Source of the DNA: Methanobacteriaceae archaeon | Lineage (GTDB): Archaea > Methanobacteriota > Methanobacteria > Methanobacteriales > Methanobacteriaceae | Direction of reading: 5' to 3' | DNA length: 45,709 nt | NCBI GenBank assembly: GCA_029219465.1 | Contig: JAQXTL010000019.1 | Location: 1 to 45,709 of the forward strand | Shown: in pieces, positions 1 through 45,709 of the stretch | Layout of the letters: each line of letters opens with the position of its first letter | How positions within the stretch are numbered: position 1 is the stretch's first letter | Made by a program: the position numbers and the translations under genes | Notes under the pieces: model-generated | The model's database searches: none | What the model was told of the DNA's origin: nothing | Seen by the model: the letters and a program-made list of their open reading frames with translations, nothing else

Positions 1-138
1 GAATATTCAATGGAACCAATAGAAGCAGAAGTCTACAACTATCCAATAAAGAAACAAAACTCAAAAACACAATTTACAACATTTACAGAACAACACAAAT
101 TCAAGAAAAATAAGGATTTCTACAAAGCCTTTTTTTAA
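1..138 (+). CDS. C-terminal end of an unidentified protein (partial)
   Basis: An open frame runs from the first base of the window to a TAA at 136-138 and gives 45 residues, so the start lies upstream. The tail is polar and lysine/threonine-rich and ends in KAFF. I do not recognise the family. It converges on trmO with only seven bases between the two stops, and a T-run followed by an A-run at the junction could end transcription from both sides. That the frame is coding rests on its dense, amphipathic composition and on its fit to the spacing of a real convergent pair. It could be any conserved protein of the upstream region. Confidence 0.5.
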   Translation, partial: EYSMEPIEAEVYNYPIKKQNSKTQFTTFTEQHKFKKNKDFYKAFF

Positions 139-145
139 AAAAAAT

Positions 146-631
146 TTATTTAAATCTGTCATCAGACTTTTGAGATTTTGCTTTTTGATGATTAGTCTCA
201 AACCAGCCGATTTTTAACTCATCAATTGTATCTTCATATAATTGAGGAACGTAAGGTTTAATGTCTAATAATGGTGTTTCATCAAGAATATCAACATTTT
301 CAATAAATACAGTATTTCCTTCAACTTTATTTACTTTAACAACACTCATACCAATACGGTTTGGTCTTTTAGGGGATCTTGTTGCAAAAACACCATGAGT
401 TTTAGTATCCATAAACGGTTTTACTTCAAGTTTGTATCTTTCAACTTTATGAAGCAAATAGATTAAATGGATGTGTGAAAAACCATCTAAATCTTTTAAT
501 CCATCAACGTATTTGTCTTTAATAACAATTGTTCCTTTAACGCCTTTTGCTCCTGTAGGTTGAATGGGCATTCCTTCAATTTCTTTAAATTCTGTATGGA
601 TTGTTCCAATGGATTCTAACTCGATATTCAT
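146..631 (-). CDS. trmO: tRNA (N6-threonylcarbamoyladenosine-37) methyltransferase TrmO
   Basis: This is a 161-residue protein of the TsaA/YaeB/TrmO family (UPF0066). TrmO uses S-adenosylmethionine to methylate t6A at position 37 of some threonine tRNAs. The diagnostic stretch TRSPKRPNRIGMSVV lies at about residues 84-98. It is preceded by the LDGFSHIHLIYLLH segment, which is the usual beta-barrel core of the family. Length is typical for the compact archaeal form, which lacks the bacterial C-terminal extension. The start has no strong Shine-Dalgarno site and may be leaderless. Upstream on the same strand, beyond about 75 bases, lie a small hydrophobic ORF and moaE. Family assignment is firm; the exact tRNA substrate in this archaeon is inferred. 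Confidence 0.88.
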   Translation of the reverse strand: MNIELESIGTIHTEFKEIEGMPIQPTGAKGVKGTIVIKDKYVDGLKDLDGFSHIHLIYLLHKVERYKLEVKPFMDTKTHGVFATRSPKRPNRIGMSVVKVNKVEGNTVFIENVDILDETPLLDIKPYVPQLYEDTIDELKIGWFETNHQKAKSQKSDDRFK

Positions 632-707
632 AGATATGCATTTCTAGTTTATATCTTAAATATTTTGTTTTAATGATGGATGGTGGTTTAAAAAATAAGT
701 AGTGGAT

Positions 708-848
708 TTAAAATCCGATGAATTTTAATAATAGTAGAATTATAAAAACAGTCACTCCTATTTTTAAAAGTGTTTTTAGACTTTTTAAAAGAGCATAGAT
801 AATTATAAACAATACTAATAATCTTAAAATAAAAAATAGGGTGGACAA
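708..848 (-). CDS. Candidate small membrane protein downstream of moaE
   Basis: This 46-residue frame starts at a TTG three bases after the moaE stop and ends in TAA. The last codons of moaE (GCA GGA GGA TAA) form a GGAGG ribosome-binding site six bases before that TTG, which is ideal spacing and suggests translational coupling. The product is almost all Leu/Ile/Val/Phe, with a short basic centre (LLKSLKTLLK) between two hydrophobic stretches, as in a two-pass mini membrane protein. No known family is recognised. A longer frame across the same bases (688-933) overlaps moaE and is a shadow. The call rests on the binding site, the spacing and the hydrophobic pattern only. Confidence 0.5.
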   Translation of the reverse strand: MSTLFFILRLLVLFIIIYALLKSLKTLLKIGVTVFIILLLLKFIGF

Positions 849-850
849 AA

Positions 851-1288
851 TTATCCTCCTGCAAGAATAATTTTAGTTCCTTCTTCTGAAATTTCTTCTT
901 TTTTGAATTCAACGTCAAATTTAACACTTTCAATTACTTCTTTAAGTGCATCATAACTTTCATCTCTATGATAACCTAAAACTGCAACTAAAAACAATAA
1001 ATCTCCTGTGTTGAATTCTCCAATGTAGTGTACAACTGAAATTTCAGGAACATTGTATTTAATTTTAGCGTTTTCAACAATTTTTTCGATTTCAGCTTTT
1101 GTTTTTTCTTTATCAGGAGTGCTTAATACTAACTTTTTCAAGTTCATATTTTCTTCTTTTCCACGGACAAATCCTTCAAAAGTAAACATAGCTCCACAGT
1201 AATCGACTTTTGAATTTTGTTTTAATTCTTCAATTAAATCTGCAGTTGTTACTATTTTTTCACCAGATTCAATAACTCTTACAACCAT
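851..1288 (-). CDS. moaE: Molybdopterin synthase catalytic subunit MoaE
   Basis: A 145-residue MoaE-family protein. MoaE works with the sulfur carrier MoaD to convert precursor Z into molybdopterin, the pterin of the tungsten and molybdenum formylmethanofuran dehydrogenases of methanogens. Family signatures are GAMFTFEGFVRG near residues 32-43, the VVHYIGEFNTGD segment, the YHRDESYDAL segment, and a FKKEE tail in place of the bacterial WKKE with its catalytic lysine. Start at 1288 follows GGAGATG. No moaD is next to it. Downstream, a GGAGG inside its last codons appears to serve a 46-codon hydrophobic ORF; upstream is nadM, so these genes may be co-transcribed. Its MoaE assignment is confident. 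Confidence 0.87.
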   Translation of the reverse strand: MVVRVIESGEKIVTTADLIEELKQNSKVDYCGAMFTFEGFVRGKEENMNLKKLVLSTPDKEKTKAEIEKIVENAKIKYNVPEISVVHYIGEFNTGDLLFLVAVLGYHRDESYDALKEVIESVKFDVEFKKEEISEEGTKIILAGG

Positions 1289-1302
1289 TTTTTCATCTCC
1301 AT

Positions 1303-1845
<543 letters not shown>

Positions 1846-2553
1846 TTAAGGTTCTAAACTATCTAAACATCTAATTAAATTCTCAGCAGTTTGTTGTTTT
1901 TCAGGTAGGGAACTTGTAGTTGCAATCTCTATGAGTAATGTATTAATTCCCATATCAGCAATTGGTTTTGTAACTTTTTCGGGACTTGTTCCCATATCAA
2001 AGTCATAATCAACTAAATTAACTGCATTTGTAATATTTTTAATATATGAGTTAATTTTAGGGGTTCTATCAGATAAACTGAATACAAAATTTGAATATTC
2101 ATAATCAGGGTTTATTTCATGAACATCAACTACTAAAAACGGTTTGTCTTTAGCAATATTTGGAACAATAAGCTGATTAGCTAATTGTTCTCCAGCAGGT
2201 CGTGTATCATCCCTGGAAGTTAAATTATCTTTTGTTTTAACATAATAAACCACATATTTCTTTGTAAGATTGTGATCTCCATTTCCAGCTGTTATATTAT
2301 AGATAGTTTCATTAATAGCCTCGTGGATTTGATGCTCTCTTGGATGAACTCCTATAATAATACCAATTGTTTTATCAGATGATAAATTTCCAGCTTCAAT
2401 TTTATAAACAGTACCGTTATCATTATGACCAACGGTTGTAACATTATATGTGTTATCTGCAGATATCATGGAACTAAAAATAATTGCTAAATTAAATATT
2501 ACTATTGCTACCAAAACAATAAGTAATAATTGATATTGCATTTTTTTATTCAT
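1846..2553 (-). CDS. Membrane-anchored M14-like zinc hydrolase
   Basis: A 235-residue protein with an N-terminal hydrophobic segment (about residues 8-30) that should anchor it in the membrane with the rest outside; several N-x-T/S sites fit an exported protein. The body resembles the zinc carboxypeptidase / succinylglutamate desuccinylase fold: HPRE at 70-73 gives the HxxE zinc ligands, VDVHE supplies His145 as third ligand, and Glu209 in LLIEIA fits the catalytic glutamate. ARG-GLU rich TRPAGEQLANQL around 117-127 matches the substrate-binding loop region. The natural substrate is unknown; a cell-wall peptide or short amide is possible. It lies directly upstream of nadM on the same strand. 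The metal site reading is from motifs, not a search. Confidence 0.6.
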   Translation of the reverse strand: MNKKMQYQLLLIVLVAIVIFNLAIIFSSMISADNTYNVTTVGHNDNGTVYKIEAGNLSSDKTIGIIIGVHPREHQIHEAINETIYNITAGNGDHNLTKKYVVYYVKTKDNLTSRDDTRPAGEQLANQLIVPNIAKDKPFLVVDVHEINPDYEYSNFVFSLSDRTPKINSYIKNITNAVNLVDYDFDMGTSPEKVTKPIADMGINTLLIEIATTSSLPEKQQTAENLIRCLDSLEP

Positions 2554-2656
2554 AATATATACCTAATTTTGTTTAATAGTATATAGATATCTAACTAAAC
2601 TTATATTAAAGACTTTTTACTTATATTCAATTAATCCGAATTTAAGGAGTTTTATT

Positions 2657-3325
2657 ATGGAAGATAAAAACAAAATAATTATTCTTGCAGCAATTGTTGC
2701 AGTTATTGCAATTATTGGTGTTTTATTATTCACAGGATCTTTAGGATCTAATGGAAATAAGAATATGGAAACTACTCCATTTGAAATGGATTTCATGACT
2801 GGTAAATTTACCGGTAATGTTAAACTCGTAAATGATAAGGAAAAATTCATGCATTCCTATGAAGATAAACAAAATAGCATTACATATAATATATCTACTG
2901 TAGATAATTCTACAGCATTAATGGAAATCTATGAACTTCAAGGAATTACAAATCCTGATGTAAGAACATTTAACGGAAATGACTGGAATATCTATTTCAC
3001 ACAGGCAGTTCCAACAAACAATACAACAAATACAGATAAACCAATGAATATTATTGTTTGTGAGTCTCAAGGTCAAAAACAAGGTTATTTAATCTACATG
3101 ATTATTGACGGTAATTCTAAACTCAATGCTACTGGTAAAATGTACAGTGAAGCTTATAAAGACTATGTTGAACCTTTACTTAACAGTATTACATTAAAAG
3201 AAAGTAAAAACGTACCTCATGTTTATGAGGAATTTGGACTTTCCCAAGATGAATTCAATCAACAAATGGATCTTGTTCGTCAATATAAAGCTGGAAATAC
3301 ATCTGTTCTTGAAGGAGCTCAATAA
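2657..3325 (+). CDS. Membrane-anchored extracellular protein, function unknown
   Basis: A 222-residue protein that starts with a charged MEDKNK, then one strong transmembrane segment (about residues 7-27) and a Gly/Asn-rich linker, so the remainder is predicted outside the cell. It has several N-glycosylation-type NxT/S sites and no cysteine pair or recognisable catalytic motif. A PsbP/DUF-like single globular domain is possible, but I do not assign it. The start follows AAGGAG at good spacing. The stop lies two bases before the tsr3 start, and a GGAG within its last codons serves tsr3, so the two are co-translated. This type of small anchored protein is common in Methanobrevibacter (general knowledge). 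Confidence 0.7.
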   Translation: MEDKNKIIILAAIVAVIAIIGVLLFTGSLGSNGNKNMETTPFEMDFMTGKFTGNVKLVNDKEKFMHSYEDKQNSITYNISTVDNSTALMEIYELQGITNPDVRTFNGNDWNIYFTQAVPTNNTTNTDKPMNIIVCESQGQKQGYLIYMIIDGNSKLNATGKMYSEAYKDYVEPLLNSITLKESKNVPHVYEEFGLSQDEFNQQMDLVRQYKAGNTSVLEGAQ

Positions 3326-3327
3326 TT

Positions 3328-3864
3328 ATGAGAATTACAGTTTTTCATGCAGATGAATGTGACAGGAAGAAATGTACTTCCATCAAAATGGATAAAATGG
3401 GTAAGTGCAGGTTAGTTTATGATATAAATAAAATTCCTGGTGGGGCTATTGTTTTAAATCCATATGCTGAGAAAGCTGTATCATATGAAGATTATAGGTA
3501 TGTTCAAAGAAGAGGGATTGTAGGTTTGGATTGTTCCTGGAATGAGGTATCCAAATCTAAAAAATTTTTTGATTTATCCAAATATCATAGATCCCTTCCT
3601 TTCTTAATTGCAACCAATCCTGTAAATTATGGAAAACCGTGCATTTTATCAACTGTTGAAGCTATTGCAGCTACACTATATATTACTCGTTTTAAGGACG
3701 AAGCACGTGAAATGATGGATGGTTTTAAATGGGGACACACATTTTTAGAACTCAATCATGATTTGCTTGAAGCATATAGTGAAGTTGACACAAGTGCTGA
3801 AGTTGTCCGTGTTCAAAATGAATTTTTAGACAATTCTCAAAATGAGGAAGATGATTTGGATTAG
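3328..3864 (+). CDS. tsr3: rRNA aminocarboxypropyltransferase, Tsr3 family (DUF367)
   Basis: Tsr3 transfers the aminocarboxypropyl group of S-adenosylmethionine to a modified uridine in helix 31 of small-subunit rRNA. The 178-residue protein shows the family order: HADECDRKKCTSIKM at the N-terminus, VLNPYAEKAVS, GIVGLDCSWNEV, and the very conserved LPFLIATNPVNYGKPC followed by STVEAIAATLYI. The C-terminus is acidic. Translation uses a GGAG inside the previous gene. The next gene downstream is ribosomal protein L40e, which fits a ribosome-maturation context. Whether archaeal homologues act on pseudouridine or plain uridine is not visible from sequence. Confidence 0.9.
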   Translation: MRITVFHADECDRKKCTSIKMDKMGKCRLVYDINKIPGGAIVLNPYAEKAVSYEDYRYVQRRGIVGLDCSWNEVSKSKKFFDLSKYHRSLPFLIATNPVNYGKPCILSTVEAIAATLYITRFKDEAREMMDGFKWGHTFLELNHDLLEAYSEVDTSAEVVRVQNEFLDNSQNEEDDLD

Positions 3865-3943
3865 GGATTTTTTATTTAATCTCTTTTCTAAATAATTTTA
3901 ATAAATGGCATATTTTCCTTATTTTAGGTTAAAATAACTAAAC

Positions 3944-4041
3944 ATTTAAATACTATTAAGTTTAAACAATTAATTAATAGTTATGATTAACCATAACGGT
4001 TTATTATTATTAATTTTCACGATTATAAGGAGGAGTTTTTA
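3944..4041 (+). promoter_or_regulatory. Promoter and palindromic leader of rpl40e
   Basis: A TATA-like ATTTAAATA lies at 3944-3952 with an A-rich upstream element. It would start transcription near 3975, leaving a leader of about 65 bases. Just there, GTTATG (3980-3985) and CATAAC (3992-3997) form a near-perfect 18-base palindrome, placed as an operator over the start site or a small hairpin at the 5' end. A strong AAGGAGGAG site at 4028-4036 precedes the ATG at 4042. TATA and Shine-Dalgarno are clear by eye; a regulatory role of the palindrome is inferred. Confidence 0.45.
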
Positions 4042-4188
4042 ATGGCAAGATTTGAAGAAGCAGAAAATAGAATGTTCAATATCAAAATCTGCTTAAAATG
4101 TAACGCTCGTAACCCTGCTGGTGCTACTACTTGTAGAAAATGTGGTTACAAAGGTTTAAGATACAAAGCTAAAGAACCAAGAGGATAG
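4042..4188 (+). CDS. rpl40e: 50S ribosomal protein L40e
   Basis: A 48-residue ribosomal protein. It begins [13 protein letters not shown] and has two CxxC pairs (CLKC and CRKC) that form a zinc ribbon, with [11 protein letters not shown] between them and a basic tail [11 protein letters not shown]. This is the standard archaeal L40e, the counterpart of the ribosomal half of eukaryotic ubiquitin-L40 fusions. The ATG follows a very strong AAGGAGGAG at seven-base spacing, and the stop is TAG at 4186-4188. It is a single gene with its own promoter, followed by T-rich bases that probably end the transcript. It is short enough to be missed by length filters. Confidence 0.95.
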
Positions 4189-4193
4189 ACATA

Positions 4194-4222
4194 TTCTCTT
4201 ATCTTTTATTATTTTTTAAAAA
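4194..4222 (+). terminator. T-rich terminator after rpl40e
   Basis: Directly after the L40e stop there are several T clusters (TTATCTTTTATTATTTTTT) and then an A-run, with no strong hairpin. Archaeal terminators are often U-rich tracts without a stem, and the highly expressed ribosomal gene upstream would need one before the GGGP synthase gene. Confidence 0.4.
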
Positions 4223-4302
4223 AACTTATTTTTAACTAATTTTTATTTCTAAACAATTAATTTAATATATCATTTTTAATAAATCTTATTTTAGGTATTC
4301 AT

Positions 4303-5055
4303 ATGAAAGATGTTGAAAATTATATTAGAGATATATTAAAAAGTAGAAAAATACATTTTACTTTAATTGACCCTGATGAACAAACACCTGAAGAAGCATT
4401 AGAAATAGCTACTCAGGCTATTGAAGGTGGAACTGATGGTATTATGATTGGTGGATCAACTGTTAATGGTGATGATGTAGATAATACCTGTAAAATATTA
4501 TCTGAAAACATTGCAGTTCCAATTATTATTTTCCCAGGAAATACTAGTAGTGTAAGTAAATATGCAGATGCTATTTTTTATATGAGTTATGTTAACGCAA
4601 GAAACCCATATTGGATCAATGGTGCTCAGGCATTAGCTGCACCTGCTGTTAAATCATCTGGAATGGAAATTTTATCAATGCATTATATGGTTGTAGCTCC
4701 AGGTGGAACCGTTGGTTGGGTTGGAGATGCAAATTTAGTACCAAGAAGCAAACCTAAAATACCTGCAGTTTATGCAATGTCTGCAGAATTATTCGGAATT
4801 AAATTCTTCTATCTTGAAGCAGGTTCTGGTGCAGAAGAACCAGTACCACCAGAAATGGTTGGATATTCTAAAAAAGCTGCTCCAAATAACATCCTTGTTG
4901 TTGGTGGAGGAATCCGTGATGCTAAAGCAGCTTACATGGCTGCAAAAGCAGGTGGAGACATCATCGTAACTGGTACTGTTGTAGAAGAAGTTGATGATGT
5001 AAAATCCAAAATTCAAGAATTAACAGGAGCTATTAAAAAAGCTTCAATGGAGTAG
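4303..5055 (+). CDS. Geranylgeranylglyceryl phosphate synthase
   Basis: GGGP synthase makes the first ether bond of archaeal membrane lipids by joining geranylgeranyl diphosphate to sn-glycerol-1-phosphate. The 250-residue TIM-barrel product shows HFTLIDPDEQTPEEAL near residues 18-33, the GTDGIMIGGST phosphate loop, IIIFPGNTSSVSKYADAIF, MSYVNARNPYWINGAQ, YLEAGSGAEEPVPPEM near 171-186, and GGGIRDAKAA with GDIIVTGT close to the end. These are the family's substrate and phosphate contacts. The ATG at 4303 is preceded by AGGT. It stands alone between L40e and nurA with T-rich bases on both sides. Assignment is firm. Confidence 0.95.
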   Translation: MKDVENYIRDILKSRKIHFTLIDPDEQTPEEALEIATQAIEGGTDGIMIGGSTVNGDDVDNTCKILSENIAVPIIIFPGNTSSVSKYADAIFYMSYVNARNPYWINGAQALAAPAVKSSGMEILSMHYMVVAPGGTVGWVGDANLVPRSKPKIPAVYAMSAELFGIKFFYLEAGSGAEEPVPPEMVGYSKKAAPNNILVVGGGIRDAKAAYMAAKAGGDIIVTGTVVEEVDDVKSKIQELTGAIKKASME

Positions 5056-5085
5056 TTTTCAACTGCTCTTACTATACTTTTTTTA
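5051..5085 (+). terminator. Probable terminator after the GGGP synthase gene
   Basis: A five-base stem (AGTAG at 5051-5055 with CTGCT at 5063-5067, one G-U pair) overlaps the stop codon, and a T-run follows at 5078-5084. The stem is weak; the T-run is the main support. Confidence 0.35.
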
Positions 5086-5119
5086 TTTATTATTAGCATA
5101 ATTATTTTATAGTGATATT

Positions 5120-6193
5120 ATGTTAAATTCATTATATGAGAAAGCCATCGCTAAAAGAGGATTTATTCATGATATTGATTCAAAAACCGATGTTGAATCC
5201 CAATTAGAATACAAATGGTTTGATAGAGAGATTCTAGAGAGTAATTGTGATTATTCAATTGCTGCAGGGGATGGAAGTTTTAATAAAAAGAAATTTTTAA
5301 CTACTAATTTTTGTGCAGTTGGAGCAGAATCTATAATTTATGATGGTAAAATTAAAAAAATAGATGATTCAGATATATTCGATATTTCACATATTTCTTT
5401 TTTAGATGAATTATTAAGCAATTATATGTCTATTTATGAATTAAAATGTGCACTTAGAGCTATTAAAGATTATGATGTTGATTATTACATGATAGATGGA
5501 TCTATTCTAGGGGATTTGCAAAATGCATTTCCAAGAGGTGCTAAATTACCTGCAAAACTTAAAAATAACTTAGATGATATATTGCTCAGTGAATTTGAAA
5601 GAAGACTATCAATAAGAAAATATGGATTGGTATTTCCTGAAATCAGGGATACATTAAATCTTGTTGAATTTCCAAAACACGAAAATTCAAATAAATTCGA
5701 GGAATATAATCTCCATCTTGCAAATGTTGAGAAATTAATTCTCTTAAAGGAAATTTTACAATACAGAAAAAGAATAATTGCAATTTCAAAAACATCATCT
5801 GATAATGAGTTATTCGGTTGGAATATTCCAGATATTGCTTTTTTAGACAAATTTACAAAAAAACAGGGTATGTCTTTAATAAAACACAGGCAAGTTCATG
5901 AAAATGCTGCATTTCCGTATTTCAATGACTTTTTTAAAAGCATTACATTTACAGTATTTTACATACGTCTACAGGACAATAAAAATGTTTTGAAGGTTGA
6001 ACTTCCGTATAAAGCATCAAAAGAAGAAGTATTTGAATTAATTAAAAAGATTAACGACTTATCAGTTCAGGGTTATCCTTATTTGCTTAATAAGGCACAT
6101 AATGATGTTGTAATTACAGATAAGAATATTAAGGAATTATTAAAAATAGCTAAGATTTATGAAACAACAAACAGGGAAGTGATGTCATGGTAA
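5120..6193 (+). CDS. nurA: NurA 5'-3' nuclease
   Basis: NurA is the manganese-dependent nuclease that works inside the HerA hexamer to resect DNA ends in archaea. The 357-residue product has the AAGDGSF motif with Asp51 and the YYMIDGSILGD motif with Asp126, both known metal-site regions of the RNase H-like NurA fold. Its last third carries the usual conserved ENAAFPYF segment. The ATG at 5120 follows GTGAT. The 3' end overlaps the herA start by seven bases, so the two proteins should be made together in fixed ratio. Downstream are mre11 and rad50, completing the end-processing set. Length and context fit the family well. Confidence 0.92.
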   Translation: MLNSLYEKAIAKRGFIHDIDSKTDVESQLEYKWFDREILESNCDYSIAAGDGSFNKKKFLTTNFCAVGAESIIYDGKIKKIDDSDIFDISHISFLDELLSNYMSIYELKCALRAIKDYDVDYYMIDGSILGDLQNAFPRGAKLPAKLKNNLDDILLSEFERRLSIRKYGLVFPEIRDTLNLVEFPKHENSNKFEEYNLHLANVEKLILLKEILQYRKRIIAISKTSSDNELFGWNIPDIAFLDKFTKKQGMSLIKHRQVHENAAFPYFNDFFKSITFTVFYIRLQDNKNVLKVELPYKASKEEVFELIKKINDLSVQGYPYLLNKAHNDVVITDKNIKELLKIAKIYETTNREVMSW

Positions 6194-7683
6194 TAGGAAT
6201 TTGTATTGGTGAAACTTCACTTACACATGTAACATTCATATCAGATAAAATGCCTAATGTCGGTGAATATGTTACAATGGAATATAATGGGAAAAAAGTT
6301 TTAGGAATGATTGAAAACTTAATAATGGGAAATGACTCATTAAACGTTGATATTAACGATTTTAAAGCAATTCAAAAGATTTCAAGAATTGGTGCTGAAG
6401 AAAATTACATCAAAGGAAAAGTTAAGATTCTTGGAGATGTAAATGACAATTTAAAATTACCTAGAACACCTGTGCTTCCCGGAACTGAAATCAAATTGGC
6501 AGACAATGAAGTATTGGATGAAATATTCAAAGTAAAAAACCCTATTAAATTAGGTTGTCTTGTAAATCAAAGTGATGTCGAGGTTAATGTTGAAGCAAAT
6601 CCAATTTTATCAAGACATTTAGCTATTCTTGCTATGACTGGTGCAGGTAAATCAAATACTGTTTCTGTATTGATTGATCAGTTTTTAAGATATAATCTTC
6701 CAATATTTGTTTTTGATATGCATGGAGAATATAAGGATGCGGTTTTCCCTAATGGTGAAGTTAATGTAATCAGGCCTAAAATTAATCCTCACTACATGAG
6801 TTTTCATGAAATTAAAAAATTAGTAAATATCGGAGCAAACAGCTATATCCAAGAAAGACACTTTAGAAGAGCATTCCATGAAGCTAAAGAATCTCTTAAA
6901 AATGGTGTTGCACAAACAAACAACTTTTTACAAGTAATGTATGATATTTTAGAAAATAAATCTCTAGAAGAAGGCTCTGATAAACAAATCGTAGATGTTA
7001 TGAATAAAATTGACGATGCAATGATTAAATATTCTAACATATTTGATAAAAACATTGGAAATATTTTATCTAGTATTAAAAAAGGTCATGCAAACGTTTT
7101 AGATTTAAGCCAAGTTGATGAATCTGTAGCTAGTGTTTTAGTAAGTCACATTCTTAGAAATGCACTTCAAAGAAGTAAAGATGCAGCAAGTAAAGGTGAA
7201 AACTTAATTGAAAACTCTGTATTTTTCATTTTGGAAGAAGCACATATTCTCGCTCCTAAAAAACGTGAAACTGACTCTAAAAAATGGATTCAAAGAGTTG
7301 CAAGAGAAGGTCGTAAATTTGGTTTAGGATTATGTTTAGTAAGCCAGTCTCCTAAAACTGTTGATCATGATGCATTATCTCAAATGAACAACATGATAAT
7401 TTTAAGACTTGTTGAACCGGAAGACCAAAGACATGTCCAATCAGCAAGTGAAAGTCTATCAAAAGATTTAGTTGACCAATTACCATCCCTAAATGTTGGT
7501 GAGGCTATTGTTCTCGGATTAATGAGTAAAGTACCAACTCTTGTTAAAATTGATAGATTTAAAGGTCGCCGTCATGGTGATGATATGGACATAATATCTC
7601 ACTTTAAAAATTCTATCCAAAAAGAAAAAGAAGAGATAGAAAATGCACAACAAGAAACTTTAGATATGGGATATGACTACTAA
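6187..7683 (+). CDS. herA: HerA DNA translocase (HAS-barrel ATPase)
   Basis: HerA is a hexameric FtsK-like ATPase that pumps DNA into or through NurA during double-strand break resection. The 498-residue protein has an N-terminal HAS-barrel (about 1-110), a Walker A MTGAGKSN at about 150-157, FDMHGEYKDA just after, and Walker B VFFILEEAH, followed by the RVAREGRKFGLGL and VSQSPKTVD segments typical of the HerA/VirB4 sensor region. The C-terminus VKIDRFKGRRHG and an acidic tail fit the part that docks NurA. The ATG lies within the last codons of nurA, with GTGAT at close spacing. A gap of 165 bases with a TATA-like stretch separates it from mre11. Confidence 0.94.
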   Translation: MVIGICIGETSLTHVTFISDKMPNVGEYVTMEYNGKKVLGMIENLIMGNDSLNVDINDFKAIQKISRIGAEENYIKGKVKILGDVNDNLKLPRTPVLPGTEIKLADNEVLDEIFKVKNPIKLGCLVNQSDVEVNVEANPILSRHLAILAMTGAGKSNTVSVLIDQFLRYNLPIFVFDMHGEYKDAVFPNGEVNVIRPKINPHYMSFHEIKKLVNIGANSYIQERHFRRAFHEAKESLKNGVAQTNNFLQVMYDILENKSLEEGSDKQIVDVMNKIDDAMIKYSNIFDKNIGNILSSIKKGHANVLDLSQVDESVASVLVSHILRNALQRSKDAASKGENLIENSVFFILEEAHILAPKKRETDSKKWIQRVAREGRKFGLGLCLVSQSPKTVDHDALSQMNNMIILRLVEPEDQRHVQSASESLSKDLVDQLPSLNVGEAIVLGLMSKVPTLVKIDRFKGRRHGDDMDIISHFKNSIQKEKEEIENAQQETLDMGYDY

Positions 7684-7848
7684 TTTAATATCTCATAATT
7701 AATTTTTCGAGTTTATTTTAATTTTAATTTCTTTTTAATACGTAGTTTAAAAACTATTAAATATTGAAAATCATAAATGTAATATTTACTTAAATACTTT
7801 ATAAAGTGTTTAAATTGATTATATACAAAATTTTTAAAAGGTAATATA

Positions 7849-9084
7849 ATGAAATTTGCACATTTAGCAGACACTCATTTAGGTTATCGCCAATTTGGAT
7901 TAATTGAGCGTGAAAAGGACTTCTATGAAGTGTTTGAAAAGGTTATAGATAAAATAATTGAAGAAAAAGTAGATTTTGTAATACATAGTGGAGATCTATT
8001 TGAAACCGCAAAACCATCTCCCAATGCACTTTTAGCCTTCCAAAAAGGTTTACTCAAATTAAAAGGTGCAGGAATTACTATGTATGCAATTGCAGGAAAT
8101 CATGATTCAGTAATGCGTAAAGGAGCAATTCCTCCTCAAGTAATATTTAAAAAATTAGGTCTAAAAGTTATTAGTCCTATTAATCCGTTTTATGTTCACG
8201 GAGATTTATTTATTGCAGGATTGCCTTTTTATCCAGCATCACAAAGTAAATTATTGAAATCAAAATTAGCAGAATTATCTAAAAAAGCAGCTAATTACGA
8301 AAAATCAGTCTTAGTATTGCATCAAGGTATTGATAAGTACTTTGGATATCAATATGAATTGGAACTTGGTGATGTGCCAGATAATTTCAGCTATTATGCA
8401 CTAGGTCACGTTCACAAATATGTCAATGATAGTTTTGGTAATGGAAGATTAGTTTATCCTGGTTCTACTGAAATTTGGAAGACTGATGAGCTTGAAGATT
8501 ATAAAAATAATGGTAAAGGCTGTGTGATTGTTGATTTTGATGGTCCAAAACCAGTTATTAAAAGACTCAGTATTGATGCAGGTCGTGAATTTATTATAAG
8601 GACAATTGATTATAATAAATTAGAAAGCAATGTTGCGGGTATTAAAGAAATCATCAAAGACTTCGATAAAAAACCTATCTTGGATTTAACAATTAAAAAT
8701 GTTGATGGAAATACCAAAGACATTTATGAAATTATCAATAATGAATTAGGTGATTTAGCTTTAATGATTAGACCTAAATTTGAAATTATTGATGAAAATA
8801 GAACTGGTGATCCACCTTTCCCTGGTTCTGTTGGTCCTAAAGAATTAATTGTTGAACAATTAGAAAAATACAACGATAAAAATGTTGAGCAATTTGCTTT
8901 AGAATTATATGACTTTTTATCCAAGGATAAAAATGGTGAGTCTAAGGAATTAGTTCATCAGTTTTTCAACGACCATTATTCTAAAAATCCTAAATATTGT
9001 AATGTTGAAGAAGTAGAAGAAATTGAAGTTCCTAAAAAAGAATCTGGGGATATTCAAGTAACATTTAACGAGGTTTTAAAATGA
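7849..9084 (+). CDS. mre11: Mre11 DNA double-strand break nuclease
   Basis: Mre11 is the exo/endonuclease partner of Rad50. All phosphoesterase motifs are present in the 411-residue product: ADTHLG at the N-terminus, IHSGDLFE, AIAGNHDS, VLHQGID and ALGHVHKY, which together hold the two manganese ions. The C-terminal part (about 300-411) is the capping and Rad50-binding region. The gene has its own promoter region: a TTTAAATA-type and TTTATAAAG stretch lies between 7760 and 7810. The start follows AAGGT. Its stop overlaps the rad50 start in an ATGA, so the complex subunits are translationally coupled. The gene is intact, and the family call is secure. Confidence 0.96.
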   Translation: MKFAHLADTHLGYRQFGLIEREKDFYEVFEKVIDKIIEEKVDFVIHSGDLFETAKPSPNALLAFQKGLLKLKGAGITMYAIAGNHDSVMRKGAIPPQVIFKKLGLKVISPINPFYVHGDLFIAGLPFYPASQSKLLKSKLAELSKKAANYEKSVLVLHQGIDKYFGYQYELELGDVPDNFSYYALGHVHKYVNDSFGNGRLVYPGSTEIWKTDELEDYKNNGKGCVIVDFDGPKPVIKRLSIDAGREFIIRTIDYNKLESNVAGIKEIIKDFDKKPILDLTIKNVDGNTKDIYEIINNELGDLALMIRPKFEIIDENRTGDPPFPGSVGPKELIVEQLEKYNDKNVEQFALELYDFLSKDKNGESKELVHQFFNDHYSKNPKYCNVEEVEEIEVPKKESGDIQVTFNEVLK

Positions 9085-11834
9085 TTTTCACAAAATTAAG
9101 ATTAAGAAATTTTAAATCTCATGAAGACACTATCATTCGCTTTAAGAAGGGAATTAGTGTAATTGTTGGTGAAAACGGTGCAGGAAAATCAACAATTTTA
9201 GAAGGAATTAGCTTTGCTTTATTTAAACAACACACTGCTAAAAAGATTGATGATTTAGTTAGAAACAATGCACAGACTATGACTATTGAATTAGAATTTA
9301 TTTCTAATGGAAAACAATACAAAATAATTCGTGAGAAAAAATCAAATTTAAAATCTTCAATTTATAAAAGAACTTCAACTGATGGGGACTTTGTCCATAT
9401 CTGTACAGGAGATAAAGAAGTAGCAAGTGAAATCCAACAAATCTTGGATATTGATTCTGATTTGTTCTTAAATGCAATTTACATCAGACAAGGAGAAATT
9501 GCAGAGCTTGTTGATAAAACTCCTGCTGAGAAAAAACAGTTAATTGCTAAGTTACTTGGAATTGATTCATTAGAAAAGTCATGGAAAAACTTATTGCCAT
9601 TTATTAATGATTATGAAAATCAGTTAGCTGAACTTAAAGGTAAACTTTACAATTCAGATAAATTAGCTGAAGAATTAGATCAAAAACGTGCTGAATTATC
9701 TTCATTAAGAAAAAGAGGTCTTGAACTTGAGAATCATATTAGTGAAGTAAAAGAATTACTCCAAGACATATCTGCTGGTAAAAGAGATATGGAAAGAGAA
9801 AAAGAAATATATGAAACTCAAATCAATAACCTCAAAAATGAAGAAAAAACATTATCTAAACTTGAAAATGATAAACATACAATTCATGAAAACTTAGATA
9901 AAATCAGAGAAGCTGAAGAACAAATTGTTCGTTTAGAGAAATTTGTTTCTAAATTGGATGTTTATTTGGACTTTGAAAAATCAGTACTCAGTATCCAAAA
10001 CTTAAAAGAAAACGAAGCTGAAATATATGATAAATTAGATTCAATATCTGAACAAAAACAACTTATTGCCGATAATAAGGAAAATTACAGTAAGTTTTTA
10101 GCATTTGAAGAGGAAATTGAGAAATATAACAATCAAAAACTCAGTTTCGAAAAAGAACTAGCTACAATGACTAAGCTTGATAAGGATAAAAAAGACTTAT
10201 TTAGTGAAATTGAATCTGAACGTAATGATATCAACAAGTTCTTTGTTAGAGCTAAAGAGAAATTAGAATACAATGGATTAGACCAGGATGTATTGGCTAA
10301 AGTTGATGATTTCAATGTTATTGAAGAAGCTACTAATGACTTTTTAGATGAAATTAATAGCAAAATTAAAACTTTATCTGAAGATATTGCGTCTAAAAAA
10401 GAAGAGATTGTAGTATTTAAACAAAATATTAAATCTAGTGAAAAATCATTAAATGAGTTAAATGATGCTTCAGATAATAAATGTCCTGTTTGTCAATCTG
10501 ATATTGATGATGCTAAAAAAGCAGATTTAGTAAAACAATATCAGGATATTATTGATGAGAATTCTCATTCAATATCTGATTATGAAGAAGCTGTTGAATT
10601 ACTTAGCAAAAATAAATCAAGTTTTGAAGTAAAACATGAAAGAATTACTGAGTTATCAAAAAATATTGATTTGTATAAACACAGATTTGACCATTTAAAC
10701 AATCATATGGCTGATAAATTAAAGAAACTTGATTCAGAACTCGAATCCAAAGATTTCATCAGCGGTAAACTTGGTGAATTATTACTTGTTATTTCTAATA
10801 AGAAAATTGAAAGAGAATCTTATCAGGAATCTTATGATACATATATCCAAGCAAAAGGTGCATTAGAAGTTTTAGGTAATGAAACTGATATTCAATTCAA
10901 ATTAAAACAGGTTCAAAATGAAATTGATAATCATGTTACCAATATTAAGAATGCAATTAAATTAGATCCTCATTTAACTGGTGATATTACTGCTTCAGAA
11001 CTTCAAAGCCGTATTGCTGATTTAAAACAGAAAAATGAAGAATACAATCAACTTAAAGGATTTATTAAAAACAAACAGTCATATTTAACTCAGCTTGATT
11101 CTGTAAAAGAAGATATTGGGTTGTCAATTAATCAAATTGATATTATTAAAAACAAAATCCAAGCATGTTCTTATGATGTAGATAAATATGAACACATTAT
11201 TTATCGCTCTGAGGTATATGAAAGAAAATACAACACATTCAATGATGAACTTAATACAATCAAAGGTCAAGCACGTGAAACAATTGCTTATGTAAATGAT
11301 TTAAGTTCAAGAGTTGAATCAATTAATAAATTCCAGCAAGAATATGATAATGTTTCTGATTATATTAACTTATTAAGCCATATTAGAAACATATACAGTA
11401 AAAATGGTATCCAAAGAGATTTAAGAAATATTTCAAGACCATTAATCCAAAAATACACAAAAGAATTCTTCAATGAATTCAATTTCAACTATTCTGACTT
11501 AACTCTTGATGATGAATATGATGTAACTGTTTATGGTCCTGAAGGTGAATCATCAATGACTATGGTTAGTGGTGGTGAAAAAATAGCTATTGCTCTAGCT
11601 TTAAGACTTGGAATCACTCAAGCTATGTCTAATGGTGAATTAGATACTATTTTACTCGATGAACCTACTATTCATTTAGATTCTTCAAGAAGACATGAGT
11701 TAATTAATTTATTAAAAGAAATATCTTCATTACCACAAATGATTATTGTAACTCATGAGCCTCAGCTTGAAAATGCAGCTGATAATTTAATAAAAGTAGA
11801 AAAAGTGAATGGTATATCAAAAGTAATAATTTAA
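9081..11834 (+). CDS. rad50: Rad50 SMC-like ATPase with zinc hook
   Basis: Rad50 clamps and tethers DNA ends for Mre11. The 917-residue protein begins with the N-terminal ATPase lobe (FKSHEDTIIRF; Walker A GENGAGKST at 30-38), a Q-loop region with AIYIRQGEIAELVDKTPAEKK, and a long coiled coil interrupted by the zinc hook CPVC at 468-471. The C-terminal lobe has the signature VSGGEKIAIALALRLG and Walker B TILLDEPTIHLD, then VTHEPQLE. Length and symmetry of the coils around the hook are normal. The start codon shares bases with the mre11 stop, preceded by GAGGTT. It converges on the TIR-like gene across a short T-rich gap. Confidence 0.97.
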   Translation: MIFTKLRLRNFKSHEDTIIRFKKGISVIVGENGAGKSTILEGISFALFKQHTAKKIDDLVRNNAQTMTIELEFISNGKQYKIIREKKSNLKSSIYKRTSTDGDFVHICTGDKEVASEIQQILDIDSDLFLNAIYIRQGEIAELVDKTPAEKKQLIAKLLGIDSLEKSWKNLLPFINDYENQLAELKGKLYNSDKLAEELDQKRAELSSLRKRGLELENHISEVKELLQDISAGKRDMEREKEIYETQINNLKNEEKTLSKLENDKHTIHENLDKIREAEEQIVRLEKFVSKLDVYLDFEKSVLSIQNLKENEAEIYDKLDSISEQKQLIADNKENYSKFLAFEEEIEKYNNQKLSFEKELATMTKLDKDKKDLFSEIESERNDINKFFVRAKEKLEYNGLDQDVLAKVDDFNVIEEATNDFLDEINSKIKTLSEDIASKKEEIVVFKQNIKSSEKSLNELNDASDNKCPVCQSDIDDAKKADLVKQYQDIIDENSHSISDYEEAVELLSKNKSSFEVKHERITELSKNIDLYKHRFDHLNNHMADKLKKLDSELESKDFISGKLGELLLVISNKKIERESYQESYDTYIQAKGALEVLGNETDIQFKLKQVQNEIDNHVTNIKNAIKLDPHLTGDITASELQSRIADLKQKNEEYNQLKGFIKNKQSYLTQLDSVKEDIGLSINQIDIIKNKIQACSYDVDKYEHIIYRSEVYERKYNTFNDELNTIKGQARETIAYVNDLSSRVESINKFQQEYDNVSDYINLLSHIRNIYSKNGIQRDLRNISRPLIQKYTKEFFNEFNFNYSDLTLDDEYDVTVYGPEGESSMTMVSGGEKIAIALALRLGITQAMSNGELDTILLDEPTIHLDSSRRHELINLLKEISSLPQMIIVTHEPQLENAADNLIKVEKVNGISKVII

Positions 11835-11860
11835 ATTACATTATTTCTTTTTTATTTTTT
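11835..11860. terminator. T-rich spacer between convergent rad50 and TIR-like genes
   Basis: The 26-base gap has two T-runs (about 11845-11860) that would stop rad50 transcription. No convincing stem is seen. Downstream of the minus-strand gene the same bases read as A-runs, so termination in that direction is not evident here. Confidence 0.35.
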
Positions 11861-12256
11861 TTACATGGTTTCTGGTGCATCTTTAATTGAATCAATTATA
11901 CAATTTGCATTCCATCCGACAATGGTTGCAGCTTTTTCTTCTAATTCTAATGGTACTGCTTCACTGCCTAATGGTCTAACTAAGACAATTGGTATTTCAT
12001 ATTGTTCACTAGCAGCTAATAATTCTTCAAAAAGCTCTTTATTATCATTATAAAGTCCTGCTAATAAGATAATTCTATCAACTTTTTTATAAAACTCTTC
12101 TCCAGCAGTAGCATAAGATCCAGACATTGATTCTTTCCATAAGAAATTTGCTTTTGAATATAATTTTTCAGTAAACATACCATATTCTTTGTTTTTGTCA
12201 AATCCGCTTGTAATAATTAAATTGTAAATCTTATCGTCTCTTTCATCTTCAAACAT
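11861..12256 (-). CDS. Stand-alone TIR-like protein (MTH538/ThsB-type domain)
   Basis: A 131-residue protein made of a single flavodoxin/TIR-like domain. The pattern fits the MTH538 TIR-like family (PF08937, which also holds the Thoeris sensor ThsB): YNLIITSGFD as first strand (11-20), VDRIILLAGLY (59-69), KELFEELLAASEQ (73-85) where Glu77 or Glu78 would occupy the position of the TIR catalytic or signature glutamate, PIVLVRPLGSEAVP (89-102), and the closing IVGWNANCIIDSI (112-124), a hallmark of the family. The start follows AGGTGAG. No ThsA-like effector or other defence gene is adjacent; the neighbour is rad50, convergent. Enzymatic activity is unproven and the name rests on motif recall. 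Confidence 0.68.
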   Translation of the reverse strand: MFEDERDDKIYNLIITSGFDKNKEYGMFTEKLYSKANFLWKESMSGSYATAGEEFYKKVDRIILLAGLYNDNKELFEELLAASEQYEIPIVLVRPLGSEAVPLELEEKAATIVGWNANCIIDSIKDAPETM

Positions 12257-12360
12257 TTTCTCACCTTGCTTTTATTTTAAAATATTATAATATAAAAATA
12301 TTTATTAATTTCAAAAAAGAAATATTAGTTAGTAACGATTATTTTAAGGAATTATTTTAT

Positions 12361-13641
12361 ATGAAAGCAGCAGTAATAGGTTTAGGCGTAGAAGGAAAAA
12401 AGGCAGTTAATTCTCTTTTAAAACATGATTGGGAAGTTTATGCTACTGATTTGAATATTAATGTAGATTTAGATGGATTAGATTTACCAAATTTATCATT
12501 AAATGTTATTGATGATAATCAAACAGTTTCAATTGTTGGAGATAGAATAAATATGGATTTGGGTTTTACAAATCCTAATGCGATTGAACAGTGTGATGCA
12601 GTAGCAATTAGTCCTAGTATGTTTGGAGGAGAATTTGCAACTAAATTGTTAAAAAATTCAAAATTATTAAGCGATATTGTAGATAAACATAAAGACATTT
12701 TCACAATTGGTATTACTGGAACAAACGGTAAAACAACCACTGTTCATATGATAAAAGAGATTTTAGAAAATGCCGGTAAAAAAGTTTTAGTCGGTGGTAA
12801 TGGTGGTGGAGGCTTTTCAGGATATTATGATTTGATTCTTGAAGCTAATGAGGATGAATATGATGTTTTACTTGTAGAAGTATGTGATATGACTCTTGAT
12901 TTTTGTAAGTATTGCTTTGATTTTGACATGATTGGTCTTACTAACATTGGTAATGACCATATGAATGTTCATAAAACCATTGCTAATTATAAAGATTCTC
13001 TAGTTAGATTTTTTGAAGCAAAAACCGTATTTACTGCATTTGATCAGGATTTCAATGCTGATTTCAAACAATCCAGTGATAAACACATAAACTATTTCGA
13101 ATATCAGGATGAATTGAAACTATTTGGTAAGTTTAATTTGCTTAATGCAGGTCTTGCAACAGCAATTGCAAAAGAACTTAAAATTCCTAAAGATGTTATT
13201 AAATCAACACTTTCACAGTTTAGTGCAGTTGAAGGAAGATTAGATGTTTATAAAATCAACAGTGCTTCTGTATATGTTGGAAAAACTGATAATTCTGATG
13301 CATTAGAGTCCATTTTATCTGAAAGAGATTTTTATGCTGTATTTATAGGAACTCCTCGCCACAATGAAACTCACAGATTAGATATTTTAGATGTTGCTGT
13401 TAAATATGATCCTGAAGTCATTGTTTTATTCCCAGGATTAGATGATACATTGGATATGGCGATTTATAGGCTTAATTCTCTTGGATATATGGGAAATATC
13501 ATTACAGTAAATTCTCTTGATGAAATTATAGCATTGGTTGCAGAGTATTCACATGAAGATGCAATTTTAATTGGTGGTAATGGTCAAGAAAATATTATAA
13601 ATATTCAAGAGAGAATTAAATTGATTTCTGAAAAATTATAG
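12361..13641 (+). CDS. Mur ligase family protein, probable pseudomurein peptide ligase
   Basis: A 426-residue ATP-dependent amide ligase of the Mur superfamily. It has an N-terminal Rossmann-like domain (AAVIGLGVEGKKAV, then YATDLN), Walker A GTNGKTT at 120-126, a LTNIGNDHMNVH segment equal to the DHxxxH region of MurD, and VEGRLDV at the start of the C-terminal domain, followed by YVGKTDNSDAL where bacterial enzymes have DDYNANPD. Pseudomurein-walled methanogens use such ligases to build the interpeptide from L-amino acids. An exported protein with a VanW-like tail follows. Other Mur-like archaeal ligases exist (CfbE of coenzyme F430, MurT-like), so the substrate is inferred. It starts at an ATG after AAGGA, divergent from the TIR-like gene. 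Confidence 0.72.
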   Translation: MKAAVIGLGVEGKKAVNSLLKHDWEVYATDLNINVDLDGLDLPNLSLNVIDDNQTVSIVGDRINMDLGFTNPNAIEQCDAVAISPSMFGGEFATKLLKNSKLLSDIVDKHKDIFTIGITGTNGKTTTVHMIKEILENAGKKVLVGGNGGGGFSGYYDLILEANEDEYDVLLVEVCDMTLDFCKYCFDFDMIGLTNIGNDHMNVHKTIANYKDSLVRFFEAKTVFTAFDQDFNADFKQSSDKHINYFEYQDELKLFGKFNLLNAGLATAIAKELKIPKDVIKSTLSQFSAVEGRLDVYKINSASVYVGKTDNSDALESILSERDFYAVFIGTPRHNETHRLDILDVAVKYDPEVIVLFPGLDDTLDMAIYRLNSLGYMGNIITVNSLDEIIALVAEYSHEDAILIGGNGQENIINIQERIKLISEKL

Positions 13642-13731
13642 GTGTTTAATAAGTTTTTTATATTATATTAAACATAATGAATATATGTTATTTTAATTAT
13701 TATTGGTGTTATATAGATTAAGGTGTATTAA

Positions 13732-14919
13732 ATGAGTAGAAGTTGGAGAAAAATTTCACTTACAATAATTTTATCATTGGCAATTTTAAGTATAGTATTT
13801 GCTGCATTGGGAGCAGCATCTAATGTTTCTTATAATGCTCATGGTATTGCTGAAGAATATAAACTTCCTATTGGTCAATCAATGTTTGAAAATCAATCTA
13901 TTTTAGGTCAAAGAGAACCAATTACTGTTCCATTTATATCTAATGTTGGATTTTTAGCTCATCAAATTCAAGCATTAGATATTCAAGGGATAATATTAAC
14001 ATTAAATACTGGTATGGTTCCATTTGATTTTTCAACTATCTCTGGTGAGGGTATTGATTCATACGGTAATGTAGTTAATGTTAAAGGACCTGGATTTTTA
14101 ACCTATGAAGGTGACAAGTTAGTTGTAAAATCACCTGATCATTATGTATGGGGTTACAGTGCTCCTTATAAATGGTTGGTTAAAACAGAAACTGGAGTAG
14201 ATGTTGTAGAAAATGGTACTGTAATAAAATCTGTACCTGCAGAAGAAATTAAAAACTTAGAATATAAAAATGACTATTATAATGCAAGTACTATTGCATC
14301 ATGGTATAATCATGATTCAGCTGTAGATGCTACATTTACTTTAGAAAAAGGAATGAGTGGATTTTCTGATGGAAGAAACAATATCAGTGCTTCTGATGTA
14401 CCAAAAATATTTGGTCAGGATGTTGTAGATTATGCTTCTGAATATCCAACTGGTTCTCCAATTTTATTATACTCTGGAAATTATACTGAAGAAGCTGGTG
14501 AAGCATATTCAACTTACCTTGGTTCTCACCCAGAATATGGTGATGGAATTAGAGAAATAAACGCAAGACAATTTGTTTTTGCATGGAACGGAACTGTAAT
14601 CCCACCTAACTCAACTTCAAGCGGTAAAGACTATGTTTACTTTGAATCTGCTAGTGATTCAAATGCACCTGGTGGAAGTGCATCCCATGGTGTATGTCCT
14701 CCTGCTAGAACATTAAGAGCAGCTGTTACTGCTGAAGGTTTCGATTTACCTGTTGGTATGTGCTGGGATGAAGATGCAGTTTTATTCGGATATAACCCTG
14801 CACAAGGAATCTATGTAACAAATAACCATGATTATCCAGTAAAAATCAACATGTGGACTGAAGGTGAAGGTACTGGAATGGCAATTTACTGTCAAATTGT
14901 AAGATATGTTCCAACTTAA
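13732..14919 (+). CDS. Exported protein with VanW-like C-terminal region
   Basis: A 395-residue protein with a basic N-terminus (MSRSWRK) and one hydrophobic signal/anchor (about residues 8-30). The rest is predicted outside the cell and contains several NxT/S sites. The middle is not recognised. The final ~90 residues resemble the VanW domain by order of elements: a small Gly/Ser loop then HGVC (Cys322) ahead of RTLRAAVTAEGFDL, a DEDAV segment, VTNNHDYPVKINMW and a last strand with Cys387. VanW itself has GGGxCQ, TLYNAA, DATV, NNTxYPI in that order. If right, it is a cell-wall protein, which suits the Mur ligase next to it. The start follows AAGGTG. The remote similarity is judged by eye. 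Confidence 0.6.
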   Translation: MSRSWRKISLTIILSLAILSIVFAALGAASNVSYNAHGIAEEYKLPIGQSMFENQSILGQREPITVPFISNVGFLAHQIQALDIQGIILTLNTGMVPFDFSTISGEGIDSYGNVVNVKGPGFLTYEGDKLVVKSPDHYVWGYSAPYKWLVKTETGVDVVENGTVIKSVPAEEIKNLEYKNDYYNASTIASWYNHDSAVDATFTLEKGMSGFSDGRNNISASDVPKIFGQDVVDYASEYPTGSPILLYSGNYTEEAGEAYSTYLGSHPEYGDGIREINARQFVFAWNGTVIPPNSTSSGKDYVYFESASDSNAPGGSASHGVCPPARTLRAAVTAEGFDLPVGMCWDEDAVLFGYNPAQGIYVTNNHDYPVKINMWTEGEGTGMAIYCQIVRYVPT

Positions 14920-14947
14920 GGAGCTTATCTTTATTTTTTCTTTTTTT

Positions 14948-15601
14948 ATGTCAATTTCAACTATTATTACTGCAGCTGGAAAGAATTCCAGAATGAGAAA
15001 AGATTTAATTTCTCGTAACTTAGAATTAAAAAATAAACTTGTTTTACCATTTGAAGATAAAACTGTTATAGAGACAACTATTGATAATGCATTATCTGCA
15101 AATGTAGATGAATGTATTGTTGTACTTGGTCACTATGCATCCGAAATAAAAGAAGCTATTTTTGATAATTATGATGGTTTAGTTAAATTTATCACTAATG
15201 ATCCAGTTGATGTAGGTTTATCAGTATCACTTTACAATGGTTTATCAAATATCGATTCTGATTTTGCATTATGTATAACTGCAGACCAACCTACTGTGTC
15301 AAGTGAAACATTCAATAAATTAATTGAAGTAAGTCAGGATGCACAAGATCCATTTCACACAATTTCTATTTTAAGAAGAAGAAAAACAGGCTTATTGGAT
15401 ACAGCTGAAGGATTAGGTATGCCTTTTATTGCTCCACGCTTAAATTTAATGAAATACTTAGAAAACGAAAATGATAACCTAAATCCTATCTTAAGAAAAA
15501 TATTTGCTGATGGTTATACATTTTATGGAATAAAAGAAAAAAATGAAAAAGAGTTACTAAATATCAATCATTACGATGATTATTTAGCATTATTAGATTG
15601 A
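14948..15601 (+). CDS. MobA-like nucleotidyltransferase
   Basis: A 217-residue NTP-transferase of the MobA/MocA type. The N-terminal STIITAAGKNSRM loop is the nucleotide-binding motif; IVVLGHYASEI and CITADQPTV follow, the latter with the metal-binding Asp. AEGLGMPFIAP corresponds to the substrate loop of the family. I place the start at the ATG 14948, which gives the usual short start before the GxG loop; a longer frame opens inside the previous gene at 14906. No good Shine-Dalgarno site is near, and T-rich bases precede it. Activity could be pterin-cofactor cytidylylation or sugar/alditol nucleotide synthesis; nothing nearby decides. The 3' end overlaps the convergent DUF169 gene by nine bases. 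Confidence 0.7.
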   Translation: MSISTIITAAGKNSRMRKDLISRNLELKNKLVLPFEDKTVIETTIDNALSANVDECIVVLGHYASEIKEAIFDNYDGLVKFITNDPVDVGLSVSLYNGLSNIDSDFALCITADQPTVSSETFNKLIEVSQDAQDPFHTISILRRRKTGLLDTAEGLGMPFIAPRLNLMKYLENENDNLNPILRKIFADGYTFYGIKEKNEKELLNINHYDDYLALLD

Positions 15602-16267
15602 TTCTAAACCAGAAATGACTTCTTCGATTTTAGCTTTACTAATACCAACGGTCATTTCATTATCTTTAATGTTTGCTGCTTTTCTAGAACCGTCACAGCC
15701 TAAAGTGAAATTAACATCTTCATTAATGTATGGATTTGAAAATGCATCTCCGCATAATGACTGAATTCCTGCAAATGAAGGTTTAATTTTCTCACCAGTT
15801 TTATAAACAATACTTTGAGCAAGTTTCATTCCACCAACAGGTTCACAGATAACTTGAATTACATCTGCTTCAAAATCAGCTTCATCTAAAGGAGCATAAA
15901 CGATTGCCCAGTGAATATCTTTGATAATTGAAAGATCTGCAGTTAATTTTTTTGCAGTTTCTAAATCTTGGAATCTTCCTAAAGAGAAATATTTCTCACC
16001 GTTAGCTAATTTTTCAGGCATATCTCTTAGTCCAATAGCTCCTGCTCCACCTAAACATAACTGTTGTTCAAGTGTAGAGTAAAAAGAGTCTCCAAGTGAT
16101 GCTTTTCTAACCATTTCGCAGTGTCTAATTTTTTCATCAATTAATTCAATGCCTTCAGGTAAATCCTCTTCACTTTTAATTAACTTAATTGCAACAGGTT
16201 TTGCATCAAGGTCAATTTTACTTTCAATTACTTCACAATATTTTTTGTTTGTATCTAAATTAGTCAT
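15593..16267 (-). CDS. DUF169 protein
   Basis: A 224-residue protein of the DUF169 family (PF02596), common in methanogens and anaerobes and of unknown role. Typical elements are PVAIKLIKSEEDLPEG near the N-terminus, the RHCEMVRKASLGDSFY segment with a conserved cysteine, CLGGAGAIGL, YFSLGRFQDL, and the second half with CGDAFSNPYINEDVNFTLGCDGSRKAANI. The cysteines could bind a metal or a cofactor, but this is not shown. The start follows GGGAT at close spacing. Family recognised with confidence; biochemistry unknown. Confidence 0.82.
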   Translation of the reverse strand: MTNLDTNKKYCEVIESKIDLDAKPVAIKLIKSEEDLPEGIELIDEKIRHCEMVRKASLGDSFYSTLEQQLCLGGAGAIGLRDMPEKLANGEKYFSLGRFQDLETAKKLTADLSIIKDIHWAIVYAPLDEADFEADVIQVICEPVGGMKLAQSIVYKTGEKIKPSFAGIQSLCGDAFSNPYINEDVNFTLGCDGSRKAANIKDNEMTVGISKAKIEEVISGLESI

Positions 16268-16293
16268 AATAATCCCTTATATTATCGTTTGTA

Positions 16294-17529
16294 TTATGGA
16301 ATTTTAAAGTTTTTTGTATTAACAGTGTTATTTTTACAGAATGTTTTAAAATCACAAGCAGAACAGGTTCTTTCGTCTGAATCACCTTTCCAAGCGTCCT
16401 GAATTTTAGATCCTTTCATTTCTTTAATCATTGATTCTTCAATATCTGCAACAACACTATCAAATTTTAATAAAGCTTCATTTCTTGCATCTTCATTAAC
16501 ATTTATAATTCTAATAGATCTGTTCTGTTTAAAGCCATTGCTTAATTCTGGTGCTTTTTCATCTTCCTGCCAGTTATTAATTAAATCAATGTCTTTATCA
16601 TATTCATATCCAACGTCTGTCAAACCAGTATTCAATTCTTCTTTAATTAAAACTAAATCCTCTTTTGACGGAACTAATTCATTTAAATAAAATATAATTC
16701 CAGCAATTATTGGCTTTGAAGATTCCTGTTGTGATCTAAGCCATGAATAAGTTAAAATCTGCTGTTTATGTGTTTCCCAGCTATTTTCAACTTTAGAATT
16801 ATTAACTTCAACTGGGGGTCTTTTCATTCCTTTATAATCAATAATTATTTCATATTCATCTTCATCATCAAATTCAGCAAGTTTTTTTTGAAATTCTTTG
16901 TCTTTTTTAAGATATTGGAGAATTTTATTATCAAAATTGTCCAGATTGCTTTGTTCAACTGTTTTATTGATTTTAAGAGAAGTTAATACATCAACTACAC
17001 CATTAATACCATAATAGTTTGAACGGCTATGATTTTCATCATAATTAGGCATTTTTCTTATACCTTTAATCAAATGTTCTGATGAATCAATTAACGGAAA
17101 TAAATCCTTTCCCCAAATGTTAATAGCTTTTTCTGCTCTTGCACTTGCTAATTTCTTATGGTCATGTTCATTTAAATCATCAATAGTCCATTCTTCATCT
17201 GGCTGATTGTGAATACTGAAAAATAAATCTTCATCGTGGGAATATAATCCTCTAACCTGCAGTCTTAAATCAATTAAGTCTTCAATTGGTCTTATGTCCT
17301 TTTTCCAGTCCCAAGGGAATTGTGTGTTATTTTCATTCCATTGAATATATGCTTCTTCAATTACACCGTGAATAAATTCACCAAACCATCTTTGAACTGG
17401 CTTTGAAGGAGGTAGTGTTCCTTTATTTTGATATCTGTATTGTAAATTACATGTTAAATAAGATAATAAATCTCCAGTTACACTATATTCTGGAATCATG
17501 TATGATTTTGATCTTGATGGTAGTTTCAT
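16294..17529 (-). CDS. PD-(D/E)XK nuclease with Fe-S cluster, AddB/Cas4-like
   Basis: A 411-residue RecB-family nuclease. The motifs appear in order: GEFIHGVIEE (conserved His), YGINGVVDVL (motif with metal-binding Asp), EIIIDYKG (D-x-K), and QQILTYSWL (Q-x3-Y). Four cysteines, Cys27 in YLTCNLQ and the C-terminal C389-x2-C392-x5-C398, match the iron-sulfur staple that holds the nuclease domain of AddB and Cas4 together. The start after AGGAGGT is strong. It follows the UvrD-like helicase gene by 11 bases, so the two likely form a helicase-nuclease for DNA end processing, like bacterial AddAB but with separate nuclease. No CRISPR genes are near, which argues against a Cas4 role. Confidence 0.82.
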   Translation of the reverse strand: MKLPSRSKSYMIPEYSVTGDLLSYLTCNLQYRYQNKGTLPPSKPVQRWFGEFIHGVIEEAYIQWNENNTQFPWDWKKDIRPIEDLIDLRLQVRGLYSHDEDLFFSIHNQPDEEWTIDDLNEHDHKKLASARAEKAINIWGKDLFPLIDSSEHLIKGIRKMPNYDENHSRSNYYGINGVVDVLTSLKINKTVEQSNLDNFDNKILQYLKKDKEFQKKLAEFDDEDEYEIIIDYKGMKRPPVEVNNSKVENSWETHKQQILTYSWLRSQQESSKPIIAGIIFYLNELVPSKEDLVLIKEELNTGLTDVGYEYDKDIDLINNWQEDEKAPELSNGFKQNRSIRIINVNEDARNEALLKFDSVVADIEESMIKEMKGSKIQDAWKGDSDERTCSACDFKTFCKNNTVNTKNFKIP

Positions 17530-17540
17530 GCTAATACCTC

Positions 17541-19979
17541 CTAAATTAAGTAAATCTCTTTAAATCCAATATAGTTTTCATCTCTGCTCCATCCAAGAGC
17601 AACATTTGGAATTTTAAAGTAGTCATTTTTTTGTACATATCCCTCAATAGCTGAATTTAAACCAATTAAAATCAATACTTTCTCTGCTCTTGAAAATGCA
17701 ACAAAATAACGTCTTGTTAAATCATCAAAGGATTTATCTTTTTCACTACGTTTGCTTTGACCTAATTCACTATATTTTCTAATTCTCTCTTCAAGGGTAA
17801 GTTCATTTTTAACTAATTTCGGGAATCTCAAATTCTGGGTTTTAATATTATTTTTATTAAATTTAGATCCCACATCTACAATTACCAATGGAAACTCCAA
17901 TCCTTTTGACTGGTGAATGGATAATACGTTGATTCTATTATCTGGTAGTGTTTCAAGTAGTGTTTCATCAATTTTAACTCCTCCTGAAGAAATTGGTATG
18001 AAAATATTCCAAATAGCTTCAAGAATTGATTCATTTTCCTGTTTTTTATTTTTAAATGAAATATTTGAGTGATATTCATTAAAAAATCCAGTTTGAGTAA
18101 TTGACTGAGTAATAGCTTCTAAATATACAATACCTTCAACATCTTCTTGTAATTCTTCAATCCATGTTGTTATTTTATATGCAAGTTCCATTAAACTGGC
18201 ACTTTTAGGCCACATGTCTTGTCCTTTTGGTTGTCTAAGCTGCCAATGCATTACAAAATCAGATAATGTAATTGGTTCGTGAGGTTCAGGATTTAATTTA
18301 ATGAAATCTCTGGCTTTCACTCTCCACCTATTCATATTAACATTTGCCATTTTTGGTATTGTTTTATCTGAGTTTTGCACTTCTCCAGCAGGATCAATAC
18401 ACTCAAGCATTAAACCGCAAAAAATACTTACAACATGTATATCTTGAAGTTCAATTCCTCTTGGATTAAATACTTCAATAGGATTTCTTAATTTCTTGAG
18501 ATTTTTTCTTAAAAAACTTAAAAATGTTGGTTGACCATGTGTTGTTTCTTTTGGGGAAAATGATAAAATTGCAATATCTGATGCTGAACCGTATTCTCCA
18601 TCAAGTTTAAGTCTTATCTCATCAACCTCTTTTCCTGCTTTAATATTTTCTTCATTTATTTGCTGAAACTTTGCAATATCCAAAGGTTCATTCACCTTTT
18701 TGAAAAATTCTTCATTTAAAATCTTAAGAACTTTTAATTTTGCTTCTCCTTTATTTACAAGCTGGTCAATTAATTTAGCTACATCTTTTGCAAGCATTTT
18801 AGGATTATTTCTAAACATTCCTAAAATAGGCATTTTATCGTTCTCAAAATCAGGTGCAATAATTTTAGGCTTGTTTTCAACTCTTGCATTTTGATATTCC
18901 TTGTCAAGTTCTGCAAACTGATTACAATGGTCAATAATATTTTCTGTTGAACGGTAATTTGTTCTTAAATTGATTTCTTCAACATCTATACCTAGTTTTT
19001 CATGAATACGCTTTTGATAATTAGTAAATAAGTCAACTGTTGCTCCTCTAAATCTGTAAAGGGACTGATCATCATCACCTACAACAGTTATGTTACCATT
19101 ATTTTCCAATGCAGATTTTGCAATTGTAAAGTAGATTTCTTCCTGGAGAAGGTTAGTGTCTTGATATTCATCAATTAATACAATTTTTATTTCGTCTAAA
19201 AAAGTTTCTAAGTCTTTATTTTTTAATTTGGCGAGAAACTCAGATTCTAGCATTGTAAAATCAATAGTATTTCTTGTTTGTAGGGTGTTTTCATATTCTT
19301 TAATACAATCAAGTGCAATGCGAGCCCCACTTCCATCTTCTGTTTTATTATATAATTCATTGAAGTCTACTTTATCATAATAAATTCTATTTTTAATTTC
19401 AAGCAGTACTTCACTTATTTTAGATGGTTCTGTGAGTTTTTCACTGCCACTTACTTCTTTTAAGTATTCAACAAGCTTTTTGTTTCGATACTTTTCGTCT
19501 TCAATGAGGATTTTAATCATTGCAGATGTTGCTACAAAACCTTCAATAACAACGGACTGATTTTCACCAGGTTTTTTATACTCTCTGAGTAATTCTTCTG
19601 CAATACTGTCAGTTGTACCAATTTTAATCTGATTAAAATCAATTTTTATAATTTTTGTGATGGTATTAAAATCATCTGTTGTATCCAGAATATGATTTTT
19701 TATGGTATCTCCCCAACCTAAAATCCTGGAATACAATTCATCAGCCGCTTTTCTTGTAAATGTTGTTGCTAAAATTCTATTTGGTTCAATATCATCTACA
19801 AAAATATATTTTAGCAATTTAAGTACCATTACTGTTGTTTTTCCAGACCCTGGTCCTGCAACAATAAATAATGATTTATCACATGGTGCAATAACAGCAT
19901 TTCTTTGATCAATATTTGAAGAAATATCTCTTTTAAGTATATTGACCACTATATCCTCAAATTCTTCATATGAAATCAT
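17541..19979 (-). CDS. UvrD/AddA-like SF1 DNA helicase
   Basis: A 3'-5' superfamily 1A helicase of about 812 residues. Motifs in order: AGPGSGKTTVM (Walker A), ATTFTRKAADEL (Ia), VLIDEYQDTN (II), VVGDDDQSLYRFRGA (III), LRTNYRSTENI (IV), LSIHQSKGLEFPLVIVD (V), and RRYFVAFSRAEKVLIL (VI). The C-terminus stops soon after motif VI, so it has no nuclease domain of its own; the nuclease is the next gene. I chose ATG 19979, preceded by GAGGG; a longer frame begins at TTG 19991, which overlaps that binding site. It is divergent from the MrfA-like helicase, with about 150 bases between them that should hold both promoters. The helicase call is certain; the AddA grouping rests on the partner. Confidence 0.9.
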   Translation of the reverse strand: MISYEEFEDIVVNILKRDISSNIDQRNAVIAPCDKSLFIVAGPGSGKTTVMVLKLLKYIFVDDIEPNRILATTFTRKAADELYSRILGWGDTIKNHILDTTDDFNTITKIIKIDFNQIKIGTTDSIAEELLREYKKPGENQSVVIEGFVATSAMIKILIEDEKYRNKKLVEYLKEVSGSEKLTEPSKISEVLLEIKNRIYYDKVDFNELYNKTEDGSGARIALDCIKEYENTLQTRNTIDFTMLESEFLAKLKNKDLETFLDEIKIVLIDEYQDTNLLQEEIYFTIAKSALENNGNITVVGDDDQSLYRFRGATVDLFTNYQKRIHEKLGIDVEEINLRTNYRSTENIIDHCNQFAELDKEYQNARVENKPKIIAPDFENDKMPILGMFRNNPKMLAKDVAKLIDQLVNKGEAKLKVLKILNEEFFKKVNEPLDIAKFQQINEENIKAGKEVDEIRLKLDGEYGSASDIAILSFSPKETTHGQPTFLSFLRKNLKKLRNPIEVFNPRGIELQDIHVVSIFCGLMLECIDPAGEVQNSDKTIPKMANVNMNRWRVKARDFIKLNPEPHEPITLSDFVMHWQLRQPKGQDMWPKSASLMELAYKITTWIEELQEDVEGIVYLEAITQSITQTGFFNEYHSNISFKNKKQENESILEAIWNIFIPISSGGVKIDETLLETLPDNRINVLSIHQSKGLEFPLVIVDVGSKFNKNNIKTQNLRFPKLVKNELTLEERIRKYSELGQSKRSEKDKSFDDLTRRYFVAFSRAEKVLILIGLNSAIEGYVQKNDYFKIPNVALGWSRDENYIGFKEIYLI

Positions 19980-20132
19980 ATTTTCCCTCAAATTTAATAT
20001 AATTTAATTTATGTTTTTTGCATATTATAAAATAATGTTAAGAGCATTTGAAAAGTAAATAGTGAATACTCGAATTATTTAAATATTATTTTGATTAAAA
20101 TATAATTATTAATTTTAATTTTAGCTGGTATT

Positions 20133-23000
20133 ATGTCTGAGATAAACAATATAGATATGTTCAAAAATGATGTGAGATTTAGAGAAAACATCGCACATAT
20201 TGAAACAATACCTGCTAAAAAGGCTAGTTTTAAAAAAGTTGATGATTTAAACGAAAAGATTGTTGAATATCTTGATTCAAAGGACATAAAATTATATGAA
20301 CATCAATCTGAGACATATGAAGCAATTAAAAATGGTGAAAATGTAATTATTACAACACCTACTGCATCAGGAAAAACATTGGCTTTTAATTTACCGATAA
20401 TGGAGACCATGGTTGAGGATAAGGATGCAACAGCACTTTATATTTATCCTGCTAAAGCTCTATCCAACGATCAGTTACATGTTTTGGAAAATCTTGAAAA
20501 AGAACTGGATATTGATATAGATCCAAAGACCTATGACGGTGATACTCCAAGAACACAAAAAAGAGGAATTCGTGAAAACTCAAGAATTGTTCTAACAAAT
20601 CCATATCAGTTGCATTTAATATTGTCCTGGCACCACCAATGGTCAAGATTTTACAAAAACCTCAGATATATTGTAATTGATGAATCTCATTACTATAAAG
20701 GAGTATTTGGTTCAAATGTTGCATTTTTAATTAAAAGATTAAAAAGAATAGCTAACTTTTACGGCTCTTATCCACAATTTATTTTATCTTCTGCAACACT
20801 TGCTAATCCATTGGAATTGGCTAACAGATTAACTGGTGAAGAATTTGTATTGGTGGACAATGATACATCTCCTAGTGGTGAGAAAGACTTTATTTTATAC
20901 AATCCTTTCCAGAATTATGTTAGAAATAAGGCGTACACTCAAAATGCACCTTCCATACATATGGAAACTGAAAATATCTTTATGTACATGATGCTTAAAA
21001 ACATCCAAACATTATGTTTTACTGTTTCAAGAAAAACCACTGAATTAATTGCAATGTGGGCTAAAAAGGACATGACTCAGGTTAAAGGAAAACTGGCTCA
21101 TAGGATTGCAGCATACAGAGCAGGTTATCATCCAGAAGAGAGACGTGAAATTGAAGAAGGTCTTAAAAGTGGAAAATACCTTGGAGTTACATGTACAAAT
21201 GCATTGGAGCTTGGAATAGATATCGGATCACTTGATGCTGTTATTATTTCAGGATATCCCGGAACTATGATTTCAACATGGCAGCAATCTGGAAGAGCAG
21301 GTAGAAGCAGCCAAAAATCAATAGCTGTATTAATTGCTTTTGAAAATCAGCTAGATCAGTATTTCATGAACAATCCTAAGTTTTTCTTTGATAAACCTCA
21401 TGAAAACGCAATTATTGACTTGTCAAATCCTATTTTACAGGAAGCTCATTTATTATGTGCTGCAAAAGAATTGCCTCTTAAAAGAGGAGAGTCAGAAAAA
21501 TACTTTGGAGTTTCTCAGGATGTTATAGATGAACTTGTATCTAAAAAGGATTTATATGAAAATCACCGTGGAGATTTCATGTATCCATATGATGACAATC
21601 CTGCAATGGACCATTCATTAGATCAGGTTTCATCAGAAGAATTCAAAGTAATGGTTAATGGAAGATTACTTGAAACAATGGAACGTTCTCAGGTTTATCG
21701 TGAAGCTCATGAAGGAGCTATATTAATCAATAAAGGGGATACATATGTTGTAGACAGTGTTAATCTTAAAAAAGGTTATGTAAATGTATCCAAAGAAACA
21801 ATTGATTATCATACTATGGTTTTAAACAAAACTGAAACCAATATCAAAAAGAAATTATCAAAAACAAAATATGGTGATTTATTAATTCACTTTGGAGAAC
21901 TTACTGTTAGTGAAGATTATTACAAATACAAGAAAATGCATTTCTCAAAACCAATGGGAACATTTCCACTTGATTTACCACCATTAACATTCAATACTAA
22001 AGGATTATGGTTTACAATACCAAAAGAAGTTAAAGATACTCTAAAAGACATGTTTCCTAATGATGAAGAAGTATTTGAAGGTGGACTTCACGGTGTTGAA
22101 CATGCTTTAATTGGACTTTTCCCACTTCATACAATGTGTGACAGATTTGATATTGGTGGTCTTTCAACAAATTATCACGAAGACACACAGGAAGCTACAA
22201 TTTTCATTTATGACGGATATGAAGGTGGTATTGGAATTACAGAAAAAGCAGTTGATGTTTTTGTTGATTTATTAAACTCAACCATTGATTTATTAAACAA
22301 CTGTAAATGTAAAAAAGGATGTCCTTCATGTATTTATTCTCCTAAATGTGGAAATGATAATAAACCTCTTCACAAAGGAGCAACCAAATATATCCTGGAA
22401 TACATGAAAAAACTAATTTCTAATGATTTTGCAGGTAAAAAAGAAGAAATAATTGAAGTTGAAGCAGAAATTGTTGAAACTGGTGAATTTGGTGAAGCAT
22501 ATAATTTATATAAATCCGGAGATTATTCATCTTCAAAAGATATTTTAAATAATATTTTATCAAATGATAAAAAACATGTAAAAGCACTAGCTTTAATGGC
22601 TCAGATATTGTATAATCAAGATCAAAAAGACATCGCACTTCTTTTTACTAAAAAAGCATTAGCTATTGATAAATCAAATGAAATGGCAAATGAACTTGAA
22701 GTACTTTTAACAAAAAAGAGCGAAGTTGAAAGTGAAACACAATTGTCAAGTCTTGATGATGTGGAAGTATTATTTGAGGAAGCATATGATTTATTTAATC
22801 AGGGTGATTTGGACTCAGCACTACCTATTTTAGAAAAATTACTTGATTTTGACTCAAGGCATTCTGAAGCTTTAGCATTAATGGGATTGATTCATTATCA
22901 TTCCGGTTTTTTCCCAAAAGCAGTTGAATATTATAGAATGGCTATAAAAATAAATAAACATGGTGAAATGGTTAATGAATTGAAAATGAGAGTTTCCTAA
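20133..23000 (+). CDS. MrfA/YprA-like helicase fused to C-terminal TPR repeats
   Basis: A 955-residue superfamily 2 helicase. The N-terminal part has LYEHQSETYEAI, TTPTASGKTLAF (Walker A), IYPAKALSNDQ (Ia), VIDESHYYKG (DExH box) and SSATLANP (III); the second lobe has TNALELGIDIGSLDAV and QQSGRAGRSS. Next comes the MrfA/Hrq1-type zinc domain with the CKCKKGCPSC...KCG cysteines near residue 730. Bacterial MrfA and fungal Hrq1 act in mitomycin and crosslink repair. Unusually, the last ~170 residues form two TPR pairs (GEAYNLYKSGDYSSSKDIL; EAYDLFNQGDLDSALPIL), probably a partner-docking arm. The start follows GGT. It is divergent from the UvrD-nuclease pair and abuts the convergent reductase gene with no spacer. 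Confidence 0.88.
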   Translation: MSEINNIDMFKNDVRFRENIAHIETIPAKKASFKKVDDLNEKIVEYLDSKDIKLYEHQSETYEAIKNGENVIITTPTASGKTLAFNLPIMETMVEDKDATALYIYPAKALSNDQLHVLENLEKELDIDIDPKTYDGDTPRTQKRGIRENSRIVLTNPYQLHLILSWHHQWSRFYKNLRYIVIDESHYYKGVFGSNVAFLIKRLKRIANFYGSYPQFILSSATLANPLELANRLTGEEFVLVDNDTSPSGEKDFILYNPFQNYVRNKAYTQNAPSIHMETENIFMYMMLKNIQTLCFTVSRKTTELIAMWAKKDMTQVKGKLAHRIAAYRAGYHPEERREIEEGLKSGKYLGVTCTNALELGIDIGSLDAVIISGYPGTMISTWQQSGRAGRSSQKSIAVLIAFENQLDQYFMNNPKFFFDKPHENAIIDLSNPILQEAHLLCAAKELPLKRGESEKYFGVSQDVIDELVSKKDLYENHRGDFMYPYDDNPAMDHSLDQVSSEEFKVMVNGRLLETMERSQVYREAHEGAILINKGDTYVVDSVNLKKGYVNVSKETIDYHTMVLNKTETNIKKKLSKTKYGDLLIHFGELTVSEDYYKYKKMHFSKPMGTFPLDLPPLTFNTKGLWFTIPKEVKDTLKDMFPNDEEVFEGGLHGVEHALIGLFPLHTMCDRFDIGGLSTNYHEDTQEATIFIYDGYEGGIGITEKAVDVFVDLLNSTIDLLNNCKCKKGCPSCIYSPKCGNDNKPLHKGATKYILEYMKKLISNDFAGKKEEIIEVEAEIVETGEFGEAYNLYKSGDYSSSKDILNNILSNDKKHVKALALMAQILYNQDQKDIALLFTKKALAIDKSNEMANELEVLLTKKSEVESETQLSSLDDVEVLFEEAYDLFNQGDLDSALPILEKLLDFDSRHSEALALMGLIHYHSGFFPKAVEYYRMAIKINKHGEMVNELKMRVS

Positions 23001-24140
23001 TTATTTGTATGGGGAAAATCCATTTTCAAAGTGTTCAATAGCTTCTTCCAATACACTTGGAATATCGATTTGCTGAGTACAATAGTCTATACATGAACCG
23101 CAGAAGGTACATTCACTAGCAGCAACCTTCTCATCAGCTATTTTTTCAAAGTACAATTTATAAATATTGGATTCAGGCTGGTTTTTACTTGTATTGTACA
23201 AACTCAAGTATTCTGGAATTGGTATCATTTCAGGACAGGAATCTACACAGTATCCGCATTCACTGCATGCAACAGCAAGTTTACTTGCAAGTTTTTGAGC
23301 CATTTTTTCTAAAAATTCTTCTTCTGTTTTATCTATTGGTTTAAAATTCTCATAGGTATCACAGTTATCAATTAAATCTTCCATTTTATTCATACCACTT
23401 AATACTATTTTTACATTATCAAGTGATGCGCAAAATCTTATTGCAAGACTTGCTATTGATTTATCCGGATTAAACTCTTTAAAATCATTTTTAATATCTT
23501 CTGGAGGATTTACAATAACTCCACCTTTTAACGGTTCCATTACATAAACATCTAAACCATATTCAACACATAAGTCATAGCATTTATGTGCTTCAATTGA
23601 TGAATCTTCCCAGTCAAGATAGTTAAGTTCCAATAAAACAACATCAAACATGTCACCGTATTCTTCAAGAAATTCTTTTAATAAATCTGCCTTTTCATGA
23701 AAACTAAATCCAATTTTACGTGCAATGCCATCTTCCTTCATTTTTTTAACATATTCAAAGGTATTTGCATTAATTGCATTTTTAAGCCATGGTGTGTTAA
23801 TATTATGAACTAAAAATACATCAAAATATGTTATTCCAAGTCTTTCAAGCATTTCATTAACAAATTTATCATTGTCCTTTTCATTTGTTAATAACCATGT
23901 TGGCATTTTATCGCAAATTTCAAATGATTCACGTGGATATCTCTCAACTAATGCTTTTCTAATGGCTGTTTCACTTGTACCGTCATGATATGCATAGGAT
24001 GTATCAAAAAAATTAAATCCTTTTTCCATGTATAAATCAACCATTTGTGTAAATAATTCCTGATTTACTGATGTTGGGTCATTATCGTCAGTTGTTGGAA
24101 GTCTCATACATCCAAAACCGAATTTAGATTTGTAGGTCAT
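23001..24140 (-). CDS. Aldo/keto reductase with two C-terminal Fe-S motifs
   Basis: A 379-residue protein: an aldo/keto reductase barrel (GFGCMRLPT at the start, NFFDTSYAYHDGTSE with the catalytic Asp-Tyr, FLVHNIN, KIGFSFHEK) followed by a ferredoxin-like tail with CSECGYCVDSCP and CTFCGSCIDYC. This is the bacterial and archaeal ferredoxin-linked AKR type whose substrate is not known. The second motif ends C-x3-C without the usual proline. The ATG follows GGAGAT. It converges on the MrfA-like gene with no spacer and is divergent from hypA, sharing an upstream region that holds a 26-base palindrome. The family is certain; the reaction is not. Confidence 0.86.
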   Translation of the reverse strand: MTYKSKFGFGCMRLPTTDDNDPTSVNQELFTQMVDLYMEKGFNFFDTSYAYHDGTSETAIRKALVERYPRESFEICDKMPTWLLTNEKDNDKFVNEMLERLGITYFDVFLVHNINTPWLKNAINANTFEYVKKMKEDGIARKIGFSFHEKADLLKEFLEEYGDMFDVVLLELNYLDWEDSSIEAHKCYDLCVEYGLDVYVMEPLKGGVIVNPPEDIKNDFKEFNPDKSIASLAIRFCASLDNVKIVLSGMNKMEDLIDNCDTYENFKPIDKTEEEFLEKMAQKLASKLAVACSECGYCVDSCPEMIPIPEYLSLYNTSKNQPESNIYKLYFEKIADEKVAASECTFCGSCIDYCTQQIDIPSVLEEAIEHFENGFSPYK

Positions 24141-24209
24141 AATTTTATCTCCATATGATTTAGGTAAAACTTAATATATATTATTAAAATCAATATTTAA
24201 ATAAATTAC

Positions 24210-24235
24210 ATAGTTTTATTAATTAACAAAACTAT
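24210..24235. promoter_or_regulatory. 26-base palindrome at the hypA promoter
   Basis: The half-sites ATAGTTTTATTAA and TTAACAAAACTAT match at 12 of 13 paired positions. A TATA-like TATTTAAATAA lies just upstream (about 24194-24204), which puts the expected transcription start inside the palindrome. This is a classic repressor-operator arrangement. It lies in the 127-base gap between the divergent reductase gene and hypA. The regulator is unknown; control by nickel or hydrogenase maturation demand is a guess. The repeat is certain, the role inferred. Confidence 0.55.
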
Positions 24236-24267
24236 ACTTATAATATTAATGTTTAAGGAGTAGTAAA

Positions 24268-24645
24268 ATGCATGAATTATCTATGGCTCAAGGCATAATT
24301 AATGCAGTATTAGATACTGCAAATGAAAATAATGCTACTGAAGTTAATGAAGTTACAATTGAAGTTGGAAGATTAGCTATGATTAATCCAGAACAACTAC
24401 AATTTATTTTAGGTGTTTTAATTGAAAATACTATAATGGAAGATGCTAAAATCAATTTTAATGAAATTCCAGTAGAAATGGAATGTTATGATTGTAATTT
24501 CAAGGGTGAAGCTATACTAGATGATAGTGATCATTATGCACCTCTTGTTAAATGCCCTGAATGTGATAGTCTTAAAGTAGAAGTATTAAATGGAAAAGAC
24601 ATCATTGTTAAAAATATTGTTATAGAAAAGCCTGATGATGCTTAA
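24268..24645 (+). CDS. hypA: Hydrogenase maturation nickel metallochaperone HypA
   Basis: HypA brings nickel to NiFe hydrogenases together with HypB. The 125-residue protein starts MHELSMAQGI, where Met1-His2-Glu3 make the nickel site, and has a zinc loop with CYDC and CPEC (about residues 73-76 and 96-99). The insertion between the two CxxC pairs is of ordinary archaeal length. The start after AAGGAG is clear. The stop is 18 bases before hypB, and DUF354 follows, so this is a three-gene operon. The methanogen's F420-reducing and other hydrogenases are the likely clients. A strong palindrome sits at its promoter. Confidence 0.95.
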   Translation: MHELSMAQGIINAVLDTANENNATEVNEVTIEVGRLAMINPEQLQFILGVLIENTIMEDAKINFNEIPVEMECYDCNFKGEAILDDSDHYAPLVKCPECDSLKVEVLNGKDIIVKNIVIEKPDDA

Positions 24646-24663
24646 GATTAAGGAGGAAGAAAT

Positions 24664-25314
24664 ATGCACCAAGTCGCTGATGTAGAAGTTGCAAAAAATA
24701 TTATGGATGCTAATAAAAGATTAGCAGATAAAAACTTAAAAAATTTAGATGATAAAAACATTTTCTGTGTTGATTTTGTAGGAGCAATCGGTTCTGGTAA
24801 AACAACACTTGTAGAAGAAATTATTGATAATACTGATTACAAAATAGGTGTTCTTGCAGGAGATGTAATCTCAAAATTCGATGCAGGACGTATAGAAAAA
24901 CATGAAGTTCCTGTTGTTGGTTTAAACACTGGAAAAGAATGTCATTTAGATGCACACCTTGTAGGTCACGGACTTGCAGATTTACCATTAGATGACTTAG
25001 ATATGGTAATTATTGAAAATGTAGGAAACTTAATCTGTCCTGTTGACTTTGAACTTGGTTCCCATTTAAGAATCGTCGTTGTAAGTGTTACTGAAGGTGA
25101 CGACACTGTAGAAAAACACCCAATCATTTTCCAAACCTCAGATGTTGTTGTAATCAACAAAGTTGATTTGGCAGATGCTGTTGGTGCAGATGCAGACAAA
25201 ATGGTTGCTGATGCTAAAAAATTAAATCCTAATATTAAAATTATTAAATCCAGCCTTAAACAAGGTATTGGATTAGATGAAATTATTGGAGCTATTGAAG
25301 AAGCTATGAACTAA
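24664..25314 (+). CDS. hypB: Hydrogenase maturation GTPase HypB
   Basis: HypB is the SIMIBI-class GTPase that drives nickel insertion into NiFe hydrogenases. The 216-residue product has the P-loop FVGAIGSGKTTLVEE (about 36-50), an EIIDN...VLAGDV segment, TGKECHLDAHL with the metal-binding Cys-His pair, ENVGNLICPVDFELG (G3 region with Cys), and VVINKVDLADAVG (NKxD). It lacks the poly-His stretch of some bacterial HypB, as in other archaea. The start follows AAGGAGG at ideal spacing. It sits between hypA and DUF354 on the same strand. Assignment is certain. Confidence 0.96.
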   Translation: MHQVADVEVAKNIMDANKRLADKNLKNLDDKNIFCVDFVGAIGSGKTTLVEEIIDNTDYKIGVLAGDVISKFDAGRIEKHEVPVVGLNTGKECHLDAHLVGHGLADLPLDDLDMVIIENVGNLICPVDFELGSHLRIVVVSVTEGDDTVEKHPIIFQTSDVVVINKVDLADAVGADADKMVADAKKLNPNIKIIKSSLKQGIGLDEIIGAIEEAMN

Positions 25315-25331
25315 ATTTATTTGGTGGTTTT

Positions 25332-26363
25332 ATGAAAGTATGGATAGATATCTCAAATGCACCTCATGTAAGATTTTTTAAAGACGTTATTAAATATTTA
25401 GAAGCTGAAGGTGAGGATGTAATTGTTACAGCAAGGCAATTTGGTGATATCCATAAGTTAATGGAAATGTATGATATTGATTTCATTTCTGTTGGTAAAC
25501 ATGGTGTAAGCCTTTATGATAAATTAAAAGAGAGTACTTCAAGAGTATATAATCTTGTTGATGTTATACATGATGAAAAAGTAGATGTTGCACTTAGTAA
25601 ACACTCTATTGAACTTCCTAGAATCAGTTTTGGTTTAGGAATTCCAAGTTTATATGTTCTTGACAATGAGCATGCATTAGCTGCTAATAAATTGACTCTC
25701 CCGTTATGTGACAGGATTATTACACCACAGATTATTGACATGTGGAAACTAATGAAATTCGGTGCAGATCCAAACTCCATTATCTCATATAATGGAACTT
25801 CAGAATTAATGCACTTTAAAGATTTCCAATATAATGACAATATCTTTGATGATTTAAACCTTAACTTAACTCATCCTAAAACCATCTTAATGAGACCTGA
25901 ACCTTCTTTAGCATCTTACTTGGATGCTGACTGCAGCAAATCAGTTCTCTCTCCAATTGTTGATGAATTAAAAGATTTTGCTAATATTTTAATTCTTCCA
26001 AGATTTAAAGAACAGGCTAGGATTTTTGAAGGTATTGAAGGTGTTTCAATCTTAAAACCACCAGTAGATACTTCAAATATTATCAAAAAATGTGATTTGG
26101 TCATTGGTGCTGGAGGTACAATGAACAGAGAAGCTGCAATCTTGCAAACTCCTGTTATTTCATGTTATCCTGGAGAAACATTATCTGTTGATCAATATTA
26201 CATTGATAAAGGCTTAATGTATCGTTCTCAGGATACTGATGAAGTTATTCATAAGGCATTAGAATTTATAGTCAATCCTCACAAGCAAATTGACCTTAAA
26301 ACTGATGACTTATTCCAAATTATAATAGATAATTTATATGATTTAGCTAAAAATGGTAAATAG
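25332..26363 (+). CDS. DUF354 glycosyltransferase-like protein
   Basis: A 343-residue member of DUF354 (PF04007), an archaeal family with a GT-B-like fold related to UDP-GlcNAc epimerase and glycosyltransferases. The N-terminus MKVWIDISNAPHVRFFKDVIKYL is the family signature, and the second half has LVIGAGGTMNREAAILQTPVISCYPG, the nucleotide-sugar-binding pattern of MurG-like enzymes. No signal or transmembrane segment is seen, so it is cytosolic. The acceptor is unknown. GGTGG precedes the start, 17 bases after hypB, so it probably shares the hypAB transcript, but a functional tie to hydrogenase assembly is not evident. Confidence 0.8.
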   Translation: MKVWIDISNAPHVRFFKDVIKYLEAEGEDVIVTARQFGDIHKLMEMYDIDFISVGKHGVSLYDKLKESTSRVYNLVDVIHDEKVDVALSKHSIELPRISFGLGIPSLYVLDNEHALAANKLTLPLCDRIITPQIIDMWKLMKFGADPNSIISYNGTSELMHFKDFQYNDNIFDDLNLNLTHPKTILMRPEPSLASYLDADCSKSVLSPIVDELKDFANILILPRFKEQARIFEGIEGVSILKPPVDTSNIIKKCDLVIGAGGTMNREAAILQTPVISCYPGETLSVDQYYIDKGLMYRSQDTDEVIHKALEFIVNPHKQIDLKTDDLFQIIIDNLYDLAKNGK

Positions 26364-26378
26364 TTATATAATACTAAT

Positions 26379-26394
26379 TTTAAATATTTAATAT
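26379..26394 (+). promoter_or_regulatory. TATA-like element of the tRNA-Ala gene
   Basis: A TTTAAATATTTAATAT stretch ends about 25 bases before the tRNA, which fits the position of an archaeal TATA box. It is in an AT-rich gap of 55 bases, so the exact element is uncertain. Confidence 0.4.
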
Positions 26395-26418
26395 GAATTA
26401 TTTATTCATTTATTTATT

Positions 26419-26491
<73 letters not shown>

Positions 26492-26529
26492 CTTAATTTT
26501 TTAAAATAAAAGAAAATTGTGATTATAAT

Positions 26530-27612
26530 ATGTTGTTAATTGCTCAAAACCATTTACAATTAATTGTTGAAGTAGGAGTAATGTTATTTGTATCATTAGT
26601 CTTCTGTCTCAACTTAATTCCGTTGTCACTTAGTATTGTAACCTTCTTATCCTTGTTTTTAATGGGAGGTTTAACACTCTTATTTGGTGCGGATATTGCG
26701 CTTCTTGTCTTGTTTTCAAGTCAAGCAGAATTTACACACCCATTTGGACCAATTGCATTACTTGGTACTGTAACAGCACTTGCTTCACTGAAGGTAATGT
26801 CGGAATCAGGTGTAGATATTAGGCCACTTAGAAGATTTGTTATCTTATTCTTAGGTGGAATCACTGTATTTGGTGGATTAATGCACAGATCATTTTTACT
26901 TTTATGGTTATTAGGATTATTCTTAGGATACTTAATGATTTCCAAATCCTTCAGAGAAAAATCTGTATTTACTTTAAAAAGAGTTATGATGTTCGTTGGT
27001 GCAGCAGGTGTAGGTTTTGTATTCCTTGAAGTTCTTGCTCGTGTAACTGGTATGACAATTTTCTCACCACTTTTAAGGATTGGTAGGATTGAACAATACT
27101 CCTTATCCAGTATTAAAATGGTATTAAACAACATTCAATTAATAGGACATAATGCACAGGCTTCATACTGGGGAGCAGATGGAACTGCATTTGCAGAAGG
27201 TTATATCTCTTTACCTATGCAATTAATCTTATTATTCGGATTACCATTCCCAGTGTTCTTTGGTGTTCTTGTAAACCAAAAAGATACAATCGATTACATG
27301 CTTCCAGGTATATTCGGTTGGGGATTCGACTTTGGAATATTAGGTCTTATAGGATTAATGGTATTCGTACTTGGAACTATCCTCATTGGATTTAAAGTAT
27401 TAAAAATGTACAGACAAAAAAGAGAGAAAAACAATAAAAAATACTTAGGAAGAGAAGTATTATTAACAGGTGCATTAGCAGCATTCTGTTCACAAGCATT
27501 AATCGGATTATTCATCTTTAACAGATCCATCAACGGTATGGCATTGTTAACATTTATATTCTTAGGCACATTGATTTTAGCTAATGTTGTCTCATTAAAA
27601 ACAAGATCATAA
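26530..27612 (+). CDS. Polytopic membrane protein of the metE operon
   Basis: A 360-residue integral membrane protein with about nine hydrophobic segments and short loops, including positively charged loops SKSFREKSVF and YRQKREKNNKKYLGRE that would face the cytosol. One loop around residues 195-235 (NNIQLIGHNAQASYWGADGTAF) is more polar and may form the outer or substrate face. I do not recognise the family. The start follows GTGAT. It is followed at short spacing by DUF1890, DUF1894 and metE, so it belongs to that operon. A transporter or a membrane enzyme related to the methyl/corrinoid step is possible, but this is only context. Confidence 0.75.
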   Translation: MLLIAQNHLQLIVEVGVMLFVSLVFCLNLIPLSLSIVTFLSLFLMGGLTLLFGADIALLVLFSSQAEFTHPFGPIALLGTVTALASLKVMSESGVDIRPLRRFVILFLGGITVFGGLMHRSFLLLWLLGLFLGYLMISKSFREKSVFTLKRVMMFVGAAGVGFVFLEVLARVTGMTIFSPLLRIGRIEQYSLSSIKMVLNNIQLIGHNAQASYWGADGTAFAEGYISLPMQLILLFGLPFPVFFGVLVNQKDTIDYMLPGIFGWGFDFGILGLIGLMVFVLGTILIGFKVLKMYRQKREKNNKKYLGREVLLTGALAAFCSQALIGLFIFNRSINGMALLTFIFLGTLILANVVSLKTRS

Positions 27613-27624
27613 AGAGGTATTTGA

Positions 27625-28083
27625 ATGAAAGCTTTAATTTTACTCGGATGTCCTGAAATTCCAGCACAAACTCCAATGGCAGTTTATGCTTCTAATAAAT
27701 TAACAAAAATGGGTTATGATACAACAATTGCAGCTAATCCTGCAGCATCAAAATTAGTAAGAATATCTGACCCTGAAGAATTATATAACCTTAATTTAGT
27801 TGATTTGGAAAGAACTTTAGGCGAAATCAACGAAGGAGATTATGATTTACTTGTTGGTTTTGTACATAAAGATGCAGCAGCTTCATTTTTCGTAACATTT
27901 GACCAAATTCTCAATACAAAATCCCTTGCATTAGTATTCTCAAGAGATATGGATGAAATTGAAGAATTCGTCTCTATGATTGAAGAAAGTGGAAGCAATG
28001 CTTTAATTGCAGCTGTAAGAGCATTCCATAATCCTTCACCAATTAAAGTTAAATTTGATAAAGCTATCAAGGAGTTTGAATAA
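27625..28083 (+). CDS. DUF1890 family protein
   Basis: A 152-residue cytosolic protein of DUF1890, found almost only in methanogens. The family pattern is MKALILLGCPEIPAQTPMAVY at the start, with a conserved Cys9, and a Rossmann-like alternation of strands and helices (YDTTIAANPAASKLV, DYDLLVGFVHKDAAASFF). GAGGT precedes the start. The last codons contain AGGAG for the next gene, which starts at the base after this stop. In Methanothermobacter, from memory, the same pair precedes metE (MTH775-777). A role linked to corrinoid-dependent methyl transfer is inferred only from that linkage. Confidence 0.78.
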   Translation: MKALILLGCPEIPAQTPMAVYASNKLTKMGYDTTIAANPAASKLVRISDPEELYNLNLVDLERTLGEINEGDYDLLVGFVHKDAAASFFVTFDQILNTKSLALVFSRDMDEIEEFVSMIEESGSNALIAAVRAFHNPSPIKVKFDKAIKEFE

Positions 28084-28398
28084 ATGTCATTTTGTTTAGA
28101 TACTTATCTTCAACAATCAGATGATTATGAAATCCACGCTTCAAAAGCAGGATTTAAAGATTGTGCAATGATTATTAGATTCAAAGCAGATGAATTAGTT
28201 TACATTAAACCTGGTGATGAAGTTTTAGGTGTTAGAGTTATTGGCATTCCACCAATCCCAATTGGATTTGATAAAACAAAAGGAACTGTATTTTTACCAT
28301 ACACCAAACCTTGTCATGGAACATCTGTTGTTGAGCTTCCAATCAATGAAGAAGAAGTTGAAAAGATTAAAAAACTTGATACTGGTAATAAAAAATGA
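28084..28398 (+). CDS. DUF1894 family protein
   Basis: A 104-residue protein of DUF1894, a methanogen-specific family. It shows KAGFKDCAMIIRFKADELVYIKPGDEVLGVRVIGIPPIPIG, split here for clarity as KAGFKDCAMIIR and PGDEVLGVRVIGIPPIP, and a YTKPCHGTSVVELP segment. Two conserved cysteines stand in the CAMI and PCHG contexts. Its start abuts the DUF1890 stop and its stop overlaps the metE start in ATGA, so the three are made together. Function unknown; a subunit or partner of the methionine synthase is a reasonable thought. Confidence 0.78.
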   Translation: MSFCLDTYLQQSDDYEIHASKAGFKDCAMIIRFKADELVYIKPGDEVLGVRVIGIPPIPIGFDKTKGTVFLPYTKPCHGTSVVELPINEEEVEKIKKLDTGNKK

Positions 28399-29339
28399 AA
28401 TCTACAGTTGTAGGTAGCTTTCCGGCCAAGGAAAGTTCACCATCTAATTTTAAAGATAAATTATTAAATACATTAGGAATGTATGACCCATTTAAAGAAG
28501 CTATTAAAAATAGTGTAATAGCTCAACTTGATGCTGGTGTTGATATAATTTCAGACGGCCAAGTTAGAGGAGACATGGTTTCTATTTTTACTAAATATAT
28601 TCCTGGAATGAAAATTGAAGACGGAAATACTGTAATTGTATCTAAAATAAGAAATCCAACTCAGGAAATCTCAATTAAGGATATGAAATATGCAAAAAAA
28701 GTAATGAGTGATTATTATGGTGGTAAAATTCCTGAGGGTAATGGAATAAAAGGAATTATTACAGGACCAAATACTATTATTCATTCTTCCAGAATTGAAT
28801 CTTTTTACAAAAACAAAGAAGATGCTATCCTTGATTTGGCACACAGTTTAAAATGTGAAGTTGATGCAATAGTTAACAAAGTAGATCCAGTTTACATTCA
28901 AATTGATGAACCGTTCCTTTCAACTGGAATGGTAGATATGAAAACTGCAAAAGAATCTATTGATATCATTCAGGATGGATTAGAAGTACCATTAGGTATG
29001 CATGTATGTGGTATTTTATCTGATGCATTCAAAGATTTAGCTAAATTCAATATTGATATTTTAGATATGGAATTTGCAGGAAATAATGTCAACCTTGATG
29101 TTCTTAAAGAAAATGCATCTTTACTTGGCAATAAAAAAGTAGGATTTGGATGTGTTGATTCATCAGTTAATACTGTAGATGACATTAAAGATATTGATGA
29201 ATTGGTAAGTTGTGCTATTGAAATTGTCGGAAAAGACAATATCATTTTAGATCCTGACTGCGGTCTTAGAAGAGCTTCAAACGATGTTGCTTTTGACAAA
29301 TTAAGATTAATGAACGAAATTAAAGATAAATACAGTTAA
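28395..29339 (+). CDS. metE: Archaeal core-MetE methionine synthase (methylcobamide:homocysteine methyltransferase)
   Basis: This short MetE form makes methionine from homocysteine with a methyl-corrinoid donor rather than folate. The 314-residue protein equals the C-terminal catalytic barrel of bacterial MetE. Zinc ligands are visible as GMHVCG (His and Cys, near 205-210), EFAGNN (Glu) and DPDCGLRRAS (Cys, near 296). The N-terminus STVVGSFPAKE and QIDEPFLSTGM are also typical. Its length agrees with the enzyme known from Methanothermobacter. The start shares bases with the DUF1894 stop. A hairpin terminator overlaps its 3' end. Confidence 0.9.
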   Translation: MKSTVVGSFPAKESSPSNFKDKLLNTLGMYDPFKEAIKNSVIAQLDAGVDIISDGQVRGDMVSIFTKYIPGMKIEDGNTVIVSKIRNPTQEISIKDMKYAKKVMSDYYGGKIPEGNGIKGIITGPNTIIHSSRIESFYKNKEDAILDLAHSLKCEVDAIVNKVDPVYIQIDEPFLSTGMVDMKTAKESIDIIQDGLEVPLGMHVCGILSDAFKDLAKFNIDILDMEFAGNNVNLDVLKENASLLGNKKVGFGCVDSSVNTVDDIKDIDELVSCAIEIVGKDNIILDPDCGLRRASNDVAFDKLRLMNEIKDKYS

Positions 29340-29367
29340 TTAATCTGTATTTTTACTCTATTTTTTT
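29328..29367 (+). terminator. Hairpin terminator at the end of metE
   Basis: AAATACAG at 29328-29335 pairs perfectly with CTGTATTT at 29345-29352 around a nine-base loop that contains the stop codon; a run of seven Ts follows at 29361-29367. The stem overlapping the stop suggests that ribosomes on metE may affect it. Confidence 0.6.
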
Positions 29368-29385
29368 AAATGGCTTGGCAATTAA

Positions 29386-30117
29386 ATGAATTATCTAATT
29401 ATTAACGGTTCACCAAGAAAGAAAATCACATATAGTGTTATAAAACAGGCAATTAGTAATTTTGATGGGAATTTTGAAGAAATCCACTTGGCTAAAGAAA
29501 AAATTCCAATGTGTAATGGCTGTTATAAATGTATTATGGAGGGTGAAGAGTATTGTCCTCACTATGATATAATTAATCCAATTATGGATAAAATACGCAA
29601 ATGTGATGGAATTATTATTGGTTCTCCTGTTTATTCAATGAATGTAACAGCTCTTTTAAAAAATTTCTTTGATCATACTGCTTATTTATATCACAGGCCT
29701 CAGTTTTTTACTAAAAAAGCTCTTGTAGTTGTTACAACTGCTGGTGCAGGTCAAAAAAAGGTTGCTGATTATATTGATGAGAATTTAAAATATTGGGGAG
29801 TAAATAATATCTATAAACTTCATTTTGCATGTGGTGGAAAAGATTCACTTGAGAAAGATAAAATCAATAAAACAGCAAAAAAATTTGCTCGTGATGTTGA
29901 ATCAAAGAAAATGCATTCTCCTAAATTTTCTAATATCATATCTTATAATGTATGGAGGGCAATGGCATGTTGTGATGATCCAATTCCTGCAGATAAAAAA
30001 TATTGGTTTGATTCACAATTGGTTAGTCAGGAATTTGCCCCTGAAGTTAAATTAAACATCTTTAAAAAGTTGTTTTCTAAGTTTGTATTTTTCTTTTTTA
30101 GAAAAGTTTTCAAATAA
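29386..30117 (+). CDS. Iron-sulfur flavoprotein (NADPH-dependent FMN reductase family)
   Basis: A 243-residue flavodoxin-fold protein. It starts MNYLIINGSPRKK, the FMN phosphate loop. CNGCYKCIMEGEEYC matches the C-x2-C-x2-C-x4-7-C motif of the Methanosarcina iron-sulfur flavoprotein Isf, which binds a compact [4Fe-4S] cluster. GSPVYSMNVTALLKNFFDH and VTTAGAGQKK complete the FMN site. Isf-type proteins handle oxygen or peroxide with ferredoxin electrons. The C-terminal ~40 residues are basic and Phe-rich (FSKFVFFFFRKVF) and may touch the membrane. The start site has a weak ribosome-binding signal. The natural partner is unknown. Confidence 0.82.
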   Translation: MNYLIINGSPRKKITYSVIKQAISNFDGNFEEIHLAKEKIPMCNGCYKCIMEGEEYCPHYDIINPIMDKIRKCDGIIIGSPVYSMNVTALLKNFFDHTAYLYHRPQFFTKKALVVVTTAGAGQKKVADYIDENLKYWGVNNIYKLHFACGGKDSLEKDKINKTAKKFARDVESKKMHSPKFSNIISYNVWRAMACCDDPIPADKKYWFDSQLVSQEFAPEVKLNIFKKLFSKFVFFFFRKVFK

Positions 30118-30173
30118 ATTTTCTTTTTTTATCAATTAAATATTAATAGGATGCTTTATTAAATATATGATTA

Positions 30174-30252
30174 GTAAAGTATATTTAATAATTTATTAAT
30201 ATTATTTTACTTATTTTATTAAATTTACTTTACAATTATTAAAATAGTAAAG
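30174..30252. repeat. Repeated GTAAAG elements upstream of the adhesin-like gene
   Basis: The AT-rich gap of 149 bases holds GTAAAGTA at 30174-30181, its exact inverse TACTTTAC at 30226-30233, and a further GTAAAG at 30247-30252, 15 bases before the ATG. They could be binding sites of a regulator of surface-protein expression. With such AT-rich DNA, chance is a real alternative. Confidence 0.3.
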
Positions 30253-30266
30253 AATGAGGATTTTAT

Positions 30267-32258
30267 ATGAAGAAAATTTTTGTATTTTTAATACTTTTAT
30301 TATTAAGTATAAGCGTAGTTTCTGCCGTATCTGATAATGCAACTATGTGTAGTGCTTCAAATAGTGATTGTATTGATTTAAAATCCGATTCTTCTTATGT
30401 TTATGATTCTCAATTGCTTGGCGCTGAATCAAAAGCAACAGATAATATTATTATCAACCAAAGAAATTATAAAATGTATTTTGATGATAATAATGTTTTA
30501 AAAAAGGATTATAATGGCAAAGTTTTAACTTTCCAGGGTTCTTTTGTAGATAAAGGCGTTTTTACAATTGATGGTGAAAATACCAAAATAACTGGGAAAA
30601 ATACATTATTTAACAATACAGTCTTTAATATTAAAGCAAATGGTGTAATGTTAACTAATTTAAACTTTGTTTTGAATAAAGAGTTCTCTAACAATGAATT
30701 TGCAGGTATATTAATTAATGCAGATAACGTTACTGTTTATAATGTTGCACTTAATTATACTGTACCTAAAAACTGCACAGGATTTGGAATTTATTCAAAC
30801 GGATTAGATAAAGATTTATCTGATGTTAAATTGGTTAATAATACAGTTTATATGTATGGTAATGCATTACATGAAGGATATAATTATGGGGTTGTTTTAA
30901 TTAATACACGTGATGCTATTGTATCTGGCAATAAAATTAACTGTTCTTTGCCTTTAAGACCTGTTGATTGGATGGCTGAGATATATGGTGGTATATCAAT
31001 GGAAGCTGTTACAGGTTTTGCAGCAGACTCCTGTTTTAATTTAAGACTCTTCAATAATGATATCTACTGTGAAGTTAATGGTGTTGCTCTTGGAGAACCT
31101 ACTTTGGATGCTGTAATTATCTATGCATGTCATAATTCAACAATAGAGCACAATACAATCACTCAAAGAGATTACATCACTAAAAAAGGTGAAGTTAATT
31201 ACTTATATGGTTTAGATGTGTTTTTATGTAATAATGTTATAATTTATGGCAATACTATTGATATTTACACTACTGGGGGTAAAGAAGCTCATGGTACTGC
31301 TTATCCAATTCAAGTAACTGGGCAGGCTGAAAATATCACTATTGCATTTAATAGACTTACTAGTTTTAGTAACGGTCCAAACATTGGTATTTACTCACAA
31401 AATTACTATGGAATTACTCAACTTGAGATTATTAGTAATTTTATCAATGTTACTGGATTTGCTAGTAAACATCAATGGGCGTTAGTTGCAGGTATTGAAT
31501 TACAAGACTCAAACGATGTTGTATTTAACAACACAATCATTGTCAGTACTGTAAATAAATTTGAAAAAGGTTTCAATGTTTATGGTGTGAGTTATTCTCA
31601 AACTACAAATGGAGACCATAAATACAATATTCAGTACAATAATGTAACTGTCAACGGTGATTATGCTGTTGCTCTTAAAGGAGGCAGTGGATCAACAGTT
31701 ACAGATTCAATTGTTGCAAATAATATCCTAAATGCAAATAATTATGGTGGAAATCGAGTTGTAACTATTTCAGGTGGAAGCAATAATGTTATTGTAAATA
31801 ACACTGATGGTTCTAAACCTGTAGCTGTAATGGATGTTGATAAATATTCTGATTCATTGAAATCTTATTTAAATAGTCCATTTAAGGGTACTGGATTGTC
31901 ATTAGGTTGGTTAAATTCAGATTCTGCTTCTAATGGTATTTCTTCCAATAATACTAATGCTAATGATGTAATTGGGAATAATCCTAATAACAGTAGTTCT
32001 CAATCAACCAAGGGACAATTAAACTCAACTCATTATGCATATGGTTCATCTGGTATTTCTATTGCTAGTGCTTCTTCAGCTTCTGCTGGTGGAAATGGTA
32101 TTCTTGCTGGTAATGATCAACAAAAATCCTATGAAGTTAGTAAAAAAATAGATAATAGCAAAGATGAATTCAATTTAAGGTTTATTATTTGTGTCCTGTT
32201 TATTATAGCATTATTAGTTGTAGGATATAAAGCAAAAAGAACAAAAGAAGAATATTAA
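30267..32258 (+). CDS. Adhesin-like beta-helix surface protein
   Basis: A 663-residue exported protein. The N-terminus is a signal peptide (MKKIFVFLILLLLSISVVSA). Residues ~100-530 repeat short strands ending in NNT, NNV or GN (for example LVNNTVYMYGNAL, NNVIIYGNTI), the pattern of parallel beta-helix, pectate-lyase-like folds. A Ser/Asn-rich, low-complexity stretch (about 540-625) leads to a C-terminal transmembrane segment (IICVLFIIALLVVGY) and a basic tail, so it is anchored outside the cell. Many NxT/S sites suggest glycosylation. Methanobrevibacter genomes encode many such adhesin-like proteins, thought to contact other gut microbes or host material. GAGG precedes the start. Partner or ligand cannot be read from sequence. 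Confidence 0.85.
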   Translation: MKKIFVFLILLLLSISVVSAVSDNATMCSASNSDCIDLKSDSSYVYDSQLLGAESKATDNIIINQRNYKMYFDDNNVLKKDYNGKVLTFQGSFVDKGVFTIDGENTKITGKNTLFNNTVFNIKANGVMLTNLNFVLNKEFSNNEFAGILINADNVTVYNVALNYTVPKNCTGFGIYSNGLDKDLSDVKLVNNTVYMYGNALHEGYNYGVVLINTRDAIVSGNKINCSLPLRPVDWMAEIYGGISMEAVTGFAADSCFNLRLFNNDIYCEVNGVALGEPTLDAVIIYACHNSTIEHNTITQRDYITKKGEVNYLYGLDVFLCNNVIIYGNTIDIYTTGGKEAHGTAYPIQVTGQAENITIAFNRLTSFSNGPNIGIYSQNYYGITQLEIISNFINVTGFASKHQWALVAGIELQDSNDVVFNNTIIVSTVNKFEKGFNVYGVSYSQTTNGDHKYNIQYNNVTVNGDYAVALKGGSGSTVTDSIVANNILNANNYGGNRVVTISGGSNNVIVNNTDGSKPVAVMDVDKYSDSLKSYLNSPFKGTGLSLGWLNSDSASNGISSNNTNANDVIGNNPNNSSSQSTKGQLNSTHYAYGSSGISIASASSASAGGNGILAGNDQQKSYEVSKKIDNSKDEFNLRFIICVLFIIALLVVGYKAKRTKEEY

Positions 32259-32270
32259 ATAGTTTTGTTA

Positions 32271-32298
32271 AAACAAGTGTGAATACTTGTTTTTTTTT
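32271..32298. terminator. Hairpin terminator between adhesin-like gene and cbiF
   Basis: AAACAAGT at 32271-32278 pairs perfectly with ACTTGTTT at 32285-32292 around a six-base loop, and a T-run follows to 32298 and further. It ends the adhesin-like transcript; A-rich bases on the other side could also serve convergent cbiF. Confidence 0.65.
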
Positions 32299-32333
32299 AT
32301 TTTTTTTTAAAAAAGAGATAATGAATATAAAAA

Positions 32334-33086
32334 TTATCTATATTCATGTTTAAAGTTTTTGTCATATAGCTTAGATGGATTAAAATCACCAGGGTCTAAC
32401 ACATCTCCCACTATAATCATTGCAGTCTTTGTTATATTAGCATCTTTTACTTTTTGTGCAATATTATCGAGGGTTCCTCTAATTATTTCTTGGTCTGGCC
32501 AAGTAGCTTTTTTAACAACAGCTACTGGAGTAGTTTTTTCATAACCTACAAGTAACTCATCAACTACTTTATCAATCATACCCACACCTAAGAAAACACA
32601 CATAGTAGCATGATGTTTTGAAAAACTAGCTAAACTTTCACCGTCAGGCATTGGAGTTCTACCTTCAGGACGTGTAATAATAACACTTTGAGAAATTTCA
32701 GGTAATGTTAATTCAGTTTCAAGAACACTGGCACTACCAAATAAAGAACTTACACCAGGGATAATTTCGTATTCAATGTCATGTTTTTTAAGTTCACGGA
32801 TTTGTTCTGCAATTGCACCATAAATGGAAGGATCACCTGTATGTACACGAGCAACTAATTTTCCTTCATTAACAGCTTCAGTAATTATTGCATCAGTTTC
32901 ATCTAAATTCAAATAAGCACTGTTGTGAATTTCACAATCATCACGAGCAGGAGATAAAACATCTGGGTTAACAAGAGAACCTGCATAAATTATTACATCA
33001 GCTTTTTCAATAACGCTTCTTCCTTTAACAGTTATTAAGTCAGGATCTCCAGGACCTGCACCAATGAATATAACTTTTCCTTTCAT
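32334..33086 (-). CDS. cbiF: Cobalt-precorrin-4 C11-methyltransferase CbiF
   Basis: CbiF transfers a methyl from S-adenosylmethionine to C-11 of the corrin precursor in the anaerobic cobamide pathway, which methanogens need for methyl transfer. The 250-residue protein shows the tetrapyrrole methylase pattern: VIFIGAGPGDPDLITVKG at the N-terminus, IYAGSLVNP, VARVHTGDPSIYGAI, YEIIPGVSS and TMCVFLGVGM. The IYAGSL and HTGDPS forms separate CbiF/CobM from other family members. It stands as a single gene here; other corrin genes are not in the window. It is divergent from the pilin-like pair across a 98-base region with a palindrome. Confidence 0.93.
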   Translation of the reverse strand: MKGKVIFIGAGPGDPDLITVKGRSVIEKADVIIYAGSLVNPDVLSPARDDCEIHNSAYLNLDETDAIITEAVNEGKLVARVHTGDPSIYGAIAEQIRELKKHDIEYEIIPGVSSLFGSASVLETELTLPEISQSVIITRPEGRTPMPDGESLASFSKHHATMCVFLGVGMIDKVVDELLVGYEKTTPVAVVKKATWPDQEIIRGTLDNIAQKVKDANITKTAMIIVGDVLDPGDFNPSKLYDKNFKHEYR

Positions 33087-33118
33087 ATCCTTGATTTTTA
33101 TTTAAGGTATTATTTAAT

Positions 33119-33135
33119 AATTATGTATCATAATT
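33119..33135. promoter_or_regulatory. 17-base palindrome between cbiF and the pilin-like genes
   Basis: AATTATG and CATAATT are exact inverse repeats around TAT. The site is about 33 bases upstream of cbiF and 50 upstream of the divergent pilin-like gene. A second inverted pair, TTAACT (33151-33156) and AGTTAA (33165-33170), lies closer to the latter. Either could be an operator. Their role is inferred from position. Confidence 0.4.
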
Positions 33136-33184
33136 GACTTTTATTATAAGTTAACTTTATTAACAGTTAAATTAATTAAAAAAT

Positions 33185-33577
33185 ATGGATGAACAGGGTT
33201 TTATTTCTGCTGAATACATTTTTGCATTATTTATGATATTTATTATTGCCTGTAGTTTGTTATTTTATTCATCATCAATTATAGATGCAACTGTTAATAT
33301 TGAAAACTCAATTACTCATAGACTTATTTTAGATGAAGTTTCTAATGTTATAAGTCAGGTAAACTCAAACGGTGAGGGATATTCAAAGTATCTTAAATTA
33401 CCATCTGATAAAGGTTATTTTGAAATAACTGTTGAAAAATCAAGACTAATAATTGAATATGACAATAAAAAAGGAGAATCTATGATTCCTTTACTAAATA
33501 TAGATTCAAAATATAAGCTAATTAGTGGAAAGAAGTATTTAATTTCAAAAAATGAGGGAAAGATTGTGATACAATGA
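33185..33577 (+). CDS. Pilin-like protein with class III-type signal, first of a pair
   Basis: A 130-residue protein that starts MDEQGFISAEYIFAL followed by a hydrophobic helix. The QGFISAEY pattern resembles the archaeal class III (EppA-processed) prepilin signal QxSxE before a hydrophobic N-terminal helix that forms the pilus core. The rest is a small extracellular beta-rich domain with charged residues and no cysteines. There is no clear Shine-Dalgarno site, so it may be leaderless. Its 3' end overlaps the next gene by four bases. Together they look like minor pilins or a secreted pseudopilin pair. The signal is slightly off consensus. Confidence 0.62.
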   Translation: MDEQGFISAEYIFALFMIFIIACSLLFYSSSIIDATVNIENSITHRLILDEVSNVISQVNSNGEGYSKYLKLPSDKGYFEITVEKSRLIIEYDNKKGESMIPLLNIDSKYKLISGKKYLISKNEGKIVIQ

Positions 33578-34071
33578 AAGATAGTAGAGCTCAAATTTCT
33601 GCAGAATTATTGTTTTTATTTGGTGTATTAGTCCTTGTTTTCATGATTTCTGTTATATTTATTGCAAATCAGAATGAATTAAATACCGCAATGGCTGCAG
33701 CTCGAAGTGGTGCTATAGAAGGAATTGCACTAACATCAAGTGGAATATATCATATAGATACATACCGTGAGTATTCTAATTCAGATATGAATATTTTAAA
33801 TCCCTATTGTGTTGAACTGGTTAATGTTTCTTATTTGGAAATGGGAATGGACAATAACTATAATAAAAAAAGAATCCAGTTTAAGGTATATGCAAAAAGC
33901 TCAAAAGAGTTTAATAGTGATGAGTTGGTTTCAATTGGGGATAGAATTAATTATAATTTAAGAAAATCAGTTGCAATTAGTTTTAATTCAACAGATGCAA
34001 CCAATAAACTTTATAATCCTGTTTTCTCACAGCATTATGTATTTACAACAGCAAATGTAAAATGGGTTTAG
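33574..34071 (+). CDS. Class III signal peptide pilin-like protein, second of a pair
   Basis: A 165-residue protein with MKDSRAQISAELLFLFGVL at the N-terminus. AQISAELL is a clean class III (DUF361-type) signal; cleavage by the EppA prepilin peptidase would fall before the Gln. The hydrophobic helix follows at once, then an ~120-residue outer domain. Translation starts four bases inside the previous gene, after GTGAT, so expression is coupled. The 3' end overlaps the convergent tatD gene by four bases. No pilus assembly ATPase or EppA is in the window. A role in surface attachment or DNA uptake is possible. Confidence 0.72.
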   Translation: MKDSRAQISAELLFLFGVLVLVFMISVIFIANQNELNTAMAAARSGAIEGIALTSSGIYHIDTYREYSNSDMNILNPYCVELVNVSYLEMGMDNNYNKKRIQFKVYAKSSKEFNSDELVSIGDRINYNLRKSVAISFNSTDATNKLYNPVFSQHYVFTTANVKWV

Positions 34072-34829
34072 ATATTAAAAATACGGCGTGCATTATTGGT
34101 AGTGATTTCATCAACACTACTGATATCAATATTTTTAATTTCAGCTATTTTTTCAACTGCTTTTACTACATTTACAGGTTCATTTCTCTCATCTTTGGTC
34201 ATTGCCAAATAAGGACTGTCGGTTTCAGTTAAAACATAATCCAAATCGATTTTTTCAATTAAATCCTGATGTTTTTTAGAATAACAAACCATTGTGGAAA
34301 AACTCATATAAGCATTATCCATATTCATTATTCTTTTTGCAGTTTTTAGGCTTCCACCATAGCAGTGGAAAACAAAATAAGGAATTTCTTCATAGTTTTC
34401 AATAATATTAACAGCCTTTTTTTCACAATCCCTTACATGCATTACAATAGGAACATTATATTCATTAGCAAGCTCTAAAAAACTGGTAAATATTTCCTGT
34501 TGCTTTTCACGTAATGTTTTGTCAGTTACATAAAAGTAATCCATTCCAACTTCACCAATAGCTACAATTTCATCAATATGTTTGATAATGTTTTCATGAG
34601 CAAGTTTTAATTCTTCTTCGGTTGAATTTTGTGAACTTACTGGATGAAAACCAAATGTTGGATAAATAAAACCAGGATTGTCTTTTGAAAGCTGTAATAC
34701 ATCAAGGTTACTGTCATTACTGTAACCTGAAACAATTACATTGTCCAATTTATCTTTAGCTCTTTTAATAACTTCATCTCTGTCGTTATCAAAATCTTCA
34801 AAGTCTATATGACAATGTGTATCCATCAT
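34068..34829 (-). CDS. TatD-family metal-dependent hydrolase
   Basis: A 253-residue TIM-barrel hydrolase of the TatD DNase family. It starts MMDTHCHIDFEDF, with the HxH metal site; FGFHPV, EVGMDYFY (Glu ligand), VMHVRDCE, FHCYGGS and TETDSPYL follow in family order. TatD proteins are 3'-5' exonucleases or D-Tyr-tRNA-related hydrolases depending on member. I place the start at ATG 34829; a longer frame begins at a TTG at 34841 inside the previous gene's last codons, and a GGTG lies at good spacing before 34829. It follows uppS on the same strand with one base between stop and start, so co-expression is likely. Confidence 0.88.
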   Translation of the reverse strand: MMDTHCHIDFEDFDNDRDEVIKRAKDKLDNVIVSGYSNDSNLDVLQLSKDNPGFIYPTFGFHPVSSQNSTEEELKLAHENIIKHIDEIVAIGEVGMDYFYVTDKTLREKQQEIFTSFLELANEYNVPIVMHVRDCEKKAVNIIENYEEIPYFVFHCYGGSLKTAKRIMNMDNAYMSFSTMVCYSKKHQDLIEKIDLDYVLTETDSPYLAMTKDERNEPVNVVKAVEKIAEIKNIDISSVDEITTNNARRIFNI

Positions 34830-34830
34830 A

Positions 34831-35595
34831 TTAAGCACCAAATCTCCTGTCTCTTGCCTGATATGATCTAAGAGCTCTTAAAAAGTCAACTTTTCTAAGT
34901 TCAGGCCATAAAGTTTCACAGAAGTACAATTCAGAGTATGATGATTGCCAGAGTAAAAATCCGCTTAAACGTACTTCTCCACTGGTTCTGATAATTAAGT
35001 TAGGATCATCAAGTCCACCGGTGTAGAGGTTTTTACTTACAAGATCTTCATCTACATCATCAATAGATATTTTTCCGTCTTGTACGTCTTTAATAATCTT
35101 TTTAAATGAATCAATAATTTCTAAACGTCCATCGTATCCAATAGCTAAGTTGAGGAATCTTTTATTGTAATGAGCAGTAGCATCTTCTGCTTCTTTAATT
35201 GCTTCTTTTACATTGTCTGGGAGTAATTCAGTTCTACCCACTACTTTTACTTTCACTTCATTGTTGTGTATTTTTGGATTGCTGACTAATTTTTTAAAGT
35301 TAATAACAAATAAGTTCATTAATCCTTCTACTTCATGTTCGGGTCTGTTGAAATTCTCTGTTGAGAAAGCATAAGCGGTAATAATTTCAATTCCAAGTTC
35401 AATACTCCAATCCAATACTTTTTCTAGAATGTCCACACCTATTTCATGTCCTTTAACAACATCAATGTTTCCCTGTAGTTTTGAGAATCTCCTGTTACCA
35501 TCCATAATAAAAGCAACGTGTTTTGGCATTTTTTCGGGAACTAAACCTCTTGAGATGTACCATTCATATAACCTGTAAAGTATATTTTCTGCCAT
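34831..35595 (-). CDS. uppS: cis-prenyl diphosphate synthase (UppS family)
   Basis: This enzyme adds isoprene units in cis to make the long polyprenyl carrier lipid used for glycosylation and pseudomurein synthesis. The 254-residue protein has [14 protein letters not shown] at the N-terminus (Asp that binds the diphosphate; the usual W is replaced by F), [39 protein letters not shown] (split motif RTSGE...R.S.FLLWQ) and [10 protein letters not shown] at the end. The extra N-terminal ~20 residues are usual for archaeal forms. It sits between mtxX and tatD on the minus strand. Assignment is firm; product chain length is unknown. Confidence 0.94.
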
Positions 35596-35611
35596 TTTAT
35601 CTCATCCTTAT

Positions 35612-36328
35612 TTAAAAATTGTCTAATTCATAGGCTAATGTTAGACTGCGAACATATCCTTCAATACTTTGATCTCTACTGGTATCAATGTATATTTTAT
35701 CCATTCCAAAGGTTATTGCACCATAACTTGGCCATGAATTAAGTAAAACTAATGTTCTGAAAATAATATTTCCTACTCTTCCGTTTGGAGCAACGATAAC
35801 GTTACATCCATCTTTAATTGCTTTTTCAACTAATATATAGTAATTTTCAACTTCTTCATCAGTATTTTCTTTAATGAGTTCTGTTAGTTTTTCACTATCA
35901 GTAATTGATTGTGATACTTCAGGTCCTCTTCCAAAATCATCTTTTCTTCCTTCTGCAAGAACAGCGATTTTTGGTGTTTTTCCAAGTCTTTTTAAAAAGT
36001 CAATACAGTTTTTAACAATATTCAATCTATCTTCAACTGTTTCACCTTCATCAATTCCAACAGGAGTTAATAAAAATTCATATTCATCTCCATTAACATA
36101 TGTTGCTCTTGTGATGTTTGGATAGACTGCTTTTAATTCTTTCATGATATTTGAAGCGGGAAGTGATCCGCGAACTACACCATGAATTTTATCATCTAAA
36201 ACTGCTTGTACCATATCTTTATCACGATATATTAGTTTTAAATTTGTTTTTGGGTGTTTTTCTTTAAAAATATGGCATGCCTGTATTATATTTTCATTTT
36301 CTCCAACACCAATAGCTATTGTTTTCAT
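35612..36328 (-). CDS. mtxX: Methanogenesis marker protein 4 (MtxX)
   Basis: A 238-residue protein that matches the methanogen-specific marker 4 / MtxX family, related in fold to phosphate acetyl/butyryl transferases. Visible elements are IAIGVGENENIIQAC at the start, VVRGSLPAS, KIAVLAEGRKDDFGRG, and VIVAPNGRVGNIIFRTL near the end. It was once called a methyltransferase, but no S-adenosylmethionine motif is apparent and the reaction is unknown. There is no Shine-Dalgarno site close to the ATG, so it may be leaderless. It lies 16 bases ahead of uppS on the same strand and is divergent from the UPF0280 gene. The family name is recalled from motif style. Confidence 0.74.
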   Translation of the reverse strand: MKTIAIGVGENENIIQACHIFKEKHPKTNLKLIYRDKDMVQAVLDDKIHGVVRGSLPASNIMKELKAVYPNITRATYVNGDEYEFLLTPVGIDEGETVEDRLNIVKNCIDFLKRLGKTPKIAVLAEGRKDDFGRGPEVSQSITDSEKLTELIKENTDEEVENYYILVEKAIKDGCNVIVAPNGRVGNIIFRTLVLLNSWPSYGAITFGMDKIYIDTSRDQSIEGYVRSLTLAYELDNF

Positions 36329-36448
36329 TGGTTTATACTTTTATTATTTCTTATATAAATTAATTTTTCTTAACTGAATATTATATCATAGTTTTGACGT
36401 TTTACTAAACTAAAAAAATTAATAATGTATAGTATTAATATTATAATT

Positions 36449-37165
36449 ATGAACGTATCTGAAATCGTGATTGAACAGACACATCTAAGGCTTAAAACTG
36501 ATATTGATAATCATAATCTTAAAAATCATATTTTTTTTCTAAGAAGAGACTTAAAAAATTATATTTTTAAAAATCCGGATTTTCAAGTATCTCTAGAACC
36601 CATTAAATGTGAAGATAATGCTCCATTAATAGTAAGAAAGATGGTTGAAGCATCTACTATTGCAGATGTTGGTCCTATGGCCTGTGTTGCAGGTACAATA
36701 TCACAATTGTCTCTAGATTATTTGATTGAAAATGATTCTAAATATTCCATTGTTGAAAATGGTGGAGATATAGCTATTATTAATGATGAAACTGTTTTAT
36801 GCGGCATATATTCAAATAATCCGATTTTGGGAAATAATATTGCATTTAAGTTAAAACCAAGAAAAAAACCACTTGGAATATGCACTTCGTCTGGTAAAAT
36901 AGGCCATTCTATTAGTTTTGGAAAATCTGACAGTGTTAGTGTTATTTCAAAACACCCTGCTATTGCAGATGGTCTTGCAACAAGAATAGCAAATGAGATT
37001 AATGGTGATAATAGCGAACAGAAAGTTTCTAATGGTTTAGAATGTGCTGAATATTATTCGGAATTTTTTGATGGTGTATTAATAATATCACAGGAAAATG
37101 TTGGAACTGTTGGAAAATTACCAAAAATAATTGAAACTACTGAATTTGATGTTAATGTAATTTAA
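36449..37165 (+). CDS. UPF0280 family protein (ApbE-like)
   Basis: A 238-residue protein of UPF0280, an archaeal and bacterial family related to the FAD-binding/FMN-transferring ApbE fold. The core [23 protein letters not shown] (here as [14 protein letters not shown]) and [10 protein letters not shown] followed by [16 protein letters not shown] and [14 protein letters not shown] are the conserved signature. It may modify or bind a flavin-like cofactor; nothing is proven. I start it at ATG 36449, since the first eight codons of the longer frame (from 36425) are Ile-rich and not typical. No Shine-Dalgarno is seen. It is divergent from mtxX across ~120 bases. Confidence 0.82.
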
Positions 37166-37309
37166 GTAAAAATATTGCATTTTATTCAAGTTTTTTAGTG
37201 TTTTTATATTGAATAATACTTAACTGAATATAAAGTAACGTTTTTTGGAATGCAAGATATAAATATTAGTAGTAGTAAATATTAACTCATAAATAGTTTA
37301 TTGGTGATG

Positions 37310-37336
37310 TTTTAACTAATTTGATTTTAGTTAAAA
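37310..37336 (+). promoter_or_regulatory. Ten-base perfect inverted repeat in the UPF0058 leader
   Basis: TTTTAACTAA (37310-37319) and TTAGTTAAAA (37327-37336) are exact inverse repeats around a seven-base loop. The second arm ends two bases before the GGGGAG ribosome-binding site at 37338-37343, and ATG is at 37349. A TATA-like GATATAAATA lies at about 37255-37265, so the repeat should be in the mRNA, where a hairpin could gate translation. A DNA operator for autoregulation is the other option. Confidence 0.5.
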
Positions 37337-37348
37337 TGGGGAGATTAT

Positions 37349-37636
37349 ATGTATAAAGATGAAATGATTCAACTACATCAATTTTTAGTATATGTTTTGA
37401 AATATTTAGCAGAAGATGACCAAATTACAAATGATTGCAGTGAGTACATATCCCTAAAAATAAGTCCTCATCATATTCATAAAACAAAAGCAGAACATAA
37501 ACACGCTATTTTCGTGCTTTGTAAAATTATTGCACAGGTTGTTGCTGATAAAGAAAACAACTCTATTCCAGATAATGTTCGTAATTCCCTTGGAGATTTA
37601 GTAACAAGATCTCAGGTTGAACTTAGTGCAAAATAA
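37349..37636 (+). CDS. UPF0058 family protein
   Basis: A 95-residue all-helical archaeal protein. MIQLHQFLVYVLKYL and SPHHIHKTKAEHKHAIFVLCKIIA are the signature of UPF0058, conserved in methanogens and haloarchaea. The His-rich, basic central helix (HHIHK...EHKH) could bind nucleic acid or metal. No function is known to me. The start follows GGGGAG, just after a perfect inverted repeat in the leader, a setup seen with autoregulated genes. T-rich bases follow the stop. Confidence 0.85.
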   Translation: MYKDEMIQLHQFLVYVLKYLAEDDQITNDCSEYISLKISPHHIHKTKAEHKHAIFVLCKIIAQVVADKENNSIPDNVRNSLGDLVTRSQVELSAK

Positions 37637-37675
37637 TCTTCTTTTTTTATTTCATATTATTTTTTTATTTTTTCT
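37637..37675 (+). terminator. T-rich terminator after the UPF0058 gene
   Basis: Three T-runs (seven, seven and six bases) lie within 40 bases after the stop, with no stem. Such tracts act as intrinsic terminators in archaea and would isolate this gene from the comA-hdr run downstream. Confidence 0.45.
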
Positions 37676-37775
37676 AAAAAGGCAAAGTTTAATTAATTAT
37701 AATTTCATATTTAATAATATTACAATTACATAGAATAAATAACGATTGTTATATAATTAACTTAGAGATGAAATT

Positions 37776-38546
37776 ATGAAATCTTTTGAATTTTTATCAA
37801 TACAACGTGAGAACAAACCTAGAAATAAAGGATTAACAATGGTTTTAGACAAAGGATTAGGTCTTGAAACCGCAGCTAGCTTAATGGATATATCTGGGGA
37901 ATATGTTGATTATTTAAAATTTGGATGGGGAACATCCATTGTACACGAACAGGAAATAATCAAATCAAAAGTAGAAATGTACAAATCTCACAATATCACT
38001 CCATATACTGGAGGAACACTTTTTGAACTTGCTTATACTAAAGATAAACTTAACGAATTCTTTGAAGAAGCACATAATTTAGGTTTTGAGGCAATTGAAA
38101 TCTCTGATGGATCAACAACCATCCCTCATGAAACTAAATTGGAATGTATTCAAAATGCAGTAGATAATGGTTTTGAAGTATTATCTGAAGTAGGTAAAAA
38201 AAATCCAGTTTTAGATAAAGAATTAACAATTGATGAGAGAATTTCCTACATGCAAGCTGAACTTGATGCAGGTTCCTCCCTTGTTATTGTTGAAGCACGT
38301 GAAGGTGGAAAAAACATTGGAATTTTCGATAAACAGGGAAATGCTAAAGAAGATGAAATTGATATCATTTTAGACAATGTAGACTCACAAAAGATTCTTT
38401 GGGAAGCACCAAACAAAGATCAACAAGTATTTTTCATTTTAAAACTTGGAAATGCAGTTAATTTAGGTAATATTTCTAGTGAAGATATTACATCTCTTGA
38501 AACCTTAAGAAGAGGATTAAGAGGAGATACTTTCGGAAAATTATAA
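37776..38546 (+). CDS. comA: Phosphosulfolactate synthase ComA
   Basis: ComA joins sulfite to phosphoenolpyruvate, the first step of the PEP route to coenzyme M. The 256-residue TIM barrel shows KPRNKGLTMVLDKGLG, VDYLKFGWGTS, TPYTGGTLFELAY, IEISDGSTTIP and VIVEAREGGKNIGIF in family order; the Lys and Arg in these loops bind sulfite and PEP. The start follows GATG at close spacing with ATAACGATTGTTAT, a short palindrome, about 24 bases upstream. The stop is 15 bases before the marker 16 gene. comA shows that this organism makes its own coenzyme M, unlike M. ruminantium (known requirement). Firm call. Confidence 0.95.
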   Translation: MKSFEFLSIQRENKPRNKGLTMVLDKGLGLETAASLMDISGEYVDYLKFGWGTSIVHEQEIIKSKVEMYKSHNITPYTGGTLFELAYTKDKLNEFFEEAHNLGFEAIEISDGSTTIPHETKLECIQNAVDNGFEVLSEVGKKNPVLDKELTIDERISYMQAELDAGSSLVIVEAREGGKNIGIFDKQGNAKEDEIDIILDNVDSQKILWEAPNKDQQVFFILKLGNAVNLGNISSEDITSLETLRRGLRGDTFGKL

Positions 38547-38561
38547 AAGGGATGCATATAA

Positions 38562-39815
38562 TTGACTAATAACAGAACAATTGATGAAATCAATAATAAA
38601 ATAGCTAATGGTGAAGCTAATATCTACACCGCAGAGGAATTTAAAAAACTCATCAAAAAGGACGAAACACCTAGTTTTGATGAAGTTGATGTAGTTACCT
38701 GTGGTACATGTGGAGTAATGAGTGGAACTGCAGCTATACTAAACTTTGTTGTATCTGGACCTGGAGAATTCATAAGAGCAAATGAAGTTTACTTAAACGG
38801 AGTTCCAGCAAATGCAGGGCCTTGTCCTAATGAATGGTTAGGATCCGTTGATGCAATACTTCACGGAACCACCCACTCTATCCATGATAAAAATTATGGT
38901 GGGGGATTCTTATTAAAAGATATTCTTGAAGGAAAAGAGATTGATGTAAGAGTTGAAAGTGCAGACGGTAAAACAATCAAAAACACAATAACAAAAGAAG
39001 ATATAATAAGAGCACAAATAATCGGTACTCGTATGGCATTTAAAAACTACACTGCATTTACCAACCCTAATAAAGAAGCAATATCCTCAATCTTTGCTGC
39101 AACTCCTCTTGAAGGAGACTTAAAAGGATTAACATTTTCAGGATGTGGTGACTTAAATCCACTTCAAAATGATGTTTCTCAAAATGTAATAAAAGAAGGA
39201 ACTAAAATTCTTTTAAACGGAGCACAGGGTTATGTACTTGGTAACGGAACAAGATCAAGTGCTGAAAAACCAAACCTTATGTTAACAGCAGATTTAACAC
39301 AAATGGATCCATATTATATTGGTGGTTTTAAAACTGGACAAGGTGGAGAAGTCTATGATACAGTAGCTATCCCAATACCTGTATTAAATGAAGAAATTTA
39401 CAATAATCTTTTAATCACTGATGATAAGGTTAATATCCCTGTTTCTGATATTAAAGGACGTCATTTACCACTTACTCAAACTAACTATGCTGAATTGTGG
39501 GGAGAATATAGCTTAAGACCACAATATGACAGAACTGAATGTTCTAAATGTGATTCATGTATTGTAGAAGAAATCTGTCCTACAAATGCATTTGAAAATG
39601 AAAGATTGGATTTAGCTCACTGTTTCGGTTGTGGAATGTGTGCTAACTACTGTCGCCACGATGCATTTGATATGCAAACAGGTAGTGTTGATTTAACAAT
39701 AAATGATAATGATGTAAATATTCCAATTATATGTAGACAATCCGATAGATTAAGAGGAAATAAATTAGCATTAAAATTAAAGAAAATGATTCAAAATCAA
39801 GAGTTTAAATTGTAG
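38562..39815 (+). CDS. Methanogenesis marker 16 metalloprotein (DUF39 plus ferredoxin), probable coenzyme M sulfur-insertion enzyme
   Basis: A 417-residue protein: a DUF39/COG1900 domain (about 1-325) and a C-terminal two-cluster ferredoxin (CSKCDSCIVEEICP, CFGCGMCANYC). DUF39 proteins include the sulfurtransferase that makes homocysteine from aspartate semialdehyde; conserved cysteines sit in VTCGTCGVMSG and FSGCGDLNP. The form with ferredoxin and without CBS domains is marker 16. I recall recent reports that it is the last enzyme of coenzyme M synthesis (called ComF), which its place after comA supports; I could not verify this here. The start is a TTG at 38562 after GGGATG; a nearby ATG at 38552 is out of frame, and the next in-frame ATG falls inside the domain. 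Confidence 0.82.
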   Translation: MTNNRTIDEINNKIANGEANIYTAEEFKKLIKKDETPSFDEVDVVTCGTCGVMSGTAAILNFVVSGPGEFIRANEVYLNGVPANAGPCPNEWLGSVDAILHGTTHSIHDKNYGGGFLLKDILEGKEIDVRVESADGKTIKNTITKEDIIRAQIIGTRMAFKNYTAFTNPNKEAISSIFAATPLEGDLKGLTFSGCGDLNPLQNDVSQNVIKEGTKILLNGAQGYVLGNGTRSSAEKPNLMLTADLTQMDPYYIGGFKTGQGGEVYDTVAIPIPVLNEEIYNNLLITDDKVNIPVSDIKGRHLPLTQTNYAELWGEYSLRPQYDRTECSKCDSCIVEEICPTNAFENERLDLAHCFGCGMCANYCRHDAFDMQTGSVDLTINDNDVNIPIICRQSDRLRGNKLALKLKKMIQNQEFKL

Positions 39816-39824
39816 GTGTTTATT

Positions 39825-40418
39825 ATGCAAAAAATTACAGACTCTCCCATTGATTTTGCAGAAAAAATCATTGAAGATGTAAAAAACTCAAAAGAGGATG
39901 GAGTTTTAAAATGTGTTCAATGTGGTATGTGTACATCAACATGCCCAGCAGCAATGCATTCTGACTATAATCCTCGTGACATAATCGAGAGAGTATTAGA
40001 AGGAGATTTAACAATACTTGAAGATGATTGCATCTGGAATTGTTTTTATTGCTACACCTGCCATAGTGTATGTCCTGTAGGAAATAGTGTATGTGAAGTT
40101 AATCAAATTTTAAAACAATTCGCAATTAAAAATGAAATAGGATATGACAAACTCTATGAATACATGGGATTTGCAGATTCCTACTTCACAGCAGCTATTG
40201 GGGCAATTCCTGAAATATTCTTCGAAGACATCGACCGCGATGTTCCTGGATGGTGGGATTTCAGAATGAATCTTGATGAAATCAGAGAAGAATTAAAACT
40301 TGATCCTCCTTTAATGCCATCTGAAGAAGTAATTGATGAAGTAAGTAAAATCTTAACAATTACTGGTTTTAAGGACAAAATAGAAAAAATTAGAGCAACA
40401 CAGGAGCAAAAACAATGA
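39825..40418 (+). CDS. hdrC: HdrC-type iron-sulfur subunit
   Basis: HdrC passes electrons from HdrA to HdrB through two [4Fe-4S] clusters. The 197-residue product has CVQCGMCTSTCP and CFYCYTCHSVCP, both complete, followed by a helical C-terminal part. The start is ATG 39825, since GGTG lies six bases before it; an in-frame GTG at 39816 directly follows the previous stop but is part of that site. The 3' end overlaps hdrB in ATGA. It belongs to an Hdr set in the order C-B-A, linked to comA and marker 16. By itself it has no unusual residues. Confidence 0.92.
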   Translation: MQKITDSPIDFAEKIIEDVKNSKEDGVLKCVQCGMCTSTCPAAMHSDYNPRDIIERVLEGDLTILEDDCIWNCFYCYTCHSVCPVGNSVCEVNQILKQFAIKNEIGYDKLYEYMGFADSYFTAAIGAIPEIFFEDIDRDVPGWWDFRMNLDEIREELKLDPPLMPSEEVIDEVSKILTITGFKDKIEKIRATQEQKQ

Positions 40419-41356
40419 AATCCATTCCTGATAAAAATATTCTTCTATTTAGAAGTTGTCTTGTTAGTGTTGAATACCCTGGTGTTGAAGCATCAACTAA
40501 ATTTGTATTTGATAAATTAGGTGTTGATTATGCAATATCAGAAAAACAAACCTGCTGTACAGGACTTGGACATTATTCAGATGTATTTGACCAGGTAGAC
40601 ACAACAGCTATAGGTGCACGTAATTTTAAAGTAGCTAGTGATTTAAATCGTAAAAATCTAGTTATGATGTGTGCAACATGTTATGCAATCAACAAAAAAT
40701 CAGTAAAATTACTCAACACTAAAGATGATTTAAGAAATCATATCAATACATTATTTGATGAAAATGGTTTATCTCATTTAAAATACGAAAAAGATGATTT
40801 AAAACCAACTGAAAACATTTTCCATGTAGTAGATATTTTATATGGTAAAAAAGATGAAATTAAAAAGAATATCAAATATGATTTAAGTGACTATACTATT
40901 GCAACTCACCATGGATGTCACTACTGTAAAGTACACTATGAAGACACAATTGGTGGTGTAAGAGATCCTAATATTCTTGATGAATTAATTGAAGAATGTG
41001 GTTGTAAAACAATAGGATGGTATGATTATAAACGTACAACATGCGGAACAGGATTTAGACAAAGATACTCCAATCCTGATTTATCATTTAATGTAACTGC
41101 AGACAAAATGAACTCAATAGCAGATGAAGATGTAGATATATTAGTTCATTTATGTCCTAACTGTCACATTCAATTTGACAGATACCAACACTTAATTGGA
41201 GAACGTGAAGGTAGAAAATTCAAAGCTATTCACCTTAATATCACCCAATTCCTTGCACTAGCAATGGGTGGAGATTTAGATAAGGTAATAGGTGCTAAAA
41301 CTCATACTGTACCAATAGATTCAGTAATTAATGAATTGAAGGAGGTCAACAAATGA
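40415..41356 (+). CDS. hdrB: HdrB-type CCG subunit with altered second motif
   Basis: HdrB holds two non-cubane [4Fe-4S] clusters that split the CoM-S-S-CoB disulfide. In this 313-residue protein the first CCG motif is complete: Cys15, Cys47-Cys48, Cys86 and Cys89. The second is not: Cys168, then Thr209-Cys210 where the family has Cys-Cys, then Cys247 and Cys250. Extra cysteines occur at 171, 195 and 197. So the distal cluster may be altered or use a different ligand. The rest, including CPNCHIQFD, is typical. It overlaps hdrC and hdrA by four bases on each side. It may serve a different disulfide or electron acceptor than the normal enzyme (inference). Confidence 0.9.
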   Translation: MKSIPDKNILLFRSCLVSVEYPGVEASTKFVFDKLGVDYAISEKQTCCTGLGHYSDVFDQVDTTAIGARNFKVASDLNRKNLVMMCATCYAINKKSVKLLNTKDDLRNHINTLFDENGLSHLKYEKDDLKPTENIFHVVDILYGKKDEIKKNIKYDLSDYTIATHHGCHYCKVHYEDTIGGVRDPNILDELIEECGCKTIGWYDYKRTTCGTGFRQRYSNPDLSFNVTADKMNSIADEDVDILVHLCPNCHIQFDRYQHLIGEREGRKFKAIHLNITQFLALAMGGDLDKVIGAKTHTVPIDSVINELKEVNK

Positions 41357-43659
41357 GGGATGATTTAAAAATTGGCGTGTTTTTATGTGAGTGTGGAGGA
41401 AACATTTCTGACACTATTGATTTAGATGAAGTAAAAGCAGCACTTGATGTAGAATTCATTGGACAATTTGAAAATTTATGTTCACTTAACGGACGTAAAA
41501 TTATTCGTGATGCAATATTTGACCATGATTTAGACCGTGTTGTAGTTGCAGCATGCTCACCAATAAGCCACGAAAAAATATTCCAGGATTATATTAAACC
41601 ATTAAATCCATATTTGATGGATATGGCAAATATAAGAGAACAATGTTCCTGGGTACACTCAGACAAACAAAAAGCAACTCATAAAGCTATTACTCTTATT
41701 AATGCATCTATCGAAAAGGTTAAACAATCAGATGCAGTAGACCCAATTTATTGTCAAACTCCTGATGAAGTAGCAGTTATTGGTGGAGGAATAGCTGGAA
41801 TGAACGCAGCTTTATCTCTTGCCAAACAGGGAACAAAAGTTACCTTAATTGAACAGTCCCCATCCATTGGTGGACATATGGCTAAAATTGGTAAAGTATT
41901 TTCACCTGTAAAAATTGCAGAAGAATGTGGAATGTGTCTTTTAAATCCAATTTTAAATGAGCTTGTCTGGAACGAAAATATTGAAGTATTAACAAATACT
42001 AAAGTTATTGAAGCAGAAAGACGTGCTGGAACTTACAATTTAATATTGGAGAAATCTCCAAGATATGTTGATGTTGACAAATGTATTACATGTGGTAAAT
42101 GTGCTGAAGTATGTGAAGTTGAAGTTCCAAACGACTGGAATGACAATTTATCTTTAAGAAAAGCAATTTACAGACCATTTGGTCAATCTTATCCTGAAGC
42201 ATATGTTATTGATATGGATAACTGTTCCAAATGTGGTGATTGTTTTAGACAATGTAATATGAAAGCTATTAGGCTTAAAGGAAAACCTGAAAGAATTCCT
42301 CTCCAAGTAGGTTCCGTTGTTGTAGCAACAGGCCATAAACTCTTTGACATGGAAAAAAGACCTGAATATGGATACACACGTTATGATGATGTAATAACAC
42401 AATCTGAATTAGGTCGTATTACTGGAGTTAATGGACCTACAAAAGGTAAACTCTTAAAATCAAATGGAGAAGTTCCAAAACGTGTTGTAATGATTCAATG
42501 TGTTGGTTCAAGAGATGAAAAACCAGATGGACACAGGTATTGTTCTAAAGTCTGCTGTACAGTAGCTTTAAAGAATGCTAATATTATTAAACACAAATAT
42601 CCTGATACAGATGTTCTAATCTGTTATACTGATGTTAGAACTCCAGGAATGTTTGAAAAGTACTATAAGCACACTCAGGAAAATGAAGTACGTTTCATTA
42701 GAGGACGTCCTGGTGAAGTAGTTAAAAAAGGTGAAAACTTCATTGTAAGAACAGAAGATACAATCAAAGGAGAATTTGTTGAAATTGAAGCAGATATGGT
42801 TGTTTTATCAACTGCAATGGAACCATCAGAAGGAACCGAAGAGATTGCAGAAATCTTAAATGTAGGTACTACTGAAGATGGATTTATTAAAGAATCTCAC
42901 CCTAAGATCAAACCAGTTACAACAGATGTACAGGGTATATTTGTATGTGGAACCGCACAAGATCCAAAAGACATTACAGATTCAATTATGCAGGCAACTG
43001 CAGCTGCATCAAAAGTTAATGAATATAACTACGGTGGTGTAGAAATCGAACCATTTATTGCGGAAATTGATACAGAAAAATGTATTGTCTGTGGAGATTG
43101 TATATCAAGATGTAAATATAAATCCATGAGCATACAAAATGATGAGGTTTATATTGATCCAATGAGCTGTACTGGATGTGGTAAATGTCTTATCGGATGT
43201 AATCAAAGAGCTATTACAGTTAACGGTAACATTGATGAGAAAATCATATCTACAATCAAAGGAGTTTTATCTAAAAAACAAGAAGGCCAACGTATGATTT
43301 TGGTATTCTTGGATAATATCGGTTATACTGCTGCTGATAATATTGGTGTAAACAGATTATCCTATCCTGAATCTATTCATATTATAAAAGTAATTTCAGT
43401 AAATCGTGTAAGACCAAGACATATTCAATATGCACTTGAAAATGGTGCTGACGGTGTATTTATTGGTGAATTCCCTGGAGATTTAATGTATGATGAAGTA
43501 GAACGTAAAATCCACGGAGTAAAAGATAGAATTGCTGAAATGGGTGAAAATCCAGAAAGAGTAGCATTTTCAAAAGTATACATCCCGTATTTCTCAGGAC
43601 TTGCTCGTAAATTCATTGATTTTGATAAAAAAATCGAAGAATTAAATAAAACAGATTAA
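41353..43659 (+). CDS. hdrA: HdrA flavoprotein fused to a cysteine-less MvhD/FlpD-like domain
   Basis: HdrA is the FAD-bifurcating core of heterodisulfide reductase. The 768-residue product has the N-terminal cluster domain (FLCECGGNISD, CSW), FAD loop VIGGGIAGMNAALSLA, ferredoxin motifs CITCGKCAEVCE and CSKCGDCFRQC, the CVGSRDE...YCSKVCC region, and two more ferredoxin motifs (CIVCGDCISRC, CTGCGKCLIGC). Residues ~646-768 align by pattern with MvhD/FlpD, the [2Fe-2S] subunit that links to hydrogenase: NRLSYPESIHIIKV, ENGADGVFIG, PGDLMYDE. Every MvhD cysteine is replaced (LDNI, VIS, GEFPGDL), so the domain cannot bind its cluster. HdrA-MvhD fusions are known (HdrA2); this redox-dead form is unusual. 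It starts after AAGGAGG. Confidence 0.93.
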   Translation: MRDDLKIGVFLCECGGNISDTIDLDEVKAALDVEFIGQFENLCSLNGRKIIRDAIFDHDLDRVVVAACSPISHEKIFQDYIKPLNPYLMDMANIREQCSWVHSDKQKATHKAITLINASIEKVKQSDAVDPIYCQTPDEVAVIGGGIAGMNAALSLAKQGTKVTLIEQSPSIGGHMAKIGKVFSPVKIAEECGMCLLNPILNELVWNENIEVLTNTKVIEAERRAGTYNLILEKSPRYVDVDKCITCGKCAEVCEVEVPNDWNDNLSLRKAIYRPFGQSYPEAYVIDMDNCSKCGDCFRQCNMKAIRLKGKPERIPLQVGSVVVATGHKLFDMEKRPEYGYTRYDDVITQSELGRITGVNGPTKGKLLKSNGEVPKRVVMIQCVGSRDEKPDGHRYCSKVCCTVALKNANIIKHKYPDTDVLICYTDVRTPGMFEKYYKHTQENEVRFIRGRPGEVVKKGENFIVRTEDTIKGEFVEIEADMVVLSTAMEPSEGTEEIAEILNVGTTEDGFIKESHPKIKPVTTDVQGIFVCGTAQDPKDITDSIMQATAAASKVNEYNYGGVEIEPFIAEIDTEKCIVCGDCISRCKYKSMSIQNDEVYIDPMSCTGCGKCLIGCNQRAITVNGNIDEKIISTIKGVLSKKQEGQRMILVFLDNIGYTAADNIGVNRLSYPESIHIIKVISVNRVRPRHIQYALENGADGVFIGEFPGDLMYDEVERKIHGVKDRIAEMGENPERVAFSKVYIPYFSGLARKFIDFDKKIEELNKTD

Positions 43660-43687
43660 TGAGGTTTTATCCTCATTTCTTTTTTTT
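43659..43687. terminator. Hairpin terminator after hdrA
   Basis: ATGAGG (43659-43664) pairs with CCTCAT (43671-43676) around a six-base loop and is followed by TTCTTTTTTT. It overlaps the last base of the hdrA stop and lies between hdrA and the convergent kinase remnant, so it ends the comA-hdr transcript. Confidence 0.65.
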
Positions 43688-45531
43688 ATAAATCGTTTCT
43701 AAAATTAATTTTAACTCCAAAACCTTCAGGTAAATCTAAAATTTCTAATTCACCATCAATTTGTTTTGTTAAATTTCTAATGATGGTAAATCCTAAACTT
43801 CTTGATTTTTCCACATCAAAGTCTTTAGGAAGTCCTCTACCATCATCCCAAATGGTTAATTTGCATAAATTGTTTTCTTCTCTATATTTAACATAGAAAT
43901 TACCTTTTTCATCATCATCAAATGCATATTTTATTGAGTTTAAACCTAATTCATTTATTATTAAACCAAGAGGAATTGCTTTATCCATATGTAATTCATG
44001 AGATATGATATCAAGATGCAATTTGATGTTAGAGGAATATAAGTTAAATAAGTTTTCCAAGGTCAATTTAAGATATTCATCAGAGTTAACGTGAGTAATA
44101 TCTGAAGAATTATAAACCTGCTCGTGAATTGAAGCCATTGAAAGAATTCTGTTTCTAGTTTTCTTTAAGATGTTTTCATAGTCCTCATGGTTGAATTTTA
44201 ATTCAAGATTAATTAAACTTAAAATGATTTGCAAGTTATTTTTAACTCTGTGGTGAACCTCTTTAAGTAAAATTATCTGATTAACAATAGAATCTTCTAA
44301 ATCTTGTTTAATTTCAATATCTTTAGTAATATCCTGTAAAAATCCATTAATTTTTCTGTTTTCGAAATCAGTTTCAATATAATTACTGGAATAGAATCTG
44401 ATATATTTGGTGTTTCCTTTTCCAGTTACGATTTCTACAATTGTATCAAGATTTATTGTATCTCCAGGTTTACAATTTGCAGATACTTTTTTATATTTAT
44501 TCATGATTTTCTTTTGATCTTTTGGTGTAACAAAACTTCTAATAACGTCGTATCCATTCAAGTTACCTGATAACTGTGTTTCTAGAATATAATTAAGCTC
44601 TTCTGTCCATTTAATGTTATTAACATCCCCGTTTACAATTACAATTTTTGATATTGATTCAATTTTTTTAAGAGTTTCTTGAAGTTCAATTGATTCTTCA
44701 CGTAAAATTTTACGTTCCAAATCTTGTTTAACCCATTTTCTAGAATAATAAACAAAAATTACTATTACAATAACTAACGAAGATGTTGTTGTTACAAGGG
44801 AAATATTTCCTATATAACGAACGATTTCAGGTCTTAAAAGTTTAATAAGAGAGTAAATAAGAGCAATTGCGATAATTGCATGTTTCATTACATTATATGC
44901 CTGACGACTTGCAGTTGATTTTTGGGTAAAACTTTTGAATATTCCATTTTTGGTTGGGAGCATAACAAACATCAATGAAATCAAAATATGATAACATAAG
45001 TAATGTATTATTCTCGCATACATATCATCTCCAGATCCTAAATAGTAAAGAAATCCTCCAAATCCTGTAATTGCGGAAGTTAGAGCAATAATTTGCATAG
45101 GATTTTCATATTTTCTTAAAAACATACATAATATACATGAAAATAACACAACGGAATTCTATAATCCGAAGAATTCTGTTTTACATTTAAAATTAATTAC
45201 ATTATGTAAACCAAACATATGAAAATATTATAAAAACATTAATAATAATATAAAACATGTGATTAGAAAAGATATATTAGAAAGTTTTTTCATTTTAGGA
45301 TTAGAAGATGTCACTAGGAAAAATGACAATAATACAAAGAAATAATATGCATAAGCTTTTGCACTCTCACCTATGATTACAAACAATGGGTTTAATGGAA
45401 TAATATTTGAATTTATAATCCAAACAAGCCCAGTATAATAGGAGTACAGCACATAATAAACGAGATTCTTTCAAACTAATTTTATCAATTTCGGAATCAT
45501 TAAATTTAGTAAATAACTCTTTAGTATTCAT
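43686..45531 (-). pseudogene. Decaying membrane-bound PAS histidine kinase
   Basis: The 3' part is an open frame of 487 residues (43686-45149): about four membrane helices, a PAS-like domain (~165-285), a HisKA_2 box VHHRVKNNLQ (His300), and an ATPase lobe with INELGLNS and WDDGRGLP. Its 5' end has no ribosome-binding site. The true start is ATG 45531, preceded by GGGTGA, giving MNTKELFTKFNDSEIDK; that frame shifts by one base near 45455-45470 into a membrane-helix frame (45228-45452), which is in the same frame as the kinase but cut by TAA at 45228-45230 and TAG at 45159-45161. Thus one frameshift and two stops separate a normal N-terminus from an intact kinase core. Sequencing error could explain one lesion, hardly three. 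The signal is unknown. Confidence 0.72.
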
Positions 45532-45709
45532 GTTTCACCCATATTTGTTAATATATTTATAAATATATTATTTTTAATATATATTGGACTCTTTCAAAAA
45601 CTTTGTTGATTTGAAATTTTTTGATGAAAATTGGTTTGGAATTTTTTATTTTGTCTAAAAATAGTTAAATTTAATAAATAAGTGGAGTAAAAGTTTTTAT
45701 CATGCTAAA
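45532..45709. other. AT-rich right edge; possible start of another gene
   Basis: This stretch holds the promoter of the kinase remnant (minus strand, TATA-like runs around 45545-45580) and, from 45586, GGACTCTTTCAAAAAC, which looks like the type of sequence seen at insertion-element ends, though no partner repeat is in the window. A GGAG at 45684-45687 precedes an ATG at 45702-45704 that opens a frame to the end of the window, but the spacing of 14 bases is long. Nothing here can be assigned firmly. Confidence 0.25.

What the first reader, a model, noticed from the sequence alone, without database searches (positions are those of the whole stretch)
13732..14919. Exported protein with VanW-like tail beside a Mur ligase
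The C-terminal ~90 residues follow the element order of VanW (Gly loop with Cys, TL..A helix, D-A-V, N-N-x-x-Y-P strand). VanW is known from bacterial envelopes with peptidoglycan. In a pseudomurein archaeon an anchored VanW-like protein next to a Mur ligase would be a new link to cell-wall assembly or remodelling.
Basis: inference. Interest (0 to 1): 0.6.

Follow-up and report, generated by a model that had tools for sequence, protein, structure and literature searches.

The report
VanW-like enzyme candidate for pseudomurein cross-linking
A membrane-anchored protein of unknown function from the wall-building gene cluster of a methane-producing archaeon turns out to be a distant relative of VanW, a bacterial wall cross-linking enzyme family, so it is a testable candidate for the enzyme that stitches the archaeal pseudomurein wall together, which has never been identified.

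Summary
ORF 13732-14919 (+) is a 395-aa protein. NCBI already names the family PmurA (NF053640, 536 bits, cut-off 400). It lies between pMurD2 (the Mur ligase) and PmurB, in pseudomurein 'cluster B' of Lupo et al. 2025, who list it as a domainless hypothetical. New here: its last ~145 residues (250-395) are remotely homologous to the bacterial VanW domain. Profile-profile comparison gives probability 96%, P about 1e-9, score 59-60, against at most 20.9 for column shuffles and 18.2 for seven unrelated families. Both halves match separately. VanW is the only Pfam family to match the C-terminal consensus. Predicted secondary-structure order is the same. VanW's catalytic Cys aligns with Cys322, invariant in 107 of 107 PmurAs; VanW's catalytic His is missing, and PmurA instead has an invariant His319 in a Gly-loop insertion. 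106 of 107 carry an N-terminal membrane helix, with charges placing the domain outside. Best explanation: PmurA is a thiol acyltransferase that cross-links pseudomurein peptides (release of the terminal residue, Glu to Lys bond), a step with no known enzyme. Main evidence against: two methanogen genera keep pMurD2 and PmurB but lack PmurA. Activity is untested, and no VanW structure exists to superpose.

The parts
13732..14919 (+). PmurA CDS (NF053640), 395 aa, membrane-anchored protein with a VanW-like C-terminal domain
13753..13818 (+). N-terminal membrane helix (residues 8-29) after a basic N-terminus; predicted N-in, C-out
   Evidence: hydropathy and charge in 107 members; helix 3-29 in the AF2 model
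14284..14472 (+). middle alpha/beta region (residues 185-247) with invariant D213 and R215; same place and similar secondary-structure order as the region that precedes the VanW domain in bacterial proteins, but no sequence support for homology
   Evidence: topology only
14479..14916 (+). VanW-like domain (residues 250-395)
   Evidence: hhalign P about 1e-9; Pfam VanW on the C-terminal consensus E 0.0022; matching secondary-structure order
14686..14688 (+). His319 codon, invariant in 107/107, in a Gly-loop insertion absent from VanW; candidate catalytic base
14695..14697 (+). Cys322 codon, invariant in 107/107, aligned with the catalytic Cys of VanW, first residue of helix 322-334; candidate nucleophile
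12361..13641 (+). pMurD2 (Mur-gamma), pseudomurein peptide ligase, upstream neighbour
   Evidence: NF053647, 627 bits
14948..15601 (+). PmurB, MobA-like NTP transferase; the ATG at 14948 is the likelier start (the longest ORF begins at 14906 and would overlap PmurA)
   Evidence: NF053639, 325 bits, matching from residue 18 of the long ORF; sequence

Best explanation
PmurA is a membrane-anchored, outward-facing thiol acyltransferase built on a VanW-type fold, and its most likely job is the final peptide cross-linking of pseudomurein. Proposed steps: (1) the N-terminal helix holds the protein in the membrane with the catalytic part outside (inferred from hydropathy and charge); (2) Cys322, at the N-terminus of the helix after the Gly loop, attacks the bond before the terminal residue of one stem peptide and releases that residue, giving a thioester on the preceding L-residue (Glu) (inferred from VanW/YkuD chemistry); (3) His319 acts as the base in place of the VanW His (inferred from invariance only); (4) the amine of Lys in a neighbouring peptide resolves the thioester and makes the Glu-Lys cross-link (inferred). 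Shown here: homology to VanW, invariant Cys and His, anchor, genomic context, distribution. Not shown: any activity, the active-site geometry, the location in the cell.
For: Homology: hhalign prob 96, P about 1e-9, both halves independently, stable in 10 of 10 half-samples, clean controls. Unbiased test: VanW is the Pfam family matched by most PmurA members (6 of 37, best E 0.012; others at most 3, mainly chance) and the only one matched by the C-terminal consensus (E 0.0022, below Pfam's cut-off). Same secondary-structure order: PmurA E251-262 H271-285 E288-290 E294-296 H322-334 E361-364 E370-377 E384-394 against VanW E132-140 H146-159 E162-164 E169-171 H204-217 E251-253 E260-267 E270-277 (VanW has extra short elements in between). 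Cys322, His319, R274, N277, G315, G320, R329, N364 invariant in 107 of 107; 9 of the 10 positions conserved in both families carry the same residue. Anchor in 106 of 107, N-in by charge in 103 of 107. Order pMurD2-PmurA-PmurB kept across nearly all Methanobacteria loci. VanW domains include cross-linking transpeptidases with a Cys-His-small-residue triad; LDTs are acylated on an L-centre (PMC12729407, PMC11986978). Pseudomurein cross-linking needs removal of a terminal residue and a Glu-Lys link, and no PBP homologue exists (PMC2812497).
Against: The genera g6 (4 genomes, 96-99% complete) and g13 (6 genomes) have no PmurA by family or profile search up to E 10, yet keep pMurD2 and nearly all keep PmurB. 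Either another enzyme cross-links there or PmurA is not the sole cross-linker. The VanW catalytic His and the GGGxCQ motif are not conserved, so activity cannot be assumed; some VanW proteins lack transpeptidase activity (PMC12729407). Transglutaminases are a standing rival candidate. Lupo et al. predicted neither signal peptide nor membrane segment for this group. Cha et al. report that recombinant PMurA consumes ATP.
Confidence: 0.5

Rival explanations
1. PmurA is a VanW-like thiol enzyme of the wall, but not the main cross-linker: it trims stem peptides (carboxypeptidase or endopeptidase) or attaches surface proteins to pseudomurein.
For: Same homology and invariant Cys/His. Some VanW proteins show no transpeptidase activity, and YkuD enzymes of similar chemistry also act as carboxypeptidases, endopeptidases and protein-anchoring enzymes (PMC12729407). 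Loss in two genera fits an accessory role better than an essential one.
Against: Near-universal, single-copy, in the core biosynthetic cluster next to a precursor ligase and a nucleotidyltransferase, unlike typical accessory hydrolases.
Confidence: 0.25
2. PmurA is a cytoplasmic glutamate kinase or NTPase that starts the UDP-peptide pathway (Cha et al. 2026).
For: Recombinant PMurA from M. ruminantium degraded ATP (PMC12996149); Lupo et al. predicted no signal peptide or membrane segment for the group.
Against: Their predicted product Glu-P was not detected. None of 13 Pfam families matched by 37 members at E up to 10 supports an NTPase of the cited kind; no Walker A motif in 106 of 107; 106 of 107 have an N-terminal membrane helix, and the exception, a 1,751,377-base Methanothermobacter-like genome, has the helix in another reading frame.
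Confidence: 0.07
3. Cross-linking is done by exported transglutaminases (Leahy 2010; Lupo OG0000044), and PmurA is a non-catalytic scaffold or a wall-binding protein.
For: Transglutaminase-core matches are present in the window's genome (5), in g6 (4-6) and in the other PmurA-bearing genomes tested (2-7); [quoted passage not shown]
Against: Transglutaminase core is also present in M. jannaschii, H. volcanii and M. acetivorans, which do not make pseudomurein, is not in the clusters, and is missing from five of six g13 genomes. An invariant Cys, His and Arg set argues for catalysis.
Confidence: 0.15
4. The VanW likeness is convergent or a chance match of motifs.
For: No direct Pfam hit for the window protein; VanW His missing; Foldseek found no match.
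Against: Scores about three times the best shuffle, both halves independently, same secondary-structure order, most frequent Pfam hit. A genuine VanW model also finds nothing in the viral library, and no VanW chain is in the PDB, so the Foldseek null is uninformative.
Confidence: 0.03

Closest known systems
VanW domain L,D-transpeptidases (PF04294; LdtCd4 and LdtCd5 of Clostridioides difficile)
   Same: Homologous C-terminal domain, Cys at the start of the helix after the Gly loop, conserved R..N, Pro, Gly and Asn positions, membrane helix at the N-terminus, catalytic domain at the C-terminus, setting in wall biology
   Different: Archaeal; wall is pseudomurein made of L-amino acids; VanW His loop and GGGxCQ missing; His319 in a Gly-loop insertion; about 22% identity; below Pfam's cut-off
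PmurA / Mfer335 family (NF053640; Lupo OG0001147; Cha 2026 PMurA)
   Same: This protein is a full member (536 bits, cut-off 400; same cluster)
   Different: Previously described as domainless, or as a putative NTPase / glutamate kinase; here shown to carry a VanW-like domain and a predicted outward-facing topology
YkuD L,D-transpeptidases (PF03734)
   Same: Thiol transpeptidase chemistry proposed; superficial SHGxC motif
   Different: No PmurA member matches YkuD in Pfam; homology is to VanW
Exported transglutaminases of methanogens (PF01841; Lupo OG0000044)
   Same: Rival candidate for the Glu-Lys cross-link
   Different: No detected sequence relationship, not in the pseudomurein clusters, also in archaea without pseudomurein

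Membership tests
PmurA (NF053640) | Score above the curated cut-off (400 bits) over the full model | tested here: met
   536.4 bits, 378/378 positions
PmurA (NF053640) | Lies with pMurD2 and PmurB in pseudomurein cluster B | tested here: met
   Lupo 2025
PmurA (NF053640) | Restricted to pseudomurein-walled archaea | tested here: met
   0 of 14 control genomes including four archaea without pseudomurein; all listed hits of an 84,980-species scan are Methanobacteria or unnamed archaeal MAGs whose retrieved flanks carry genes of the same neighbourhood.
VanW (PF04294) | Pfam gathering score (27 bits) | tested here: not met
   Window protein no hit; 6 of 37 members match at best E 0.012; consensus 17.9 bits
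VanW (PF04294) | Homology over the whole domain by profile-profile comparison | tested here: met
   prob 96, P about 1e-9, 113-115 columns, controls clean
VanW (PF04294) | Catalytic Cys after the Gly loop | tested here: met
   C322 aligned to VanW Cys, 107/107
VanW (PF04294) | Catalytic His of the HS motif after the Cys helix | tested here: not met
   Falls in a gap of PmurA; invariant H319 lies before the Cys instead
VanW (PF04294) | GGGxCQ motif | tested here: not met
   PmurA has GG-x-A-[STA]-H-G-x-C-P
VanW (PF04294) | Three-dimensional fold | tested here: inconclusive
   Same secondary-structure order in AF2 models; no superposition possible, no VanW structure in the PDB and no hit for a VanW model in the viral library
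VanW-type transpeptidase | Transpeptidase activity on wall peptides | not testable with these tools
   needs biochemistry
VanW-type transpeptidase | Wall-binding (PG4) domain before the VanW domain | tested here: inconclusive
   Similar alpha-beta order in residues 185-247, no sequence match
P-loop NTPase / glutamate kinase (Cha 2026) | Walker A or other NTPase domain | tested here: not met
YkuD L,D-transpeptidase (PF03734) | Pfam match | tested here: not met

The most novel reading that the evidence does not exclude
PmurA is the long-missing pseudomurein transpeptidase: an archaeal enzyme descended from, or sharing ancestry with, bacterial VanW cross-linkers, working on all-L peptides with a catalytic His moved into the Gly loop. 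This would mean that cross-linking, and not only precursor ligation (Mur ligases), is shared between murein and pseudomurein.
Probability: 0.45. Interest if true: 0.85.

Novelty: new variant of a known kind. Interest (0 to 1): 0.68.

Why it matters
The enzyme that cross-links pseudomurein is unknown: methanogen genomes hold no penicillin-binding protein homologues, and transglutaminases were only guessed. A VanW-like candidate with a named nucleophile, in the core pseudomurein cluster, makes the question directly testable. It would also add the cross-linking step to the Mur ligases as a part of wall building shared by Bacteria and pseudomurein archaea, correct a published functional guess (glutamate kinase), and name a surface target for controlling gut methanogens.

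Tried and rejected
Foldseek of the PmurA model against the PDB and viral models: nothing significant. Controls showed this is uninformative: no VanW chain in the PDB by profile, and an AF2 model of a genuine VanW protein finds nothing in the viral library either. YkuD relationship suggested by SHGxC: rejected. NTPase/kinase: rejected on sequence. Homology of the middle region to the pre-VanW region of bacterial proteins: no sequence support. PDB sequence search with PmurA: only chance matches. A first count of co-conserved positions was off by one column and was redone (list superseded). Literature search for VanW with pseudomurein or pseudopeptidoglycan: no paper found that links them (in two of the three papers holding both words the hits are the author name Vanwonterghem; in the third, PMC7203096, they lie beyond the text that can be read). 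Genus names of g6 and g13 could not be established.

Full report
What is there. The ORF at 13732-14919 (+) is real: ATG start, 395 codons. It is one copy in a 1.66-Mb, 99.6% complete genome. Its identity was not unknown to curators: NCBIfam NF053640, 'Mfer335 family protein PmurA', matches over the whole model at 536 bits (cut-off 400). The gene before it is pMurD2 (NF053647), the gene after it PmurB (NF053639). This is cluster B of Lupo et al. 2025 (PMC11915815), where the same protein corresponds by position to OG0001147, 'another uncharacterized hypothetical protein' without domains, in a set found only in pseudomurein archaea. Cha et al. 2026 (PMC12996149) called it PMurA, guessed a glutamate kinase from an alleged NTPase domain, saw ATP breakdown but no phosphorylated glutamate.

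The VanW claim. The window protein alone has no significant Pfam hit. Collected relatives were used instead: 135 of 152 Methanobacteriota genomes match the family, a scan of 84,980 species gave 88 loci, with all 80 listed ones from Methanobacteria or unnamed archaeal MAGs, and bacterial VanW proteins came from environmental plasmid records and viral contigs. Profile-profile comparison of the C-terminal part with VanW gives prob 94.5, P 8e-8, score 49.8 with 17 VanW domains; 60 column-shuffled versions reach at most 20.9. With 30 VanW domains it is prob 96.5, P 7.6e-10, score 60.4, and seven unrelated families from the same neighbourhood reach at most 18.2. Residues 250-304 and 305-395 each match their own half of VanW, and ten random half-samples all give P below 5e-9. 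Scanning 37 PmurA members against all of Pfam, VanW is the family most often matched (6 members, best E 0.012), the others being scattered chance hits; a consensus of the C-terminal domain matches VanW only (E 0.0022). The matches stay below Pfam's cut-off, so this is remote homology and not membership in PF04294 as defined.

Structure. The AF2 model of PmurA is good (mean pLDDT 88.8; 87-98 in the last 130 residues) and places Cys322 as the first residue of helix 322-334. A VanW protein predicted in the same way has the same order of strands and helices, with its Cys (C205) at the start of the matching helix 204-217. Direct superposition was not possible. Foldseek against the PDB and viral models gave nothing, but no VanW chain is found in the PDB and the VanW model itself finds nothing in the viral library, so these nulls carry no weight.

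Active site. In 107 distinct PmurAs, Cys322, His319, Asp213, Arg215, Arg274, Asn277, Gly315, Gly320, Arg329 and Asn364 are invariant. Of 29 conserved VanW positions, 16 have the same majority residue in PmurA, including R274, N277, P292, G314, G315, G320, C322, L328, G342 and N364. Two differences matter: VanW's His after the Cys helix falls in a gap of PmurA, and the GGGxCQ motif is replaced by GG-x-A-[STA]-HG-x-CP, with an inserted segment that carries the invariant His319. That His319 replaces the lost His is an inference; the distance to Cys322 was not measured.

Topology. 106 of 107 members have an N-terminal hydrophobic helix; the basic residues lie before it (mean K+R 2.9 before, 0.7 after), so the domain should face outward. 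The exception is G149, a 1,751,377-base genome that looks like Methanothermobacter thermautotrophicus Delta H (identification from size, my own knowledge), in which the helix lies in a different frame from the rest. This may explain why Lupo et al. predicted no membrane segment (inference).

Context. pMurD2-PmurA-PmurB is kept in almost all loci from Methanobrevibacter to Methanosphaera; in the more distant families pMurD2 is a few kilobases away. Two whole genera, g6 and g13, lack PmurA even at E 10 although pMurD2 remains in every genome and PmurB in nearly all. In g6 genome G014 the order is pMurD2, another Mur ligase, PmurB, with no room for PmurA. Transglutaminases, the rival cross-linkers, are plentiful in g6 but missing from five of six g13 genomes, whose completeness is only 63-93%. 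PmurA is therefore nearly but not strictly universal, which is the main evidence against an indispensable role.

Mechanism. VanW domains were shown in 2024 to be L,D-transpeptidases in C. difficile with a Cys-His-small-residue triad (reviewed in PMC12729407; PMC11986978). [quoted passage not shown] A membrane-anchored outward VanW-like thiol enzyme in the core cluster fits that gap. I put about 0.5 on PmurA being the cross-linker, 0.25 on another wall-thiol role, 0.15 on transglutaminases with PmurA non-catalytic, 0.07 on a kinase/NTPase and 0.03 on no real homology.

Novelty. Family and cluster are known; the VanW domain, the outward topology and the catalytic hypothesis are not in the papers that could be searched, though most subscription papers are outside that library, and Subedi et al. 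2021 could not be read. It is a new variant of a known kind.

Noticed in passing
G011-G014 (g6) and G132-G137 (g13); loci L060-L065: Two genera of the same family lack pmurA altogether while keeping pMurD2 and nearly always PmurB; g13 also lacks transglutaminase-core proteins in five of six genomes. Either a different cross-linker or altered wall cross-linking. Genus names not established (perhaps Methanarmilla and Methanovirga, a guess from sort order only).
   Followed up: partly
L034 (G149, a 1,751,377-base genome): pmurA is split: the membrane helix is in a different reading frame from the rest, so predicted proteins lack the anchor.
   Followed up: yes
window 14906-14948: The longest ORF of PmurB overlaps PmurA; the family model begins just after the ATG at 14948, which is the likelier start.
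   Followed up: yes
window 16294-19991 (-): AddA/UvrD-like helicase next to a Cas4-like nuclease-domain protein, a possible archaeal AddAB-like pair, close to a Rad50 gene (9081-11834); the whole block keeps its order in many Methanobrevibacter loci.
   Followed up: no
window 11861-12256 (-): 131-aa conserved protein without any Pfam or NCBIfam family, divergently placed before pMurD2 and kept there in many relatives, including PmurA-less g6.
   Followed up: no
PMC12996149 (Cha 2026): The claimed conserved NTPase domain of PMurA is not supported by Pfam or by a Walker A motif; the reported ATP breakdown deserves a re-test.
   Followed up: partly
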